Below are positions 1 through 64,000 of a stretch of 64,000 nt of DNA, piece by piece. Origin of the DNA: Streptomyces sp. NBC_00239 (GTDB lineage Bacteria; Actinomycetota; Actinomycetes; Streptomycetales; Streptomycetaceae); assembly GCF_036194065.1 (NCBI RefSeq), contig NZ_CP108095.1:2418001-2482000 (forward strand). Reading direction: 5' to 3'. Below the pieces are notes generated by a model. It was not told the origin of the DNA. It ran no database searches and worked only from the letters and a program-made list of their open reading frames with translations. The position numbers and the translations under genes are program-made. Numbering within the stretch: position 1 is the first letter of the stretch; the number at the start of each line of letters is the position of its first letter.

Positions 1-1
1 T

Positions 2-556
2 CACCCGGTGGACCTGTTGCTGCTGGACCACTACCTGCCCGACGGGAACGGCCTCGACCTCGTACGCCGGCTGCGGCAGCTCGGCCACCACGCCGACGTG
101 ATCATGGTGACGGCCGCCCGGGACCTGGCCACCGTCCAATCCGCGATGCGCCTCGGCGCCCTCCAGTACCTGGTCAAGCCGTTCGCCTTCGCCGGGCTGC
201 GGGCGAAGCTGGAGGCGTACGCGGCGCTGCGCCGCACCCTGGCGGCGGGCGGCGAGGCGGAACAGGCCGAGGTGGACCGGATCTTCGGGGCGCTCGCTGC
301 GGCCGGCGCCCCCGTGGAACTCCCCAAGGGCCACTCCCCCACCACCGCCGAACTGGTCCGGCAGGTCCTGCTGGCCGCCGGAGACACGCTGTCCACCCAG
401 GAGATCGCCGACCGGGCGGGCGTGAGCCGGCAGACCGCCCAGCGCTATCTGAAGCTCCTGGAGCGCAGCGGCCGGGTCCGCCTGACCCTGCGCTACGGCG
501 AAACCGGCCGCCCCGAGCACCGCTACGCGTGGGTGGCGGCCGGTCCGCAGGCCTGA
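2..556 (+). CDS. CitB/DcuR-family response regulator (5' end outside window)
   Basis: Only the last 184 codons are present; the frame enters at base 2 inside a receiver domain. The run LLLLD carries the phospho-acceptor Asp. It is followed by the switch position in MVTAA and the conserved Lys-Pro of YLVKPF. A linker leads to a C-terminal helix-turn-helix (EIADRAGVSRQTAQRYL). Receiver plus C-terminal HTH is the layout of the CitB/DcuR family, whose members answer to DcuS/CitA-type sensor kinases and usually control uptake of di- or tricarboxylates or acetate. The gene converges on the symporter operon that follows, a plausible target, although I found no operator to support that. Its sensor kinase would be expected just upstream of the window. 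Confidence 0.9.
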   Translation, partial: HPVDLLLLDHYLPDGNGLDLVRRLRQLGHHADVIMVTAARDLATVQSAMRLGALQYLVKPFAFAGLRAKLEAYAALRRTLAAGGEAEQAEVDRIFGALAAAGAPVELPKGHSPTTAELVRQVLLAAGDTLSTQEIADRAGVSRQTAQRYLKLLERSGRVRLTLRYGETGRPEHRYAWVAAGPQA

Positions 557-631
557 CGCCCGCGCCCACCGGAGAAGCGGCTGTCCCCCCGCGAACCGGC
601 GACCGCGGACCGACGGGCCGGCGCCCGGGCC

Positions 632-2281
632 TCAGACCGCCCCGGCCCCCGTCAGGGAGCGCACCTCGGTCTCGGCGTGCCGGGCCTCGTCGGGCACCTC
701 GCGCGAGGTGACGGTGCCCAGCCAGCCGGCCAGGAAGCCGAGCGGGATGGAGACGATCCCCGGGTTCTGCAGCGGGAAGACCTGGAAGTCCACGCCGGGG
801 AACAGCGCCGCGGGGCTGCCGGACACCACGGGCGACAGCAGCACCAGCACGACGGCCGGGACGAGTCCCCCGTACACCGACCAGACGGCACCGCGGGTGG
901 TGAACCCCCGCCAGAAGAGCGAGTAGAGCAGCACCGGCAGGTTGGCCGAGGCGGCGACCGCGAAGGCGAGGCCGACCAGGAAGGCGACGTTGAGGTCCTG
1001 GGCGAGCAGCCCGAGCCCGATCGCGACGGCGCCGATGCCCACCGCGGCGGTCCGGGCCACCGCCACCTCGCTGCGCTGCTTGGCGTGCTTGCGCTTCAGC
1101 GAGGCGTACAGGTCGTGGGCGACGGAGGCGGAGGACGCGAGGGTGATGCCGGCCACCACCGCGAGGATGGTGGCGAAGGCGATGGCCGCGACCACGGCGA
1201 ACAGCACGGTGCCGCCGGTGGTGCCGCTGCCGCCGCCCAGGAACAGGGCGAGCAGCGGTACGGCGGTGTTCCCGGCCGCGTTGGAGGCGCGTACCTCCTC
1301 GGGTCCGACCAGGGCGGCCGCGCCGAAGCCGAGCACGATGGTCATCAGGTAGAAGCCACCGATGAGGCCGATCGCCCAGACCACCGAGCGGCGGGCGGCG
1401 CGCGCGGTCGGCACGGTGTAGAAGCGGGACAGGATGTGCGGCAGCCCGGCCGTGCCCAGGACGAGCGCGAGGCCGAGGCTCAGGAAGTCGAAGCGTGCCG
1501 TCCAGTCGCCGCCGTACTTCAGTCCGGGGCCGAGGAACCTGTCGCCGTGCCCGCTGCGTTCGGCGGCGCTGGTGAGCAACTGGTTGAAGTTCCCGTGGAA
1601 GTTCACCAGCACCAGCACGGTCAGCGCGATGGCACCGCCCATGAGCAGCACCGCCTTGACGATCTGGATCCACGTGGTGGCGCGCATGCCGCCGAAGGAC
1701 ACGTAGATCACCATCAGCGCGCCGACGCCGATCACCGTCCAGGCCCGGGCCGCGGCGCTGCTCCCGCCGAGCAGCAGGGACACCAGGCTGCCCGCGCCGA
1801 CCATCTGCGCGATGAGGTACAGCACGGAGACGGTCACGGACGAGGTGCCGGCGGCGATCCGTACGGGACGCTCGCTCATCCGGGCCGCCACCACGTCGGC
1901 GAGCGTGAACCGGCCGCAGTTGCGGACCAGTTCGGCGACCAGGAAGAGCACGACGAGCCAGGCCACGAGGAAGCCGACGGAGTACAGCAGGCCGTCGTAG
2001 CCGAACAGCGCGATGAGGCCGGAGATGCCCAGGAAGGAGGCCGCGGACATGTAGTCGCCGGCGATGGCGAAACCGTTCTCCATGGGAGAGAACAGGCGGC
2101 CGCCCGCGTAGAACTCCTCGGCCGACCCGCGCCGGTTGCGGCTCACCCAGGTGGTGATGGCCAGGGTGACCGCGACGAAACTGCTGAAGAGGAGCAGGGC
2201 GAGGGTCTGATGACCGGTCGACAGCCCGCCGGCTGCCAGGGCGGGTACGCCGCCGCCCGCCGCGAGGGCCGGGCCGGTCAC
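632..2281 (-). CDS. Sodium:solute symporter family, cation/acetate symporter (ActP-like)
   Basis: A 549-residue integral membrane protein with about 13 hydrophobic segments, of the sodium:solute symporter family. The segment EEFYAGGRLFSPMENGFAIA and the following glycine-rich helix (YMSAASFLGISG) are typical of acetate/pyruvate-type carriers (ActP, MctC). It would import a short-chain monocarboxylate with Na+ or H+. The GTG start overlaps the stop of the upstream DUF485 gene by four bases (GTGA), so the two are translationally coupled. This matches the yjcH-actP pair known from other bacteria. Substrate is inferred from family and partner only. Gene end faces the response regulator across about 75 bp. 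Confidence 0.88.
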   Translation of the reverse strand: MTGPALAAGGGVPALAAGGLSTGHQTLALLLFSSFVAVTLAITTWVSRNRRGSAEEFYAGGRLFSPMENGFAIAGDYMSAASFLGISGLIALFGYDGLLYSVGFLVAWLVVLFLVAELVRNCGRFTLADVVAARMSERPVRIAAGTSSVTVSVLYLIAQMVGAGSLVSLLLGGSSAAARAWTVIGVGALMVIYVSFGGMRATTWIQIVKAVLLMGGAIALTVLVLVNFHGNFNQLLTSAAERSGHGDRFLGPGLKYGGDWTARFDFLSLGLALVLGTAGLPHILSRFYTVPTARAARRSVVWAIGLIGGFYLMTIVLGFGAAALVGPEEVRASNAAGNTAVPLLALFLGGGSGTTGGTVLFAVVAAIAFATILAVVAGITLASSASVAHDLYASLKRKHAKQRSEVAVARTAAVGIGAVAIGLGLLAQDLNVAFLVGLAFAVAASANLPVLLYSLFWRGFTTRGAVWSVYGGLVPAVVLVLLSPVVSGSPAALFPGVDFQVFPLQNPGIVSIPLGFLAGWLGTVTSREVPDEARHAETEVRSLTGAGAV

Positions 2282-2832
2282 CGCCCGCGCTCCCGTCCGC
2301 GCCGGCCCTGCTCCCGTCCGCGCTCCTGCTCGAACACCGTCCAGCGCAGGTCGAGCGCCGCCCGGTCCCGGCGCAGCCGGGCGTGCCGGGCGTAGGCCCA
2401 GGTCAGCAGGAAGGTGGAGAGGAACTGCCCGAGTCCCGCGATCAGCGCGACGTTGACGGCGCCGAACACCGGGCGGGCCATCAGCCCGGGAGCGGCCACC
2501 GCCGTGAGCACGTACGCGAGGTACCAGGCGAGGAAGGCGAGGGTGGCGGGGACGACGAACCGGCGGTAGCGGCTGCGCACCTCCTGGAAGGCGGCGCTGC
2601 GCTGCACTTCCAGGTAGATCTCGGCCGCGCCGGAGACCGGCCGGCCCGCGGGTCCGGGGTGGCCGGGGACGGCGCGGCCGGGCCCGGAGCCGTCGGATCC
2701 GGCGGCGCCGCGCGGGTCCGCCGTGGGCGGCGCGGCGGCTTCGGCGCCCTCACCCCAGCCGGACGCGAGCGCGTCGTACCAGGGATCGTCCAGCCGGATC
2801 GTTCCGGCGTCACGCCCTTCGTGCTTGTCCAC
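2278..2832 (-). CDS. DUF485 (YjcH-like) membrane protein
   Basis: A 184-residue protein: a Pro/Gly/Ala-rich cytoplasmic N-terminal half (about residues 1-85) and a DUF485 domain with two transmembrane helices (about residues 95-160). DUF485 proteins accompany ActP-type symporters and are presumed accessory subunits; their exact role is unknown. The GTG start is preceded by AAGGAGAG at a good distance. The 3' end overlaps the symporter start by four bases. The N-terminal extension is longer than in the E. coli YjcH type and looks disordered. Confidence 0.85.
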   Translation of the reverse strand: MDKHEGRDAGTIRLDDPWYDALASGWGEGAEAAAPPTADPRGAAGSDGSGPGRAVPGHPGPAGRPVSGAAEIYLEVQRSAAFQEVRSRYRRFVVPATLAFLAWYLAYVLTAVAAPGLMARPVFGAVNVALIAGLGQFLSTFLLTWAYARHARLRRDRAALDLRWTVFEQERGREQGRRGRERGR

Positions 2833-2907
2833 CGAACTCTCCTTGTCCGCTGCCGCATTGGCCGCGTGCCCACAAGGATGTGCGGAGAGGTCGGTTTCCG
2901 GACTGGT

Positions 2908-2957
2908 GTCCCGGTGTGCTTCACCCCATCAGGTGATGACGGGAAGCACACCGGGAC
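2908..2957 (-). terminator. Rho-independent-type hairpin downstream of parE
   Basis: Perfect 15-bp inverted repeat (left arm 2908-2922, right arm 2943-2957) with a 20-nt loop that itself contains a 5-bp stem (CATCA/TGATG). It sits between the parE stop and the DUF485 start and would terminate parE transcription. There is no clear U-tract, as is common in Streptomyces. Confidence 0.75.
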
Positions 2958-3031
2958 CCCGGAAGCACGGACCCGGGGAACCTGCGCCCCTCGAGCCCGG
3001 ACCCCGGCGGGCCGGGGTCCGGCGCGCCGGG

Positions 3032-5152
3032 TCAGGCGTCGATGCGCGAGCGGTCCAGGGTGGCCGCCGAGCTGGTGATGAACTCCTTGCGCGGCGCGAC
3101 CTCGTTGCCCATCAGCAGGTCGAAGACCTGCTCGGCCGAGTCCAGGTCGCCGATGTTGATCCGCCGCAGCGTGCGGTGGCGCGGGTCCATGGTGGTCTCC
3201 GCGAGCTGGTCGGCGTCCATCTCGCCGAGGCCCTTGTAGCGCTGGATGGAGTCCTTGTAGCGGACCCCCTTGCGCTGGTACTCCAGCAGCGTCTGGCGCA
3301 GCTCGTTGTCCGAGTACGTGTAGACGTACTTGTCCTGGCCCTTCTTGGGCTGGACCAGCTCGATGCGGTGCAGCGGCGGCACGGCGGCGAAGACCCGGCC
3401 GGCCTCGACCATCGGCCGCATGTACCGCTGGAAGAGCGTCAGGAGCAGGCAGCGGATGTGCGCACCGTCGACATCGGCGTCGACGAGCAGGACGATCTTG
3501 CCGTAGCGCGCCGCGTCGATGTCGAAGGTCCGGCCCGAGCCGGCCCCTATGACCTGGATGATCGCCCCGCACTCGGCGTTCTTGAGCATGTCCGAGACCG
3601 ACGACTTCTGGACGTTGAGGATCTTGCCGCGGATCGGCAGGAGCGCCTGGAATTCGGAGTTCCGGGCGAGCTTGGCGGTGCCGAGCGCGGAGTCGCCCTC
3701 GACGATGAAGAGCTCGCTGCGCTCCACGTCGTCGCTGCGGCAGTCGGCCAGCTTGGCCGGCAGCGAGGACGACTCCAGCGCGGTCTTGCGGCGCTGGGCG
3801 TCCTTGTGCTGGCGGGCGGCGATCCGGGTGCGGGCGGCCGCGACGATCTTCTCCATCACGGCGCGGGCCTGCTGCTTGTCGTCCCGCTTGGTGGAGGTCA
3901 GGAACGCCTTGAGCTCCTTGGCGACGACGGCCGAGACGATCCGGGTGGCCGCCGAGGTACCGAGCACCTCCTTGGTCTGGCCCTCGAACTGCGGCTCGGC
4001 GAGCCGGACGGTCACGACCGCGGTCATGCCCTCCATGGCGTCGTCCTTGACGACGTCGTCCTCGGCGACCCGCAGCAGCTTCGACGAGCGCAGCACCTCG
4101 TTGACCGTCTTGGCGACCGAGCGCTCGAAGCCGGAGACGTGCGTGCCGCCCTTGGGGGTGGCGATGATGTTGACGAAGGACTTGACCGAGGTGTCGTAGC
4201 CGGTGCCCCAGCGCAGCGCGATGTCCACCCCGAGCTCACGGGTGACCTCGGTGGGGGTCATGTGGCCGCGCTCGTCGAGGACCGGCACGGTCTCCTTGAA
4301 GGTGCCCTGGCCGGTCAGGCGCAGCACGTCGCAGACGGGCTTGTCCTGGGTGAGGTACTCGCAGAACTCGCTGATGCCCCCGTCGTACCGGAAGACCTCC
4401 TCGGTCTTGCCGGCGCCGTCGATGGCCCGCTCGTCGCGGACCACGAGGGTCAGGCCGGGCACCAGGAAGGCGGTCTGGCGGGCGCGCTGGTAGAGCGTGT
4501 CCAGCGAGAGCCGGGCCTCCTTGAGGAAGATCTGCCGGTCGGCCCAGTAGCGCACCCGGGTGCCGGTGCGGGTCTTGGGTACGCGCTTGCCCTTGAGCAG
4601 CCCGTTCGCCGGGTCGAAGGGGGCCTCGGGGCCCTGCTCGGTGAACATGCCGGGGACGCCGCGGCGGAAGCTGATCGCGTGCGTGGCACCGTTGCGGTCG
4701 ACCTCGACGTCGAGGCGGGCGGACAGCGCGTTCACCACGGAGGCGCCCACGCCGTGCAGGCCGCCGGAGGCCGCGTACGAGCCGCCGCCGAACTTGCCGC
4801 CGGCGTGCAGCTTGGTCATGACGACCTCGACGCCGGACAGGCCGGTCTTGGGCTCGACGTCGACCGGGATTCCGCGGCCGTTGTCCCGGACCTCGACCGA
4901 GCTGTCCTCGTGGAGGATCACCTCGATGTGGTCGCAGTAGCCGCCCAGGGCCTCGTCGACGGAGTTGTCGATGATCTCCCAGAGGCAGTGCATGAGGCCC
5001 CGGCTGTCCGTGGACCCGATGTACATGCCGGGCCGCTTGCGGACCGCTTCAAGCCCTTCGAGGACGAGCAGGTGCCGCGCGGTGTAGTTGGAGCCGTCGC
5101 GGTCTGCTCCGGACAGCAGCGCGCTGGAAGGCACGGACGTGTCGGCGGTCAC
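3032..5152 (-). CDS. parE: DNA topoisomerase IV subunit B (ParE)
   Basis: A 706-residue type IIA topoisomerase ATPase subunit that pairs with ParC to decatenate daughter chromosomes. An N-terminal GHKL ATPase (LEAVRKRPGMYIGST at about residue 35; DNGRGIP; GLHGVGASVVNALS) is followed by the transducer and a TOPRIM domain (VEGDSALGTAK; LLVDADVDGAHIR). The open frame extends 108 codons upstream, but the GTG at 5152 has GAGGAGCG in front of it and begins the recognisable protein (VTADTSVPSS). Length and motifs fit Streptomyces ParE rather than GyrB, which in this genus lies by the origin next to gyrA. Position two genes from hrdB agrees with the Streptomyces arrangement as I recall it. Confidence 0.92.
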   Translation of the reverse strand: MTADTSVPSSALLSGADRDGSNYTARHLLVLEGLEAVRKRPGMYIGSTDSRGLMHCLWEIIDNSVDEALGGYCDHIEVILHEDSSVEVRDNGRGIPVDVEPKTGLSGVEVVMTKLHAGGKFGGGSYAASGGLHGVGASVVNALSARLDVEVDRNGATHAISFRRGVPGMFTEQGPEAPFDPANGLLKGKRVPKTRTGTRVRYWADRQIFLKEARLSLDTLYQRARQTAFLVPGLTLVVRDERAIDGAGKTEEVFRYDGGISEFCEYLTQDKPVCDVLRLTGQGTFKETVPVLDERGHMTPTEVTRELGVDIALRWGTGYDTSVKSFVNIIATPKGGTHVSGFERSVAKTVNEVLRSSKLLRVAEDDVVKDDAMEGMTAVVTVRLAEPQFEGQTKEVLGTSAATRIVSAVVAKELKAFLTSTKRDDKQQARAVMEKIVAAARTRIAARQHKDAQRRKTALESSSLPAKLADCRSDDVERSELFIVEGDSALGTAKLARNSEFQALLPIRGKILNVQKSSVSDMLKNAECGAIIQVIGAGSGRTFDIDAARYGKIVLLVDADVDGAHIRCLLLTLFQRYMRPMVEAGRVFAAVPPLHRIELVQPKKGQDKYVYTYSDNELRQTLLEYQRKGVRYKDSIQRYKGLGEMDADQLAETTMDPRHRTLRRINIGDLDSAEQVFDLLMGNEVAPRKEFITSSAATLDRSRIDA

Positions 5153-5597
5153 GCAGTTCGCTCCTCGCTGAATTTCTTTTCTGGCCCGGTGGGGCGCAGG
5201 GGTGGGTCGGTCACCGCTCAGAGGGTACCGAGGCCTGGTAGAGCCGGTGCAACGCCACCCTTGCTGCTTCTTCAGCCTAGTCCAGATCCGCACGGATGTT
5301 CGATCCCTCGATGGAGTGAAGCAAACATCACGTTCCCTTCGAGGCATGAACCATTTAGGGTTCGGGCACGTCCTCATGAACAACCGGCAACCCTGCCGGA
5401 AGCCCTGGGGACTGCGACCGACAACGACAACAACGCGAAACCGTAGAGCAATGCAATACGGCTCCTTCGCCGCCAACCGGCAACAGCCGGCCAGCTCGGA
5501 AGGAAAGTTTCGAGGAAAAGCCGCGAGCGGGAACGTTTTCGGCCTGGTTGGATGTTGACCCTGGTACGACAGCTCGTCGAGCTAGAGAAGAGGCGAC
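5153..5597. other. parE / zinc-ribbon gene divergent intergenic region (445 bp)
   Basis: This stretch is less GC-rich than its surroundings and holds the divergent promoters for parE (minus) and the small gene at 5598 (plus). The open frames through it are not conserved-looking and have poor codon bias. Short inverted repeats are visible (CCGGCA/TGCCGG at about 5384-5400). A possible TTGACC -35 element lies at 5555-5560, but I cannot pair it with a convincing -10. No gene or RNA is recognised. Confidence 0.5.
5274..5303 (-). promoter_or_regulatory. Possible parE promoter (-10 TAGGCT)
   Basis: On the minus strand TAGGCT (5279-5274) matches the common Streptomyces vegetative -10. TCGAAC lies 18 bp upstream (5303-5298) as a poor -35. 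It is about 120 bp before the parE start. The weak -35 keeps confidence low. Confidence 0.3.
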
Positions 5598-5828
5598 GTG
5601 ACTACTGTTCTGACACCCGCGACCCCGCTGACGGCCGCTGACCGATGCGACCGTTGCGGCGCCCAGGCATATCTGCGCGTCGTCCTGCTGAGCGGCGGTG
5701 AGCTGCTCTTCTGCGCCCACCACGGACGCAAGTTCGAGCCGGAACTCAAGAAGATCGCCGCGGAAATACAGGATGAGACTGAGCGGCTCACGGCCGCTCC
5801 GGCCAGCGCCGACACCGAGGACCGCTGA
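5598..5828 (+). CDS. Small zinc-ribbon-like protein (DUF7455 type)
   Basis: A 76-residue protein with two metal-binding pairs, CDRC near residue 17 and CAHH near residue 39, followed by a charged helix (ELKKIAAEIQDETERL). Short actinobacterial proteins of this kind occur beside parE/hrdB. The function is unknown; a structural zinc site is inferred from the CxxC/CxxH pattern. The GTG start is preceded by AGAAGAGG. It is divergent from parE and convergent with the serine protease gene. Confidence 0.8.
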   Translation: MTTVLTPATPLTAADRCDRCGAQAYLRVVLLSGGELLFCAHHGRKFEPELKKIAAEIQDETERLTAAPASADTEDR

Positions 5829-5872
5829 CAAAGCCTCCATCCCGACGAGCCAGGACCGGTCCAGGATCGGTC

Positions 5873-5910
5873 GACGGGCGCCGCCCCTGTGAACCAGGGA
5901 GGCGCCCGTC
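5873..5910. terminator. Bidirectional terminator between converging genes
   Basis: Perfect 10-bp stem (5873-5882 with 5901-5910, GACGGGCGCC/GGCGCCCGTC). The loop contains a further CCCTG/CAGGG pair. It is placed between the ends of the plus-strand zinc-ribbon gene and the minus-strand protease gene. Confidence 0.75.
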
Positions 5911-5937
5911 CTCATGTCCGGATCCGTGACGAACCGG

Positions 5938-6762
5938 TCACTCGGTGACCAGGCCGGTCAGGGGCGCGATGCGGGTGTACACCCCCGGGCTGTCGGCGCG
6001 CCCGCAGCCCCGCCCCCACGACACCAGTCCGATCAGCTTCCCGCGGGCCACCAGCGGCCCTCCGCTGTCCCCCTGGCAGGCGTCCCGGCCGCCCCGGCTG
6101 TCTCCGGCGCAGACCATCGCCGCGGGCTCGTAGCGGCCGTCAGGGCCCCCTGGATAGGCCTCCTGGCAGGCGGCGTCGGGGAACACCGTCAGCTGGGCGG
6201 CGCGCAGCCCCGTCGTGTAGTCGCCATAACCGCTCGTGTCGCCCCAGCCGTACACGGTCGCCTCGGCACCCGGCGCGTACGCCTCGTCCCCCGGTCCCGC
6301 CATGGGCAGCACGTACCGCTCCGGCACGGGTTCGGCGAGGGTCAGGACGGCGAGGTCGCCGACGTTGGTCCGGCGGTCGTACGACGGGTTGACCCGGGCC
6401 TCGCGCAGCGGGACCTCGTGGCCCTCGTCGCCGAGCAGCTCCGTACGGCCGACGACCACCCGCAGGTCGCCCAGGGACTCCACGGGCCCCCCGAGCACCT
6501 GGCGGGCCAGGCAGTGCGCGGCCGTGAGGACCTTGGTGGGAGCGACCACCACTCCCCCGCAGAACTGGCCCGCCCGCGTACCCCCGAACCGGTCACGGCT
6601 CGACAGTGCCACCACCCACGGACTGTCGGCGGCCCGGACCGGCGCGCCGCCGACCACGACGCCGTCCGCGACGGCGGGAGACGCAGGGGCCAGCGGTGCC
6701 ACGGCCGCTCCCGCCGCCAGGGTCAGCGTGCCCACCAGGGTGCGGGCAAAGGGACGACGCAT
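5938..6762 (-). CDS. Secreted trypsin-like serine protease (S1 family)
   Basis: A 274-residue preproprotein. A Sec signal peptide ([19 protein letters not shown], cleavage around AVA near residue 35) is followed by the mature chymotrypsin-fold domain beginning VVVGG. The catalytic triad is visible: His in LTAAHC, Asp in VGDLAVL, Ser in CQGDSGGPL; the GWGDTSG loop and VCAG cysteines also fit trypsins. The Asp six residues before the catalytic Ser (DACQGDSGG) predicts trypsin-like Arg/Lys specificity. The open frame runs further upstream into hrdB, but the ATG at 6762 with GAGG in front starts the signal peptide. Confidence 0.9.
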
Positions 6763-6838
6763 CAGGCCTCCTGACTCTGTGTGTACATGACCCCACCCAG
6801 GGTGGTACGAGCTGCCGCGCCGCGCACCCGCGCACGAC

Positions 6839-6877
6839 GAAGGCCCGGCGTCCCGCGAACGGGACGACCGGGCCTTC
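6839..6877 (-). terminator. hrdB terminator
   Basis: Perfect outer stem GAAGGCCCGG (6839-6848) with CCGGGCCTTC (6868-6877) and an inner stem GTCCCG/CGGGAC closing a CGAA tetraloop. Located just downstream of the hrdB stop. Confidence 0.8.
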
Positions 6878-6926
6878 GTGAGCGGTCGCGGCCGGGGGCA
6901 CGTGCCTCCGGGGCGGACCCGCTGCC

Positions 6927-8510
<1,584 letters not shown>

Positions 8511-8673
8511 GAACAACCTCTCGGAACGATGGGAACGGCTTCCGACCCCGGCCTGGTGCTGGACCGGAGCCGACGACCACCGACCGGGAATGGCCGGCGG
8601 CGCGGGCAGGGACCGGGGAGCTGCACAGCGCCCACAACGGCTGCTGTCTTCCCTCCGTCGGCCATCACCTCTT

Positions 8674-8703
8674 AGGTCATCGCGTGACCTCGCGGAGCGT
8701 TAC
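8674..8703 (-). promoter_or_regulatory. hrdB ECF-type promoter with overlapping inverted repeat
   Basis: On the minus strand GTAAC (8703-8699) is followed after 16 bp by CGATGA (8682-8677). This two-box pattern is the kind used by ECF sigma factors; transcription of hrdB in Streptomyces is known to depend on the ECF sigma ShbA. A perfect inverted repeat AGGTCA-N5-TGACCT (8674-8690) covers the CGATGA box and could be an operator. The assignment rests on pattern, spacing and position only. Confidence 0.5.
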
Positions 8704-8803
8704 GCCCAATCTTCGTGGCCCGAGTCACACGATGGTCGGAGAAACGCCCCACTCGGCGGTACCGCGGCACCGAGCGGGCCCGCCACGTGCCCCGCTCACG
8801 CAT

Positions 8804-8836
8804 GTGTCGCCGGACCCTCGAGAGGTCCGGCGACAC
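8804..8836 (-). terminator. Terminator of the FadR-type regulator gene
   Basis: Perfect 13-bp stem GTGTCGCCGGACC (8804-8816) / GGTCCGGCGACAC (8824-8836) with a 7-nt loop, about 60 bp past the stop codon. Confidence 0.8.
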
Positions 8837-8896
8837 CCGGTCCGCACGCGCCGCGCAGCCGCGCGGCGCACGCCGTGGCCGTGCCCGCCGCGGCCG

Positions 8897-9784
8897 TCAG
8901 TGCTCGCGCGGCGCCGGGACGACCCGCTCCACCTCCGGATGAACCGTCAGCAGCTGACGCATGGCGTTCTCGGCTCCCTGGGCGTCGGCGGCGGCGAGGG
9001 CCTCGACGATGCGGCCGTGATGGGCCACGGAGGCCTCGCTGGGGCGGTCGCAGGCGGTGATGGGGCTGCCGGACACCTGGAGGGCGGCCGAGACGATGCC
9101 GGAGAGGTGTTCCAGCATGCGGTTTCCGGCGACCTGGATGAGCAGGGAGTGGAATTCGTTGTCGGCGCGGGCGAAGGTGATCGCGTCGCCCTGGGCGAGC
9201 GCGTGGCCCATGATCTCCACCATGTCGGACAGCCGCTGCTGGATGTCCGGGCGGCCGTGTCCGGCGGCGAGGCGGGCGGCCAGCGGCTCGATGGTCCAGC
9301 GCAGTTCGTTGAGCTCGCGCCGCTGGTCGTCGCGCTGCGGCCCGAAGGCCCGCCACTCGATGATGTCGGGGTCGAGGAGGTTCCAGTCGGCGACCGGGCG
9401 GACCCGGGTGCCGACGTTCGGACGGGCGCTGACGAGGCCCTTGGCCTCCAGGACGCGCAGCGACTCGCGGACGACGGTGCGGGAGACCTCGAAGCGCTGG
9501 CCGATCTCCTCGGGGACGAGCGGGCGGTCCGCGCCGAGGTCACCGGAGACGATCATCTGACCGAGCTGCTGGACGAGTTGGCCGTGCAGGCCACGGCCGC
9601 GGCTGCCCGCCGCACGACGGCCCACCCGGCTCAGATCGACGTCGGCGCCGTCCCAGTGGGGCGGTCCGACGCGGTCGGTGCCGGGGGCATCCGCGTAGGG
9701 GTAGCGGTCGAGTTCGCCCGGGCCGGCGAGGCCGGAGTCGGCATGGCGGGCGGCGGTCATCATGGTGTGCGCAAGGGTACTCAC
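8897..9784 (-). CDS. FadR-subfamily GntR transcriptional regulator
   Basis: A 295-residue repressor-type regulator. After a 60-70 residue N-terminal extension comes a GntR winged helix (GQMIVSGDLGADRPLVPEE, RFEVSRTVVRESLRVLEAKGLV). It is followed by an all-helical FCD ligand domain whose Asp/His metal set is visible (DNEFHSLL, HHGRIVEAL). FCD proteins typically sense a carboxylate. Start chosen at GTG 9784 (STLAHTMMTAARH) with AAAGGA close in front; the frame is open to 9868. Target genes unknown; the 170-bp upstream region is a candidate autoregulatory site. Confidence 0.85.
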   Translation of the reverse strand: MSTLAHTMMTAARHADSGLAGPGELDRYPYADAPGTDRVGPPHWDGADVDLSRVGRRAAGSRGRGLHGQLVQQLGQMIVSGDLGADRPLVPEEIGQRFEVSRTVVRESLRVLEAKGLVSARPNVGTRVRPVADWNLLDPDIIEWRAFGPQRDDQRRELNELRWTIEPLAARLAAGHGRPDIQQRLSDMVEIMGHALAQGDAITFARADNEFHSLLIQVAGNRMLEHLSGIVSAALQVSGSPITACDRPSEASVAHHGRIVEALAAADAQGAENAMRQLLTVHPEVERVVPAPREH

Positions 9785-9954
9785 GAATCCTTTGTCGGCC
9801 GCGGTTCGACGGCCCTTGAGGTCTTTGGTGAAAAGCACACGAAAGGGTGATCGGTGCCACCTGCGCAATTGACGACTTATCGTAAAGAACCGGGCGCGTT
9901 CCGGGGAGTTGTGGTCGCCAACGGGGAATCCGGCCAGTCTTCAACCCTGAACGA

Positions 9955-11835
9955 TCACCAACGGACGCGGCTGCGAAGGCCCGTGAACCCATACGCGCAC
10001 AACAGGACCGTGAGCGACAACGCCAGCGCCGTTCCCACGGGTTGGGCCAGCATCCGGATGGCGCCGAGCACCAGGCGGTCCGCCTCGTGCGGCCAGTGCG
10101 CCCACGCCAGGCTCCGCAGCCGGGCCGCCACTCCCGAGGTCTCGTAGGCCGACGGCCCGGCAAAGGCCCTGCGTACGAGGGGAACCATCAGCACGGGCAC
10201 GGCGAGGACGGCGGCCAGTCCGGCGGCGGCGGAGCGGAAGACGCCGGAGGCGAGGACGCCCGCCCACGCGCACCCGACCAGCAGGCCGGCCCAACTCGCC
10301 GCCGGGGACAGCCACTCCCGGGGGACCCGGACCAGGTCGGTGTCGAACACCAGCCGCAGTGCGGCCGCGTCGGCGAGGACCGCGAGGGTCCCGATCAGCA
10401 GGGCCAGGACGGCCGAGAGCACCAGCTTGGCGGTGAGCAGCCCGAGCCGGCGGGGCACCGTCCCGCGGTCGGCGGCGAGCGCGGGGTAGCGGTACTCCTC
10501 GCCGAAGGCGAGCGCGCCGAGCAGGCCCGCCCCGAGGACCGCGGGCGGCAGCGGCAGGTACGCCGGCCAGGCCGCAGCCAGCCGCGGCTGCGGCAGGCCC
10601 CCGGAGCGCGCCGTGAACAGGGCGAGCAGCACGGAGAGCGCCACGGATACGGCCGTGACCACGGCCACGGTCCCGGTCCCCGAGGCCCGCCGCAGTTCGT
10701 AGCGGAAGGGCCGGAGCGGGCCGCCGACCCTGCGCACCGTCGAGGCGGGCCGGACCGGACCGGCCCCGGTGCGCGGGGCGCCGGATCCGGGCCGGTCCGC
10801 GGCACGTCCGTCGCCGCCGGGCCCGGGCGCCGGCGGTTCCCCCGGCACGGCGTGCCCCGCCGGGTCCGGCGCGTGGCCCCGCGCCGCGGTCTGCGCCGCC
10901 TCCGCGGCCGGGCCACCCGCGCCGCCGTCAGGGCCGGCGCCGGGGCGCGGTACGGGCAGGGGGCCCGCGTCGCCCGTCTCGTCGGCGAGCTGGTGGACGA
11001 GGACACCGTTCAGGAAGGCCGTCTCGCCGACCTCCGCGCAGCTGCTGCCGTAAACGGACAGTCGGTTGCCGCCCTCCTCGACGACCTCGACGGACCGCTG
11101 CGCGGCCCGCGCCTCCCGGCCGAGCAGCGCGGCGAGTCGCGGGGCGTGCGGGGTCCGGACCGCGACCCGGGGGCGCAGCCGGGTCCGGGCGAACTCCGTC
11201 GCCTCCTGGTCGGCGACGAGCCGCCCGCCGTCGATGACGACGACGCGGTCGGCGCTGCGGGCGGCCTCCTTCGCGTCGGCCGTGGTGAACAGGACGGCGC
11301 CGCCGAGTTCGGCGTGGCCGCGCAGCAGGCCGTGCAGCCAGCTCTGCTCGCGGGGGGCGAGGCCGGCGGTGGGCTCGTCGAGCAGCAGCGTGCACGGGTC
11401 CGCGAGCAGCGCCGCGGCCAGCCCCAGCCGCCGGTCCATGCCCGCGGACAGCGAGCCGAGCCGCTGGTCGCGCAGTCCGGCCAGGCCGACCACGTCCAGC
11501 ATCTCGTCGGCCCGGGAGCCGGGGACGCCCACCGCGGCGCACAGCATCCGCAGCTGGCTGCGGACGGTCCGGGACGGATGCCCGGGCACGTCGCCCAGCA
11601 GGACCCCCACCTCGCGGGAGGGGTGGGCGATCCGGTGCAGGGGGCGGCCGCGGAAGTATGTGACGCCGCGGCCCGCATCCAGTTCGAGCATCAGCCGGAG
11701 CGCGGTGGTCTTGCCCGCACCCGGATCACCGAGCAGGGCGGTCACCCTCCCGGGCCGGGCCTCGAAGGTGAGGTCGTCCACGGCGGGCGGGAGGTCTCTG
11801 CGGGGGGCACTGGTCAGTCCGATGGCCTGGAGCAT
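9955..11835 (-). CDS. ABC transporter, ATPase and permease fused in one chain
   Basis: A 626-residue protein. Residues 1 to about 230 form an ABC ATPase: Walker A GDPGAGKTT near residue 36, a degenerate signature SLSAGMDRR, Walker B TLLLDEPT. Residues about 290-370 are a Pro/Gly/Ala-rich linker. Residues about 375-626 contain around six hydrophobic segments, an ABC-2-like membrane domain that includes AFGEEYRYPALAADRG, the GEE...L pattern seen in ABC-2 exporters. This suggests a half-transporter with both functions in one chain. The substrate cannot be inferred. The gene stands alone between a FadR-type regulator and a NUDIX gene on the same strand. Confidence 0.75.
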   Translation of the reverse strand: MLQAIGLTSAPRRDLPPAVDDLTFEARPGRVTALLGDPGAGKTTALRLMLELDAGRGVTYFRGRPLHRIAHPSREVGVLLGDVPGHPSRTVRSQLRMLCAAVGVPGSRADEMLDVVGLAGLRDQRLGSLSAGMDRRLGLAAALLADPCTLLLDEPTAGLAPREQSWLHGLLRGHAELGGAVLFTTADAKEAARSADRVVVIDGGRLVADQEATEFARTRLRPRVAVRTPHAPRLAALLGREARAAQRSVEVVEEGGNRLSVYGSSCAEVGETAFLNGVLVHQLADETGDAGPLPVPRPGAGPDGGAGGPAAEAAQTAARGHAPDPAGHAVPGEPPAPGPGGDGRAADRPGSGAPRTGAGPVRPASTVRRVGGPLRPFRYELRRASGTGTVAVVTAVSVALSVLLALFTARSGGLPQPRLAAAWPAYLPLPPAVLGAGLLGALAFGEEYRYPALAADRGTVPRRLGLLTAKLVLSAVLALLIGTLAVLADAAALRLVFDTDLVRVPREWLSPAASWAGLLVGCAWAGVLASGVFRSAAAGLAAVLAVPVLMVPLVRRAFAGPSAYETSGVAARLRSLAWAHWPHEADRLVLGAIRMLAQPVGTALALSLTVLLCAYGFTGLRSRVRW

Positions 11836-11951
11836 CGCTTCTCTCGCGGGGGGTGAGACCGCTCTGCGGCACGGTGAATACCACAGAAAGATAACGCGAT
11901 ATGTCCGATTTTTGACGTAACTTGGCCAGCCACCCGCCGAGTGTCGGTCCG

Positions 11952-12713
11952 TCAGACCTCGGGCCGCAGCATCGGGGGGTTCAGCACGGTGGCCCCGCCC
12001 GCCCGGAACAGCTGGGCCGGCCGGCCGCCCTGCCGGGTGGTGGTCCCGCCGGCCGGAACCAGGAACCCCGGGGTCCCGGTCACCTTCCGGTGGAAGTTGC
12101 GCGGATCGAGCGCCACGCCCCAGACCGCCTCGTACACCCTGCGCAGCTCGCCCACCGTGAACTCCGGCGGACAGAACGCGGTGGCGAGCGAGGAGTACTC
12201 GATCTTCGAGCGGGCGCGCTCCACGCCGTCGGCGAGGATCTGCGCGTGGTCGAAGGCCAGCGCTGCGGGGCCATCGGCGTCCGCGTCGAAACCGCCCTCG
12301 GCGTCCAGGAGTTCACCGACCGGTGCCCACCGGGCGCTGTTGGCGTCGCCGCCGGCCCGCGGGGCCGGCAGGTCGGGGGCGAGGACCAGGTGCGCCACGC
12401 TGACCACCCGCATCCTCGGGTCCCGCTTGGGGTCCCCGTAGGTGGCGAGCTGTTCGAGGTGCGCGCCGTTGCCCGCGCCGGGTTCGGCGGGGTCGTGGGC
12501 GCACAGGCCGGTCTCCTCGGCGAGCTCTCTGGCGGCCGCGGCCGCCAGGTCCTCCTCGCCGCGGACGAAGCCGCCGGGCAGCGCCCAGCGCCCCTGGAAC
12601 GGCTGCTCGCCCCGGCGGACCACCAGCGCGCAGAGCGCGTGCCGCTGCACGGTGAGCACGACCAGATCGACGGTGACAGCGAAGGGCGGATAGGCCGACG
12701 GGTCGTAGGGCAT
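11952..12713 (-). CDS. NUDIX-winged-helix protein, NrtR-like regulator
   Basis: A 253-residue protein. The N-terminal NUDIX domain has a complete signature (G, five residues, E, seven residues, RELAEETGL) spanning GFVRGEE to ETGL near residues 47-70. The C-terminal winged helix (FTVGELRRVYEAVWG, LDPRNFHRKV, GRPAQLFR) is that of the NrtR family, ADP-ribose-sensing repressors of NAD metabolism. The intact catalytic box means enzymatic activity is possible; many NrtR proteins have lost it. Start chosen at ATG 12713: a good -10 element ends six bases before it, implying a leaderless transcript. The frame is open to 12776 but lacks a ribosome site there. No NAD-synthesis gene adjoins. Confidence 0.82.
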   Translation of the reverse strand: MPYDPSAYPPFAVTVDLVVLTVQRHALCALVVRRGEQPFQGRWALPGGFVRGEEDLAAAAARELAEETGLCAHDPAEPGAGNGAHLEQLATYGDPKRDPRMRVVSVAHLVLAPDLPAPRAGGDANSARWAPVGELLDAEGGFDADADGPAALAFDHAQILADGVERARSKIEYSSLATAFCPPEFTVGELRRVYEAVWGVALDPRNFHRKVTGTPGFLVPAGGTTTRQGGRPAQLFRAGGATVLNPPMLRPEV

Positions 12714-12719
12714 GACGCG

Positions 12720-12748
12720 ATCATAGTCGTCTGCCTGACGATAAACAG
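12720..12748 (-). promoter_or_regulatory. Leaderless promoter and candidate operator of the NUDIX/NrtR-like gene
   Basis: Minus strand: -10 TATGAT (12725-12720), 17-bp spacer, weak -35 CTGTTT (12748-12743). A perfect inverted repeat TCGTC-N5-GACGA (12727-12741) lies inside the spacer. The ATG follows the -10 by six bases, so the transcript would begin at or next to the start codon. Placement suggests autoregulation. Confidence 0.5.
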
Positions 12749-12785
12749 TCCTTTGGTGATCCCCTTCACCAGGCACCGCACGGTT

Positions 12786-14948
12786 TCAGACACCCAGCTG
12801 CAGCGCATCGGCGGCCTCCTCCACCATCCCGAGACCCAGCCTGCTGACGCGCACCGCGAACGGCTCCCCGGCGACCCGCAGCCCGGCGAGCCGTACGGCC
12901 CCCAGGGGTGCGCCGGCGACCGGCGCGAGGGCCACCGTCCCGGCGGGCGCATCCGGGCGGATTCCCGCCAGTGCGACGAGTACGTGGATGCCCGCCGCGG
13001 CCGCGACCGCCGCCGGGCGGCACGCCGCCGGGTGCGGCAGCGGGGCGCTCCCCGCGGTGCGCTGCGCGGCCCCGTACATCTCGGGGAGCCGGTGCCCGAA
13101 GAACTCTGCGGCGTCCATCAGCCCGCGCAGCAGGGATCCGGCCTCCTTCTCGAACCCGGCGGCGGCCAGCCCCGTCACGGCGACCGCCGTCTCGTGCACC
13201 CGCACGGCCCCGGAGCGGTGGCCGAAGGGATTGTGGCCGGGCTCCTTCGCGCCCAGGCCGCGCAGGCCCCAGCCGCAGTCCATGGCGGGGGCGCCGAGGA
13301 GTCTGGCGAGCTGTTCGGTGCGCACCCGGTCGAGGAGGCCCGGTGCGTGCCGGCCGCCGCCGAGCAGCCCGGTGTCGAGGAGGTGGGCGGCCGCCCCGCT
13401 CAGGTAGGGCAGCGGCCGGCCGTCGGGGTGCACGGCCGCCGCGGGCCGGCCGCCGGAGAGGTCGTCGGTCCAGAACGCCTCGCGGAACCGCTCGCGCTGG
13501 GCCGCCGCCCAGTCCCGAAGCTCCCGCGCCCCCGGGCGGCCGCACTCCTCCAGCAGGTCGGCGCCGAGCAGCGCGGCCCGGTGGGCGTGGGCCTGCGTCT
13601 CGCAGCGCCGCGGCCCGTCGGCCGGATCGGCGAGCAGGTCGCCGTCGGCGGTTCTGCGCAGCCAGTCCAGGCAGCGTTCGGCGGCCGGCAGCAGCGCCGC
13701 GACCTCCACTTCGGGCATCCCCCACCGTCTGGCCTCGGCGAGGACGGCGGGGAAGGCCAAGGTGGCCTCGGTGCCCGTGCAGCCCGGTGGCAGCTGGGGA
13801 CCGCCGCCGCGCCGCGGGCCGGGGATCTTCCCGGTGTCCGCGCCCCGGCCGCCGGTCTGGGTACGGGCCAGGGTCCGCAGGGTCGCCGCGGCCAGTCCCG
13901 TGCCCAGGGGCAGGGCCATCCTGGCGGCCCACAGCGACTCGGCGGGGGCCAGGCCGCAGCGCCAGGGCACGCCGGCCGCGACGAAGGCGTCGGCCGGCTC
14001 CTGCGGGTCCCGGAGCAGCAGGGCGCGCAGGTCATCGAGGCTGGTGCGGAAGTAGGCCTCGACCCGGGGGTCGTCGCCCTCGGCCCGGGCCGCGGACAGG
14101 GTCCCAGTGAGCTGTCCGGCGGGGATGCGCGGGGCGCGGTCCTGTGCGGTGCGCAGCTCGATGGTGCGGGACTCTCCGGGTGCCAGCTCCAGCTCCCAGC
14201 GCAGCAGTCCCAGGGCGGCGAGCGCGTCGTCGGGTGCGGGCTCGGCCGTGGTCACGGCCTGGGCGGCGCCGCGGCTCCAGCGCAGTCCGGCAGCGTGCAC
14301 GGCGGCGGGCAGTTCCGGCCCGGCGCGGCCGGCGGCCACCGCGCCGAGTTCGGCGAGATCGGTGCCGAGGGAGATCTCGACGGGCAGCCGCAGTCTGCGG
14401 CTCGCGTGGCTGCGCAGGGTGATGCGCTCGGTGCCGTCGGCGTGCCGGACCCGGTCCACGGTGATGTCGGGGTCGGGTCCCGGGTCGGCTCCGCTGCGGA
14501 CGATGGCGGTGAATCCGGCCCGGTCGGCGCCGAGGCTTCGGCCCTGCACCGCGACGGGGTCCCGCCCGGCGACCCGCAGCAGGCAGCGCGAGAGCAGTCT
14601 GCGGCCGGACCGGTAGATCCCGTCGAGTCCGCGCCCGGTGAGCTGTCCGTGCTCGGGCGAGATGGCGAGGCAGGGTGCCGCGACGCAGATGAGCGCCGCG
14701 TGCACGGGCGGGAGTTCGGCGGCGGGTTTGCGGGGCGGGCCGCCGCGCGGGGTGGGTCCGTGGCCGCCGGGAGGCGGCCCCGAGGAGGGTCTGCGGGCGG
14801 GGGGAACAGGGTGGGGCATGCGTCGCCTTGTCTGCGCTCCGGACGGTTCGGCTGGGCGGCGGCGCGGCAGGGCCCCCTGCACCACAAAGCTGAACGCGTC
14901 CGCGGCGGGCGGGGTCACGGCCCGGACGCGGACCCGGTGCCGGGTCAT
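12786..14948 (-). CDS. Glycogen debranching-type protein (amylo-alpha-1,6-glucosidase-like)
   Basis: About 720 residues. The N-terminal part (from roughly residue 85, [22 protein letters not shown]) matches the glycogen-debranching N-terminal domain. The C-terminal half is an (alpha/alpha)6-type region with segments such as [32 protein letters not shown] and GWGLRGLG, as in GH-type debranching or trehalose/glucan hydrolases. Substrate not known. The ATG at 14948 overlaps the upstream DUF4192 stop (ATGA), favouring coupled translation. An alternative ATG at 14819, preceded by AAGG, would remove 43 residues; codons just before it (CCA, GGA, ACA, AGG, CGA) are unusual for this genome, so that start is a real option. 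Confidence 0.7.
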
Positions 14949-16225
14949 TCCCCGCTCCCGGCGGTGCGCTGCCGCGGGATGCGGCCGGAGCGGGGCTGTC
15001 GGCCGGCCGGTGCGCCTGTCCCCGGACGGGTCCGCGGCCCCGCCTTCGCGGCGCCGCCCGGGCGCCTGTGGGGCGGCGGGGCGGCGTGCGGCTGCTCGCG
15101 ACGGCGGCGCTCCTCGCGCAGACACTCCCGCAGGGTCTCGGGGTCGAGTTCCGCGTTGCAGGCGTGGTGCAGCAGCTCGGCGAAGCGGTAGTCGGGATCG
15201 GCCCGCAGGGCCAACGAGAGGGCGATCCGGGCGTACGGTTCGTCACCCGTCGACCAGGCCACCCAGCCGACCAGGCTGAGCGGGGCCGCGGCGTGCTCCT
15301 CGTACCCCTCCACGCAGCGCCGGGCGAGGGCCCGCCACAGCCGCAGTGCGGGCAGCGCCTCGGGGCCCTCCATCCATTCGGCGGCGATGTCGCGGATCTC
15401 GCGGTCCTGGAGCCCGAGGACGAGCGCGGCGGCCTCCGCGTCCTCGACGAGTGCGTCGTCCCAGTCGTCGGAGGCGGGTCCGCCGTCGGCGGGCGGCGCC
15501 TGCGCGAAGCGCGTCAGCACCTTGCCCGCGAGGGCGATCGTCTCGGCTCCCACCTGGGTCCGGGTGACGCCGTCCAGCATGCGGGGCACCAGCTCCGCGG
15601 CGGCCCGGTCCAGGGCGTGTCCCTGGGCCGTCGCGGCGGCGCCCCGCAGCGGTGCCAGCCGGCCCTCCAGCTCGCGCAGGGAGCCGCGCACCCGGATGCC
15701 GGCGTAGGTGGCGGCCGCGGCCATCACGGAGGTGCCGGGCATGGCCAGGGGCCTGCCCTCGGGCGGGCAGCAGCGCCGGTCGGGGCAGCAGTAGGACCAG
15801 TACGCGCCGCCCGAGATGCACAGCGCTTCGAGCACGGGCACGTCGAGGGCTCCGCAGGCGATCCGGACCTGCTGCGCGAGGGGCCGCAGCCGCTCCATCA
15901 CCTGCTGTCCGCTCTCGTCGGGGCCCGGTTCCCGGCAGAGGAACACGACGATGCCGTCGGGGCGTCCGCCGCGGCGGACGCTGCCTCCCACGAGGCAGTC
16001 GGCCACCTGCGCGGCGAGCTCCTCCCACTCCCCCGGCGTGCGGGGGATTCCGACGCGCAGCCGACCGCCGAACCGGCCGCCGGGCCCGTGCACGGCGACC
16101 ATCACGAGCGAATCGCTCGGATGGAATCCGACCATGTAGGGCAGGGCGTCCGCGAGCTCGCCGGGGCTGCGCAGGGTGATCTGTTCGGCGGAGCGGGGCC
16201 CCGCACATTCGTGGTTCTGAGTCAT
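14945..16225 (-). CDS. DUF4192 domain-containing protein
   Basis: A 426-residue actinobacterial protein. The opening [26 protein letters not shown] is the hallmark of DUF4192, a family of unknown function. A cluster of cysteines near residues 150-165 (RRCCPPEG region, with YCCP before it) could bind metal or form disulfides. The last 60 residues are Arg/Pro-rich and probably disordered. The stop codon overlaps the downstream debranching gene. The gene is divergent from recQ; the 111-bp gap holds the DnaA-box pair. Confidence 0.85.
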
Positions 16226-16263
16226 GGGCCGACGGTCCCGCGGACGGGCACTCCGGCGAAACC

Positions 16264-16287
16264 CCTGTGGATAAAGTTATCCACAGG
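16264..16287. promoter_or_regulatory. Inverted pair of consensus DnaA boxes
   Basis: TGTGGATAA (16266-16274) and TTATCCACA (16277-16285) are both exact matches to the classical DnaA box TTATCCACA, in opposite orientation and 2 bp apart. Flanking CC/GG extends this to a 24-bp perfect palindrome apart from the central AG. It lies between the divergent DUF4192 and recQ starts, 50 bp before the recQ ATG, far from the usual dnaA-gyrB origin neighbourhood. Confidence 0.7.
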
Positions 16288-16336
16288 CTGGTGGGCCCAT
16301 TCGCGCGATGTCAGGGGCATCGGGTTGCATGGGGGC

Positions 16337-18496
16337 ATGAACGCAGACCTCAGGGCCACGGCCGATTCCGTACTCGCCCGCCTCGTCGGAGATTCCACGG
16401 GCGCCGCCCGGCTGCGCGAGGACCAGTGGCGGGCGATCGAAGCCCTCGTCGCGGACAAGCGCCGGGCACTCGTCGTACAGCGCACCGGGTGGGGCAAGTC
16501 GGCGGTGTACTTCGTCGCCACCTCGCTCCTGCGCGCGGCGGGCAGCGGGCCCACGGTGATCGTGTCCCCCCTGCTCGCGCTGATGCGCAATCAGGTGGAG
16601 GCGGCGGCGCGGGCCGGCATCCGCGCCCGGACCATCAACTCCTCGAATCCGGAGGAGTGGGAGTCGATCCAGGCGGAGGTCGCCGCCGGCGAGGTGGACG
16701 TCCTGCTGGTGAGCCCCGAGCGGCTCAACAATCCGGAGTTCCGCGACCAGGTGCTGCCGAAGCTGGCCGCCGCCACCGGGCTGCTGGTCGTCGACGAGGC
16801 GCACTGCATCTCCGACTGGGGGCACGACTTCCGCCCCGACTACCGGCGGTTGCGCACGATGCTCGCCGATCTGCCGCCGGGCGTGCCCGTCCTGGCGACG
16901 ACGGCCACGGCCAACGCCCGCGTCACGTCCGACGTCGCGGAGCAGCTGGGCACGGGGGCCGGGACGGACGCGCTGGTGCTGCGCGGGCCGCTGGACCGCG
17001 AGAGCCTGAGCCTTGCCGTGCTGCCGCTGCCCGATGCGGCACACCGGCTGGCGTGGCTCGCCGACCACTTGGACGAGCTCCCCGGGTCGGGGATCGTCTA
17101 CACCCTGACGGTGGCCGCCGCCGAGGAGGTGACGACCTATCTGCGGCACCGGGGCCACACGGTCGCCTCGTACACGGGCAAGACGGAGAACGCGGACCGC
17201 ATGCAGGCGGAGGAGGACCTCCAGGCCAACCGGGTCAAGGCGCTGATCGCGACGTCCGCGCTGGGCATGGGCTTCGACAAGCCCGACCTCGGGTTCGTGG
17301 TGCACCTGGGCTCGCCGTCCTCCCCGATCGCCTACTACCAGCAGGTCGGCCGCGCCGGCCGCGGCGTCGAGCACGCCGAGGTGCTGCTGCTGCCCGGCCG
17401 CGAGGACGAGGCGATCTGGCAGTACTTCGCATCGGTCGCCTTCCCGCCCGAGGAGTTGGTCCGCCGGACGCTGGACGTACTGGCCCGGGCGGACCGGCCG
17501 ATGTCGCTGCCCGCGCTCGAACCGCTCGTCGACCTGCGGCGCACCCGGCTGGAGGCAATGCTCAAGGTGCTGGACGTCGACGGGGCTGTGCACCGGGTCA
17601 AGGGCGGGTGGACGGCCACCGGCGAGCCCTGGGTGTACGACGCGGAGCGGTACGCCTGGGTGGCCCGGCAACGGGCCGCCGAACAGCAGGCGATGCGGGA
17701 CTACGCGTCGACCACCGGCTGCCGGATGGAGTTCCTGCGCCGCCAGCTCGACGACGAGGGCGCCGCGCCCTGCGGGCGCTGCGACAACTGCGCGGGCGCC
17801 CGGTACACGGCCCAGGTGTCCGCCGGCGCCCTGGACAACGCGCGTGGCGAGCTGGGCAGGCCGGGCGTGGAGCTGGAGCCGCGCCGGATGTGGCCCACCG
17901 GGCTGGCCGCGGTCGGAGTGGACCTCAAGGGCCGGATCCCCGCGGGCGAACAGGCCGCCACGGGGCGGGCGCTGGGCCGGCTGTCGGACATCGGGTGGGG
18001 CAACCGGCTCCGTCCGCTGCTCGCCCCTCAGGCCCCCGACCAGCCGATTCCGGACGATGTCGCGCAGGCTGTGGTGGAGGTCCTCGCCGACTGGGCTCGG
18101 GGGCCCGGTGGTTGGGCCTCGGGTGCGGCCGACGCCCCGGCCCGCCCGGTGGGCGTCGTCGCGGTGCCCTCGCGGACCCGGCCGGTGCTGATCGGCTCGC
18201 TCGCCGCGCGGATCGCGGAGATCGGCCGCATGCCGCTGCTGGGCAGCCTCGCGTACGCGGCGGACGTGCCGGGCTACGGGCTGCCCTCGTCCAACAGCGC
18301 CCAGCGGGTCCGGGCGCTGCACGAGGTGCTGTCGGTGCCCCCGGAGCTTGCCGAGGCGCTCGCGCAGGCCTCGGGTCCGGTGCTTCTGGTCGACGACCGG
18401 TCGGAAAGCGGCTGGACCCTCGCGGTGGCCGCGCGGCTGCTGCGCACGTCGGGAGCAAAGGCGGTGTTTCCGCTGGTCCTTGCGGTCCAGCCGTAG
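16337..18496 (+). CDS. recQ: RecQ-type ATP-dependent DNA helicase with C-terminal phosphoribosyltransferase-like motif
   Basis: A 719-residue superfamily 2 helicase. Walker A RTGWGKS (residues 49-55), DEAH (153-156) in [15 protein letters not shown], motif III TTATAN, motif [12 protein letters not shown] zinc-binding RecQ-Ct follows, with Cys462, Cys479, Cys482 and Cys485 (CGRCDNC). The last 40 residues contain [13 protein letters not shown], which resembles the PRPP-binding loop of type I phosphoribosyltransferases (ComF-like). No HRDC domain is seen. The ATG at 16337 is chosen; the upstream open frame to 15068 is antisense to DUF4192. RecQ unwinds forked and recombination intermediates. Confidence 0.88.
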
Positions 18497-18710
18497 CCGG
18501 ATGCGTCGGACCCGGTGTGGCGGGGCAAGGATTATGAAACACATACCGGCCGAATCCGGTCGGTCGAGTCAATTGCTCGTTGCCGCGCGCTGACGGGCCA
18601 CGCAAGAATTGGGGTGCTCCCGCACGGCTCGTCGGCACTGCCACTGCCGCGCCGCGGCGCGCCGTCACTCAGCCGTGCCCGTCACCGGGCGTGCAGCCGA
18701 AGGGAGAACC

Positions 18711-19340
18711 GTGACCTTCGGATTCGCTCCGTCCTCAGCGGCCTCGATACCCGGGTCCGCCAGTGCCGCCAGCCGTCACGGGCGGCTACTGGAACCCGCG
18801 GAATGGGCGTCCGCGGGCATCCCGCTGCTGACCAATCCGCGCGAGGTCGTCAGCGGTCTGCACGCCCGCCACACCCCGGGGCCCGCGACGGCCGTGATCG
18901 CCGTGCTCGACCCCGACGAACGCCTGGTCGCCAGCGCCTCGTTCACCCAGCGGACGCTGTCCGCGGACGGCTGGGAGTACCGCAACGCGCTGCTGTCGCG
19001 GCTGCGCCGGGTGCTCCCGCACGATCTGCGCCGGCGCACCCCGGTGCGGACCGCGGTGCTGCTCTACTGCCGTGAGGGCGATGAACGGTGGACCGAGGAG
19101 GACGGCGCCTGGATGTGGGGGCTGCGCGACGCCTGCACCCTGCACGGGCTGCGCTGCGGCGCGTACATCACGCTGACCCAGGGCGGCTGGCAGGTCCTCG
19201 GCGAGGGCCGGGGCGGCCGTCAGCCTGGCTTCGGATCGGCGCCGGTGCGCCTGGGCGACACCGCTCTCGACGCCGCGTCGCTCACCCCGCGGACCGGCGG
19301 CGGGGCTGCGGAGGCGCTGCGCCGCACGGCGGCGCGCTGA
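18711..19340 (+). CDS. Conserved hypothetical protein, possible degenerate RadC/JAB fold
   Basis: A 209-residue protein I do not recognise by name. The order AVIAVLDPDERLVASAS ... RTAVLLYCREGDERWTEEDGAWMWGLRDA ... GLRCGAYITLTQGGW follows the strand-helix layout of RadC/JAB domains. The metal ligands of that family (HNHPSG and the later Asp-His) are absent, so it would be inactive as a peptidase. This is weak fold recognition by eye. The GTG start has GAAGGGAGA in front. The gene follows recQ by about 215 bp and converges on the next gene. Confidence 0.6.
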   Translation: MTFGFAPSSAASIPGSASAASRHGRLLEPAEWASAGIPLLTNPREVVSGLHARHTPGPATAVIAVLDPDERLVASASFTQRTLSADGWEYRNALLSRLRRVLPHDLRRRTPVRTAVLLYCREGDERWTEEDGAWMWGLRDACTLHGLRCGAYITLTQGGWQVLGEGRGGRQPGFGSAPVRLGDTALDAASLTPRTGGGAAEALRRTAAR

Positions 19341-19365
19341 CGCGAGGCCGCAGCCGGACGTCGAG

Positions 19366-19412
19366 CGCCCGGCCGTAACCGGGCGGTCCCGCCACGAGGG
19401 CGCGGCGGGACC
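19366..19412. terminator. Two tandem hairpins between converging genes
   Basis: Hairpin one: CGCCCGG (19366-19372) / CCGGGCG (19379-19385). Hairpin two: GGTCCCGCC (19385-19393) / GGCGGGACC (19404-19412). Both are perfect stems in the 80-bp gap between converging genes, so each may serve one direction. Confidence 0.65.
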
Positions 19413-19420
19413 ACAGAGCG

Positions 19421-20047
19421 TCAGACGCTCGCGCCCAGCACGGAGTTGATCTGCTGCGCGTCGCCGCACACGATCAGCAGCGCGGCCGCCCGGCCCAGGG
19501 CCGACGGCAGCGTACGGGCGATCGCGTCGGGCGTACCGCCGTTCGCCGCGAAGACCACGACCGGACGGGCGCCGGCCCGCGCGGCGTGCGCCGCGTCGGC
19601 GTAGAACACGTCGTCCCGGGCGTCGTGCTGGGCCCAGTAGGACTCCTCGCCGAAGGACAGCTCGTGCGCGGCCCACGGGTGGGGTTCACCAGTGGTCAGC
19701 ACCAGGATGTCGCCGGGCGCCCGACCGGTTTCGAGCAGCAGGTCGACGGCCTCCTCGGCGGCGTCCAGCGCGCCCTCGGCCGAGGCCGGGATCAGCTGGA
19801 TCTGCGGCACCGCGGTCGAGACCGAGGGCGCGGAGGGAGCGGCGGGTCCGGTGGCCGGCTGGCCCTGCGGCGCGCGCTGCGCGGGCGGGGCGGGCCGGGC
19901 GGGACCGGGGCGTCCGGGCCGCGGGACGGCGGCGGGACGCGGACCAGGGACAGGGCGTGGGGTCTGCGCGACCCGGCCGGGGGCCGGAGTGACGCGGGGA
20001 CCCTGGGCACTCTCGTGAATCTGAGGCTCCTCGGGGATGAGAGGCAT
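19421..20047 (-). CDS. Hypothetical protein, Pro-rich N-terminus plus UvrD-C-like domain
   Basis: A 208-residue protein. Residues 1-85 are Pro/Arg/Ala-rich and likely disordered. Residues about 88-208 (IQLIPASAEGALDAAEEAVDLL; PGDILVLTTGEPHPW; PVVVFAANGG; RAAALLIVCGDAQQIN) have the flavour of the C-terminal RecA-like half of UvrD-type helicases. No Walker A or helicase motifs I-III are present, so it cannot be a helicase by itself. The start has no strong ribosome site. It sits directly upstream of rnhB on the same strand and may be cotranscribed. Confidence 0.6.
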   Translation of the reverse strand: MPLIPEEPQIHESAQGPRVTPAPGRVAQTPRPVPGPRPAAVPRPGRPGPARPAPPAQRAPQGQPATGPAAPSAPSVSTAVPQIQLIPASAEGALDAAEEAVDLLLETGRAPGDILVLTTGEPHPWAAHELSFGEESYWAQHDARDDVFYADAAHAARAGARPVVVFAANGGTPDAIARTLPSALGRAAALLIVCGDAQQINSVLGASV

Positions 20048-20106
20048 GAGTGGATGTGTGTCAAACGCCAGTACGAGTCATACCAGCGGGTGGTGCGTGT
20101 GCGCGA

Positions 20107-20808
20107 TCAGAAATCGAAGCCGAGCTGGCCTCCGTTTTCCAGTTCCAGCGATTCCTCGCTCCTGCGGATCTTCTTCAGGTGCCGCCACTGGGGCAGACCG
20201 TCGAGATAGGCCCAGGAGAGCCGGTGATAGGGGGTGGGACCCCGCTCTTCCAGCGCCGCGCGGTGCACCGGCGAGGGATAGCCGGCGTTGTCCGCGAAAG
20301 CGAAGTCTTCAATTCCGGGGCCGAGTTCGGCCATCATCCGGTCGCGCCGGACCTTGGCGATCACGGAGGCCGCGGCCACGGCGATGCAGGACTGGTCGCC
20401 CTTGATGACCGTCCGCACCTGCCAGGGCGCGCCGAGGTAGTCGTGCTTGCCGTCCAGGATCACCGCATCGGGCCGCACCGGCAGCAGCGCCAGGGCGCGG
20501 ACGGCGGCGAGCCGCAGTGCGGCCGTCATGCCGAGCTCGTCGATCTCCTCGGGAGAGGCGTGGCCCAGGCCGTACGCCGTGACCCATTGCTCCAGGATCA
20601 CGGCGAGCGCGTCACGCCGCTTGACGGTGAGGAGTTTGGAGTCGGTGAGTCCTTCGGGAGGGCGACGCAGGCCGGTGATCGCCGCGCATACGGTGACGGG
20701 ACCGGCCCAGGCCCCTCGTCCGACCTCGTCGACCCCGGCGATGATCTTGGCGCCGGTGGTTGCGCGGAGGGAGCGCTCGACGGTGTGAGTGGGTGCTTCG
20801 TACGGCAT
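20107..20808 (-). CDS. rnhB: Ribonuclease HII
   Basis: A 233-residue enzyme that removes ribonucleotides from DNA and RNA of RNA-DNA hybrids. The [12 protein letters not shown] motif (Asp-Glu of the active site) is near residue 25, a third acidic residue lies in [12 protein letters not shown], and a fourth in ADNAGYPSP. The open frame extends to 21036, but ATG 20808 gives the usual N-terminus ([14 protein letters not shown]). It precedes the gene at 19421 on the same strand with a 59-bp gap. Confidence 0.93.
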
Positions 20809-21109
20809 GGCGCCAGCAAGGGTACGCCGCTCCGTGCCACCCGCGACACCCCGGGCGGCACCCCTCTCGCGGACTGGGCGCGACCGGATCACCCGGACTG
20901 TCCCGCTCCGCTCGGCGAGGCCACCAGCCTTCGCTTGCGCACACCTCTGAATACACCTGCACACACGCCAAACACCACCGAAAAGCACCTTAAAACGAAC
21001 GAAATTCCACAAACGAAAGAAAGTCGTCCAACTCAAGCATCACTTTCGCGAACGCCGGCCGAGACGCCCTGGCTCCCGGCCGGCGAAGGCCACGAAAGCG
21101 GCGACTTCG
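20809..21109. other. AT-richer gap upstream of rnhB (301 bp)
   Basis: The last 150 bp contain A-rich stretches unusual for this genome (20990-21025), with AACGAA-type motifs repeated about 15 bp apart. This is the presumed rnhB promoter region and the 3' flank of the ADP-ribosylglycohydrolase gene. I see no gene, RNA or strong hairpin. Confidence 0.45.
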
Positions 21110-22030
21110 TCACAGTCCGCCGGACCGGACCCCGTCCGGAACCCACTCCGGCAGCGGCTCCGTCCGGTCCAGCCAGGCGGCCGGCATCGAGGCGGTGCCG
21201 CGCCCGCCCAGCACCCCGCCGACGATCGCGCAGGTCGTGTCCACGTCTCCGCCGACCTGTGCGGTGGTCCAGAACGCCTGCTCGAAGTCGCCGAGGCGGC
21301 GCGCGGCCGACCACAGGGCGAACGGCACGGTGTCGTGGGCGCTGGTGCGCCGCCCGCAGCCGAGCACCGCCGCCACCGTCGTGGCGTCGTCGTAGTCGAG
21401 CATGTCGCGGGCCCGCCGCAGGCCGGCGGCGACCGTGCTGCGCGGCACCAGCGCGACCACGCCGTCCAGCAGGGCCGTCGGGGTGGGCGGTCCCGCCGGG
21501 TCGGCGGCCAGCGCGGCGGCCGCGGCCACCGCCATGGCGCCGCAGACGGCTTCGCGGTGCTGGTGCGTCGGGTACGCGGAGATCTCGGCCTGGTGGGTGG
21601 CCTGTTCCGGGTCATCGGCGTACCAGGCCCCGAGCGGCGCGATCCGCATCGCGGCGCCGTTGCCCCACGATCCCTGGCCGTTGAACAGGGCGGCGGACAG
21701 CACTCGCCAGTCCTCGCCCTCCCGGATGAGCCGGAGCATCCGGTTCACCGCGGGGCCGTAGCCGCGGTCGAAGTCGTGGTGGTCGGCGAAGGAGGCGGCC
21801 AGGGCGTCCTGGTCGATACGGCCGTGGGCGGCGAGCACGCCGACGACCGAGCAGGCCATCTCGGTGTCGTCGGTCCACTGCCAGGGGCCTTCGGGCAGCT
21901 CGCGCCGTTTGAGCAGCGGGTAGTGCGCGGGGACGAAGAACTGGGAGCCCAGGGCGTCACCCACCGCCAGTCCGCGCAGGCTGGCCAGGGCGCGTGCGAA
22001 GCGCCGGTCGGGAGAGGAGTCAGGGGTCAT
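21110..22030 (-). CDS. ADP-ribosylglycohydrolase (DraG-like) family protein
   Basis: A 306-residue all-alpha protein. The N-terminal LRGLAVGDALGSQF and WTDDTEMACSV segments carry the Gly-Asp and Thr-Asp-Asp residues that bind the two Mg ions in DraG/ARH enzymes. The C-terminal GGDVDTTCAIVGGVLG provides the second metal-binding Asp set. It would remove ADP-ribose from a protein or small-molecule substrate, which is unknown. It starts 11 bp after the stop of the phosphatase gene, so the two form an operon. Confidence 0.88.
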   Translation of the reverse strand: MTPDSSPDRRFARALASLRGLAVGDALGSQFFVPAHYPLLKRRELPEGPWQWTDDTEMACSVVGVLAAHGRIDQDALAASFADHHDFDRGYGPAVNRMLRLIREGEDWRVLSAALFNGQGSWGNGAAMRIAPLGAWYADDPEQATHQAEISAYPTHQHREAVCGAMAVAAAAALAADPAGPPTPTALLDGVVALVPRSTVAAGLRRARDMLDYDDATTVAAVLGCGRRTSAHDTVPFALWSAARRLGDFEQAFWTTAQVGGDVDTTCAIVGGVLGGRGTASMPAAWLDRTEPLPEWVPDGVRSGGL

Positions 22031-22041
22031 CGCGGGCCACT

Positions 22042-22701
22042 CTAGCCGTCCAGGTCATAAGGCTCGGGTGTGGTCCACCGCTCGAAGGGACGGTCGAGCC
22101 GGTACCGGCCGTCCTCTCCGAGGACCAGTATCCGGAAGTCGCCGTTCCCGGGGTTCGACAGGCACTCGAAGTCGGCCACCGACCAGTGGAACCAGCGCAT
22201 GCAGAACAGCCGCATGGTCAGTCCGTGCGTGACCAGCAGGACGTTCGGCGGATGGTCCGGCGCCTCGAAACTGCGGTACAGGCTCTCCAGGAAGGCGCCC
22301 ACCCGGTCGTACACGTCCGCCCCGGACTCGCCCTGCGCGAAGCGGTAGAAGAAGTGCCCGTACGCGTCCCGGTACGCCTTCTGCAGCCGTACGTCGTCAC
22401 GGTCCTGCCAGTTGCCCCAGTCCTGCTCGCGCAGCCTCGGCTCCTCGCGCACCCGGACCCGGGAGGGATCCAGCCGCAGCGCCCGGAAGGTCTCCAGGGT
22501 GCGCCGGTACGGGGAGACGTAAGCGCTGACCGGCTCGTCGCCGAAGACGGCGCGCAGCCTGTCCCCCGCGGCCACCGCCTGGGCGCGGCCGGTCACGGTG
22601 AGTCTCAGGGCGTGGTCCGGCTCCCTCTCGTACACCGTGTCATCGGCATTGCCCTCCGATTCCCCGTGCCGGAGGAGGACGATGCGCCGCGGTCGTGCCA
22701 T
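22042..22701 (-). CDS. Histidine phosphatase (phosphoglycerate mutase-like) family protein
   Basis: A 219-residue protein. The catalytic RHGES at residue 11 and the second His in LLVTHGLTMRLF, with YVSPYRRTLET between them, define the histidine phosphatase superfamily. The substrate may be a sugar or nucleotide phosphate; it cannot be told from the sequence. ATG start at 22701. Operon with the ADP-ribosylglycohydrolase gene downstream. Confidence 0.9.
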   Translation of the reverse strand: MARPRRIVLLRHGESEGNADDTVYEREPDHALRLTVTGRAQAVAAGDRLRAVFGDEPVSAYVSPYRRTLETFRALRLDPSRVRVREEPRLREQDWGNWQDRDDVRLQKAYRDAYGHFFYRFAQGESGADVYDRVGAFLESLYRSFEAPDHPPNVLLVTHGLTMRLFCMRWFHWSVADFECLSNPGNGDFRILVLGEDGRYRLDRPFERWTTPEPYDLDG

Positions 22702-22834
22702 GGTCCGACCCTAGAACGGACCGCGCCCGTTCGAGCGGATTCACAGGGCCGAACGGAGGAGCGGCGGGCGGGACGGGCGGTCCGCGCGCCCGCTCACGCG
22801 CCCGCCGGACGCGGCGTCGGCCGCGGTGGCGGCG

Positions 22835-23440
22835 TCACACGGTCCAGGCGCGCTCCAGGTCGATGACGTCGCCGGTGAGCGCCTCGATGTCGGCTTCCGT
22901 CTGGGCGCGCAGCGAGAGCCGCTCGATCCGTTCCTCCCGGTACTTGCCGTGCTCGGCCTCCGAGTCCCACATGGACAGGACGAGGAACTCCCGCCCGGGA
23001 GCCTCGCCGAACAGTCCGCGCAGCATCCCGGGCGAGCCGGCCATCGCCGGGTTCCACACCTTCTCCTGCATGAGGGCGAAGTGCTCGAGCCGCCCCTCGC
23101 GCACCTTGCAGTGCGCGACGCGCAGCACGTCCGCGTCGCTGAACTGCGGCGCGAAGCCGGTCTTCACGTCGAAGCGGTGGTCGAAGAGCGTGACCCGCGC
23201 GTTGGTGAAGGTGCCGTGCTGCGAGGCCGCCAGCCGGTCGTGGGAGCGCGCCATGAAGGAGTCGTAGAACGACCGGCTCTCCCAGAAGGCGAAGACGTGC
23301 GCGACCCCCTGCCGGCCCCGGCTCCAGCCGCCGCCCTGCCCCCGGAACCCCGGTTCGCCCGGCAGCCCTGCCCACTTCCGCTGCCCGCGCTCGAACCCCC
23401 GGCGGTCCACCACCGTGCAGCGAATCCACTTGACCAGCAC
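22835..23440 (-). CDS. YdbC-family (DUF4937) protein
   Basis: A 201-residue protein with two related ferredoxin-like halves (MLVKWIRCTVVDRRGFERGQRKW and VLRVAHCKVREGRLEHFALMQEKVW). Each resembles an ABM/dimeric alpha-beta-barrel unit, as in the YdbC family. HVFAFWESRSFYDSFM and FLVLSMWDSEAEHGKY are the matching third-strand regions. No catalytic role is established. ATG start at 23440. Confidence 0.75.
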   Translation of the reverse strand: MLVKWIRCTVVDRRGFERGQRKWAGLPGEPGFRGQGGGWSRGRQGVAHVFAFWESRSFYDSFMARSHDRLAASQHGTFTNARVTLFDHRFDVKTGFAPQFSDADVLRVAHCKVREGRLEHFALMQEKVWNPAMAGSPGMLRGLFGEAPGREFLVLSMWDSEAEHGKYREERIERLSLRAQTEADIEALTGDVIDLERAWTV

Positions 23441-23473
23441 CGCGCCATCGTACGGGGATCAGCGCGGCAGCGG

Positions 23474-24295
23474 TCAGACTCCGGGCCAGTAGGTGCGAAG
23501 CAGTTGCGCTGCGTCCTCTTCCGGGAGCTCGATTCCGAACTCCCGGTCGAGCAGCCCGATCACATCATCGGATGCAACGCGGTTCCGCTCGGCTTCCCAC
23601 CCGGGCAGGAAGCGGACCACCGAGTCCTCCAGCAGCGCCAGGCGGTGGTCCGGCGCCGACCGCATGGCCACGACCCGGCCGGTGAAGAAGGAGTCGGGGT
23701 GCGTGGAGCTGTAGTGGTTCATGACCTCGAAGTCGACCGGGTGGAGACGCTGCGGAGCGAAGGCGTACAGGTCCAGCCAGCCCGTCTCGTCGCGGAGCGA
23801 GCGCAGCACGAGGCGCCCCCCGTCCTCCTCGGCGACGGCGTACGTCCACACGCCCTGGTGGACCTCGGTGCCCGGCTCCAGCGGCACCGGCTCCAGCGGC
23901 CCCTGCGCACCGAATCCCGCGTCGACCAGCCAGGGCCGGCCGGCGACGGTGACCACGAGGACGGCGTGGGTCACCGGCGTCAGAGCGCCCCCGCGGGTGC
24001 GGTTGCGGGCGCCGCGGCCGGCCACCTCGAAGCCGACCCGCTCCAGGGCTGCGGCGAGCAGCGAGTTCTGTTCGTAGCAGTAGCCGCCGCGGCGACGGCG
24101 GACGATCTTGTCCTGGAGGCTCTTGACGTCGAGGGAGATCCTCCGGCCGAGGGCGACGTCCAGGTTCTCGAAGGGGATGGACCGGGTGTGGCAGCGGTGT
24201 ATCTCCTGCAACGTCCCCAGGTCCGGCCGGAGTTCCCCGGCGTAACCGATCCGCGTCAGATAGGCGTCGAGATCGAGTGCCTCAGCGTTCCACAT
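23474..24295 (-). CDS. Arylamine N-acetyltransferase
   Basis: A 273-residue cytosolic acetyl-CoA-dependent enzyme. The Cys-His-Asp triad is visible: Cys in RRGGYCYEQN, His in TPVTHAVLVV, Asp in WLVDAGFGAQ. The opening LDLDAYLTRIGYAG and IPFENLDVALG also fit NATs. It acetylates aromatic amines or hydrazines; in Streptomyces some relatives act in amide closure of antibiotics, but no biosynthetic cluster is beside it. ATG 24295 is chosen over the frame opening at 24403. Confidence 0.92.
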   Translation of the reverse strand: MWNAEALDLDAYLTRIGYAGELRPDLGTLQEIHRCHTRSIPFENLDVALGRRISLDVKSLQDKIVRRRRGGYCYEQNSLLAAALERVGFEVAGRGARNRTRGGALTPVTHAVLVVTVAGRPWLVDAGFGAQGPLEPVPLEPGTEVHQGVWTYAVAEEDGGRLVLRSLRDETGWLDLYAFAPQRLHPVDFEVMNHYSSTHPDSFFTGRVVAMRSAPDHRLALLEDSVVRFLPGWEAERNRVASDDVIGLLDREFGIELPEEDAAQLLRTYWPGV

Positions 24296-24344
24296 GTGTC
24301 CCCCGTACGGATGTCGTGGGCGGGGTCTACGGCCCGCCCCTCGA

Positions 24345-25082
24345 TCATGATGCCCCGGCGGCGAGGCGCAGGGCGGCCAGGGGCTCCCAGTGGACCGGGA
24401 CATCGCGCATCAGCAGGGCGCTGTCCAGGTGCGCGGTACCGGGCGGGAAGCGCTCGGGGTCCTCGAAGAAGGTGGAGGTGACCGAGTCGAGGACGGCGGG
24501 CACCACCCTCCAGGCGTCGGTGTGCAGCCGCATGCCGTCGAGCCGGGTGCCGGAGCGGTCGGGCGAGTAGCCCGAGGGGCCCTGCCGGAAGAATTCGGAG
24601 GCCTCGTCCACGGTGCCGAAGAGCTCGCTGCCCAGCAGCGCGTCGGCGACCCGCGCGGCCACCTGCACCCGGGTGGTCCCGTCGCGCGTCTCGTAGCCGA
24701 TCCGCAGGTCGTGCGGCGTCTCGGCGACGTCGAACACGGCAGAACCGTGGGTTCCGGGGAATACCCGCCCGCCCGCCAGGACGTTCAGCCGGGAGCCGCT
24801 GTCCCGGCGCGGGATGTAGACGCCCGTACCGGCGCCGTCCGGGCCCTCCCAGGTGACGGCGATCCGGTGCGCGGCGTTCTCGCTTCGCAGTCCGGTGCCC
24901 CCGGGCGCCCACACGGGCCGGGTGTTCCCCAGTCTCAGCAGGCAGATCCCGGCGACGGCCCAGCCGTTGACCAGCTGCGGCACCAGCCCGGCGGGCAGGA
25001 GCGCGGCGGCCGCTTCGGGGTCGACCCGGTAGTTCACCAGGAGCCGGCGCTCGATGACGCTCGCCAGTCGCGGATTGATCAT
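24345..25082 (-). CDS. DUF2071 / acetoacetate-decarboxylase-like protein
   Basis: A 245-residue protein. The N-terminal SVIERRLLVNYRVDPEAAAALLP with VNGWAVAGICLLRLG is typical of DUF2071 proteins, which share a fold with acetoacetate decarboxylase. No catalytic Lys can be assigned with confidence. Start at ATG 25082 with GGGGAG upstream. It lies 49 bp before the N-acetyltransferase gene on the same strand. Confidence 0.65.
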   Translation of the reverse strand: MINPRLASVIERRLLVNYRVDPEAAAALLPAGLVPQLVNGWAVAGICLLRLGNTRPVWAPGGTGLRSENAAHRIAVTWEGPDGAGTGVYIPRRDSGSRLNVLAGGRVFPGTHGSAVFDVAETPHDLRIGYETRDGTTRVQVAARVADALLGSELFGTVDEASEFFRQGPSGYSPDRSGTRLDGMRLHTDAWRVVPAVLDSVTSTFFEDPERFPPGTAHLDSALLMRDVPVHWEPLAALRLAAGAS

Positions 25083-25171
25083 GGCGTGTTCTCCCCTTGT
25101 GCCCGCCGGACGGTGCGTGCACATGGAAGCACGCGCGCCGCGGACCGCCCCGGGGAGGGTGGCCGTACGCC

Positions 25172-25205
25172 GAAGCGGGACCGGTCCGAGGACCGGTCCC
25201 GCTTC
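25172..25205 (-). terminator. nrdJ terminator
   Basis: Perfect 16-bp stem (25172-25187 with 25190-25205) around a 2-nt loop, about 50 bp after the nrdJ stop. It separates nrdJ from the DUF2071 gene. Confidence 0.8.
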
Positions 25206-25256
25206 GTCAGCCTGCTCGGCCGGCGGTCGCCTTGGGGACCGCCGGCTCGGCCGGGA

Positions 25257-28145
25257 TCAGCTGCAGCCGCTGGTGGAGCCGCAGCCCTCGCAGATGTAGC
25301 AGGAGCCGGCGCGCTGCATCTTCGTCCCGCAGGAGAAGCACAGCGGGGCGTCGGCGCTCACACCGAGCTGCATTTCGACGAGCTCCGCGTTGGAGTGCGC
25401 CTGCTTGGGGGCGGGCACCGCGGCGACCGGCTGCGGGGCCGGTGCGACCGCCGCGAGCGGGGCCGGCTGCGTCAGGCTCTCGGTGTCCAGCTCCTCCTCG
25501 GCCGGCTCGTACGAACCGGTGTCGAGGTGGCGCTGGCGCTCCTCGGCGGAGTGGATGCCGAGGGCCGAGCGGGTCTCGAAGGGCAGGAAGTCCAGCGCCA
25601 CGCGGCGGAAGATGTAGTCGACGATCGACTGCGCCATCCGCACGTCCGGGTCGTCCGTCATGCCGGCCGGCTCGAAGCGCATGTTCGTGAACTTCGCGAC
25701 GTACGTCTCCAGCGGGACGCCGTACTGCAGGCCCACCGAGACGGCGATGGAGAAGGCGTCCATCATGCCCGCGAGGGTGGAACCCTGCTTGGACATCTTC
25801 AGGAAGACCTCGCCCAGGCCGTCGTCCGGGTAGGAGTTGGCCGTCATGTAGCCCTCGGCGCCACCGACCGTGAAGGAGGTGGTGATGCCCGGGCGGCCCT
25901 TGGGGAGGCGCTTGCGGACGGGGCGGTACTCGACGATCTTCTCCACCGCGGCGCGGACGGTCTCCTCCGCCTTGGCGGTGATCTCGGCCTTCTCGTCGTC
26001 CTTCTTCTTGGCGGAGAGCGGCTGGCCGACCTTGCAGTTGTCGCGGTAGATCGCGAGGGCCTTGACGCCGAGCTTCCACGCCTCGAAGTAGATCTCCTCG
26101 ACCTCTTCGACGGTCGCCGTCTCCGGCATGTTGACCGTCTTGGAGATCGCGCCGGAGATCCAGGGCTGGATCGCGGCCATCATGCGGACGTGGCCCATCG
26201 GGGAGATGGAGCGCTCGCCCATCGCGCAGTCGAAGATCGAGTAGTGCTCGGTCTTCAGGCCGGGCGCGTCCACCACGTTGCCGTGCTCGGCGATGTGGGC
26301 GACGATCGCCTCGATCTGCTCCTCCTGGTAGCCCAGGCGGCGCAGGGCCTGCGGGACGGTGCCGTTGACGATCTGCATCGAGCCGCCGCCGACGAGCTTC
26401 TTGAACTTGACCAGGGCCAGGTCCGGCTCGACACCGGTGGTGTCGCAGGACATCGCGAGACCGATGGTGCCGGTCGGCGCGAGCACGGAGGCCTGCGCGT
26501 TGCGGAAGCCGTTCTGCTCGCCGAGGCGCAGCACGTCCTGCCAGGTCTCGGTGGCCGCCGCCCAGATCGGGGCGTCCAGGTCGTCGCCGCGCACGGCGGC
26601 GCCGTTGGCGTCCGCGTGCTGCTTCATGACCCGCTTGTGCGGCTCGGCGTTGCGGGCGTAGCCGTCGTACGGGCCGACGACCGCCGCGAGCTCGGCGGAG
26701 CGCTTGTACGCCGTACCGGTCATCAGCGAGGTGATCGACGCGGCGAGGGTGCGGCCGCCGTCCGAGTCGTACGCGTGGCCGGTCGCCATCAGCAGGGCGC
26801 CGAGGTTGGCGTAGCCGATGCCGAGCTGGCGGAAGGCGCGGGTGTTCTCGCCGATCTTCTCCGTCGGGAAGTCGGCGAAGCAGATGGAGATGTCCATCGC
26901 GGTGATGACGAGCTCGACGACCTTGGCGAAGCGCTCGGACTCGAAGGACTGGTTGCCCTTGCCGTCGTCCTTGAGGAACTTCATCAGGTTCAGCGAGGCG
27001 AGGTTGCAGGACGTGTTGTCCAGGTGCATGTACTCGCTGCACGGGTTCGAGGCGGTGATGCGGCCGGACTCGGGGCAGGTGTGCCAGCGGTTGATCACAC
27101 CGTCGTACTGGATGCCCGGGTCGGCGCAGGCCCACGCGGCCTCGGCCAGCTTGCGGAAGAGCGCCTTGGCGTCGACCTTCTCGATGACCTCGCCGGTCAT
27201 GCGGGCGCGCAGGCCGAACTCGGTGCCGTTCTCGACGGCCGTCATGAACTCGTCGTTCACGCGGACGGAGTTGTTGGCGTTCTGGTACTGGACGGACGTG
27301 ATGTCGTCGCCGCCCAGGTCCATGTCGAAGCCCGCGTCGCGCAGGGCGCGGATCTTCTCCTCTTCCTTCACCTTGGTGGCGATGAAGTCCTCGACGTCCG
27401 GGTGGTCCACGTCGAGCACGACCATCTTGGCCGCGCGGCGGGTGGCGCCGCCCGACTTGATCGTTCCCGCGGACGCGTCGGCGCCGCGCATGAAGGAGAC
27501 CGGGCCGGAGGCGTTGCCGCCGGAGGAGAGGAGCTCCTTGGAGGAGCGGATGCGGGAGAGGTTCAGGCCGGCGCCCGAGCCGCCCTTGAAGATCATGCCC
27601 TCTTCCTTGTACCAGTCGAGGATCGACTCCATGGAGTCGTCGACGGCGAGGATGAAGCAGGCCGAGACCTGCTGCGGCTGGGGCGTGCCGACGTTGAACC
27701 AGACCGGCGAGTTGAAGCTGAAGATCTGGTGGAGCAGGGCGTAGGTCAGCTCGTGCTCGAAGATCTCCGCGTCGGCGGGCGAGGCGAAGTAGTCGTAGTC
27801 CTCGCCGGCCTTCGTGTAGGTCTTCACGATCCGGTCGATCAGCTGCTTGAGACCGGTCTCGCGCTGCGGGGTGCCGACCGCGCCGCGGAAGTACTTGCTG
27901 GTGACGATGTTGACCGCGTTCACCGACCAGAAGTCGGGGAACTCGACGCCGCGCTGCTCGAAGTTGACCGAGCCGTCGCGCCAGTTGGTCATGACGACGT
28001 CACGGCGCTCCCAGGCCACCTCGTCGTACGGGTGCACGCCGGGGGTGGTGTGGATGCGCTCGATACGCAGCCCCTGCCGGGCCGCGGCAGCCTTGGTCCC
28101 CTTGGCTCGGGAACCACGTGCCGGACCGCTCGCCGTCTCTGTCAT
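25257..28145 (-). CDS. nrdJ: Vitamin B12-dependent (class II) ribonucleotide reductase NrdJ
   Basis: A 962-residue adenosylcobalamin-dependent enzyme that reduces ribonucleotides to deoxyribonucleotides without oxygen. Substrate-site motifs include SFNSPVWFNVG, SACFILAVDDSME, GGSGAGLNLSRIRS and NPCSEYMHLDNTSCNL, the last holding the NPCSE active-site Cys and Glu. A Cys-rich tail (CFSCGTKMQRAGSCYICEGCG) serves as zinc/redox-active C-terminus. The ATG at 28145 follows GGGAGGCGGC. NrdR is the next gene upstream, as in the Streptomyces nrdRJ operon. I found no B12 riboswitch in the 150-bp gap. Confidence 0.95.
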   Translation of the reverse strand: MTETASGPARGSRAKGTKAAAARQGLRIERIHTTPGVHPYDEVAWERRDVVMTNWRDGSVNFEQRGVEFPDFWSVNAVNIVTSKYFRGAVGTPQRETGLKQLIDRIVKTYTKAGEDYDYFASPADAEIFEHELTYALLHQIFSFNSPVWFNVGTPQPQQVSACFILAVDDSMESILDWYKEEGMIFKGGSGAGLNLSRIRSSKELLSSGGNASGPVSFMRGADASAGTIKSGGATRRAAKMVVLDVDHPDVEDFIATKVKEEEKIRALRDAGFDMDLGGDDITSVQYQNANNSVRVNDEFMTAVENGTEFGLRARMTGEVIEKVDAKALFRKLAEAAWACADPGIQYDGVINRWHTCPESGRITASNPCSEYMHLDNTSCNLASLNLMKFLKDDGKGNQSFESERFAKVVELVITAMDISICFADFPTEKIGENTRAFRQLGIGYANLGALLMATGHAYDSDGGRTLAASITSLMTGTAYKRSAELAAVVGPYDGYARNAEPHKRVMKQHADANGAAVRGDDLDAPIWAAATETWQDVLRLGEQNGFRNAQASVLAPTGTIGLAMSCDTTGVEPDLALVKFKKLVGGGSMQIVNGTVPQALRRLGYQEEQIEAIVAHIAEHGNVVDAPGLKTEHYSIFDCAMGERSISPMGHVRMMAAIQPWISGAISKTVNMPETATVEEVEEIYFEAWKLGVKALAIYRDNCKVGQPLSAKKKDDEKAEITAKAEETVRAAVEKIVEYRPVRKRLPKGRPGITTSFTVGGAEGYMTANSYPDDGLGEVFLKMSKQGSTLAGMMDAFSIAVSVGLQYGVPLETYVAKFTNMRFEPAGMTDDPDVRMAQSIVDYIFRRVALDFLPFETRSALGIHSAEERQRHLDTGSYEPAEEELDTESLTQPAPLAAVAPAPQPVAAVPAPKQAHSNAELVEMQLGVSADAPLCFSCGTKMQRAGSCYICEGCGSTSGCS

Positions 28146-28295
28146 GCCGCCTCCCATATGCGGGCAAAAACGCCCAAAAGTGCCGGATTAATCCCATGGC
28201 ACGGTGTGTGTCTGATCTAGCTCAAAGCCCGCGGGTAACGCTCCGCGGACAGGTCTGTGTCCTGCCGGACCGCCCGGCCGCTCTGCGGCCGCGGG

Positions 28296-28808
28296 TCAGT
28301 CGGCGGCGGTGGCGGGCACGGGGACCGAGCCGGTCCCTCCGGGCTCGCACTCCGCCAGGGCGGGCCGCCGGTCACGGAGCTCCGTGATCGCGGCCTCGAA
28401 GTCCTCGAGTGTGTCGAACGCCTTGTAGACGCTCGCGAAACGCAGGTACGCCACGAGGTCGAGCTCCTGCAGCGGGCCGAGTATGGCCAGACCCACGTCG
28501 TGGGTGGTCAGCTCGGCACTCCCGGTGGCGCGCAGCGCCTCTTCGACCCGCTGGCCGAGCTTGGCGAGGGCGTCCTCCGTGACCGGCCGCCCCTGGCACG
28601 CCTTGCGCACGCCGGAGATGACCTTGGTACGGCTGAAGGGCTCCGTCACCCCGCTGCGCTTGATCACCATCAGCGACGCGGTCTCGACCGTCGTGAAACG
28701 GCGGGAGCAGTCCGGGCACTGGCGGCGTCTGCGGATCGACGTGCCGTCGTCCGTCGTACGACTGTCGACGACGCGGCTGTCGGGGTGCCTGCAGAAGGGG
28801 CAGTGCAT
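28296..28808 (-). CDS. nrdR: Transcriptional repressor NrdR
   Basis: A 170-residue repressor of ribonucleotide reductase genes. Zinc ribbon with Cys3, Cys6, Cys31 and Cys34 (HCPFC...QCPDC), then an ATP-cone domain ([24 protein letters not shown]) that senses ATP/dATP. MHCPFC at 28808 with GGGAG in front is the standard NrdR start. It lies upstream of nrdJ, 150 bp apart, same strand. Tandem NrdR boxes lie upstream (28932-28978), consistent with autoregulation. Confidence 0.96.
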
Positions 28809-28931
28809 GGCTCCCAACCCTCCCTCTCGGCACGACTGATTCGCCTCGGAATCATCCCGGACAGGTCCTGCCAGGGCTCTCGAAGCAGCCACCAGCATAT
28901 GCGATGCCGGGACCCTCGTCAGACCCGAGGA

Positions 28932-28978
28932 CCACAACTTCTGGGTAGCCTCGGCAATCCAACCACTAGATCTTGGGT
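28932..28978 (-). promoter_or_regulatory. Tandem NrdR boxes upstream of nrdR-nrdJ
   Basis: Box 1 CCACTAGATCTTGGGT (28963-28978) fits the NrdR box pattern (acaCwAtATaTwGtgt) at all the strongly conserved positions. Box 2 CCACAACTTCTGGGTA (28932-28947) is a weaker match. Their starts are 31 bp apart, the helical spacing known for paired NrdR boxes. They lie about 125-170 bp before the nrdR start. Confidence 0.7.
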
Positions 28979-29232
28979 TGGCAAGGATTGAGGCAGCCCA
29001 GCGTGTCGCGGGTCTTCATGGCCTGATGAGGCCGCCCCGGATGCCAGACTGAGACTCTCGTCGCACCTGGTGGCGGACCGACGCCCCACCGGCGCCGCCC
29101 CGTGGCCACCCGACCGGGAAGGGTACCGTAGGGAACGGTTCCGGCACCGAACCCGCGTTCGGACCGGCAGCCGCGTCGGCCACCTATACACCTCACCCGC
29201 TGATCACGGTCGGTGAACTTTGTTTTTTCACT

Positions 29233-29246
29233 CGAACGTGTGTTTG
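29233..29246 (+). promoter_or_regulatory. LexA (SOS) box upstream of lexA
   Basis: CGAACGTGTGTTTG matches the Gram-positive SOS box CGAAC-N4-GTTCG with one mismatch. It is 64 bp before the lexA start and overlaps a -35-like TTGGCG, as expected for autorepression. Confidence 0.75.
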
Positions 29247-29309
29247 GCGCAACCTTTCGAAAGCTACTACCGTTGTCCAGCTAGGGAGAACAAGTCGAGA
29301 GGGGCCGAC

Positions 29310-30101
29310 GTGACCACCACCGCAGACAGTGCCACCATCACTGCCCAGAACCGCTCCCAGAGCCGACTCGAGCCGGTGCATGCCATGAATGACGCAGCCA
29401 TGACCCCGGAGGGTGACGGCGTGCGCCCGGCACGCTCCCTGCCCGGCCGACCTCCTGGCATCCGAGCGGACAGTTCCGGTCTCACGGACCGGCAGCGGCG
29501 GGTCATCGAGGTCATCAGGGACTCGGTACAGCGGCGCGGGTACCCACCGTCGATGCGGGAGATCGGCCAGGCCGTCGGCCTGTCCAGCACCTCCTCCGTC
29601 GCCCACCAGCTGATGGCTCTGGAGCGCAAGGGCTTCCTGCGGCGCGACCCGCACCGCCCCCGGGCGTACGAGGTGCGCGGCTCTGACCAGCCCAGCTCGC
29701 AGCCCACGGACACCACTGGCAAGCCCGCCGCCTCGTACGTGCCGCTCGTCGGCCGGATCGCGGCCGGCGGCCCGATCCTGGCCGAGGAGTCCGTCGAGGA
29801 CGTCTTCCCGCTGCCGCGGCAGCTGGTCGGCGACGGCGAGCTCTTCGTACTGAAGGTCGTCGGCGACTCCATGATCGAGGCGGCCATCTGCGACGGGGAC
29901 TGGGTGACCGTCCGCCGCCAGCCGGTCGCGGAGAACGGCGACATCGTGGCCGCGATGCTGGACGGCGAGGCCACCGTGAAGCGCTTCAAGCGCGAGGACG
30001 GCCATGTCTGGCTGCTCCCGCACAACGCCGCCTACCAGCCGATCCCGGGCGACGAGGCGACCATCCTCGGCAAGGTCGTGGCCGTGCTGCGACGGGTCTG
30101 A
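29310..30101 (+). CDS. lexA: SOS-response repressor LexA
   Basis: A 263-residue repressor. An N-terminal extension of about 55 residues precedes the winged helix ([37 protein letters not shown]). The self-cleavage domain has the scissile Ala152-Gly153 in RIAAGGPI, catalytic Ser187 in GDSMIE and Lys224 in GEATVKRF. RecA filaments trigger autocleavage and derepress repair genes. The GTG at 29310 is preceded by GAGAGGGG. Divergent from nrdRJ and convergent with the DinG-type helicase gene. Confidence 0.96.
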
Positions 30102-30109
30102 GACCCGTC
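30091..30109 (+). terminator. Small hairpin with the lexA stop codon in its loop
   Basis: GACGGGTC (30091-30098) and GACCCGTC (30102-30109) form a perfect 8-bp stem whose 3-nt loop is the TGA stop of lexA. It precedes the larger terminator and may affect translation termination or 3' stability. Confidence 0.45.
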
Positions 30110-30120
30110 TCCCTAGACCG

Positions 30121-30153
30121 GACCCCGGGACCTACTGCGCCGGTCCCGGGGTC
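30121..30153. terminator. Bidirectional terminator lexA / helicase
   Basis: Perfect 12-bp stem GACCCCGGGACC (30121-30132) / GGTCCCGGGGTC (30142-30153) between converging lexA and the DinG-type helicase gene. Confidence 0.8.
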
Positions 30154-30180
30154 CTGCCGTGCCCGCACGCGGGCCGGAAG

Positions 30181-32151
30181 CTACGTGCCGTCGGCCGCGG
30201 CCGCCGCGTCGATGGCGGCGAGCGACCTGCGGACCTGGTTGCGGTCGGTGGTGTACCAGAAATCGGGCAGCGACGACCGCAGGAAGCTTCCGTAGCGGGC
30301 CGTGGCCAGCCGCGGATCGAGCACCGCGACGACGCCCCGGTCCCCTGCGGCCCGCACCAGCCGCCCGGCTCCCTGGGCCATCAGCAGCGCGGCGTGGGTG
30401 GCGGCGACCGCCATGAAGCCGTTGCCGCCGGCCTCCTCCACGGCCTTCTGCCGGGCGCTCATCAGCGGATCGTCGGGGCGCGGGAACGGAATGCGGTCCA
30501 TGACCACCAGCTGGCAGTTGGCGCCCGGGACGTCGACGCCCTGCCAGAGGGACAGCGTTCCGAACAGGCACGTCTTCGGGTCGGCGGCGAAGTTCTTGAT
30601 CAGCTCACCGAGGGTCTCCTCGCCCTGGAGGAGGATGGGCACGTCCAGCCGGCTGCGGAGCTCCTCGGCCGCCGCCTGGGCGCCGCGCATCGAGGAGAAC
30701 AGGCCGAGCGTACGCCCACCGGCCGCCTCGATCAGCTCGGCGAGCTCGTCCAGCATGTCGCCCCGCGAGCCCTCCCGGCCCGGCGTGGCCAGGTGCTTGG
30801 CGACGTACAGGATGCCCTGCTTCGGGTAGTCGAACGGCGAGCCGACGTCGAGGCCCCGCCAGACCGGCAGGTCGTCCCCCGTGACGCCTTCCGGGGCCAG
30901 GCCCAGCGAGGCACCGACGCCGTTGAAGTCGCCGCCGAGCTTGAGGGTGGCCGAGGTCAGGACCACCGACCGGTCCGCGAAGAGCTTCTCCCGCAGCAGG
31001 CCGGACACCGACATGGGGGCGACCCGCAGGGTGGCGCCGAAGCGGTCGTGCCGCTCGTACCAGACCACGTCGTACTCGGAGCCGTTGGTGATCCGCTCGG
31101 CGACCGAGTGGATCGTCTCCACGGCGGCGAGGGCCTGCTTGCGGACCGCGTCCTCGTCCTGGACGGACTTGTCGCGGGTCGCGCCCATCGCCGAGATCAC
31201 GTTGCGGGCGGCGTCGCGCAGGGCGAGCAGTGCGTACCCGAGGTCTTCTGGGATCACTTCGAGGCGGCCGGGGAGCGCCAGCTCCATGAGGCGTTCGAAT
31301 CCCTCGGCGGCCGTCTGCAGCGAGTCGGCCGTCTTCTCGTTGACCAGCTTCGCCGCCCGCTTCACGGCGCGGTTGACCTGGCCGGGGGTGAGCTCGCCGG
31401 TGGCGACGCCGGTGACCCGGGAGACCAGCTCGTGCGCCTCGTCGACGATCAGCACCTCGTGCTGCGGGAGCACCGGCGCCCCCTCGATGGCGTCGATGGC
31501 GAGCAGCGCGTGGTTGGTGACCACGACGTCGGCCAGCTTGGCGCGCTCGCGGGCGGCCTCGGCGAAGCATTCGGCGCCGTACGCACACTTCGTCGCGCCG
31601 AGGCACTCCCGGGAGGATACGGAGACCTGGCCCCAGGCCCGGTCCGAGACACCGGGGGTGAGGTCGTCGCGGTCGCCCGTCTCGGTCTCGTCGGCCCAGT
31701 CCCGCAGGCGCAGCAGGTCCTTGCCGAGCTTGCTGGTCGGGGCGGCGGCCTCGAACTGGTCGAAGAGGCCGTCCTCCTCGTCCTGCGGGGCGCCCTCGTG
31801 CAGGCGGTGCAGGCACAGGTAGTTGGACCGGCCCTTGAGCATGGCGAAATTGGGCCGGCGGCGCAGCTGCGGGTGCAGCGCCTCGACGGTCCGCGGCAGG
31901 TCGCGCTCGACCAGCTGGCGCTGGAGCGCGAGTGTGGCCGTGGCCACGACCACGCGCTCGCCGTGCGCGAGGGCCGGCACCAGGTAGCCGAGGGACTTTC
32001 CGGTGCCGGTGCCGGCCTGGATAAGCCGGTGGGAGTTGTCGTCGATGGCTTCGGCGACGGCTTCGGCCATGGCCACCTGGCCGGGCCGCTCCGTACCGCC
32101 GACGGCGGTGACGGCGGCGTGCAGCAGGTCGGGGAGGGAGGGCTTCGTCAT
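30181..32151 (-). CDS. DinG/XPD-type ATP-dependent DNA helicase
   Basis: A 656-residue superfamily 2 helicase. Walker A AGTGTGKSLGYL near residue 47, DEAH in LIVDEAHEL. Four cysteines of a probable [4Fe-4S] cluster lie in NYLCLHRL and ECLGATKCAYGAEC. Later motifs VVLTSATL, GTLSLWQGVDVPG and QGAGRLVRA. DinG unwinds forks, R-loops and G-quadruplexes and is often SOS-linked; it lies opposite lexA here. The ATG at 32151 is chosen (MTKPSLPDLL), although its ribosome site is weak. The siderophore operon ends 37 bp upstream on the same strand, so read-through is possible. Confidence 0.88.
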   Translation of the reverse strand: MTKPSLPDLLHAAVTAVGGTERPGQVAMAEAVAEAIDDNSHRLIQAGTGTGKSLGYLVPALAHGERVVVATATLALQRQLVERDLPRTVEALHPQLRRRPNFAMLKGRSNYLCLHRLHEGAPQDEEDGLFDQFEAAAPTSKLGKDLLRLRDWADETETGDRDDLTPGVSDRAWGQVSVSSRECLGATKCAYGAECFAEAARERAKLADVVVTNHALLAIDAIEGAPVLPQHEVLIVDEAHELVSRVTGVATGELTPGQVNRAVKRAAKLVNEKTADSLQTAAEGFERLMELALPGRLEVIPEDLGYALLALRDAARNVISAMGATRDKSVQDEDAVRKQALAAVETIHSVAERITNGSEYDVVWYERHDRFGATLRVAPMSVSGLLREKLFADRSVVLTSATLKLGGDFNGVGASLGLAPEGVTGDDLPVWRGLDVGSPFDYPKQGILYVAKHLATPGREGSRGDMLDELAELIEAAGGRTLGLFSSMRGAQAAAEELRSRLDVPILLQGEETLGELIKNFAADPKTCLFGTLSLWQGVDVPGANCQLVVMDRIPFPRPDDPLMSARQKAVEEAGGNGFMAVAATHAALLMAQGAGRLVRAAGDRGVVAVLDPRLATARYGSFLRSSLPDFWYTTDRNQVRRSLAAIDAAAAADGT

Positions 32152-32188
32152 AGCACCGACAACCCTACGCGGCTCCGCCGACATCGCG

Positions 32189-34042
32189 TCACGGCCGGTG
32201 CAGCGGGTTGGGGACGGTGCCGTCGACGACGGCGTGCGGGCGCTGGGGGCGGTCCCGGTATCCGTCGCTGTACAGCCGGTTCCGGTTGAGGCACAGCCGG
32301 CCGATCCGGGGGGCGAGGAGGTCGAACAGCTCGAAGCGCTCCTTCAGCTCCGGGAAGCGCTCCTGATAGCGCACGATCTCGTCGCGGGCCAGCGACCAGA
32401 AGGTGCTCTCGGGGACGCCGACGCGGTCCTCGCAGATCGCGGAGAGGTAGCGGAAGACGCCGACGAACAGGCCGGAGTGGATGAACTGGGGAAGGAAGCT
32501 CGCGGGCTCCGTGAGGAGGACGTCCCGCACCTCCTCGGGCATGGAGGCGCGCTCGGGCAGCGGCTCCGCGCTGACGTTGACGTCGTCGACGAAGTCCTTC
32601 ACGGCCAGCCGGACGGGGACGTCGTGCGCGTCGAAGACGACGATGGCGTTCTCGCCGTGCGGGGAGAAGACGGTCCCGTAGCGGTAGAGGAAGTGGAGCA
32701 GCGGCGGGAGCAGCGCGGTGAAGAGGCGCTGCAGCCAGACGGTGGGGGTGAGGCCCGAGCGGGCGATCAGCTCCTCGGTGAAGGCCCGGCCGCGGGGGTC
32801 GGTGTGCAGCAGCGAGGCGAGGGTGCGGGCCCGCTCGCCGGGAGCGAGGCGGCCGGTCAGCGGCTCCCGCCAGATCGCGCCGAGGAGCTCCTTGTACTGG
32901 TACGGGACCTCGGGGAGCTCCTCGTATACGGGGTGGCCGACGGTCACCGAGGCGACCTCGCCGAGCAGGATCACCCCGCATTCGTCGCGGAGGAACGGGT
33001 CGGCGTCGCGCAGCGAGTGCACCCAGGCGGTGACGGCGGGAGCGGCGCGGGCCAGCCGGGTGGGCAGCCCGCGCCAGACGAGGGTGTTGAAGACGGACAG
33101 CGGCAGCTTGACGCTGTGGCGTTCCGGCCGGGAGACGTTGAGGAAGGTCCGGATGGACTGCTGCGGCAGCCGGACGTCGAGGTCGGCGGGCAGCGGTACG
33201 AGGGCGCCGGAGGCCAGGGAGGAGGCGAAGAGGGGGAGGACGATCTCGTCCCACTGCCAGGGGTGCACGGGGAGGTAGAGGTAGCCGCGGGGGTCGAGGC
33301 CGCGCTCGCGCAGCGCCTGGTCGAAACCGGCCCGGGTGACGGGGTCCAGCTCGCGGGCGTAGAGCCGGCCGGGGTCCTCCAGGCCGGCGACCCCGCGGTA
33401 GCTCGCGAGGGAGGTGTGCGCGGCGAGCCAGGGGAGCCGGCGGGGGGTGCGGGCCTCGGGTGACCACGTGGCGGTGTCCGTGCCGGAGAATCCGAGCCGC
33501 CCCTTGTTGAGGACGAGCCAGGGGTGTCCGGTCTGGTGGCCTTCGAGCGCGGCGTAGTCGAGGTCGGCGAGTACGTCCGCGGTGAGGGCGTGGTGGTCGA
33601 GGCGGGCGTCGGCGCTGAGGGTCGCTCCGAGTTCGCGGATCAGGTGGCCGAGGGTGGCGCCGTCGAGCCCGAGGAGGCGGCGGGCCAGGACCACGAACCT
33701 GAACGGGTCCGTGAACGGAACGGGCGCCGCCGGGGGCGCCGCGTGTGCCGTCGCCGGGGTGAGCGTGAGGGTGCCGGGGTCGACGTGCCAGCTGTCGTAG
33801 GTGCGGCGGCGGGCCCGGAATCCGAGGACGAATCCGTCGTCGAGGGCCAGCGTCCAGGCATCGGTGCCGGAGGGGTCGGCGCGGGGCCGGAGGATGTCCT
33901 CGTACGCGAACTCGGCGATCATCTTGGCCAGCAGGCGCCGACCGGCGGATTCCCAGGTGGCGGCGTTGAGTTCGGGCGGCGTGTGGGGGGCGGGCGGCTC
34001 GGGCGGCGGGGTGGAGTCGGGGCGGGCCGGGAAATTCTGCAC
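32189..34042 (-). CDS. IucA/IucC-family siderophore synthetase (second of two)
   Basis: A 617-residue NRPS-independent siderophore synthetase. Such enzymes adenylate a carboxylate (citrate or its derivative) and join it to an amine or hydroxamate. Family segments: GHPWLVLNKGRLGF, LPVHPWQWDEIV, QQSIRTFLNVS, SVKLPLSVFNTLVWRGLP and the C-terminal FSPHGENAIVVFD and AVKDFVDDVN. The length and HGEN motif fit the IucC/RhbF/AlcC side of the family, though type assignment needs a tree. The GTG at 34042 has GAGGAG upstream. It is the last biosynthetic gene of the four-gene operon starting at 38435. Confidence 0.85.
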   Translation of the reverse strand: MQNFPARPDSTPPPEPPAPHTPPELNAATWESAGRRLLAKMIAEFAYEDILRPRADPSGTDAWTLALDDGFVLGFRARRRTYDSWHVDPGTLTLTPATAHAAPPAAPVPFTDPFRFVVLARRLLGLDGATLGHLIRELGATLSADARLDHHALTADVLADLDYAALEGHQTGHPWLVLNKGRLGFSGTDTATWSPEARTPRRLPWLAAHTSLASYRGVAGLEDPGRLYARELDPVTRAGFDQALRERGLDPRGYLYLPVHPWQWDEIVLPLFASSLASGALVPLPADLDVRLPQQSIRTFLNVSRPERHSVKLPLSVFNTLVWRGLPTRLARAAPAVTAWVHSLRDADPFLRDECGVILLGEVASVTVGHPVYEELPEVPYQYKELLGAIWREPLTGRLAPGERARTLASLLHTDPRGRAFTEELIARSGLTPTVWLQRLFTALLPPLLHFLYRYGTVFSPHGENAIVVFDAHDVPVRLAVKDFVDDVNVSAEPLPERASMPEEVRDVLLTEPASFLPQFIHSGLFVGVFRYLSAICEDRVGVPESTFWSLARDEIVRYQERFPELKERFELFDLLAPRIGRLCLNRNRLYSDGYRDRPQRPHAVVDGTVPNPLHRP

Positions 34043-34103
34043 GGGACTCCTCGGGTGGGAACTCGGCGGCGGAGAGCGGCGTTTTGCAGGTGTCGGGGGT
34101 TGT

Positions 34104-34859
34104 TCAGAGCAGGCTGCGCAGGGCCCGCTCACGGAACATCAGGGCGGCGCGCTTGCCGGGGAGGTCGATCTCCGCGGCGAAGCGGAATCCAGAGCTGAGG
34201 AAGGCTGAGACGGAGGGGGTGTTGCGGATGTCCGGTTCGGCGACGACGCGCGTGCAGCGGGGACGGTTGTCGAGCACGAGGTCGGCCACGGCACGGAGCA
34301 GCAGCGTTCCGAGACCGCGTCCGCGGTCCGTGACGTCTCCGATCAGCAGGTGGATACCCGTGTCGTGGGGGCGCGCCGGGTAGTGCCGGGAGACCGGGTC
34401 GAGGTCGGCCCGGTAGATCTCCCAGTAGCTCATCGGTGTGCCGTCGAGTACCCCGAGGCAGGGGATGCTCCGGCCGTCGCCGTCGAGCTGGGCCCGCAGG
34501 TGCGCGGCGGTCACGGATGCGGGTCCCGCGAGTTCCCAGAAGGCGGTCACCGCCGGGTCGTTCATCCAGCGGGCGAGAAGCTCCAGGTCGCGCTCGACGC
34601 GCACGGGCACGAGCTGGAAGGCGCCCGCGGTGGTGTGGGCCGGCCGCCAGGTGGCCGGGGAGTCCAGCAGGTCGGCCTCCGCGAGGAACGGCAGGCTCTC
34701 GATCGTGTCGGGGCGCGGTGCGGGCGGGACGGGTTCCGCGGCGAGCAGGGCGAGCAGCTCCCCCGGGATCCTCAGCTCAAGGGTGTCGTCGCACGACGAG
34801 CCGGCGCGGCGGACCGCGCGTGCGGTGTGCGGATCGGGGCCCGCGTCGGTGGGTGTCAT
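34104..34859 (-). CDS. GNAT-family acyltransferase of the siderophore operon (IucB/RhbD-like)
   Basis: A 251-residue protein whose C-terminal two thirds form a GNAT domain (RVERDLELLARWMNDPAVTAFWEL; YWEIYRADLDPVSRHYP; GIHLLIGDVTDRGRGLGTLLLRAVADLVL). It is of the subfamily that acylates hydroxylamines or amines in aerobactin and rhizobactin pathways. The RGRGLG stretch is the acetyl-CoA loop. It lies 19 bp after the IucA/IucC gene and 61 bp before the second synthetase. The acceptor amine is presumably diaminobutyrate-derived, because that is what the aminotransferase would supply. Confidence 0.85.
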   Translation of the reverse strand: MTPTDAGPDPHTARAVRRAGSSCDDTLELRIPGELLALLAAEPVPPAPRPDTIESLPFLAEADLLDSPATWRPAHTTAGAFQLVPVRVERDLELLARWMNDPAVTAFWELAGPASVTAAHLRAQLDGDGRSIPCLGVLDGTPMSYWEIYRADLDPVSRHYPARPHDTGIHLLIGDVTDRGRGLGTLLLRAVADLVLDNRPRCTRVVAEPDIRNTPSVSAFLSSGFRFAAEIDLPGKRAALMFRERALRSLL

Positions 34860-34878
34860 GGCGGCGGCTCTTCTCGGA

Positions 34879-36786
34879 TCAGTCGTGGAGGGGGTTGGTG
34901 AGGGTGGCGTAGACGGACTGGGTGTCGACGGGTCCGACGAGCTCGTCCAGGCCGTGGAGCCGGGTGAGGAGGTTGGCCTTGCAGCGCAGGGTCGGGGATT
35001 CGAGCAGCAGGGCCGGGAGGGGGCCGAGGCCTGAGTTCTTGCCGAGGAAGCGGCGGAAGGCGGCGAGCAGGAGGCGTTCGTCCGCGAGGTGCTGGGAGCC
35101 GAAGGCGCCGATCAGTCCGAGGACGTTGTTGATGCCGAGGTAGTAGGCGAAGCGTTCGTCGGTGACGGCGTCGGGGACGAAGGTGTCGCTGGCGGAGCCG
35201 ATGCCGGGCAGGCGGCGGTCGAGTTCGGCGCGGTGGGACGCGCGGAAGTAGTAGCCCTGGTTGTCGCGGTAGCGGCCGCCCGTGGGCCAGCCCGCCGGGT
35301 CGAGCAGGACGAGGGTGTTCTGCTGGTGCGCTTCGAGGGCGATGCCGGCCAGGGCGTCGAGGGCGAGTACGGGCAGGACGACCTGGTCGAGGTAGCGCAG
35401 GAACCACTCGGTGGCCACGGCGGAGGTGGGGCGGCCGGTGCTCGTGGCGAGCCGGTCGACGGTGTCGGCGAGCCGGGAGGTCACTGTGTCGCGTCCGGGC
35501 CACGGGCGCGGTGCGGTGAGGGCGGCGATGCAGACGGCGTCGTCCGCGGGGCCGAAGGGGTTGTGCCGGAGCAGGGCGTCGAGGCCGGGCACGGGCTCGC
35601 CGTCGGGGGTGTCGACGGCGACCCAGGCGGGGTCGCGGACGATGTCGAAGCCGGGGTGGGCGGCCTGCCACTGCTCGGCGAGGCCGGAGCGCAGCAGCCG
35701 GTGCACCTCGACGCCGCGGTGGAGTTCCTTGCGGAGGTTCTCCCGGCGGGAGTTGGTGATGGGGACGCCGAGGGAGAGCTTGAGCATCGCGGGGGCGCCG
35801 GGGCGGTGCACGGTGCGGACGGAGGAGGTGGGGTGCCAGGGCTCCCCGTGGGGGCCGAGGTCGTGGAGGAGTCCGGCGTCGCGCAGGGCGGCGACCGGCG
35901 GGCGGTGCAGCAGGTCGCGGGCCTGCCAGGGGTGCAGGGGAAGGGGGGCGGTGTCCTCGGGGAGGTCGAGTCCGGGGGCGAGGCGGGCGAGGAGCCGGGC
36001 CGCGGGGACGGCACGGCCCCCTTCGGTCCAGGCCGAATCGGTGGCGAGGACGGACTGGTGGACGGCCATCCAGTGCAGGGGGAAGGAGCCGTGGAGTTCG
36101 GGTGAGTACAGGCGGGCCTCGGCGTCGGAGAGTCCTTCGCGGCTCTTCGGCGTGGGGTGCAGGGGGTGGCCGAGAAGGAGGGACTGTTCAGCGGTGAGGA
36201 AGGGATCCGAGCCGGCCGGGGCGGTGGGGTGGGCGCGCCGGTGGCGGATGAACACGGCGGTGCGGCGTACCGAGTCGGCGACCCTGCCGACCAGGTCGGC
36301 GCCGCCGCGGGCGCCGCCTTCGCGGACGAGCAGCCCGGCGAGGGTCACGGCGTCCAGGACGGGGGCCTCGGCCGGGGCGCACTCCAGCCGGGGCGGGGCG
36401 AAGCGGTGCCAGCCGGTGGCGGACCAGTAGCGGACGGGGGTGAGCAGGGCGGTGCCGGAGGCGGTGAGCGGGATGCGCAGGACGCCGCCGGCGGGCTCGG
36501 GCAGGTCGTTCTCGCGCACCCAGCAGCGGAGCAGGTTCTCGACGGCGGCGGCTTCGGCGGCGAGCGCCGGATCGCGGTGGTCGAGGAGGTCGGGCTGGCC
36601 CGCGAGACCGGGGAGGCTGCGCGTCCCGGCCGGGTGGGCGACGGGGTCCGGCGCGGGCGGGCGGTGGCGGGTGACGCCGTCCTTCTGCCGGGGCACGGTC
36701 GCCGCCGGCGCCGCGTCGGGGTGGGCCTGCGGGGCGTGGGGGTGGCCTTCGGCCGGGGGCGGTTCGGGTGCGGGGGTCGCGTTCAC
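34879..36786 (-). CDS. IucA/IucC-family siderophore synthetase (first of two)
   Basis: A 635-residue NIS synthetase. Motifs: LLGHPLHPTPKSREGLSD, PLPLHPWQARDLL, TSSVRTVHRPG, MLKLSLGVPITNSRREN, and C-terminal ALEAHQQNTLVLLD and GRYRDNQGYYFR. These match the RhbC/IucA side of the family. The first about 70 residues are Pro/Ala-rich. The GTG at 36786 follows AAGGAAG. It would make the first amide bond to citrate or another carboxylate. Position between the aminotransferase and the acyltransferase genes mirrors rhbC. Confidence 0.86.
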   Translation of the reverse strand: MNATPAPEPPPAEGHPHAPQAHPDAAPAATVPRQKDGVTRHRPPAPDPVAHPAGTRSLPGLAGQPDLLDHRDPALAAEAAAVENLLRCWVRENDLPEPAGGVLRIPLTASGTALLTPVRYWSATGWHRFAPPRLECAPAEAPVLDAVTLAGLLVREGGARGGADLVGRVADSVRRTAVFIRHRRAHPTAPAGSDPFLTAEQSLLLGHPLHPTPKSREGLSDAEARLYSPELHGSFPLHWMAVHQSVLATDSAWTEGGRAVPAARLLARLAPGLDLPEDTAPLPLHPWQARDLLHRPPVAALRDAGLLHDLGPHGEPWHPTSSVRTVHRPGAPAMLKLSLGVPITNSRRENLRKELHRGVEVHRLLRSGLAEQWQAAHPGFDIVRDPAWVAVDTPDGEPVPGLDALLRHNPFGPADDAVCIAALTAPRPWPGRDTVTSRLADTVDRLATSTGRPTSAVATEWFLRYLDQVVLPVLALDALAGIALEAHQQNTLVLLDPAGWPTGGRYRDNQGYYFRASHRAELDRRLPGIGSASDTFVPDAVTDERFAYYLGINNVLGLIGAFGSQHLADERLLLAAFRRFLGKNSGLGPLPALLLESPTLRCKANLLTRLHGLDELVGPVDTQSVYATLTNPLHD

Positions 36787-36827
36787 GGGGCTTCCTTGGA
36801 GAGGTGTCCGGTTCGGTGCGCGGCGGG

Positions 36828-38435
36828 TCACGTGTGGTGGCGGGCTCGTTCCGCGGCGGCGATGGCGTCGGCCAGCCGGTCGAGCACGGCTGCCGCCTGT
36901 TCGTCGGTGAGCGTCAACGGGGGCAGCAGCCGGACGACGCTGGAGTGGCGGCCGCCGAGCTCGACGATGAGTCCGCGGCGCAGGCACTCCTGCCGGACCG
37001 CGGCGGCGAGTGCGGGATCGGCGGGGGCGGGTCCGCCGGAGCCCGGTCCGCCAGCGGTGCCGACCACCCGGGCCGGGTCGTCCGTAGCGTGTGCGGCGTG
37101 CTGGGCGTCGCCCGGGTGGGCGGTGCCGGTCGGGTGCTGCGGGCCGGGGGCGGTGGCCGGGGCTGCGGAGCCGCGGCGCTGCGCCGGGGTGCGGTGGCCT
37201 GCCGTGCCGCCGGGCCCGGACGTGTCCGCGCCGACGGGGGGTGGGCGGTGGTCGTCCGCCGGGGGGCCCAGGCGGCGGGGGGCTTCCGGGTCGACGATTT
37301 CCAGGCCGATCATCAGGCCGCGGCCGCGGACGTCGCCGATGCAGGGGTGGGCGGTGGCCAGTCCGCGCAGGGCGGTGAGCATGCGGTCGCCGAGTGCGGC
37401 GGCGCGCTCGGCGAGCCGGTTCTCGCGCACGTAGGCCAGGGTGGCGGTGCCGGCGGCCATGGCGAGCTGGTTGCCGCGGAAGGTGCCGGCGTGGGCTCCG
37501 GGCTGCCAGGCGTCGAGGTCCTCGTGGTAGACGACGACCGCGAGCGGGAGGCTGCCGCCGATGGCCTTAGACAGCACCATCACGTCGGGGACCACGCCGG
37601 CGTGGTCGACGCCCCAGAAGGCGCCGGTGCGGCCGACGCCGGTCTGGACCTCGTCGGCGATGAGCGGGATGCCGCGCTCACGGGTGAGCGTGCGCATGCG
37701 GCGCATCCAGGCGTCCGGGGCGGGCAGTACGCCGCCCTCGCCCTGGACGGGTTCGAGGATCATGCCGGCCGGCGCGGCGACACCGCCCTTGGGGTCGTCG
37801 AGGAGGCTCTCGGTCCAGCGGGCGGCGAGTTCGGCGGCGGCCGGACCGCCCGTTCCGAAGGGGCAGCGGTAGTCCTGGGGGTAGGGCAGCCGTGTGACCC
37901 GGACGTCCTGGGCGCCGCCGGAGGCGTCGAGGGCGCCGGCCGTCATGCCGTGGTAGGCGCCGGTGAAGGCCATCAGTCCGGAGCGGCCGGTGGCGGTGCG
38001 GACCAGCTTGAGGGCGGCCTCGACCGCGTCGGTCCCGGCCGGCCCGCAGAACTGCACCCGGCCGTGCGCGGCGAGCGGGGCCGGGAGGTTGGCGAACAGC
38101 TCGGTGGTGAAGGCGTCTTTGACGGGGGTGGCCAGGTCCAGGACGTGCAGGGGCGCTCCGGAGTCGAGGACCTTGCGGATGGCCTCCAGTACCACGGGGT
38201 GGTTGTGTCCGAGGGCCAGCGTGCCGGCACCGGAGAGGCAGTCGAGGTAGCGGCGGCCGTCGGCGCCCTCGATGGTCAGCCCGCGGGCGCGCACCGGCAC
38301 GATAGGCAGCGAGCGTGCGTAGGTCCGGGCCGCGGACTCCCGTAGGGACTGGCGGCGCAGGATGGCCTCGGGCCCGCCGGCCCCGGCCACCGCGTCCACG
38401 CGTGCTGCTGCGGCAGCCTGTTCGGTCAAGGCCAC
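36828..38435 (-). CDS. Diaminobutyrate-2-oxoglutarate aminotransferase (RhbA-like)
   Basis: A 535-residue PLP class III aminotransferase that makes L-2,4-diaminobutyrate from aspartate semialdehyde and glutamate. It shows CLSGAGTLALGHNHP, FCGPAGTDAVEAALKL, LIADEVQTGVGRTG and the PLP lysine in VLSKAIGG. About 87 residues rich in Gly/Pro/His/Ala (roughly 384-470) are inserted before the conserved tail ADPALAAAVRQECLRRGLIVELGG; relatives are near 450 residues. Start taken at GTG 38435 with GGGAGGA upstream. It is first in the siderophore operon. No IdeR/DmdR-type iron box was recognised in the 215 bp before it; an AGGAC-N3-GTCCT repeat lies at 38473-38485. Confidence 0.85.
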   Translation of the reverse strand: MALTEQAAAAARVDAVAGAGGPEAILRRQSLRESAARTYARSLPIVPVRARGLTIEGADGRRYLDCLSGAGTLALGHNHPVVLEAIRKVLDSGAPLHVLDLATPVKDAFTTELFANLPAPLAAHGRVQFCGPAGTDAVEAALKLVRTATGRSGLMAFTGAYHGMTAGALDASGGAQDVRVTRLPYPQDYRCPFGTGGPAAAELAARWTESLLDDPKGGVAAPAGMILEPVQGEGGVLPAPDAWMRRMRTLTRERGIPLIADEVQTGVGRTGAFWGVDHAGVVPDVMVLSKAIGGSLPLAVVVYHEDLDAWQPGAHAGTFRGNQLAMAAGTATLAYVRENRLAERAAALGDRMLTALRGLATAHPCIGDVRGRGLMIGLEIVDPEAPRRLGPPADDHRPPPVGADTSGPGGTAGHRTPAQRRGSAAPATAPGPQHPTGTAHPGDAQHAAHATDDPARVVGTAGGPGSGGPAPADPALAAAVRQECLRRGLIVELGGRHSSVVRLLPPLTLTDEQAAAVLDRLADAIAAAERARHHT

Positions 38436-38650
38436 GGCTCTCGGTCCTCCCGCATGGATCGCTCTTCGAACAAGGACGCTGTCCTCGCATTCCCCCGTAC
38501 GTACCAACGACGGTGGCGGCGGCGGATCACGGGTGGGTCCGAAGATCCTTGCGGTCGGGGAACCGCGGCCCCGCTCCGCACCGTCACCAACGGCAGCGGC
38601 ATAGTGGGGGGTTGCACTCCACGCCTCGAAGCAGCAGGGGGATACACGAC

Positions 38651-39877
38651 ATGCGACCGATCCGACCGGCTTCCGCCGCCCCGAGCGGGCGAAGTTCCCG
38701 CCGCGGACCCCGGGTTCTGGCGGCCACCGGCCTGTGTGCCGTCCTCGCCGTGACCGCGGCGGCCTGTGGGCCGGGCGGTGACGAGGCGTCCGGTGAGAAG
38801 CCGACCGTCGCGGCCAGCGATCCGGCCCCCGGCCCCGGCGGGCTCAAGATCCCGGACCAGCTGAAGGAGAAGCTCAAGGAACACGGCATCGACCTGGACA
38901 AGTGGAAGGGCGGTGCCTGGAAGAACTGGAAGAAGGACGACTGGCTCCGCGAGGCCGAGGACTTCATGAACCCGATCATCGAAGACCTGTGGGACCCGGA
39001 CCGGATGCGGCGGGCCGAGCAGCCCGACCAGCCGGTGGCGGACCCGGACCTCGGCAGCGACCAGGGCGTCACCGACCCGACGCCGGCGCCGGTGCGGGCC
39101 CGCGCGGTGGGTACGCCGTACCACCAGAGCGTCGCCGAGGCCGGGAAGGTCTTCTTCGACGGCCCCGCGGGCTCGATGGTCTGCTCGGCGACCGTGGTGA
39201 AGGACCCCGCGCACCCCGGCAAGTCGAACATGGTGTGGACGGCGGGCCACTGCGTGCACGCCGGCAAGAAGGGCGGCTGGTACCGCAACATCGCCTTCGT
39301 GCCGTCGTACAACGACGCGGGCCGCTCGGCGCAGGAGCTCAAGGACGCGAGCCGCGACCAGGTCGCCCCGTACGGCGTGTGGTGGAGCGACTGGGCGCAG
39401 ACCTCGGACCAGTGGATCGCCGAGGGCGGCCCGACCGGCGGCGCGGGCGCGCCGTACGACTTCGCGGTGCTGCACGTGACCCCGGAGGAGGCGACCGGCA
39501 AGTCGCTGGAGGAGACGGTCGGGGCGGCGCTCCCGGTGGAGTTCCAGGCGCCGTCGGTGCCGAAGATCGCGAAGATCACGGCGACCGGCTACCCGGCTGC
39601 CGCGCCCTTCGACGGCCAGCGGGCGTTCCAGTGCGCCGACCGGCCGGGCCGGCTCTCGCTGAACGAGCAGGACCCGGTGATGTACCGGATCGGCTGCACC
39701 ATGACCGGCGGCTCCTCGGGCGGCGGCTGGGTGGCCACCGGGCGTGACGGCGAGCCGGCGCTGGTGTCGAACACCTCGATCGGACCGGTGACCGCGGGCT
39801 GGCTGGCCGGTCCCCGGCTGGGCCCGGAGGCGAAGGCGATCTTCAGGGCGACGAGCGGCAAGTTCGCCGGACAGTAG
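38651..39877 (+). CDS. Secreted trypsin-like peptidase, lipoprotein signal
   Basis: A 408-residue protein. The signal ends in a lipobox-like VTAAAC (Cys near residue 40), suggesting a lipid-anchored exported protein. A charged Lys/Trp-rich linker (DKWKGGAWKNWKKDDWLRE) follows. The chymotrypsin-fold domain has His in WTAGHC, Asp in YDFAVL and Ser in TGGSSGGGW. ATG 38651 follows AGGGGGA. The substrate is unknown. Divergent from the siderophore operon and convergent with hflX across a very strong terminator. Confidence 0.85.
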   Translation: MRPIRPASAAPSGRSSRRGPRVLAATGLCAVLAVTAAACGPGGDEASGEKPTVAASDPAPGPGGLKIPDQLKEKLKEHGIDLDKWKGGAWKNWKKDDWLREAEDFMNPIIEDLWDPDRMRRAEQPDQPVADPDLGSDQGVTDPTPAPVRARAVGTPYHQSVAEAGKVFFDGPAGSMVCSATVVKDPAHPGKSNMVWTAGHCVHAGKKGGWYRNIAFVPSYNDAGRSAQELKDASRDQVAPYGVWWSDWAQTSDQWIAEGGPTGGAGAPYDFAVLHVTPEEATGKSLEETVGAALPVEFQAPSVPKIAKITATGYPAAAPFDGQRAFQCADRPGRLSLNEQDPVMYRIGCTMTGGSSGGGWVATGRDGEPALVSNTSIGPVTAGWLAGPRLGPEAKAIFRATSGKFAGQ

Positions 39878-39952
39878 TCCCTGACGGCCGGACAGCAGTC
39901 CTGGACGACGGCAGGCACGACGGTACGGAAAGCAGCACGCACGACGGCACGT

Positions 39953-39998
39953 GCGAAGGGCCCCGGCCCCCTGTGATCAGGGGGCCGGGGCCCTTCGC
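39953..39998. terminator. Very strong bidirectional terminator (peptidase / hflX)
   Basis: Perfect 21-bp GC-rich stem (39953-39973 with 39978-39998) closing a TGAT tetraloop, between converging genes. Confidence 0.9.
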
Positions 39999-40060
39999 GC
40001 GGCCACCGCCGCGACGGGTGCGACTGCCGCCGTGCCTGCCTCGGCTGCTGTGCCTGCCGG

Positions 40061-41548
40061 TTACCGCTTGGCCGGCACGTACGGCGCGAGGTCCGAGGCG
40101 AGTTCCTCGTTGACCCGCGCCTTGAGCAGGGTGCCCTCCGGGGTGTGCTCCTCGGAGATCACCTCGCCCTCGGCGTGGGCGCGGGCGACGAGCCCGCCGT
40201 GCGTGTAGGGCACGAGCACCTCGACCTCGACGGACGGCCGCGGCAGCTGGGCGTCGATGAGCGCGAGGAGCTCTTCGATCCCCATGCCGGTGCGCGCCGA
40301 GACGGCGATGGAGTGCCGTTCGATGCGCAGCAGCCGCTGCAGGACCACCGGGTCCGCCGCGTCGGCCTTGTTGATCACCACGATCTCGGGGACGTCGACC
40401 GCGCCGACCTCCCGGATGACCTCGCGGACCGCCGCCAGCTGCTCCTCCGGCGCCGGGTGCGCTCCGTCGACCACGTGCAGGATCAGGTCGGAGTCGCCGA
40501 CCTCCTCCATCGTGGAGCGGAAGGCCTCGACGAGGTGGTGGGGCAGGTGCCGGACGAAGCCCACGGTGTCGGCCAGGGTGTAGATCCGGCCGGTGGGCGT
40601 CTCGGCCCGCCGCACGGTCGGGTCGAGGGTGGCGAACAGCGAGTTCTCCACCAGGACGCCCGCGCCGGTGAGGCGGTTGAGCAGCGAGGACTTGCCTGCG
40701 TTGGTGTAGCCGGCGATGGCGACGGACGGCACCTTGTTGCGGCGCCGCTCCTGCCGCTTGATGTCGCGGCCCGTCTTCATGTCGGCGATCTCCCGGCGCA
40801 TCTTCGCCATCTTCTCGCGGATGCGGCGCCGGTCGGTCTCGATCTTGGTCTCACCGGGGCCTCGGGTGGCCATGCCGCCACCGCCGCCGCCACCCATCTG
40901 ACGGGAGAGCGACTGACCCCAGCCTCGCAGTCGCGGCAGCATGTACTGCATCTGCGCGAGCGCGACCTGCGCCTTGCCCTCTCGGGACTTGGCGTGCTGG
41001 GCGAAGATGTCGAGGATCAGCGCGGTCCGGTCGACAACCTTGACCTTGACGACGTCTTCGAGGGCGATGAGCTGGCCGGGGCTGAGCTCGCCGTCGCAGA
41101 CGACGGTGTCGGCACCGGTCTCCATGACGATGTCGCGCAACTCGCGGGCCTTGCCCGAGCCGATGAAGGTGGCCGGGTCCGGCTTGTCGCGGCGCTGGAT
41201 GACGCCGTCGAGTACGAGGGCGCCCGCCGTCTCGGCGAGTGCGGCGAGCTCCGCGAGGGAGTTCTCCGCGTCGTTGACCGTGCCGGAGGTCCAGACACCG
41301 ACGAGCACCACGCGCTCCAGGCGCAGCTGGCGGTACTCGACCTCGGTGACGTCTTCGAGTTCGGTGGAGAGGCCGGCCACGCGGCGCAGGGCCGCGCGCT
41401 CGGAGCGTTCGAACTGCTCGCCGTCCCGGTCTCCGTCGATCTCGTGGCTCCAGGCGACGTCCTCTTCCATCAGGGCATCGGCCCGAAGGCTCTCGGTGAA
41501 GCTCTGCGCGTCCTGCGCGTCCTGGGAAGGGGAAGAAGAGGAGGTCAT
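40061..41548 (-). CDS. hflX: Ribosome-splitting GTPase HflX
   Basis: A 495-residue Obg-HflX superfamily GTPase that binds 50S subunits and rescues stalled ribosomes. N-terminal HflX domain (VGVWTSGTVNDAENSLAELA; DPATFIGSGKARELRD), a Gly-rich hinge (MGGGGGGGMATRGPGETKIE), then the G domain: G1 GYTNAGKSSL, G3 DTVGF, G4 NKAD. About 75 acidic and Arg-rich residues precede the family domain. ATG 41548 has AAGGA in front. Confidence 0.95.
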   Translation of the reverse strand: MTSSSSPSQDAQDAQSFTESLRADALMEEDVAWSHEIDGDRDGEQFERSERAALRRVAGLSTELEDVTEVEYRQLRLERVVLVGVWTSGTVNDAENSLAELAALAETAGALVLDGVIQRRDKPDPATFIGSGKARELRDIVMETGADTVVCDGELSPGQLIALEDVVKVKVVDRTALILDIFAQHAKSREGKAQVALAQMQYMLPRLRGWGQSLSRQMGGGGGGGMATRGPGETKIETDRRRIREKMAKMRREIADMKTGRDIKRQERRRNKVPSVAIAGYTNAGKSSLLNRLTGAGVLVENSLFATLDPTVRRAETPTGRIYTLADTVGFVRHLPHHLVEAFRSTMEEVGDSDLILHVVDGAHPAPEEQLAAVREVIREVGAVDVPEIVVINKADAADPVVLQRLLRIERHSIAVSARTGMGIEELLALIDAQLPRPSVEVEVLVPYTHGGLVARAHAEGEVISEEHTPEGTLLKARVNEELASDLAPYVPAKR

Positions 41549-41683
41549 TGGATCCTTACGTCAGATGTGAATGTGCTGCTTGGTTGCAACGCGTGACGTG
41601 CGGGGAAGATTCCCCGGCGCCCGCGGCCTGTCGATAGTGACATGCCCTTCAGGAGGGCGTCACACCCTTTTCGCGGCGGGGCG

Positions 41684-43141
41684 TCACCGTGCGTGGGCGG
41701 CGGCCCACTCGGGGTGTCCGGGCATCGCGGGCGTCTTGTCCCCGTACAGCCAGGCCTGGAAGAAGGCGTCGAGGTCGCGGCCGGAGACCTCGGCGGCGAG
41801 CCGGACGAAGTCGGCGGTGTCGGCCGTGCCGTCGCGGTGGTCGGCGACCCAGCGGCGCTCCAGTCGGTCGAAGGCCGCGGCGCCGATCTCCTGCCGCAGG
41901 GCGTACAGGACGAGCGCCGAGCCGTCGTAGACGACGGGCCGGAACAGGCCGATCTTCTGGCCGGGGGCGGCGGCCTTGGGGGCTGCGGGCGGTCCCCCGG
42001 CGGCCCGCCACTGGTCGGAGCGCTGGTAGGCCTCGCGCATGCGGCGCTCCAGGGAGTACTTCCCTAGCCCGTCGGCGTACAGGGCCTCGTACCAGGTGGC
42101 GTGGCCCTCGTTGAGCCACAGGTCGGACCAGGTCCGCGGGCTGACGCTGTTGCCGAACCACTGGTGGGCGAGCTCGTGCACCATGACGGCCTCGACGTAC
42201 CAGGTCGGGTAGCCGGGTTCGGTGAAGAGGGCGCTCTCGAAGAGCGAGAGGGTCTGCGTCTCCAGCTCGAAGCCGGTGCGGGCGCGGGCGATCAGCACCC
42301 CGTAGTTCTCGAAGGGGTAGGGGCCGAGGCGGTCCTCCAGCCAGGTCAGGTGGCCGGGGGTCTTGGCGAGCCAGGGTTCGAAGCGCTCGCGGTCGGCGGC
42401 GGGCACGACGTCGCGGACGGGCAGGCCGTGCGGGCCGGCGCGGTGGACGACGGCGGACGTGCCGATGGACACCTGGGCGAGTTCGGTGGCCATGGGGTGG
42501 AGGGTGCGGTAGGTCCAGGTGGTGGTGGCCGGGGCGGCGCCCCGACGGCCGTTGCGGACGGTTGACTCGGGGATTCCGTTGGCGACGGCGGTCAGGCCGT
42601 CGGGGGCGGTGATGCGCAGGGTGAAGTAGGCCTTGTCGGCGGGGTGGTCGTTGCAGGGGAACACCCGGTGGGCGGCGTCGGCCTGGTTGGCCATCGCGAG
42701 GCCGTCCTCGGTGGGCACCCAGCCGCCGTCGGCGCGGCCGCGCGGGTCGCTGGTGTGGCGGACGGTGATGCGGAGCGTGGCGCCTTGCGGGAGCGGGGTC
42801 TGCGGGGTGAGGACGAGGTCCTCACCGGCCGTCTCGAACCGTGCGCTCTCGCCGTTGACCTCGGCGGACGCCACTGTGCCGTGGGTGAAGTCGAGGTTGA
42901 TCCGCTCCAGCGGCTGGAGGGTGACGGCGTCGAGCGTGGTGACCGCGTCGAGCGGCTTGGTGTTGCTCGCGTACGTGAAGGACAGGTCGTAGGCGAGTAC
43001 GTCGTACCCGGGGTTGCCGAGTTCGGGGAAGAGGCGGTCGCCGATGCCGAGCGCCAGCGGCGGCGGCATGACGGCGGCGACCAGGGTCATCGAGGCGGCG
43101 GCGAGCAGGGCGGCACGCAGGCGGCGCGAGGTGAGCTGCAT
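41684..43141 (-). CDS. Secreted M1-family metallopeptidase
   Basis: A 485-residue zinc aminopeptidase-like protein. A Sec signal (LRAALLAAASMTLVAAVMPPPLA) is followed by the M1 N-terminal beta domain (VFPCNDHPADKAYF). The catalytic HELAHQW near residue 315 and downstream LNEGHATW supply the HExxH...E zinc site. The GAMEN motif region reads ELETQTL, a change from canonical GAMEN that occurs in secreted actinobacterial members. The C-terminal domain is short. ATG at 43141. The rshA gene ends 81 bp upstream on the same strand. Confidence 0.9.
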   Translation of the reverse strand: MQLTSRRLRAALLAAASMTLVAAVMPPPLALGIGDRLFPELGNPGYDVLAYDLSFTYASNTKPLDAVTTLDAVTLQPLERINLDFTHGTVASAEVNGESARFETAGEDLVLTPQTPLPQGATLRITVRHTSDPRGRADGGWVPTEDGLAMANQADAAHRVFPCNDHPADKAYFTLRITAPDGLTAVANGIPESTVRNGRRGAAPATTTWTYRTLHPMATELAQVSIGTSAVVHRAGPHGLPVRDVVPAADRERFEPWLAKTPGHLTWLEDRLGPYPFENYGVLIARARTGFELETQTLSLFESALFTEPGYPTWYVEAVMVHELAHQWFGNSVSPRTWSDLWLNEGHATWYEALYADGLGKYSLERRMREAYQRSDQWRAAGGPPAAPKAAAPGQKIGLFRPVVYDGSALVLYALRQEIGAAAFDRLERRWVADHRDGTADTADFVRLAAEVSGRDLDAFFQAWLYGDKTPAMPGHPEWAAAHAR

Positions 43142-43222
43142 GACACACCGCTACCAGCGCCTGCGCGGTGCCCGGGGGCGGCGCGCGACGATCCCACCCG
43201 AAAGGGAGAGATCCGGCGCGGC

Positions 43223-45313
43223 TCAGGCGCGGCTGACGTCGTAGACGCCGGGGACCTCGCGCATGGCGCGCATCAGGGCGGGCAGGCCGGACGCGTCGGG
43301 GAGCTGGACGGTGTAGGTGTGGCGGACGCGCTGCTCGTTGGGGGGTTCCACGGTGGCCGAGACGATGGAGGCGCCTTCGCGGGACATGGCCTCGGTGAGA
43401 TCGGCGAGCAGATGGGGGCGGCCGAACGATTCAGCGACCAGGGTGACCATGCAGTCGGCGGTGGCCCGCCAGTGGACGGCGACGGGGGTGCGGCCGGTCT
43501 CGCGCATGCGGTCGACGGCCGAGCACTGCACGCGGTGGACGGTGACGGCGCCGCCCCGGACGACGAACCCGGCGACGGAGTCGGGCGGTACGGGGGTGCA
43601 GCAGCCGGCCAGGCGTACGGGGGCGTCGGGGAGGTCCACGACGGCGTTGCCGCCGGCGGCGCGCAGCCCGGTCATGGGGAGGGGGGCCCGCGGGGCGGCG
43701 GTGGGCACGTGCGGCCCGTCGGGATGGGCGCGCAGCCAGCCGCTGATGGCGATGCGGGCGGCCGGGGTGCGGGCGTGCTCCAGCCAGTCCGGCGCGGGCC
43801 CGGAGGCCGCGTCCTGCGACAGGAGCAGTTGTACGGTGTCGCCGTCCGCGAGCCGGGTGCCGAGGGCGGCGATGCGCCCGTTGACGCGGGCGCCGATACA
43901 GCCGTGGGCGGCCTCCCCGTGCCGGGCGTAGGCGGCGTCCACGCAGGTGGCGCCGGCGGGCAGGCTGACGGGGCGGGGGTGGTCGGCGAGGAAGACGGTG
44001 ATCTCGCGGTCCTGGGCGAGTTCGGCCCGCAGCGAGGTCCAGAAGGTGTCGGGGTCGGGGGTGGACTGCTGCCAGTCGAGGAGCCGGGAGAGCCAGCCGG
44101 GCCGGGTGGGGTCGATCCGCTCGCCGGCGGCGGCGGGGTCGGCGCATTCGGCGGGGGCGTACGGGTTGCCGAGCGCGATGACGCCGGCCTCGGCGACGCG
44201 GTGCATCTGGCGGGTGCGGATGAGGACTTCGGCCACCGAGCCGTCGGGGGTGGCGACGGCGGTGTGCAGGGACTGGTACAGGTTGAACTTGGGGGCGGCG
44301 ATGAAGTCCTTGAACTCCGAGACGACCGGGGTGAAGCAGGTGTGCAGCTCGCCGAGGGCCCCGTAGCAGTCGGCGTCCTCGCCGACCAGGACGAGGATCC
44401 GGCCGAAGGAGGAGCCGCGCAGCTCGCCGCGTTTGCGGGCGATGCGGTGCACGGAGACGAAGTGCCGCGGGCGGACGTGCACTTCGGCGGCGATGCCGGC
44501 CTCGCGCAGGACGGCGCGTACGGAGTCGGCGACGGCGGGCAGCGGGTCGTTCTCGGCGGCGTGCGCGGCGATCAGGGCCCGGGTGTGCTCGTACTCCTCG
44601 GGGTGCAGGATCGCGAAGACGAGGTCTTCGAGCTCGGTCTTGAGGGCCTGGACGCCGAGCCGCTCGGCGAGCGGGATCAGGACGTCGCGGGTGACCTTGG
44701 CGATGCGGGCCTGCTTTTCGGGACGCATCACGCCGAGGGTGCGCATGTTGTGCAGGCGGTCGGCGAGCTTGATCGACATGACGCGGACGTCGTTGCCGGT
44801 GGCGACGAGCATCTTGCGAAACGTTTCGGGTTCGGCGGCGGCGCCGTAGTCGACCTTTTCGAGTTTGGTGACGCCGTCGACGATGTAGCAGACCTCGGCA
44901 CCGAATTCGGCGCGCACCTGATCGAGGGTCACCTCGGTGTCCTCGACGGTGTCGTGGAGGAGTGAGGCCGTCAGCGTGGTGGTCTCGGCGCCGAGTTCGG
45001 CGAGGATCAGCGTCACGGCGAGCGGGTGCGTGATGTACGGTTCGCCGCTCTTGCGCATCTGGCCGCGGTGCGAGGTCTCGGCGAGGACGTAGGCCCGGTG
45101 CAGGACGGCGAGGTCCGCGTCGGGATGGTGGGCGCGGTGGGCTTCGGCGACGTGGCCGATGGCGTCGGGGAGCCGGTCGCGGGAGGCCGGGCCGAGCAGT
45201 GCGGCCCGGCCCAGCCTGCGCAGATCGATCCTGGTGCGGCCCCGTCTGCGGGCGGCGGATCCGCCGAGGCGGAGCTCCGCCGCTGCGTCGGGGTTTGTGG
45301 CCTCTGCACTCAT
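43223..45313 (-). CDS. rshA: RelA/SpoT-family (p)ppGpp hydrolase/synthetase homologue (RshA-type)
   Basis: A 696-residue long RSH protein. The HD hydrolase domain is complete: HRGQMRKSGEPYITHPL near residue 82, LLHDTVEDT near 119, IKLADRLHNMRTL near 181. The synthetase-like domain (about 280-370) keeps EFKDFIAAPKFNLYQSLHT and EVLIRT. Where active enzymes have the Asp-Leu-x-x-x-R segment it reads SSFGRILV, so the expected catalytic Asp is missing. TGS (ITVFLADHPRPVSLPAGAT) and C-terminal ACT domains follow. ATG 45313 with GGAGG before it. The main RelA lies elsewhere in Streptomyces, near secDF. Confidence 0.88.
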   Translation of the reverse strand: MSAEATNPDAAAELRLGGSAARRRGRTRIDLRRLGRAALLGPASRDRLPDAIGHVAEAHRAHHPDADLAVLHRAYVLAETSHRGQMRKSGEPYITHPLAVTLILAELGAETTTLTASLLHDTVEDTEVTLDQVRAEFGAEVCYIVDGVTKLEKVDYGAAAEPETFRKMLVATGNDVRVMSIKLADRLHNMRTLGVMRPEKQARIAKVTRDVLIPLAERLGVQALKTELEDLVFAILHPEEYEHTRALIAAHAAENDPLPAVADSVRAVLREAGIAAEVHVRPRHFVSVHRIARKRGELRGSSFGRILVLVGEDADCYGALGELHTCFTPVVSEFKDFIAAPKFNLYQSLHTAVATPDGSVAEVLIRTRQMHRVAEAGVIALGNPYAPAECADPAAAGERIDPTRPGWLSRLLDWQQSTPDPDTFWTSLRAELAQDREITVFLADHPRPVSLPAGATCVDAAYARHGEAAHGCIGARVNGRIAALGTRLADGDTVQLLLSQDAASGPAPDWLEHARTPAARIAISGWLRAHPDGPHVPTAAPRAPLPMTGLRAAGGNAVVDLPDAPVRLAGCCTPVPPDSVAGFVVRGGAVTVHRVQCSAVDRMRETGRTPVAVHWRATADCMVTLVAESFGRPHLLADLTEAMSREGASIVSATVEPPNEQRVRHTYTVQLPDASGLPALMRAMREVPGVYDVSRA

Positions 45314-45454
45314 GGGGACCTCCGGCGGCATCGACCGGCGGTGGACGGGCATGGGGTGAGCCCTCGGGGCCGGTGTCTGATGTTACCGACCCCACCACGT
45401 GGCGCAGTCCGGCTCTCGCCCAGCGTGAACCGGATCACCCATTCGAGGGAAGCT

Positions 45455-46330
45455 CTAGGCGAAAGCCGTTTCGGTCAGCCAGGCCGGGTCGATCTCGCCT
45501 TCGGCCACGATCACGGCCGGCCCGGTCATCTCGACGCTGCCGTCCGGCTGCTCGGTGATGACCAGGGTGCCGCCGGGCAGGTCGACGGTGTACGTGGCGG
45601 CTTCGCCGGTGGTGGCGGGGTCGGCGCCGTCGCGGCGGGCGGTGGCGACGGCCACGGCGCAGGCGCCGGTGCCGCAGGAGCGGGTCTCGCCCGCGCCGCG
45701 CTCGTGGACGCGCATGGCCACGTGGCGGGGGCCGCGGTCGACGACGAACTCGACGTTCACACCGGTGGGGTAGGCCTCGGCAGGGCTGAACGGCGGTGCG
45801 GTGTACAGGTTGCCGGCGTCGTCGAGGTCGGCGACGAACGCCACGGCGTGCGGGTTGCCCATGTTCACGTTGAGCGCGGGCCAGGTGTGCTCGCCGACGG
45901 AGACGGTGACGTCTCCGCCGGGCAGGGCGGCGCGGCCCATGGCGACGGTGACGTCACCGCTCTTGGAGAGGTGGACGCGCTTGACGCCGCCGCGGGTGGC
46001 GATGGCCAGGTCCCCGGCCTCGGCGTGGCCGGCGTGCTGGAGGTAGCGGGCGAAGACGCGGACGCCGTTGCCGCACATCTCGGCGATGGAGCCGTCCCCG
46101 TTGCGGTAGTCCATGAACCACTCTGCCTCGGCGGCCAGGTGCGCGGCCTCGGGGTGGGCCGCGGAGCGGACCACGTGCAGCAGGCCGTCGCCGCCGATGC
46201 CGGCGCGGCGGTCGCACAGCCGGGCGACCGCCGTGGGCGGCAGGTCGATCGCGTTGTCCGGGTCGGGGATGATCACGAAGTCGTTCTCGGTCCCGTGGCC
46301 CTTGAGGAAGGCAAGCCCTGTAGTGGTCAC
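45455..46330 (-). CDS. dapF: Diaminopimelate epimerase
   Basis: A 291-residue enzyme converting LL- to meso-diaminopimelate for lysine (and potentially peptidoglycan) supply. The two catalytic cysteines lie in EMCGNGVRVFARY and RSCGTGACAVAVA. HGTENDFVII at the N-terminus and NMGNPHAVAF also fit. GTG start at 46330. rshA lies 141 bp downstream on the same strand. Confidence 0.95.
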   Translation of the reverse strand: MTTTGLAFLKGHGTENDFVIIPDPDNAIDLPPTAVARLCDRRAGIGGDGLLHVVRSAAHPEAAHLAAEAEWFMDYRNGDGSIAEMCGNGVRVFARYLQHAGHAEAGDLAIATRGGVKRVHLSKSGDVTVAMGRAALPGGDVTVSVGEHTWPALNVNMGNPHAVAFVADLDDAGNLYTAPPFSPAEAYPTGVNVEFVVDRGPRHVAMRVHERGAGETRSCGTGACAVAVATARRDGADPATTGEAATYTVDLPGGTLVITEQPDGSVEMTGPAVIVAEGEIDPAWLTETAFA

Positions 46331-46480
46331 CCGGCCATCGTACGGGGGCGGGGTGACGGCGGGCGGACGGGGCGGGCCCGCACCGGACCGGGAGCGCCGC
46401 GGGCGCGGCGGACGGCGGCGGCCCGGCGGACGGTCGTCGGCCGGGCGGCACGAGCGAGCGGGAGCGGGAGCGGCCGACGA

Positions 46481-46583
46481 TCAGCGCAGCCGGGCGACGC
46501 GGGCGGGCGGGAGAGGCCGGCGGTCAGCGCAGCCGGGCGACGCGGGCGGGAGAGGCCGGCGGTCAGCGCAGCCGGGCGACGCG
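46481..46583. repeat. Tandem repeat of the 3' end of the following membrane-protein gene
   Basis: Three copies in tandem: 46481-46523 (43 bp with a 4-bp extra GGGC), 46524-46562 (39 bp) and the partial copy 46563-46583. All three start TCAGCGCAGCCGGGCGACGC. The third is the gene's own last codons (RVARLR stop). The other two repeat those codons and stop downstream. Confidence 0.85.
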
Positions 46584-47042
46584 CCATACGGCGAGGAAGG
46601 CCACCGTGAGGACGATGACCGCGTACAGGCCGACGATGCGCCAGTCGGGGCGTTCGCCCGAGCCGCGGGCCGGCAGGCCCGGCCAGGTGTGGCCGACGCG
46701 GCGGGCGGCCATCATGCCCCAGCCACCGGCGCAGCAGCTGATCAGCAGGCCGAGCATGGCCACGACCGCGCCGCCGTCGCCGAACTCGAAGGCGAGGGGG
46801 AAGGCGAACATGAGGGATCCGGCGGCCGCGAGCATCACGATGGGTGCGAGCTGCCAGATCCGCAGCCTGCGCTGCGGGCGCAGTTCGACCTCGAACTCGG
46901 GGACGACCTGCTCGTGCTCGGGTCCGTCCGGACTGAGCCGGTCCGGCTCCGCGGGAAGGCCCAGGACGGCAGGGAGGATCGACTCCGGATCCTGTCCGGT
47001 GCCGTCGCGCCCGGTGTCTCGAGGGCCGGCCTCCATCGCCAC
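46563..47042 (-). CDS. Small membrane protein of unknown function
   Basis: A 159-residue protein with a cytoplasmic acidic/Pro-rich N-terminus (1-58) and three hydrophobic segments (about 64-84, 88-107, 135-153). I do not recognise a family. GTG start at 47042, or the ATG two codons later, which has better spacing from GGGAGG. Sits between dapF and miaA. Its 3' end is duplicated downstream. Confidence 0.7.
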   Translation of the reverse strand: MAMEAGPRDTGRDGTGQDPESILPAVLGLPAEPDRLSPDGPEHEQVVPEFEVELRPQRRLRIWQLAPIVMLAAAGSLMFAFPLAFEFGDGGAVVAMLGLLISCCAGGWGMMAARRVGHTWPGLPARGSGERPDWRIVGLYAVIVLTVAFLAVWRVARLR

Positions 47043-47139
47043 GTGCCCTCCCCACTAGGACTTCGTTCCGCCGAGTTTGATGATGGCACGCCCGCGGACC
47101 CCGTACGGGCGTCCGGAGCGTCCCGATGCCATCACGTGA

Positions 47140-48078
47140 TCAGGCTGTAACCGCTCGTTCGACCAACGACTGCGCGAGTCCGGGCAGTTCCGCGCGGTCC
47201 GCGGCGGCGCCGCTGAGCCAGTGGACCCGCGGGTCGCGGCGGAACCACGAGTCCTGCCGGCGGGCGAACCGCTTGGTGGCGCGCACGGTCTCGGCGCGGG
47301 CCTCGTCCTCGGTGCACTCCCCCGCGAGTGCGGTCAGCACCTGCTGGTAGCCGAGCGCCCTGGAGGCGGTGATTCCGTCGCGCAGGCCGGCGGCTTCGAG
47401 GGTCCGCACCTCGTCGACGAGCCCGTCCTCCCACATCCGGTCCACGCGCAGGGCGATGCGCTCGTCGAGCTCGGGGCGGGCCACGTCCACGCCGATCTGC
47501 ACGCAGTCGTAGACGGAGTCGGGGCCCGGGAGGTTGGCGGTGAAGGGGCGGCCGGTGATCTCGATGACCTCCAGGGCGCGGACGATCCGGCGGCCGTTGC
47601 CGGGCAGGATGGCCTGTCCGGCGGCCGGGTCGAGGGCGGCCAGGCGCGCGTGCAGGGCGCCGGGGCCCCGCAGCGTCAGCTCCTCCTCCAGGCGGGCGCG
47701 GACCTCGGGGTCGGTGCCGGGGAACTCCAGCGCGTCGATGGCGCCGCGCACGTAAAGGCCGGAGCCGCCCACCAGGACGGGGGTGCGGCCCTCGGCGAGC
47801 AGCCGGTCGATCTCGGCGCGGGCGAGGCGCTGGTACTCGGCGACGCTGGCGGTCTCCGTGACGTCCCAGATGTCGAGGAGGTGGTGCGGGATGCCACCGC
47901 GCTCGTCCATCGTCAGTTTCGCGGTGCCGATGTCCATCCCGCGGTAGAGCTGCATGGAGTCCGCGTTGACGACCTCGCCCCCGAAATGCCGGGCGAGGGC
48001 GACTCCCAGATCGGACTTTCCGGCCGCGGTGGGACCGACGACGGCGATGACCCGCGGTGCGGGGGCTGCACTTCTCAC
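47140..48078 (-). CDS. miaA: tRNA dimethylallyltransferase MiaA
   Basis: A 312-residue enzyme adding the isopentenyl group to A37 of UNN-decoding tRNAs. P-loop GPTAAGKSDLGV near residue 16, NADSMQLYRGMDIGTAK, GGSGLYVRGAID, and RQDSWFRRD near the C-terminus. GTG 48078 is chosen (VRSAAPAPRVIAVVGPT); the frame is open to 48195. MiaB, encoded about 1 kb further along, performs the next step on the same base. Confidence 0.95.
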   Translation of the reverse strand: MRSAAPAPRVIAVVGPTAAGKSDLGVALARHFGGEVVNADSMQLYRGMDIGTAKLTMDERGGIPHHLLDIWDVTETASVAEYQRLARAEIDRLLAEGRTPVLVGGSGLYVRGAIDALEFPGTDPEVRARLEEELTLRGPGALHARLAALDPAAGQAILPGNGRRIVRALEVIEITGRPFTANLPGPDSVYDCVQIGVDVARPELDERIALRVDRMWEDGLVDEVRTLEAAGLRDGITASRALGYQQVLTALAGECTEDEARAETVRATKRFARRQDSWFRRDPRVHWLSGAAADRAELPGLAQSLVERAVTA

Positions 48079-48201
48079 CGACCCAGTCTCGCAAACACCT
48101 GGCCCGGTACCCGAACGAGCTACGTGACAGCCGGCGGCCGGGGTCGTTGCCCTGGCGGGGTTCCGCCGGTCCGGCGCTCCGTCGGCCCAGTTCACCGCCG
48201 C

Positions 48202-48227
48202 GGAACTTTACCCGCACGAGTAACGTT
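48202..48227 (+). promoter_or_regulatory. Possible ECF-sigma promoter for the small-protein pair
   Basis: GGAAC (48202-48206), 17-bp spacer, CGTT (48224-48227). This is the general pattern of envelope- or oxidative-stress ECF promoters in Streptomyces. It lies 13 bp before the ATG at 48240. Confidence 0.4.
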
Positions 48228-48239
48228 ATTGGAGTAGAC

Positions 48240-48458
48240 ATGGGCGTGTTTGCATGGTTTCGCCGGAAGGCCAAGGACGCCGTCGAGGCGGCTGCCGAGG
48301 AGACTTCGGCGCCTGCCCCGGCGGAGGAGCCGCAGGCCGTAGGCGCCGAGGCGACGACGGCGCGGGAGGTCACGGCCACGGAAGGCGTGGAGATCCCGAA
48401 GCAGCAGTCGGCGGACGAGGCGGCGGACAGCGAGACCGGTGAGGGCGCCCGTACGTAG
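48240..48458 (+). CDS. Small Ala/Glu-rich protein of unknown function
   Basis: A 72-residue protein: basic aromatic N-terminus (MGVFAWFRRKAKDA), then an acidic Ala/Glu/Thr-rich disordered tail. ATG preceded by GGAG. 24 bp upstream of the antitoxin-like gene and probably cotranscribed. No family recognised beyond similar short Streptomyces proteins. Confidence 0.65.
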   Translation: MGVFAWFRRKAKDAVEAAAEETSAPAPAEEPQAVGAEATTAREVTATEGVEIPKQQSADEAADSETGEGART

Positions 48459-48482
48459 GTATCCGCCAAGAGAAGGTGACCC

Positions 48483-48743
48483 ATGGGCCTGCTGGACAAT
48501 CTCAAGGCCAAGATCGCACCGGCCAAGGACAAGGTCGGTGACCTCGCGCAGCAGCACGAGGGAAAGATCGGCGAGCGCCTGGACAAGGTCGCCCAGGTCG
48601 TGGATTCCAAGACCAAGGGCAAGTACAGCGGCCAGATTGCGACCGGCACGGGCAAGGCGAAGGACGCGCTGGGCAAGATCGCCCACAAGGACGAGCCGGG
48701 CAGTGGCCCCACGGCGCCGGGCAGTGGCCCCGCGGCGCCCTGA
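48483..48743 (+). CDS. MT0933-like antitoxin-family protein
   Basis: An 86-residue protein. A Lys-rich amphipathic helix (MGLLDNLKAKIAPAKDKVGD) and KYSGQIATGTGKAKDALGKI match the MT0933/Rv0909-like antitoxin family. The tail is a short repeat (GSGPTAP-GSGPAAP). No toxin gene is adjacent, so a toxin-antitoxin role is doubtful; solitary members may be stress proteins. ATG preceded by GAAGGTGA. Confidence 0.75.
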   Translation: MGLLDNLKAKIAPAKDKVGDLAQQHEGKIGERLDKVAQVVDSKTKGKYSGQIATGTGKAKDALGKIAHKDEPGSGPTAPGSGPAAP

Positions 48744-48756
48744 CACGGCGTCCGGT

Positions 48757-48796
48757 GTGAGGGGTGCGGGGGGGGGTTCCTCCCCGCACCCCTCAC
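48757..48796. terminator. Bidirectional terminator
   Basis: Perfect 15-bp stem GTGAGGGGTGCGGGG (48757-48771) / CCCCGCACCCCTCAC (48782-48796) between the antitoxin-like gene and the converging LigB-like gene. Confidence 0.85.
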
Positions 48797-48840
48797 GCGT
48801 TCCCGGGGGCGGTCGGCGGCCGCGGGGCGGGTCGGGGGTT

Positions 48841-49560
48841 TCAGGACCAGGCGGCGACGAAGTAGCCGACGCCGTACGGGGCGTCCTCGTACAGCAGCCG
48901 GCCGTCGAGGCCCGCGCCCTCGGCCGCGCCCGCGAGCACCTGCCAGGAGGCCCGTCCGGCGGCCTGCAGTTCCGTGCCGAGCCGTGCGTCGACCGCCGCC
49001 AGCGCGGCCGTGTCGGCGGTGCCCAGCGCGCGGGCGGCCGCCGCGTCGAAGGCGGCGGCGCGCTCGTCCAGATAACCGGGGGCCTTGACGGTGCGGCAGG
49101 CGCTGCCGTCACCCATCACCAGCAGCGCGACCCGGCCGGCGGTGCCCGCCAGCTCCCGGCCTGCCGCGAGGCAGTCCTCGGTGGCCAGCGCGGGGCCGAC
49201 GCCCAGTCCCGACACGGGGGCGCAGGCCCAGTCGGTGTGGTCGAGCAGCCAGGCGGCGACGGCCAGCGAAGGGGGCAGGTCCCGTCCGGCGGCGGGCCCG
49301 CCCGGTACCGGGGCGCCCAGCCGGACCTCGGCGGCCACGCCGAAGCCGTGGAAGGACCCGCGCGCGCCCTGCGGGTGGGCGCCCTCGCCCGCCGGGTCCG
49401 CGGGCCCGACCACGACCAGCCGGTCGGGCCGCGAGGCGGCGAGCACCGCCAGGGCGTCGGAGCACGCGGTGCGCGCCGCGGCGAGTTCGTCGGCCGCCCC
49501 GGCCGCGACCTGCGGCACGAGGAGCGGCGGGCAGGGGCATACGGCAGCGGCTACGAGCAT
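48841..49560 (-). CDS. Class III extradiol dioxygenase subunit B-like protein
   Basis: A 239-residue protein of the LigB/MEMO superfamily (MLVAAAVCPCPPLLVPQVA; RLVVVGPADP; VALLVMGDGSAC). The iron ligands of true LigB enzymes are not clear: the early His is replaced by Cys-Pro-Cys. Dioxygenase activity is therefore not assured. It lies between the antitoxin-like gene and miaB. Confidence 0.7.
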   Translation of the reverse strand: MLVAAAVCPCPPLLVPQVAAGAADELAAARTACSDALAVLAASRPDRLVVVGPADPAGEGAHPQGARGSFHGFGVAAEVRLGAPVPGGPAAGRDLPPSLAVAAWLLDHTDWACAPVSGLGVGPALATEDCLAAGRELAGTAGRVALLVMGDGSACRTVKAPGYLDERAAAFDAAAARALGTADTAALAAVDARLGTELQAAGRASWQVLAGAAEGAGLDGRLLYEDAPYGVGYFVAAWS

Positions 49561-49583
49561 GATCCGCAGCGTAGTACGCGCGA

Positions 49584-49631
49584 AGGCCCGGCGGGGCGGC
49601 CTCCACTGTGCGGGAGCCGGCCGCCGGGCCT
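49584..49631 (-). terminator. miaB terminator
   Basis: AGGCCCGGCGG (49584-49594) pairs perfectly with CCGCCGGGCCT (49621-49631); 26-nt loop. Starts eight bases after the miaB stop. Confidence 0.65.
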
Positions 49632-49639
49632 GTGACGCG

Positions 49640-51121
49640 TCAGGCGACGGAGCAGCCGCCGGTGGCCGCGGGCAGCGGCGCGGGCACGCCGATGGCCGGC
49701 AGGCCGAGCATCACGCCGGCGGGCTGCGCGGGGGCGGCGTTGCGCTTCTCCCAGGCGTCGCCGGCGCGGGTGCGGCGCACCTCGGTCGTGGGACCCTCGG
49801 CGAGCAGGTGGTGCGGGGCCGCGTAGGTGATCTCGACGGTCACCACGTCACCGGGGCGGACCTCCGCGGCCGGCTTGGTGAAGTGGACGAGGCGGTTGTC
49901 GGGGGCCCGGCCGGAGAGCCGGTGGGTGGCGCCGTCCTTGCGGCCCTCGCCCTCGGCGACCATGACCTCCAGGGTGCGGCCGACCTGCTTCTTGTTCTCC
50001 TCCCAGGAGATCTCCTCCTGGAGGGCGACCAGGCGCATGTAGCGGTCCTGGACGACTTCCTTGGGGATCTGGTCCGCCATCTCGGCGGCCGGGGTGCCCG
50101 GGCGCTTGGAGTACTGGAAGGTGAAGGCGTTGGCGAAGCGGGCCTCGCGGACCGTGTGCATCGTCTGCTGGAAGTCCTCCTCGGTCTCGCCGGGGAAGCC
50201 CACGATGATGTCGGTGGAGATGGCGGCGTGCGGGATCGCGGCGCGCACCTTCTCGATGATCCCGAGGAAGCGCTCCTGCCGGTACGAGCGGCGCATCGCC
50301 TTCAGGATCGGGTCCGAACCGGACTGCAGCGGCATGTGCAGCTGCGGCATGACGTTCGGGGTCTCCGCCATGGCGGCGATGACGTCGTCGGTGAAGTCGC
50401 GCGGGTGCGGGGAGGTGAAGCGGACCCGCTCCAGCCCCTCGATCGCGCCGCAGGCGCGCAGCAGTTTGCTGAAGGCCTCGCGGTCGCCCAGGTCGGAGCC
50501 GTACGCGTTGACGTTCTGGCCGAGCAGGGTGATCTCGGAGACGCCCTCGGCGACCAGGGCCTCGACCTCGGCGAGGATGTCGCCGGGGCGGCGGTCCTCT
50601 TCCTTGCCGCGCAGCGCCGGGACGATGCAGAAGGTGCAGGTGTTGTTGCAGCCGACGGAGATCGAGACCCAGGCGGCGTACGCGGACTCTCGGCGGGTCG
50701 GCAGCGTGGAGGGGAAGGCCTCCAGCGACTCGGCGATCTCGACCTGCGCCTCTTCCTGGATGCGGGCGCGCTCCAGGAGGACGGGCAGCTTGCCGATGTT
50801 GTGGGTGCCGAAGACCACGTCGACCCACGGGGCCCGCTTGACGATGGTGTCGCGGTCCTTCTGGGCCAGGCAGCCGCCGACGGCGATCTGCATGCCGGGG
50901 CGCTTGGTCTTCATCGGGGCGAGACGGCCGAGGTTGCCGTACAGCTTGTTGTCGGCGTTCTCCCGCACCGCGCAGGTGTTGAAGACGACGACGTCGGCGT
51001 CGCCCTCGTCGGTCCCCTCGGGGGCGCGGACGTAGCCGGCGTCCTCCAGCAGGCCGGAGAGCCGCTCGGAGTCGTGCACATTCATCTGACACCCGTAGGT
51101 GCGCACCTCGTACGTCTTCAC
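49640..51121 (-). CDS. miaB: tRNA-2-methylthio-N6-dimethylallyladenosine synthase MiaB
   Basis: A 493-residue radical-SAM methylthiotransferase acting on i6A37 made by MiaA. N-terminal UPF0004 domain with cluster cysteines in TYGCQMN, NTCAVR and GGCLAQ. The radical-[11 protein letters not shown] binds the second cluster. The C-terminal TRAM domain reads [14 protein letters not shown] 51121 starts [12 protein letters not shown]; its ribosome site is weak but no better start is in frame. Confidence 0.95.
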
Positions 51122-51240
51122 CTGTCCAGGGTAAAGGGGGCGCGGCGGTGGCTCGTGCCGGTGACCGGTCCGGCCCGGCGCGGTGTGACGTGGGACGCCG
51201 GGTCTGGCCGGGAATCGGACGAGGTGGCAGGATCGCGCGC

Positions 51241-52242
51241 ATGCCCGTCGCAATCCCCCGGATCCGGATCAGCAGGCGTCGTGCCCTGGCGGGTGCGGCG
51301 GCCGGCTTCGCCGTGGTCGGCCTGCTGCTCTGGTGGCTGCTGCCGCTGGGCAAGGCGGAACCGGAAGGTCCGCTGACGTTCAGCACGGGCGCCCGCTCGG
51401 GGGTCTACCAGCGGTACGGCAAGCTGCTGCAGCAGGCGCTGGCCCGGGATCTTCCGAAGGTCGACGTCAAGCTCCTGGCCAGCGAGGGCTCCCAGCAGAA
51501 CCTGGAGCGGGTGGCCACCGGCCGGGCGGACTTCACCATCGCCACGGCGGACGCGGTCTCCAAGTACCGGATGGACGACCGGCCGGGCGCGGACCGGCTC
51601 CGCGGCTGCGCGCGGCTGTACGACGACTACGTACAGCTGGTGGTGCCGGCGGACTCGCGGGTGGAGTCGGTACGGGACCTGCGCGGCATGCGGGTCGCGA
51701 TCGGGCAGCCGGGGTCGGGGGTTCGGCTGATCGCGGAGCGGCTGCTGAAGGCGGCGAAGCTGGATCCGGAGACGGACGTCACACCGGTGGCGATCGGCAT
51801 CGACCAGATGCCGGCGCAGCTGGAGGCGGGGCGGATCGACGCGTTCATATGGTCGGGCGGGCTGCCGACGAACGCGGTGAAGGCACTGTCGGAACGGACC
51901 GAGATCCGGCTGGTGCAGCTGGGCGATCTGATCAAGGAACTGCAGCGGAGCGGGACGCCGGCGCGGTACTACCGCAGCGCGGTGATCTCGCCGGACACGT
52001 ACAAGTGGGCGCGGAGCAACGACGACGTCACCACGCTGGCCGTGCCGAACCTGCTGGTCACGACCGACCGTACGGATCCGGACCTCACGGAGGGCCTGAC
52101 CCGTACGGTGATCGGCAGTCGGGACCGGATCGGGCACGCGGTGCACGCGGCGCAGCTGGTGGACCTGCGGACGGCGATCTACACGGATCCGCTGGAGCTG
52201 CACGAGGGCGCGGCCCGGTACTACCGCTCGGCCAAGCCGTAA
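51241..52242 (+). CDS. TAXI-family TRAP-type substrate-binding protein
   Basis: A 333-residue exported binding protein. The N-terminus [24 protein letters not shown] looks like a Tat-type signal or membrane anchor. The TAXI domain shows [41 protein letters not shown] and [20 protein letters not shown] proteins usually feed a fused TRAP permease, but none is encoded nearby. Divergent from miaB; ATG at 51241. Confidence 0.85.
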
Positions 52243-52282
52243 GGGCTGGTCGAAGGACCCGCCCCCTGCGTGGCGTGCCGGG

Positions 52283-53281
52283 TCACGGCGTGCGGTCGGG
52301 GCCGGCGAGGAGTTCGGCTGCCGCGGCGGCCGCTCCGATGAGGCCTGCGGAGGTGCCGAGGACCGCCGGGACCACTTCGAGCCCCTGGACGAAGGACAGG
52401 GTCGCGTACGAGGCGAGGTGGCGGCGCAGCGGGGCGAAGAGGGTGTCGCCCGCGGTGGCGACGCCGCCCCCGATCACCGCGATGTCCGTCTCGACCAGGG
52501 TCGCGGTGGCCGCGATCGCCGCCGCGAGGGCGCGGCCCGCGCGGTCGAAGGCCGCCACGGCGACCGGGTCGCCGGCGCGGGCGGCCTCGGCCACGCCGGC
52601 GGCGCTCGGGTCGGGTCCGGTCCAGCCCTGTTCGGCGGCCCAGCGGGCGATCGCCGTTCCCGAGGCGATGGATTCCACGCAGCCGCGGCCGCCGCAGGCG
52701 CAGGGCTCACCGTCGAAGGCCACCGAGATGTGACCGATGTGGCCCGCGTTGCCGGTGGGGCCCGGGTGCAGGCGGTCGTTGAGGATCAGGCCGCCGCCGA
52801 CGCCGGTGGAGACGACCATGCACAGGGCGTTGGCGCGGCCGCGGGCGGCGCCCAGCCAGTGCTCGGCGGCGGTCATGGCCACTCCGTCGCCGACCAGGAC
52901 GGCGGGGACGTCCGCGCCGTGCCGGGCCAGTTCGGCGGCGGTCCGGGCGAGCACCGGGAAGTCGCGCCAGGCGCCGATGTTGACCGGGCTGACGGTGCCG
53001 CGGGCGGCGTCCACGGGGCCCGCGCTGCCGATGCCGCACCGCCGGACCTCGGGCCACAGGGGATCCCGGGCGAGGTCGGCCACGACCTCGGCCACGGCCG
53101 CCATCACCGCCTCCGGGTCCGTGCCGCGCGGCGTGGGGCGGCGGGTCGCGGCGGTCATCGTCCCGTCCGGGTGCACCAGCGCCCCGGCGATCTTCGTACC
53201 GCCGATGTCCACGGCGACGGTGGGGCCCGCGGCGGGAAGGCCGGGGTACGCGGCGGGAAGGGGTCGGACGGGGCTGGTCAC
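52283..53281 (-). CDS. ROK-family sugar kinase (glucokinase-like)
   Basis: A 332-residue ROK protein. The ATP-binding VAVDIGGTKIAGALV near residue 22, the ROK signature region (GNAGHIGHISVAFDG) and the zinc-binding CACGGRGCVE are all present. No HTH is attached, so it is a kinase rather than a ROK repressor. Substrate is probably glucose or a related hexose. GTG 53281 has AGGAG in front. Confidence 0.88.
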   Translation of the reverse strand: MTSPVRPLPAAYPGLPAAGPTVAVDIGGTKIAGALVHPDGTMTAATRRPTPRGTDPEAVMAAVAEVVADLARDPLWPEVRRCGIGSAGPVDAARGTVSPVNIGAWRDFPVLARTAAELARHGADVPAVLVGDGVAMTAAEHWLGAARGRANALCMVVSTGVGGGLILNDRLHPGPTGNAGHIGHISVAFDGEPCACGGRGCVESIASGTAIARWAAEQGWTGPDPSAAGVAEAARAGDPVAVAAFDRAGRALAAAIAATATLVETDIAVIGGGVATAGDTLFAPLRRHLASYATLSFVQGLEVVPAVLGTSAGLIGAAAAAAELLAGPDRTP

Positions 53282-53448
53282 GGGCGCTCCTGAGGGACGG
53301 TCGAGATCCAGTATGCGGTCCGGGGCGGCCGGTGACCGGCGCGTCGCAGACGCCGTACGCGGCCTGCGCGGCGGAGGTCCGGGGCGTACGGAGGAGCAGG
53401 GCTGGGCGCGTACGGCCGCTGGCGGGGGCGTACCGGGGCCGCGGGCGG

Positions 53449-54864
53449 CTACGGGCGTCCGGGTGCGCCCTCGCGCCGCGGGACGGCGACGGTGACGCGC
53501 AGGCCGTGCGGGGGGTTGTCCGCGTAGGACAGGAAGCCGCCGCTCTTGGCGAGCAGGGCGCGGGAGATCGACAGGCCGAGGCCGGAGCCCTTGATGTTCT
53601 GGTGGCGGCCGCTGCGCCAGAAACGGTCGCCGACGCGGTCGAGTTCCTCGCCGGTCAGGCCGGGGCCGCGGTCGGCCACCACCACGGCGGCGAAGTCGGA
53701 CCCGGCGGTGGTGGTGACGGTGACCTCCTCGCCCGCCGGAGTGAACTTCAGCGCGTTGTCGATGACGGCGTCCAGGGCGCTGGACAGCGCGATGGGGTCG
53801 GCCCAGCCGGTGACGACGGCCTCGCCGTCCTCGGTCAGGCGGACGCCCTTCTCCTCCGCGTACGGCCGCCAGGCGGTGGCCCGTTCCGCGGCGAGCGCGC
53901 GGATGTCCACGAGGGTGCTCTCGACGGCGGCGTGTTCGGCGAGCGCCAGGTCCAGCAGGTCGTCGAGCACCTGCGCGAGCCGCTTGCCCTCGGTGCGCAC
54001 CGAGGCGATCTCCTCGTTGCCCTCCGGGAGCTCCAGGGCGAGCAGTTCGATCCGCAGGAGCAGCGCGCTCAGCGGGTTGCGCAGCTGGTGCGAGGCGTCG
54101 GCCACGAAGGCCCGCTGCTGCTCCAGGACCTCTTCGACGTTGTCGGCCATGTCGTTGAAGGAGAGGGCCAGCCGCTGGAGTTCCGGCGGCCCGCCGGAGG
54201 CCGCGACCCGGGAGTTCAGCCGTCCGGTCGCGATGTCGTGGGTGGCCGCGTCGAGGATCCGTACGGGCCTCAGCACCCAGCTGGTGAGCCGCAGGGCCGC
54301 GCCGAACGCCAGCAGCATCGCGGCGGCGAGCCCGGCCACCACGATCAGCCAGCTGCGCAGGATCCGCGAACGCATCGGGCCCGTGGGCGACTCGGTGACC
54401 ACGACGGCGACCACGTCACCGTCCAGGACCACCGGCGACGCGACGACCAGCCAGGACCGCTGCCAGGGCCAGACCTGCGGCGGGTCGTGGCTGCGGCGGC
54501 CGGCGAGCGCCTCCTCGAACGCGCGGCGGCCCTGGCCCTCCTCGGGCAGGCTCCACCAGCCGGGGGCGCGGGCCATGGACGCGTCCGTGCGGGTGAAGAC
54601 GCCCGCCCGGATGCCGTACAGGTCGTGGTAGCGCGCGAGTTCGAACTGGAGGGTGGCGCGGCGCTCGTCGGCGCCCACCGCCCCACTGGCGGCCGCGTCG
54701 CTGACGAACTGGGCGAGGGCCGCGAAGCGGGCGGTGTCGTCGATCCGGTCGACGACGACCTCCTGCTGGCGGGCGGCGGCGAGGCTGACGGCGAGCGGGA
54801 AGCCGAAGGCGATCAGGACGCCCGCCATGAGGACGACGAGCAGGGGGAGCAGGCGGGTGCGCAC
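53449..54864 (-). CDS. gluK: Sensor histidine kinase of the glutamate system (GluK-like)
   Basis: A 471-residue kinase. Two transmembrane helices (about 7-29 and 165-190) flank an extracytoplasmic sensor of about 135 residues. HAMP (LRPVRILDAATHDIATGRL), HisKA with the phospho-His in FVADASHQLRNPLSALL, and HATPase motifs (N box DNALKFTP, VADRGPGL, GSGLGLSI). It lies 12 bp after the response regulator gene. In S. coelicolor a GluR-GluK pair beside gluABCD senses glutamate; the identical arrangement here is the basis for the name. Confidence 0.85.
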   Translation of the reverse strand: MRTRLLPLLVVLMAGVLIAFGFPLAVSLAAARQQEVVVDRIDDTARFAALAQFVSDAAASGAVGADERRATLQFELARYHDLYGIRAGVFTRTDASMARAPGWWSLPEEGQGRRAFEEALAGRRSHDPPQVWPWQRSWLVVASPVVLDGDVVAVVVTESPTGPMRSRILRSWLIVVAGLAAAMLLAFGAALRLTSWVLRPVRILDAATHDIATGRLNSRVAASGGPPELQRLALSFNDMADNVEEVLEQQRAFVADASHQLRNPLSALLLRIELLALELPEGNEEIASVRTEGKRLAQVLDDLLDLALAEHAAVESTLVDIRALAAERATAWRPYAEEKGVRLTEDGEAVVTGWADPIALSSALDAVIDNALKFTPAGEEVTVTTTAGSDFAAVVVADRGPGLTGEELDRVGDRFWRSGRHQNIKGSGLGLSISRALLAKSGGFLSYADNPPHGLRVTVAVPRREGAPGRP

Positions 54865-54876
54865 AGTACGTGACCG

Positions 54877-55575
54877 TCAGGGGCCGGCGGGCGGGGCGAC
54901 GAGCCGGTAGCCGACTCCGCGGACGGTTTCGATCAGGGCGGGCATGCGCAGCTTCGAGCGGAGCGAGGCCACGTGCACCTCTAGGGTGCGTCCGGTCCCC
55001 TCCCAGCTGGTGCGCCAGACCTCGCTGATGATCTGCTCGCGGCGGAACACCACTCCGGGCCGCTGCGCGAGGAGCGCGAGGAGGTCGAACTCCTTGCGGG
55101 TGAGCGGCACGTCGGCGCCGTCGACGGTGACCCGCCGGGTGGGCAGCTCGATGCCGACGGGACCGAAGCGGACCACGGCGCCGCCGGCCGGTGCGGCCTC
55201 GTCGGCGCCCGAGGTGCGCCGGCTGACGGCGTGGATGCGGGCCAGCAGCTCGCCGGTGTCGTACGGCTTGACCACGTAGTCGTCGGCGCCCATGTTCAGC
55301 CCGTGGATCCGGGAGCGCACGTCACCGCGCGCGGTCACCATGATCACCGGGGTGGCGGTGCGCTTGCGGATCTTCCCGCAGACCTCGTAGCCGTCCTGGT
55401 CGGGCAGCCCGAGGTCGAGGAGCACCACGCCGAAGGGCGGGGCGTCCGCGGGCAGCAGCGCCTGGAGGGCCTCCTCGCCGCTGCGGGCGTGCACCACCTG
55501 GAAGCCGTGCCGCCCGAGGATCGCGGACAGGGCCGCCGCGACGTGGTCGTCGTCCTCGACGAGCAGCAGTCTCAT
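54877..55575 (-). CDS. gluR: OmpR-family response regulator of the glutamate system (GluR-like)
   Basis: A 232-residue regulator. Receiver: acidic pocket VEDDD, phospho-Asp in VVLLDLGLPDQDG, Lys in YVVKPY. OmpR-type winged helix: LTRKEFDLLALLAQRPG, VFRREQIISEVW, TLEVHVASLRSKL. ATG 55575 chosen; the frame extends to 55677. Divergent from gluA, with 286 bp between them, where its binding sites are expected. Confidence 0.88.
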   Translation of the reverse strand: MRLLLVEDDDHVAAALSAILGRHGFQVVHARSGEEALQALLPADAPPFGVVLLDLGLPDQDGYEVCGKIRKRTATPVIMVTARGDVRSRIHGLNMGADDYVVKPYDTGELLARIHAVSRRTSGADEAAPAGGAVVRFGPVGIELPTRRVTVDGADVPLTRKEFDLLALLAQRPGVVFRREQIISEVWRTSWEGTGRTLEVHVASLRSKLRMPALIETVRGVGYRLVAPPAGP

Positions 55576-55776
55576 GGCGTCCCCTTTCCCGATGTCCCGA
55601 GTCTTCCCGAGTCCCGTACGGGCCGCGTACCGGTCACGTACGGGCCACCATGCATCCACGCGGATGAAGAGCCCCACGTCAAGGGGGTTCCGCTCCGGCG
55701 CGCCTTCCGTTATGCACCCGGTACGAGTACACCGGAGCCGGTCACGCTCAGTGGCCTAGCGAGGCCGTATCGTTAT

Positions 55777-55813
55777 GCTCAATTCTCGCTCAGATGTAAT
55801 GACGCTGCGCTGA
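55777..55813 (+). promoter_or_regulatory. Candidate GluR operator / gluA promoter region
   Basis: GCTCA occurs at 55777 and 55788, an 11-bp step, with related GCTGA at 55809; another GCTCA is at 55746. Direct repeats on an 11-bp period are typical of OmpR-family targets. TGTAAT (55795-55800) could be a -10 with no good -35, as in activated promoters. About 50-85 bp before the gluA start. Confidence 0.4.
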
Positions 55814-55861
55814 CCTCCTCATTACTGTCCTTCCAACCGAGCAGGACGGAGCTAGAGGCCG

Positions 55862-56647
55862 ATGAGCGGAGTATCAGTGGACAAGGGCACGGGCGACGCG
55901 GTTCCGGCCGCCGACGGCCTGGTCGTGCTGAAAAACGTCAACAAGCACTTCGGCGCGCTGCACGTGCTCCAGGACATCGACCTGAGCATCGCGCGCGGTG
56001 AAGTGGTGGTCGTGATCGGCCCGTCCGGTTCCGGCAAGTCGACGCTGTGCCGGACCATCAACCGTCTGGAGACCATCGACTCCGGCAGCATCACCATCGA
56101 CGGCAGCGAACTGCCGTCCGAGGGGCGGGCGCTCGCCCGGCTGCGCGCCGATGTCGGCATGGTGTTCCAGTCGTTCAACCTCTTCGCCCACAAGACCGTG
56201 CTCGAGAACGTGACCCTCGGCCAGCTGAAGGTGCGCGGCACGGACAGCGCGACCGCCGTGACGAAGGCGCGGGCGCTGCTCGACCGGGTCGGCGTGAGCA
56301 GCCAGGCGGACAAGTACCCGGCGCAGCTCTCCGGCGGCCAGCAGCAGCGCGTGGCGATCGCCCGGGCCCTGGCGATGGACCCGAAGGTGATGCTCTTCGA
56401 CGAGCCGACCTCGGCGCTCGACCCGGAGATGATCAACGAGGTGCTGGAGGTCATGCAGCAGCTCGCCCGCGAGGGCATGACGATGGTCGTGGTCACCCAC
56501 GAGATGGGCTTCGCCCGCTCGGCGGCCAACCGGGTCGTCTTCATGGCGGACGGCCGGATCGTCGAAGAGGCCACGCCGGAGCAGTTCTTCAGCAACCCCC
56601 GCAGCGACCGCGCCAAGGACTTCCTGTCGAAGATCCTGCACCACTGA
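55862..56647 (+). CDS. gluA: Glutamate ABC transporter ATP-binding protein
   Basis: A 261-residue ABC ATPase: Walker [10 protein letters not shown] near residue 59, Q-loop [10 protein letters not shown], signature LSGGQQQR, Walker [14 protein letters not shown]-loop THEMG. It is very similar to GlnQ/GluA proteins of polar amino-acid uptake. First gene of gluABCD. ATG 55862 preceded by a GGAG/GAGG region. Energises glutamate import through GluC/GluD. Confidence 0.93.
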
Positions 56648-56720
56648 CCTGTCCTTCTGGTACTGATCCGGTCAGCAGTATTCGCATCGCCAACAACGTC
56701 TCACCCGAGGGAAGTTCACC

Positions 56721-57545
56721 ATGAAGGTTTCCAAGGCCGGAGCGGCGCTCGCCGCCGCCGTCGCGCTCGCGCTGACCGCCACCGCCTGTGGCGGCGACAG
56801 CGACAAGGGTTCTGACGGCGGCGACTCCGTCGTCGTCGGCATCAAGTTCGACCAGCCCGGCCTCGGCCTGAAGACGCCGGACGGCAAGTTCACCGGTTTC
56901 GACGTCGACGTGGCGAACTACGTGGCCAAGGAGCTCGGCTACAAGAAGGTCGAGTTCAAGCAGGCCGTCTCGGCCGAGCGCGAGAACCTGATCCAGAACG
57001 GTGACGTCAAGTTCGTCGTCGCGAGCTACTCGATCAACGACAAGCGCAAGGCGAAGGTCGACTTCGCGGGTCCGTACTTCCTGACCCACCAGGACCTGCT
57101 GGTCCGCGCCGACGACAACTCGATCAAGAAGCCCGAGGACCTCAACAGCAAGAAGCTGTGCTCGGTCGCCGGCTCGACCTCGGCCCAGAACGTCAAGGAG
57201 AAGCTGGCGCCCAAGGCCGACCTGCAGCAGGTCGGCGGCTACTCCGAGTGCCTGACCGGCCTGGAGAACAAGTCCGTCGACGCCCTCACCACCGACGCCT
57301 CCATCCTGGCCGGCTACGCCGCCCAGCCCGCCCACCAGGGCAAGTTCAAGCTCGTGGGCCTGTCCATGAGCGACGAGAACTACGGCATCGGCCTGAAGAA
57401 GGGCGACAAGGACCTTCAGACGAAGATCAACGCCGCCCTGAAGAAGATGGTCGACAGCGGCGAGTGGGAGAAGGCCGTGAAGGCCAACTTCGGACCGGCG
57501 AACTACAAGAACGAGCCGGCCCCGCAGATCACCGAAGGCAGCTGA
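56721..57545 (+). CDS. gluB: Glutamate-binding lipoprotein
   Basis: A 274-residue extracellular binding protein. Lipoprotein signal with lipobox TATAC, Cys near residue 23. Polar amino-acid binding fold: GFDVDVANYVAKELGYKKVEF, NGDVKFVVASYSIND, KVDFAGPYFLTHQDLLV. ATG preceded by GAGGGAAG. A strong hairpin after the stop may give it extra mRNA relative to the permeases. Confidence 0.93.
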   Translation: MKVSKAGAALAAAVALALTATACGGDSDKGSDGGDSVVVGIKFDQPGLGLKTPDGKFTGFDVDVANYVAKELGYKKVEFKQAVSAERENLIQNGDVKFVVASYSINDKRKAKVDFAGPYFLTHQDLLVRADDNSIKKPEDLNSKKLCSVAGSTSAQNVKEKLAPKADLQQVGGYSECLTGLENKSVDALTTDASILAGYAAQPAHQGKFKLVGLSMSDENYGIGLKKGDKDLQTKINAALKKMVDSGEWEKAVKANFGPANYKNEPAPQITEGS

Positions 57546-57560
57546 CCGAAGCGGTGAGGT

Positions 57561-57587
57561 GCGCCGCCGGCCTGCCACCGGCGGCGC
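57561..57587 (+). terminator. Intercistronic hairpin between gluB and gluC
   Basis: Perfect stem GCGCCGCCGG (57561-57570) / CCGGCGGCGC (57578-57587), 7-nt loop, 16 bp after the gluB stop. Such stems after binding-protein genes usually act as partial terminators or 3' stabilisers. Confidence 0.6.
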
Positions 57588-57623
57588 GCCCCATCGGCCA
57601 TCCTGGGGAGAGCGCAGGGCAAC

Positions 57624-58298
57624 GTGTTCGACTTTCTTGACAATCCGCAGTACGACGTGCTCGGCGCCTTCTGGGTGACGGTGCAGCTCACCGTGTACTC
57701 GGCCATCGGCTCCCTGATCTGGGGCACGATCCTCGCCGGGATGCGGGTCAGTCCCGTTCCGCTGATGCGGACCTTCGGCACCGGTTACGTGAACGTGGTG
57801 CGCAACACCCCGCTGACGCTGCTGATCATCGCCTGCTCGCTGGGCCTGGGGTCCACCCTCGGCATCACGATGGGCGGCGACACCTTCGAGCAGACGGGCT
57901 TCCGGCTCGCCGTCCTCGGCTTCATCGCGTACACCGGCACCTTCGTCTGCGAGGCGCTGCGTTCGGGCATCAACACCGTCCCGCAGGGCCAGGCCGAGGC
58001 CGCCCGCGCCCTGGGCCTGAACTTCTTCCAGGTGCTGACCCTCATCGTGCTGCCGCAGGCGTTCCGCGCGGTGGTCGCACCACTGGCGAACGTACTGATC
58101 GCCCTCACGAAGAACACCACGGTGGCGGCCGCGATCGGTGTCGCCGAGGCGGCGCTGTTGATGAAGGAAATGATCGAGAACGAGGCCGACGCGCTCTTCG
58201 CCGTCTTCGCCGTCTTCGCCTTCGGGTTCATCGTTCTCACCCTCCCGACCGGGCTGATCCTCGGCTGGGTGGCCAAGCGAGTGGCGGTGAAGCGATGA
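57624..58298 (+). CDS. gluC: Glutamate ABC transporter permease GluC
   Basis: A 224-residue polar amino-acid permease with five or six membrane helices. The EAA loop reads EAARALGLNFFQVLTLIVLPQA. GTG 57624 with GGGGAG about 15-20 bp upstream. The stop overlaps gluD by four bases. Confidence 0.9.
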   Translation: MFDFLDNPQYDVLGAFWVTVQLTVYSAIGSLIWGTILAGMRVSPVPLMRTFGTGYVNVVRNTPLTLLIIACSLGLGSTLGITMGGDTFEQTGFRLAVLGFIAYTGTFVCEALRSGINTVPQGQAEAARALGLNFFQVLTLIVLPQAFRAVVAPLANVLIALTKNTTVAAAIGVAEAALLMKEMIENEADALFAVFAVFAFGFIVLTLPTGLILGWVAKRVAVKR

Positions 58299-59206
58299 GC
58301 TCCGTGCTGTACGACACCCCCGGGCCCAAGGCCCGGCGGCGCAATGCCATCACGGCGGTCGTGTTCATCGCCGTCTGCGCGGCGGCGTTGTGGTGGGTCC
58401 TGGCCGCCATGGCGGACAAGGGGCAGTTGGACGCGGACAAGTGGAAGCCATTCGTCGCGGACGGGCAGATCTGGTCGACGTACCTTCTGCCGGGGCTGGG
58501 CGAGACGCTCAAGGCCGCGGCACTCTCCATCGTGATCGCCTTGCCGCTGGGCGCGCTGCTGGGCATCGGCCGCCTCTCCGACCACCGATGGGTCCGGGTC
58601 CCGGTCGGCGCGTGGGTCGAGTTCTTCCGGTCCATCCCCGTGCTGATGCTGATGATCTTCGGCAGCGCCCTGTACGTGCGGTTCACCGACGTCAGCTCGG
58701 ACGTCCGCCCGCTCTACGCGGTGGTCACCGGCCTGGTCCTGTACAACGCGTCGGTCATCGCCGAGATCGTCCGGGCCGGCATCCTGTCCCTGCCGCGCGG
58801 CCAGACCGACGCGGCCAAGGCGATCGGCATGCGCAAGGGCCAGACCATGCTGTACATCCTGGTCCCGCAGGCCGTCACCGCGATGCTGCCCGCGCTCGTC
58901 AGCCAGCTCGTCGTGATCCTCAAGGACACCGCCCTCGGCGGCGCCCTTCTCGGCATCAACGACCTGATGGCGCAGTACCGCACCATCCCGGCCAATTACG
59001 GCGCCAACACCATCGCCACCCTCGTGGTGATCGCGGCGATCTTCATCGCGGTGAACTTCCTGCTCACCTCCTTCGCCTCCTGGCTGGAGCGGAAGCTGCG
59101 CGCCTCGAAGAAGAGCACGGGCGCGGTGCTCCACCCGGAAGACGTCGAGGAACTGGCGGCGACCCCGGGCCCGGCCGGCCCCGCCGGACCGGTGGACAAG
59201 GCCTGA
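58295..59206 (+). CDS. gluD: Glutamate ABC transporter permease GluD
   Basis: A 303-residue second permease subunit. One N-terminal helix, then the permease domain with EAA loop DAAKAIGMRKGQTMLYILVPQ. A C-terminal tail of about 40 residues is Ala/Pro-rich. ATG 58295 overlaps the gluC stop (ATGA). Last gene of the operon. Confidence 0.9.
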   Translation: MSSVLYDTPGPKARRRNAITAVVFIAVCAAALWWVLAAMADKGQLDADKWKPFVADGQIWSTYLLPGLGETLKAAALSIVIALPLGALLGIGRLSDHRWVRVPVGAWVEFFRSIPVLMLMIFGSALYVRFTDVSSDVRPLYAVVTGLVLYNASVIAEIVRAGILSLPRGQTDAAKAIGMRKGQTMLYILVPQAVTAMLPALVSQLVVILKDTALGGALLGINDLMAQYRTIPANYGANTIATLVVIAAIFIAVNFLLTSFASWLERKLRASKKSTGAVLHPEDVEELAATPGPAGPAGPVDKA

Positions 59207-59233
59207 CCGGTACTCAGCAGTCTGAAGTGACCC

Positions 59234-59268
59234 GTGTGGTGCGGTGGACCCGGTCCGCCGCACCACAC
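59234..59268 (+). terminator. gluABCD terminator
   Basis: Stem of 17 pairs (59234-59250 with 59252-59268), perfect except one G-U pair; the 1-nt nominal loop opens to a larger one in RNA. Located 28 bp after the gluD stop. Confidence 0.75.
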
Positions 59269-59373
59269 GCGGTTTGGGCGAAACGCACCGGCTGACCGCC
59301 GTCACTTGACGCACGCACGCGCAGTGGGTTGCATACGTTCTGTGATCAATTACCGGACCGCCGGAGCCCTGCC

Positions 59374-61077
59374 ATGGACCCGGTGATCGTCGTCGGCGCG
59401 GGGCCCGTCGGGCTTTCGCTCGCCCTCGCCCTCGCCGGGCAGGGCGTGCCCTGCGTGCTGCTCGACGAGGGCCCCGGCAAGGACGAGCCGCGACCCGCCC
59501 GGACCGTCGTCCTGCACGCCGACACCGCGGCCATGGCCCATCGGCTGGGCTGCGCCACACTGCGGGACGAGGGCGCCCGCTGGGCGGCCTGGCGCTCGCT
59601 GAGGCGACGTCAGGAACCGGCGCGCACCGCCTTCGAGGACCCCGGGCCGACCGGCCCGGCGCCGCTGCACGTCCCGCAGCACGCGCTCGCCCGCGGCCTG
59701 CGCGACGCGGCGGCCGCGCACCCGCTCGTCCAGCTGGTCACGGACAGCAAACTGGACGCCGTGGAGCAGGACGGCGGCGGGATCACCGCGCATACCCGGG
59801 GCGCCGAGACCACCTGGTGGCGCGGCAGCTACCTGGTCGGCTGCGACGGCGCCCGGTCCACCGTGCGCAAGCTCCTCGGGATCCGCTTCCCCGGTCGGAC
59901 CGCCGTGGAACGGCACGCCGTGGCCGCGCTGCGCACCGAGCTCCCCTGGCCCGGCGAGGCCGTCCTGCACCGGACGCCGCCGTGGCTGGGCGCCGGCTCC
60001 GCGGGCGAGGTCTGCGCCCGCCCACTGCCCGACGGCGTGTGGCGGCTGGACTGGCTGCTGCCGCCGCGCGGCGAACTCGTCACCCCCGACATGCTGGTGG
60101 GCTGGGTGCGGGACACGCTGGGCGGCTGGTGCGGGGGCACCACTCCCCCGTACGACCTGCTCGACACCGGCGTGCACACCCTGCACCACCGGCTGGCCCG
60201 GCGCTGGCGCGTGCAGCGGGCCTTCCTCGCCGGGGACGCGGCCCACCTGCTCGGCGCCCTGGGCACGCAGGGGGTCGAGGAGGGCCTCCGGGACGCCGAG
60301 AACCTCGCCTGGAAGCTGGCCCTGGCCTGGCACCACGGCGCCTCCGAGGAACTCCTCGACAGCTACCAGGCGGAGCGGCGCACCGCGGTCGCGGCCCGGC
60401 TGCGGGCCGCCGACCAGGCCCTGCCCGCCCTGCGCGGCGGCGGAGGCCTGCGCGGCTACCTGCCGGGCGCCGCGCGCACCCACGACGCGATGCTGACGGA
60501 CGGCCACCTCGGCCGCGGCGCGCTCGGCTCCGCGCCCGGCTACGGCCGTTCGCCGCTCGCGCCGCCGCCCGCCGAGTCCGCGGCGCCGACCGCCACCGAG
60601 CCCGGCGCGCCCGTGGCCGACGTACGGGTGACGGCTCCGGACGGGGCCACCGTGCCGCTGCGCGACCTGCTGGGGCGCGGACGGCTGCTGGTGGTGCTGG
60701 TCGCGCCCGGCACCGGGGTGTGGGACCGGCGGCACTGGCTGAAGGCCGGGCTGATGCCGCGGCTCGCGGCGGCCGTGAGCGCGCTGCCGGTCCGCGCCGA
60801 GCTGCTGGTGGCCGAGAGCTATCCGGGCGCGGCGGCGCACACCGTGCTGCTGGTGCGCCCGGACGGGCACCTGGCGGCCGCCTTCGCGGGGGTGCGGCCG
60901 GCGGATCTGTACGCGGCGGCGGACGCCGTGCGGGGCGGTCCGGCGGGCGGTTGCGGGGACGGTCCGGAGGGCGTCCGGGCGGGCGCCGCGGCGGGCCCGG
61001 CCGAGCCGGCCGGCGCGGTCGCGCGGGCGGTTCCGGCGGTGCCGGCGGCGCCGCGTTCAAGTGGGCCACCAGTGTGA
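59374..61077 (+). CDS. FAD-dependent aromatic-ring hydroxylase-type monooxygenase
   Basis: A 567-residue class A flavin monooxygenase. FAD-binding GAGPVGLSLALALAG near the N-terminus, the NADPH/FAD motif GCDGARSTVRKLLG, and AGDAAHLLGALGTQGVEEGL with DAENLAWKLALA. The C-terminal thioredoxin-like domain (LLGRGRLLVVLVAPGTGVWDRR) is seen in phenol-hydroxylase-like relatives. The end is a Gly/Ala-rich tail. Substrate unknown. ATG 59374 has GGAG eight bases before it. The stop codon overlaps the TGTGATCAATT motif preceding the next promoter. Confidence 0.82.
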   Translation: MDPVIVVGAGPVGLSLALALAGQGVPCVLLDEGPGKDEPRPARTVVLHADTAAMAHRLGCATLRDEGARWAAWRSLRRRQEPARTAFEDPGPTGPAPLHVPQHALARGLRDAAAAHPLVQLVTDSKLDAVEQDGGGITAHTRGAETTWWRGSYLVGCDGARSTVRKLLGIRFPGRTAVERHAVAALRTELPWPGEAVLHRTPPWLGAGSAGEVCARPLPDGVWRLDWLLPPRGELVTPDMLVGWVRDTLGGWCGGTTPPYDLLDTGVHTLHHRLARRWRVQRAFLAGDAAHLLGALGTQGVEEGLRDAENLAWKLALAWHHGASEELLDSYQAERRTAVAARLRAADQALPALRGGGGLRGYLPGAARTHDAMLTDGHLGRGALGSAPGYGRSPLAPPPAESAAPTATEPGAPVADVRVTAPDGATVPLRDLLGRGRLLVVLVAPGTGVWDRRHWLKAGLMPRLAAAVSALPVRAELLVAESYPGAAAHTVLLVRPDGHLAAAFAGVRPADLYAAADAVRGGPAGGCGDGPEGVRAGAAAGPAEPAGAVARAVPAVPAAPRSSGPPV

Positions 61078-61081
61078 TCAA

Positions 61082-61110
61082 TTGACCGTCCGGGCCGCGC
61101 ATGGTGTACT
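61082..61110 (+). promoter_or_regulatory. Vegetative promoter of the leader peptide / cysteine dioxygenase operon
   Basis: TTGACC (61082-61087), exact 17-bp spacer, TGTACT (61105-61110). The predicted transcription start (61117-61118) coincides with the leader ATG, implying a leaderless message. Confidence 0.6.
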
Positions 61111-61117
61111 CCGGGAC

Positions 61118-61204
61118 ATGACCGGCACCGACGTACACCTCTGGCGGAGGGTCCACATGGACCTGCTCCGCTTCGCGGGCTGCGTCTGTCGCCCGTCCTG
61201 CTGA
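61118..61204 (+). CDS. Cysteine-containing leader peptide (28 residues)
   Basis: The short frame begins ATGACC and ends in GCVCRPSC-stop, three cysteines among the last eight sense codons. The middle (LWRRVHMDLLRFAG) matches the Arg-x-His-x-Asp-Leu pattern of putative leader peptides annotated before sulfur-metabolism genes in Streptomyces. There is no Shine-Dalgarno, consistent with a leaderless start; an internal ATG at 61157 would give 15 residues. It precedes cysteine dioxygenase by 110 bp. Ribosome stalling at the Cys codons would report on Cys-tRNA supply. Confidence 0.75.
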   Translation: MTGTDVHLWRRVHMDLLRFAGCVCRPSC

Positions 61205-61244
61205 TTCGCCCCTTCTCCCCGCGCGCCCCCGCGCCCCGCGCCGC

Positions 61245-61259
61245 CGGACCACGTGTCCG
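61245..61259 (+). promoter_or_regulatory. Possible attenuator stem after the leader peptide
   Basis: CGGAC (61245-61249) / GTCCG (61255-61259) with a 5-nt loop, followed by other GC-rich self-complementary stretches (CCGCGG around 61258-61272). Alternative pairings are possible; no single structure is certain. Confidence 0.3.
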
Positions 61260-61314
61260 CCGCGGCCCGCGGTCGCCGCCGCGCGCTGCCAAGCGAACCC
61301 CAGGACGGTCCCCC

Positions 61315-61872
61315 ATGTCTGCCGTGTCCACCACGCTGTTCCCGCACGCCCCCGCCCGCCCGCCGGCCCGTCCGCTGGACGGCCCCGGCGCCGCCGAGCT
61401 CCTCGACTTCGCCCTGAGCACCGCCGCCGACCCCGAACTCGTCGCGGCCCTGCCCCTCGACCCGGAGGGCCGTACGTGGGTGCGGCTCGACGGGCCGGGC
61501 GGCAGCGAGGCCTGGCTGATCGGCTGGCCGCCGGGCACCGGCACCGGCTGGCACGACCACGCCGAGTCCCGGGGCGCCTTCGCGACCGCCGCGGGCCGCC
61601 TCACCGAGCACTCGCTCGCCGCCCGGCTGCCCTCGGAGGGCTGGCAGAGCCTGGAGCTCGCCCCGGACGTCGACCGCAGCCGGACCCTGCCCGCCGGAAC
61701 GGGCCGCGCCTTCCGCGAGTTCCACGTGCACGAGGTGTTCAACGAGTCCACCACCGAACACGCCGTCTCCGTGCACGCCTACTACCCGCCGCTGCCCCTG
61801 ATCCGCCGTTACAGCCGTACCGGGCCGGTCCTGCGGCTGGAGCACGTCGAGCGTCCGGCGGACTGGCAGTGA
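61315..61872 (+). CDS. Cysteine dioxygenase-family protein
   Basis: A 185-residue cupin. Iron ligands: WHDHAES (two His near residues 81 and 83) and the third His in AVSVHAYYPP. Cysteine dioxygenases oxidise Cys to cysteine sulfinate. The LIGWPPGTGTGWHDH segment is typical of bacterial members. ATG 61315, AGGA nine bases upstream. The stop overlaps the rhodanese start (GTGA). Cotranscription with a rhodanese suggests a role in disposing of excess cysteine or persulfide. Confidence 0.88.
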   Translation: MSAVSTTLFPHAPARPPARPLDGPGAAELLDFALSTAADPELVAALPLDPEGRTWVRLDGPGGSEAWLIGWPPGTGTGWHDHAESRGAFATAAGRLTEHSLAARLPSEGWQSLELAPDVDRSRTLPAGTGRAFREFHVHEVFNESTTEHAVSVHAYYPPLPLIRRYSRTGPVLRLEHVERPADWQ

Positions 61873-62264
61873 GCGCCGCCGGGCCCGGGCCGACCGGGAT
61901 CGACGAACTGCTGGAGCGGGTACGGGCCGGCTACGCGCGCGTCGAGGCCGGCGAGGCCCACCGCGCCCGGGAGGCCGGTGCGCTGCTCGTGGACATCCGT
62001 TACCAGGCCCTGCGCGAGCGCGACGGGCTGATCCCGGGCGCGCTGGTGGTCGAGCGCAACGAACTGGAGTGGCGGCTCGATCCGCAGGGCAGCCACCGGG
62101 CGGCCGAGGCCACCGGACACGACCTGCAGGTGATCGTGATCTGCAACGAGGGGTACGCGTCCAGCCTCGCGGCGGCCTCGCTGCACCGGCTCGGGCTGCA
62201 CCGGGCGACCGATCTGGTGGGCGGCTTCCAGGCCTGGAAGGCGGCCGGCCTGCCGGTGGTGTGA
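61869..62264 (+). CDS. Rhodanese-like sulfurtransferase
   Basis: A 131-residue single rhodanese domain: ALLVDIRYQALRERDGLIPGALVVER, active-site loop with the catalytic Cys in VICNEGYASS, then DLVGGFQAWKAAGLPVV. GTG 61869 overlaps the cysteine dioxygenase stop by four bases. It would carry sulfane sulfur between small thiols or proteins. Confidence 0.9.
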   Translation: MSAAGPGPTGIDELLERVRAGYARVEAGEAHRAREAGALLVDIRYQALRERDGLIPGALVVERNELEWRLDPQGSHRAAEATGHDLQVIVICNEGYASSLAAASLHRLGLHRATDLVGGFQAWKAAGLPVV

Positions 62265-62290
62265 GCCGCGGACGGGGCGGACAGAAGCGC

Positions 62291-62324
62291 ACGGGGGCGC
62301 CCGGCAAGTGCCGGACGCCCCCGT
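62291..62324. terminator. Bidirectional terminator
   Basis: Stem 62291-62306 with 62309-62324: ACGGGGGCG/CGCCCCCGT and CCGGCA/TGCCGG with one mismatch between. Lies between the rhodanese gene and the converging ABC permease gene. Confidence 0.85.
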
Positions 62325-62358
62325 CGTACCTGCTCTGCCGCGCGTGTCGTGCCGTCGG

Positions 62359-63999
62359 CTACTCCGCGGCGGTGGCGACGTGCACCGGGCGGACCCGGAG
62401 GGCCGCCCGGCCGGGCAGCGCGGTCGCGGCCAGGGCCAGCAGCGCGGCCAGGCCGACGACCGTACCGGCGGCGAGCGGCAGCACCGTGGGCGCCGCCCGG
62501 CCGGTCATGCCGACGCTGAAGGCGGTCAGGACGGCGAGGGCGATGCCGGCGCCGAGGACCGCGCCGATCAGGACCACCGACAGGGCCTCGATGCGGAGCA
62601 TGCGCAGCACCTGCCGGCGCGTGGCCCCGGCCAGCCGCAGCATCGCGAACTCCCGGATCCGCTCGGCGGTGGACATGGCCAGGGTGTTGACGACGGCGAT
62701 CGCGGTGAAGGCGAGCACCAGGCCCATGGCGAGCAGGTTGATCTCGGCCCCCGACCGCTGCCGGTCGGCCCGTACGTCGTCGGCGTCGCGGGCGGTGAGC
62801 ACCGCGGTGCCGGGGAAGTCCCGCAGGGCCGCGGTCAGCTCGGCTCGGCCGGTGCCCGGTCCGGCGGCCACCAGCACGCTGCTCGCGAGCGGGTTGTCCA
62901 CGTGGGCGGCGACCAGGTCGTGGGCGAGGGTCAGGTCGCCGAAGCCGAGGCCCCGGCCGTAGACCGCGGTGACGGTGACCGTGACGGGGGTGCCGTCTCC
63001 GAGGGTCAGCCGCAGCGGGCTGCCGGGCCGCAGGCCCAGCCGGTCGGCGGCGAGTTCGCTGACCGCGGCGCGGTGTCCGCCGAAGCCGGCCAGGGTGCCG
63101 GCGGTGACCTGCGGGTCCCAGGTCCTGGTGAGCCCGGCGGGGGTGACGCCCTGGGCTGCGTACTTGGTGAGGCCGACCCGGACGGTGGTGTTCACGATCT
63201 CGGTGGCGGCGGTGACGCCGGGGGTGCGGCGCACCCGCCCGGCGGCCCCCGCGGTGACCCCGGGTCCCGCCGCTGAGAGCACCCAGCCGGCCCGGACGCC
63301 GTCGCGGGCCTGGGCCCGGGCGGCGTCGCCGAGCGTGGGCTGCACGAACAGGACCGTGCAGGTCATGCCGACGAGCAGGGCGACGGGCGTGACGGCGGAC
63401 GCCATCCGGGTGGCCTTGCCGCGCAGGTTGGCGGTGGCCAGGCGGCCGTTGACGCCCGCGGCCCGCAGCGGGCCGGCGAGCAGGGCGGTGGCCCCGCGCA
63501 CCAGCAGCGGCCCGAGCAGGGAGACCGCCCCGGCGAGCACCACCACGGCCAGGAAGGTGACCGGGGTGGCGGCGGGCTCGGTGCGCAGGGTGCTGAGGAC
63601 GGCGACCAGGACGGCGCCGCCCGCGAGCAGCAGGACCCCGGTGGCGATCCGCGCCCAGGCGGGCCGGGAGCGTTCGACGGCGGCCTCGGCGAGCGCTTCG
63701 GCAGGGCGGATACGGGCGACCCGGCGGCCGGTGATGCGGGCGGCGGACCAGGCGCCCAGGAGGGTGGCGGCGACGGCGGCGGCCATCGGGAAGACGCCCG
63801 TGGTGCGCTCCAGGGTGGCGGGGACGGCCCCGGCCGTCACGAACCGGCCGTGCAGCCAGGCCGCCAGCGGCAGTCCGGCCAGGGAACCGAGCACGCCCGC
63901 GGCCAGGCCCACGATCAGGGCCTCACGGCCGAGGAGTCGGCGCAGCTGCCCGGAGGTGGCGGCGATGGCGCGCAGCAGGGCGAGCTCGCGCTGGCGCTG
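62359..63999 (-). CDS. ABC transporter permease, FtsX/MacB type (5' end outside window)
   Basis: The visible 546 codons are the C-terminal part of an FtsX-like permease; the frame runs to the window edge. The edge sequence RQRELALLRAIAATSGQLRRLLGREALIVGL is the loop after an FtsX core helix. Further pairs of hydrophobic segments and a second loop (ERIREFAMLRLAGATRRQVLRMLRIEALSVVL) show a duplicated four-helix arrangement with a large extracytoplasmic domain between. Such permeases pair with a separate ATPase, expected upstream. Family members export lipids, peptides or drugs. Confidence 0.87.
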   Translation of the reverse strand, partial: QRQRELALLRAIAATSGQLRRLLGREALIVGLAAGVLGSLAGLPLAAWLHGRFVTAGAVPATLERTTGVFPMAAAVAATLLGAWSAARITGRRVARIRPAEALAEAAVERSRPAWARIATGVLLLAGGAVLVAVLSTLRTEPAATPVTFLAVVVLAGAVSLLGPLLVRGATALLAGPLRAAGVNGRLATANLRGKATRMASAVTPVALLVGMTCTVLFVQPTLGDAARAQARDGVRAGWVLSAAGPGVTAGAAGRVRRTPGVTAATEIVNTTVRVGLTKYAAQGVTPAGLTRTWDPQVTAGTLAGFGGHRAAVSELAADRLGLRPGSPLRLTLGDGTPVTVTVTAVYGRGLGFGDLTLAHDLVAAHVDNPLASSVLVAAGPGTGRAELTAALRDFPGTAVLTARDADDVRADRQRSGAEINLLAMGLVLAFTAIAVVNTLAMSTAERIREFAMLRLAGATRRQVLRMLRIEALSVVLIGAVLGAGIALAVLTAFSVGMTGRAAPTVLPLAAGTVVGLAALLALAATALPGRAALRVRPVHVATAAE

Positions 64000-64000
64000 G

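What the first reader, a model, noticed from the sequence alone, without database searches (positions are those of the whole stretch)
32189..38435. NIS-siderophore operon with the A-C-D-F set of rhizobactin but no decarboxylase or hydroxylase
Seen: four same-strand genes with gaps of 19-61 bp encode a diaminobutyrate aminotransferase, an IucA/IucC synthetase, a GNAT acyltransferase and a second IucA/IucC synthetase. Known: rhizobactin-type pathways also need a diaminobutyrate decarboxylase (RhbB) and a diaminopropane N-hydroxylase (RhbE). Neither gene is in the operon or anywhere in the 64 kb. Inference: either the desferrioxamine enzymes DesA/DesB act in trans, or the product is a citrate-diaminobutyrate carboxylate siderophore with N-acyl rather than N-hydroxy-N-acyl groups. 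The product may be undescribed.
Basis: partly seen in the sequence, partly recalled or inferred. Interest (0 to 1): 0.78.

Follow-up and report, generated by a model that had tools for sequence, protein, structure and literature searches.

The report
Split schizokinen-type siderophore pathway in Streptomyces
The operon holds four of the six genes of a known type of iron-chelator pathway, and the two genes that seemed missing sit together far away on the same chromosome, so an apparently incomplete and possibly new pathway is most likely a familiar one cut in two.

Summary
In detail: A-C-D-F (diaminobutyrate aminotransferase, IucA-type synthetase, GNAT, IucC-type synthetase), with no B or E in the 64 kb. 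The inference does not. The same genome carries a separate B-E pair, an RhbB-like decarboxylase and a diamine-type N-hydroxylase overlapping by 4 bases, about 3.5 Mb away, distinct from desA/desB. In trees this B and E group with those of unsplit actinobacterial rhb-type operons, not with DesA/DesB. Of 179 Streptomyces genomes 165 have both D and an E closer to this one than to DesB; two genomes without D have also lost B. A published assay found that a Streptomyces DesB does not hydroxylate 1,3-diaminopropane. The operon itself is in print (csbABCD; SCO5799-5801; "similar to rhizobactin", product unknown), and schizokinen has been reported by LC-MS in three Streptomyces strains, tentatively in two. 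New here: the split and its near-universality. Unexpected: F is absent from the locus in 22 of 80 genomes examined, all keeping E; 20 have DesD as their only F-family synthetase, while in F-less loci A, C and D stay under purifying selection. The exact product (acetyl or succinyl) is unproven, and no iron box was found at either locus.

The parts
36828..38435 (-). A: diaminobutyrate--2-oxoglutarate aminotransferase (RhbA/CsbA type); longest ORF starts at 38507; carries a Pro/Ala/Gly-rich insertion after about residue 411 of that ORF that RhbA of S. meliloti lacks
   Evidence: NCBIfam PRK06938 and TIGR00709; 58% identical to S. meliloti RhbA; insertion by reading
34879..36786 (-). C: IucA/RhbC-type NIS synthetase (start uncertain; longest ORF to 36987)
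   Evidence: PF04183 + PF06276; nearest solved structure IucA 5jm7; in the RhbC clade
34104..34859 (-). D: Acetyltransf_8 GNAT (RhbD/IucB/CsbC type); about 75 N-terminal residues without a match
   Evidence: PF13523 169 bits; RhbD 40% identical; nearest solved MbtK
32189..34042 (-). F: IucC/RhbF-type (type C) NIS synthetase (start uncertain; longest ORF to 34132)
   Evidence: PF04183 + PF06276; nearest solved DesD, AlcC, DfoC, IucC; with RhbF, apart from DesD, in the tree
38559..38611 (.). Block of about 50 bases between A and the divergent S1-protease-like gene (ATG 38651), conserved in 52 of 66 upstream regions; may hold an ECF-type promoter (GGAACC 38559, CGTC 38582) towards the protease-like gene
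   Evidence: the ECF reading is a recalled consensus, not tested

Best explanation
This is one half of a complete, nearly genus-wide, schizokinen-type (rhbABCDEF-type) NIS pathway that in Streptomyces is split over two loci. Proposed route: A makes 2,4-diaminobutyrate; B (in trans, L019:~8625-10148, G000:C1 ~5976624-5978147) decarboxylates it to 1,3-diaminopropane; E (in trans, L019:10145-11557) N-hydroxylates one amine; D acylates the hydroxylamine; C couples the first arm to citrate and F the second, giving schizokinen or, if D uses succinyl-CoA, a succinyl analogue. Shown here: gene families, presence and conservation of the B-E pair, its kinship with operon-linked B and E, and co-retention or co-decay with the A-C-D-F locus. 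Inferred: every substrate and the product.
For: Own genome: PF00282 and PF13434 genes side by side, overlapping by 4 bases, at C1 ~5.976-5.980 Mb, apart from desA/B/D at C1 ~5.260-5.264 Mb. E of this type in 167 of 179 genomes: 160 with E-value <= 1e-190 (five of them, at 1e-195 to 1e-207, not looked at singly), 5 as fragments of at least 71% identity and 2 divergent but in the BE clade; 3 more have a related E in a second rhb-type operon. D and E: both 165, D only 3, E only 5, neither 6 (Fisher p 8.6e-7). B beside E in 30 of 35 loci examined: all 30 best loci; of the other 5, which come from the D-less genomes, 3 end at a contig edge and 2 lack B. E and B trees: the pair falls with B/E of unsplit actinobacterial rhb-type operons (B: 100/100 for 13 BE + 13 operon rows), apart from DesB (100/99) and DesA (100/99). 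L204 holds B-C-D-E-F together, with C, D, E, F 51-60% identical to the Streptomyces proteins. Co-decay: G014 and G051 lack D and have lost B beside E; G079 and G501 lack F and the pair. DesB of S. sviceus did not hydroxylate 1,3-diaminopropane (PMC8009421, passages). Schizokinen reported by LC-MS in three Streptomyces strains and assigned to gene clusters (PMC11865988, PMC13136089, passages).
Against: No biochemistry. No iron box (<=3 mismatches) at either locus although desA has a perfect one (wider scans). CsbC, the D of another Streptomyces, prefers succinyl-CoA on the amines tested, and no product was found in that strain (PMC9600172). G081 has full A-C-D-F but neither the pair nor a DesB-level match; G008 has A-C-D up to a contig end and no pair. 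F is missing from the locus in 22 of 80 genomes that all keep E, so the six-gene scheme does not fit every species. Co-loss rests on few independent events: four of the 'neither' genomes have closely related DesB, and D or E status of G028 and G050 is blurred by assembly. One operon-linked E (L231) falls beside DesB with weak support (84/77), and the S. meliloti and haloarchaeal RhbB fall on the DesA side of the midpoint root.
Confidence: 0.85

Rival explanations
1. DesA and DesB of the desferrioxamine pathway supply the diamine arm in trans.
For: desA, desB and desD are in the genome; the D-containing genomes G008, G079 and G501, which lack the B-E pair, have a DesB.
Against: A separate pair exists in this genome and nearly the whole genus. 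S. sviceus DesB does not hydroxylate 1,3-diaminopropane. G081 has A-C-D-F but only a 32% identical hydroxylase match.
Confidence: 0.06
2. The product is a citrate-diaminobutyrate carboxylate siderophore without hydroxamates.
For: Achromobactin-type pathways use diaminobutyrate without decarboxylation (recalled).
Against: C and F belong with RhbC and RhbF; D is of the IucB/MbtK/RhbD kind; B and E are co-retained.
Confidence: 0.03
3. The two-locus pathway is right, but D adds succinyl, so the product is a bis(N-succinyl-N-hydroxy-aminopropyl) citrate amide rather than schizokinen. (This competes with the acetyl form inside the best explanation, so the odds overlap.)
For: CsbC preferred succinyl-CoA in vitro; acetylation was seen for some antibiotics but generally with much lower efficiency (PMC9600172, passages).
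Against: Those substrates were antibiotics and some primary metabolites, not the native hydroxylamine; schizokinen (acetyl) was reported from other Streptomyces.
Confidence: 0.25
4. The B-E pair belongs to another, unlinked pathway and its conservation with the operon only reflects that both are core genes.
For: Both are near-universal, and losses are few and phylogenetically clumped.
Against: Linked B-C-(D)-E-F relatives; six Streptomyces genomes (G043, G114, G121, G446, G454, G478) whose nearest E lies in a second rhb-type operon instead; B lost in the two testable genomes where D is lost.
Confidence: 0.08

Closest known systems
csbABCD of Streptomyces sp. YIM 121038 (PMC9600172) = SCO5799-5801 type 'putative siderophore' cluster
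   Same: Same four genes in the same order beside dinG, lexA and nrdR (passages); that SCO5799-5801 is the same locus is recalled synteny, not tested
   Different: The paper notes that iucD is missing; the passages I read do not mention an unlinked decarboxylase-hydroxylase pair; no product found there
rhbABCDEF of Sinorhizobium meliloti (rhizobactin 1021; schizokinen is its direct precursor, PMC3534580, passage)
   Same: All six enzyme families have a counterpart
   Different: One operon there, two loci here; the fatty-acyl step that turns schizokinen into rhizobactin 1021 was not looked for here
Haloarchaeal hexacistronic operon (Haloferax volcanii, PMC7407949; relative L106)
   Same: Same six gene families; a quadruple iuc deletion abolished the H. 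volcanii siderophore, proposed to be schizokinen (passages)
   Different: Linked there; iron-induced there, no iron box found here
Desferrioxamine desABCD
   Same: Decarboxylase, hydroxylase, acyltransferase and type C synthetase of the same superfamilies
   Different: DesA, DesB and DesD form separate clades; cadaverine-based, without aminotransferase or citrate (recalled)

Membership tests
schizokinen/rhizobactin-type (rhb) NIS pathway | Diaminobutyrate aminotransferase A, IucA-type C, GNAT D, IucC-type F | tested here: met
   (this genome; F is absent from the locus in many other species)
schizokinen/rhizobactin-type (rhb) NIS pathway | RhbB-type decarboxylase B and diamine N-hydroxylase E in the genome | tested here: met
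   L019 pair and trees; the NCBIfam RhbB hit is below its cut-off (271.7 of 900 bits); substrates not tested
schizokinen/rhizobactin-type (rhb) NIS pathway | All genes in one operon | tested here: not met
   B-E about 3.5 Mb from A-C-D-F; kinship is claimed for the enzymes, not for the layout
schizokinen/rhizobactin-type (rhb) NIS pathway | Iron-repressed expression | tested here: inconclusive
   No iron box in the window or L019, perfect box at desA; expression not measurable here
schizokinen/rhizobactin-type (rhb) NIS pathway | Product is a citrate bis-hydroxamate of 1,3-diaminopropane | not testable with these tools
   Only literature hints
desferrioxamine (des) pathway | B, E, F are DesA, DesB, DesD | tested here: not met
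   separate clades
aerobactin (iuc) pathway | Amino-acid (lysine) N6-hydroxylase IucD feeding IucB | tested here: not met
   E's three best solved relatives are hydroxylases of desferrioxamine-type and putrescine pathways; MbtG and ornithine hydroxylases score far lower; an aminotransferase A is present instead

The most novel reading that the evidence does not exclude
In the many Streptomyces that lack F but keep A, C, D and E, DesD takes over the second condensation. D's succinyl preference would make N-hydroxy-N-succinyl-1,3-diaminopropane, the three-carbon homologue of DesD's own substrate, so the csb and des pathways would form one network that yields mixed citrate or ferrioxamine-like siderophores not yet described. 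In line with it, all 22 F-less genomes examined have some type C synthetase: DesD in 20, another RhbF-like one (and no DesD-level match) in G018 and G044.
Probability: 0.15. Interest if true: 0.75.

Novelty: new variant of a known kind. Interest (0 to 1): 0.5.

Why it matters
The cluster is among the most conserved natural-product loci of Streptomyces, yet papers call it cryptic or untied to a product (PMC3848822, PMC9600172). Methods that look only around a cluster would not see a two-gene partner 3.5 Mb away. Naming the partner turns an orphan cluster into a testable six-step pathway, tells which genes to delete or co-express, and warns that 'missing' steps of conserved clusters may lie in small unlinked operons. 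The repeated absence of the type C synthetase with retention of the rest raises a new, directly testable question about cross-talk with desferrioxamine synthesis.

Tried and rejected
Iron (DmdR) and Zur boxes: no convincing iron box upstream of A (66 loci) or B (5 loci); the positive control at desA was found. Zur-box scores upstream of A were slightly better than simple shuffles (14 of 66 with 5 or fewer mismatches against about 3 expected); I did not follow this, since none has fewer than 4 mismatches of 15. The first A-upstream scan covered only 4 sequences because of a naming slip in my script and was redone. The conserved block upstream of A was not found upstream of B with fewer than 3 mismatches of 13. 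Plasmid hits of the aminotransferase (40 of 454 records listed) served only to obtain reference operons. The third NIS pair C1:1382973/1384894 (L021) was considered as a partner and left: its members stand apart from C, F and DesD in the tree, and no PF00282 or PF13434 match lies near it. Papers looked into without use for the argument: PMC12161575, PMC13061897, PMC13293324; PMC6011815 concerns the des genes; PMC3610822 lists expression of SCO5799 and SCO5801 only. A search for guessed S. coelicolor gene numbers of the pair (SCO2016-2019) found no Streptomyces paper. No structure prediction was run.
Full report
Observation. The window is a stretch of a 9.3 Mb genome in 5 contigs (G000:C1:2418001-2482000). 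Its nearest named relatives at this locus are Streptomyces (all 80 kept loci). On the minus strand at 32189-38435 lie an aminotransferase, an IucA/IucC protein, a GNAT and a second IucA/IucC protein. Against the S. meliloti rhb locus (L104) and a haloarchaeal six-gene operon (L106) they match A, C, D and F: A 58 and 58%, C 40 and 38%, D 40 and 41%, F 40 and 45% identity (loci; L104 bears no annotation and was read). C's closest solved relative is IucA; F's are DesD, AlcC, DfoC and IucC. In a tree of 53 synthetases C falls with RhbC (100/98 branch) and F with the RhbF set (89/82); DesD is a separate clade (100/100). No B or E is in the window.

The missing genes. A search of the same genome finds five PF00282 decarboxylases and ten PF13434 matches, three of them strong. 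One decarboxylase-hydroxylase pair is desA-desB (L020). A second pair stands alone at C1 ~5.976-5.980 Mb (L019:7905-11557): a decarboxylase whose best NCBIfam hit is L-2,4-diaminobutyrate decarboxylase RhbB (271.7 bits; the cut-off is 900, and DesA scores 426.7, so this hit alone says little about substrate) and a hydroxylase overlapping it by 4 bases. The decarboxylase ORF has a long N-terminal part without homology; the HK motif of the PLP lysine is kept (role of the lysine recalled). The order is pepN-like, B, E, 5'-nucleotidase-like (opposite strand), SIMPL-like, pyruvate kinase, in this genome and in L215, L216 and L233; L211 is similar without the two middle genes (neighbour names are my reading of the translations).

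Conservation. Of 179 Streptomyces genomes, 160 have an E match with E-value <= 1e-190 (the list of matches is cut at 1e-211, so five of them, G037, G138, G145, G156 and G178, at 1e-195 to 1e-207, were not looked at singly). A closer look at the 19 others adds five with orthologue pieces of at least 71% identity (G010, G012, G041, G070, G099) and two divergent orthologues (G113, G135; in the BE clade). Three (G043, G114, G121) have E in a second rhb-type operon. Nine have none (G008, G079, G081, G027, G050, G092, G130, G132, G142). D is strong (E <= 1e-66) in 168 of the 179 and absent or above 1e-20 in 11. Cross-table: both 165, D only 3 (G008, G079, G081), E only 5 (G014, G028, G032, G051, G139), neither 6; Fisher p = 8.6e-7, or 3.8e-6 without the three genomes under 90% complete. 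These p-values ignore relatedness. Two cells are blurred by assembly: G028 and G050 lack D in the search but have F beside the helicase. A fourth genome with D but no E, G501, turned up in the class-wide searches.

Co-decay. In G014 and G051 E stands at the usual place but no B is found beside it. The synthetases of G014 that were classed are not csb-type; G051 has A (at least its end) and C, then the helicase directly, so D and F are gone. In G032 and G139 no classed synthetase is csb-type (some lower-scoring ones were not classed), and B cannot be judged because the contigs end. G079 and G501, which lack the pair, also lack F between D and the helicase. Against this, G081 keeps all of A-C-D-F without a pair, and G008 keeps A-C-D up to the contig end.

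Kinship. B is adjacent to E in 30 of 35 loci: in all 30 best loci; of the five from D-less genomes three end at a contig edge and two (G014, G051) lack B. The E tree (41 rows) puts the pair in one clade (100/99) with the operon-linked E of G418 (L199) as sister and those of second Streptomyces operons next; DesB is its own clade (100/99). One linked E, of G342's second operon (L231), falls beside DesB with weak support (84/77). The B tree (34 rows) joins the pair with all 13 operon-linked B (100/100), apart from DesA (100/99); the S. meliloti and haloarchaeal RhbB fall on the DesA side of the midpoint root, so the tree shows kinship within actinobacteria, not substrate. Unsplit operons: L200-L202 (A-B-C-E-F), L204 (B-C-D-E-F), L231 (F-B-C-D-E). 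In G043, G446 and G454 the window-type locus is cut down to C-D while a second operon holds B, C, E and F; G478 (L224) has C-D-F there; G114 (L221) has A-C-D and F up to the contig end. That the two loci complement each other in such genomes is an inference.

DesA/DesB in trans. S. sviceus DesB hydroxylated cadaverine, putrescine, spermidine and, with reservations, lysine, but not 1,3-diaminopropane (PMC8009421, passages on diaminopropane only). E's best solved matches are 6xbb ('Monooxigenase'; S. sviceus DesB by recall), a putrescine N-hydroxylase and the hydroxylase of desferrioxamine synthesis 5o8p, well ahead of amino-acid hydroxylases.

The F puzzle. Among the 80 named loci F is present in 69, absent with the helicase in view in 8, and untestable in 3. 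A search with an F piece in 30 genomes (22 F-less, G079, G501 and 6 F-containing controls) found F in each control; 20 of the 22, and G079 and G501, show only one match, at 36-42% identity, which is DesD beside desB in every one of those 22 loci. G018 and G044 instead show one RhbF-like match at 50 and 54% and no DesD-level match. F status changes about 7 times on a D-plus-helicase tree of 77 rows (3 of 80 dropped for short pieces). In F-less loci median dN/dS is 0.18 (A, 6 loci), 0.33 (C, 8) and 0.28 (D, 8), against 0.15, 0.35 and 0.25 in 8 F-containing loci; the pieces of C hold a stop in 2 of 8 F-less and 2 of 8 F-containing loci, which I did not follow up. So the remaining genes look still selected. 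What replaces F is unknown; DesD in trans is my boldest reading. B was seen beside E for the F-less G173 (L117) but was not checked for the other 21.

Regulation. A perfect iron box precedes desA; none with up to 3 mismatches is in the window or L019, and 66 A-upstream regions score no better than shuffles for it. A conserved block upstream of A may belong to the divergent protease-like gene.

Literature. [quoted passage not shown] PMC9600172 (outline and passages) names the cluster csbABCD, notes that iucD is absent, found no product, could not disrupt csbC, and shows CsbC to be a succinyltransferase on several amines. PMC6950998 (passages): a 'putative rhizobactin-like' cluster is the most highly expressed one in S. 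lividans; I did not verify that it is this locus. PMC7324645 and PMC3224560 (passages) call SCO5799-5801 a putative siderophore cluster. PMC11865988 and PMC13136089 (passages) report schizokinen by LC-MS in one and two Streptomyces strains (tentative or putative in the latter), assigned to gene clusters whose identity with csb I could not check. PMC3534580 (passages) links RhbB, E, D and F to schizokinen formation. PMC7407949 (passages) shows that the homologous operon is needed for a haloarchaeal siderophore, proposed to be schizokinen. Ten searches turned up no description of the B-E pair as partner of this cluster in the listings and passages I saw; most subscription papers are not covered.

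Verdict. The finding is real and its interpretation is replaced: a known pathway type in a split layout, near-universal in the Streptomyces genomes sampled. Confidence is high for the split, moderate for schizokinen as product, low for how F-less species finish the molecule.

Noticed in passing
window 38559-38611: About 50 bases between A and the divergent S1-protease-like gene are conserved in 52 of 66 Streptomyces upstream regions and could hold an ECF-sigma promoter for the protease-like gene.
   Followed up: partly
upstream of A, 66 loci: Zur-box-like scores are slightly better than in shuffles (14 of 66 with 5 or fewer mismatches of 15, about 3 expected), none better than 4 mismatches.
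   Followed up: no
G000:C1:1382973-1385571 (L021:7714-12211): A third set of two NIS synthetases, distinct from RhbC/F and DesD, with a gene carrying a FhuF C-terminal motif nearby; product unknown.
   Followed up: partly
G000:C3:143122-144162 (L022:7096-8448): A strong PF13434 N-hydroxylase gene on a 304 kb contig that has no IucA/IucC match.
   Followed up: no
window 36828-38435, around residue 411 of the longest ORF: The aminotransferase carries a Pro/Ala/Gly-rich insertion absent from RhbA of S. meliloti.
   Followed up: no
L217 and L218 (G012:C1 4.36 and 8.94 Mb): In one genome the E gene lies in two parts about 4.6 Mb apart, each with its own neighbours, as after a large rearrangement or a misassembly.
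   Followed up: partly
L220, L222, L223 against L208, L205, L206: Three genomes with a second rhb-type operon in which no D was found keep only C-D at the usual locus, as if the two loci complement each other.
   Followed up: partly
L105, L107: Pantoea and Robbsia plasmids carry aminotransferase and decarboxylase (in Robbsia also hydroxylase) genes without NIS synthetases among the annotated genes of the stretch shown.
   Followed up: no
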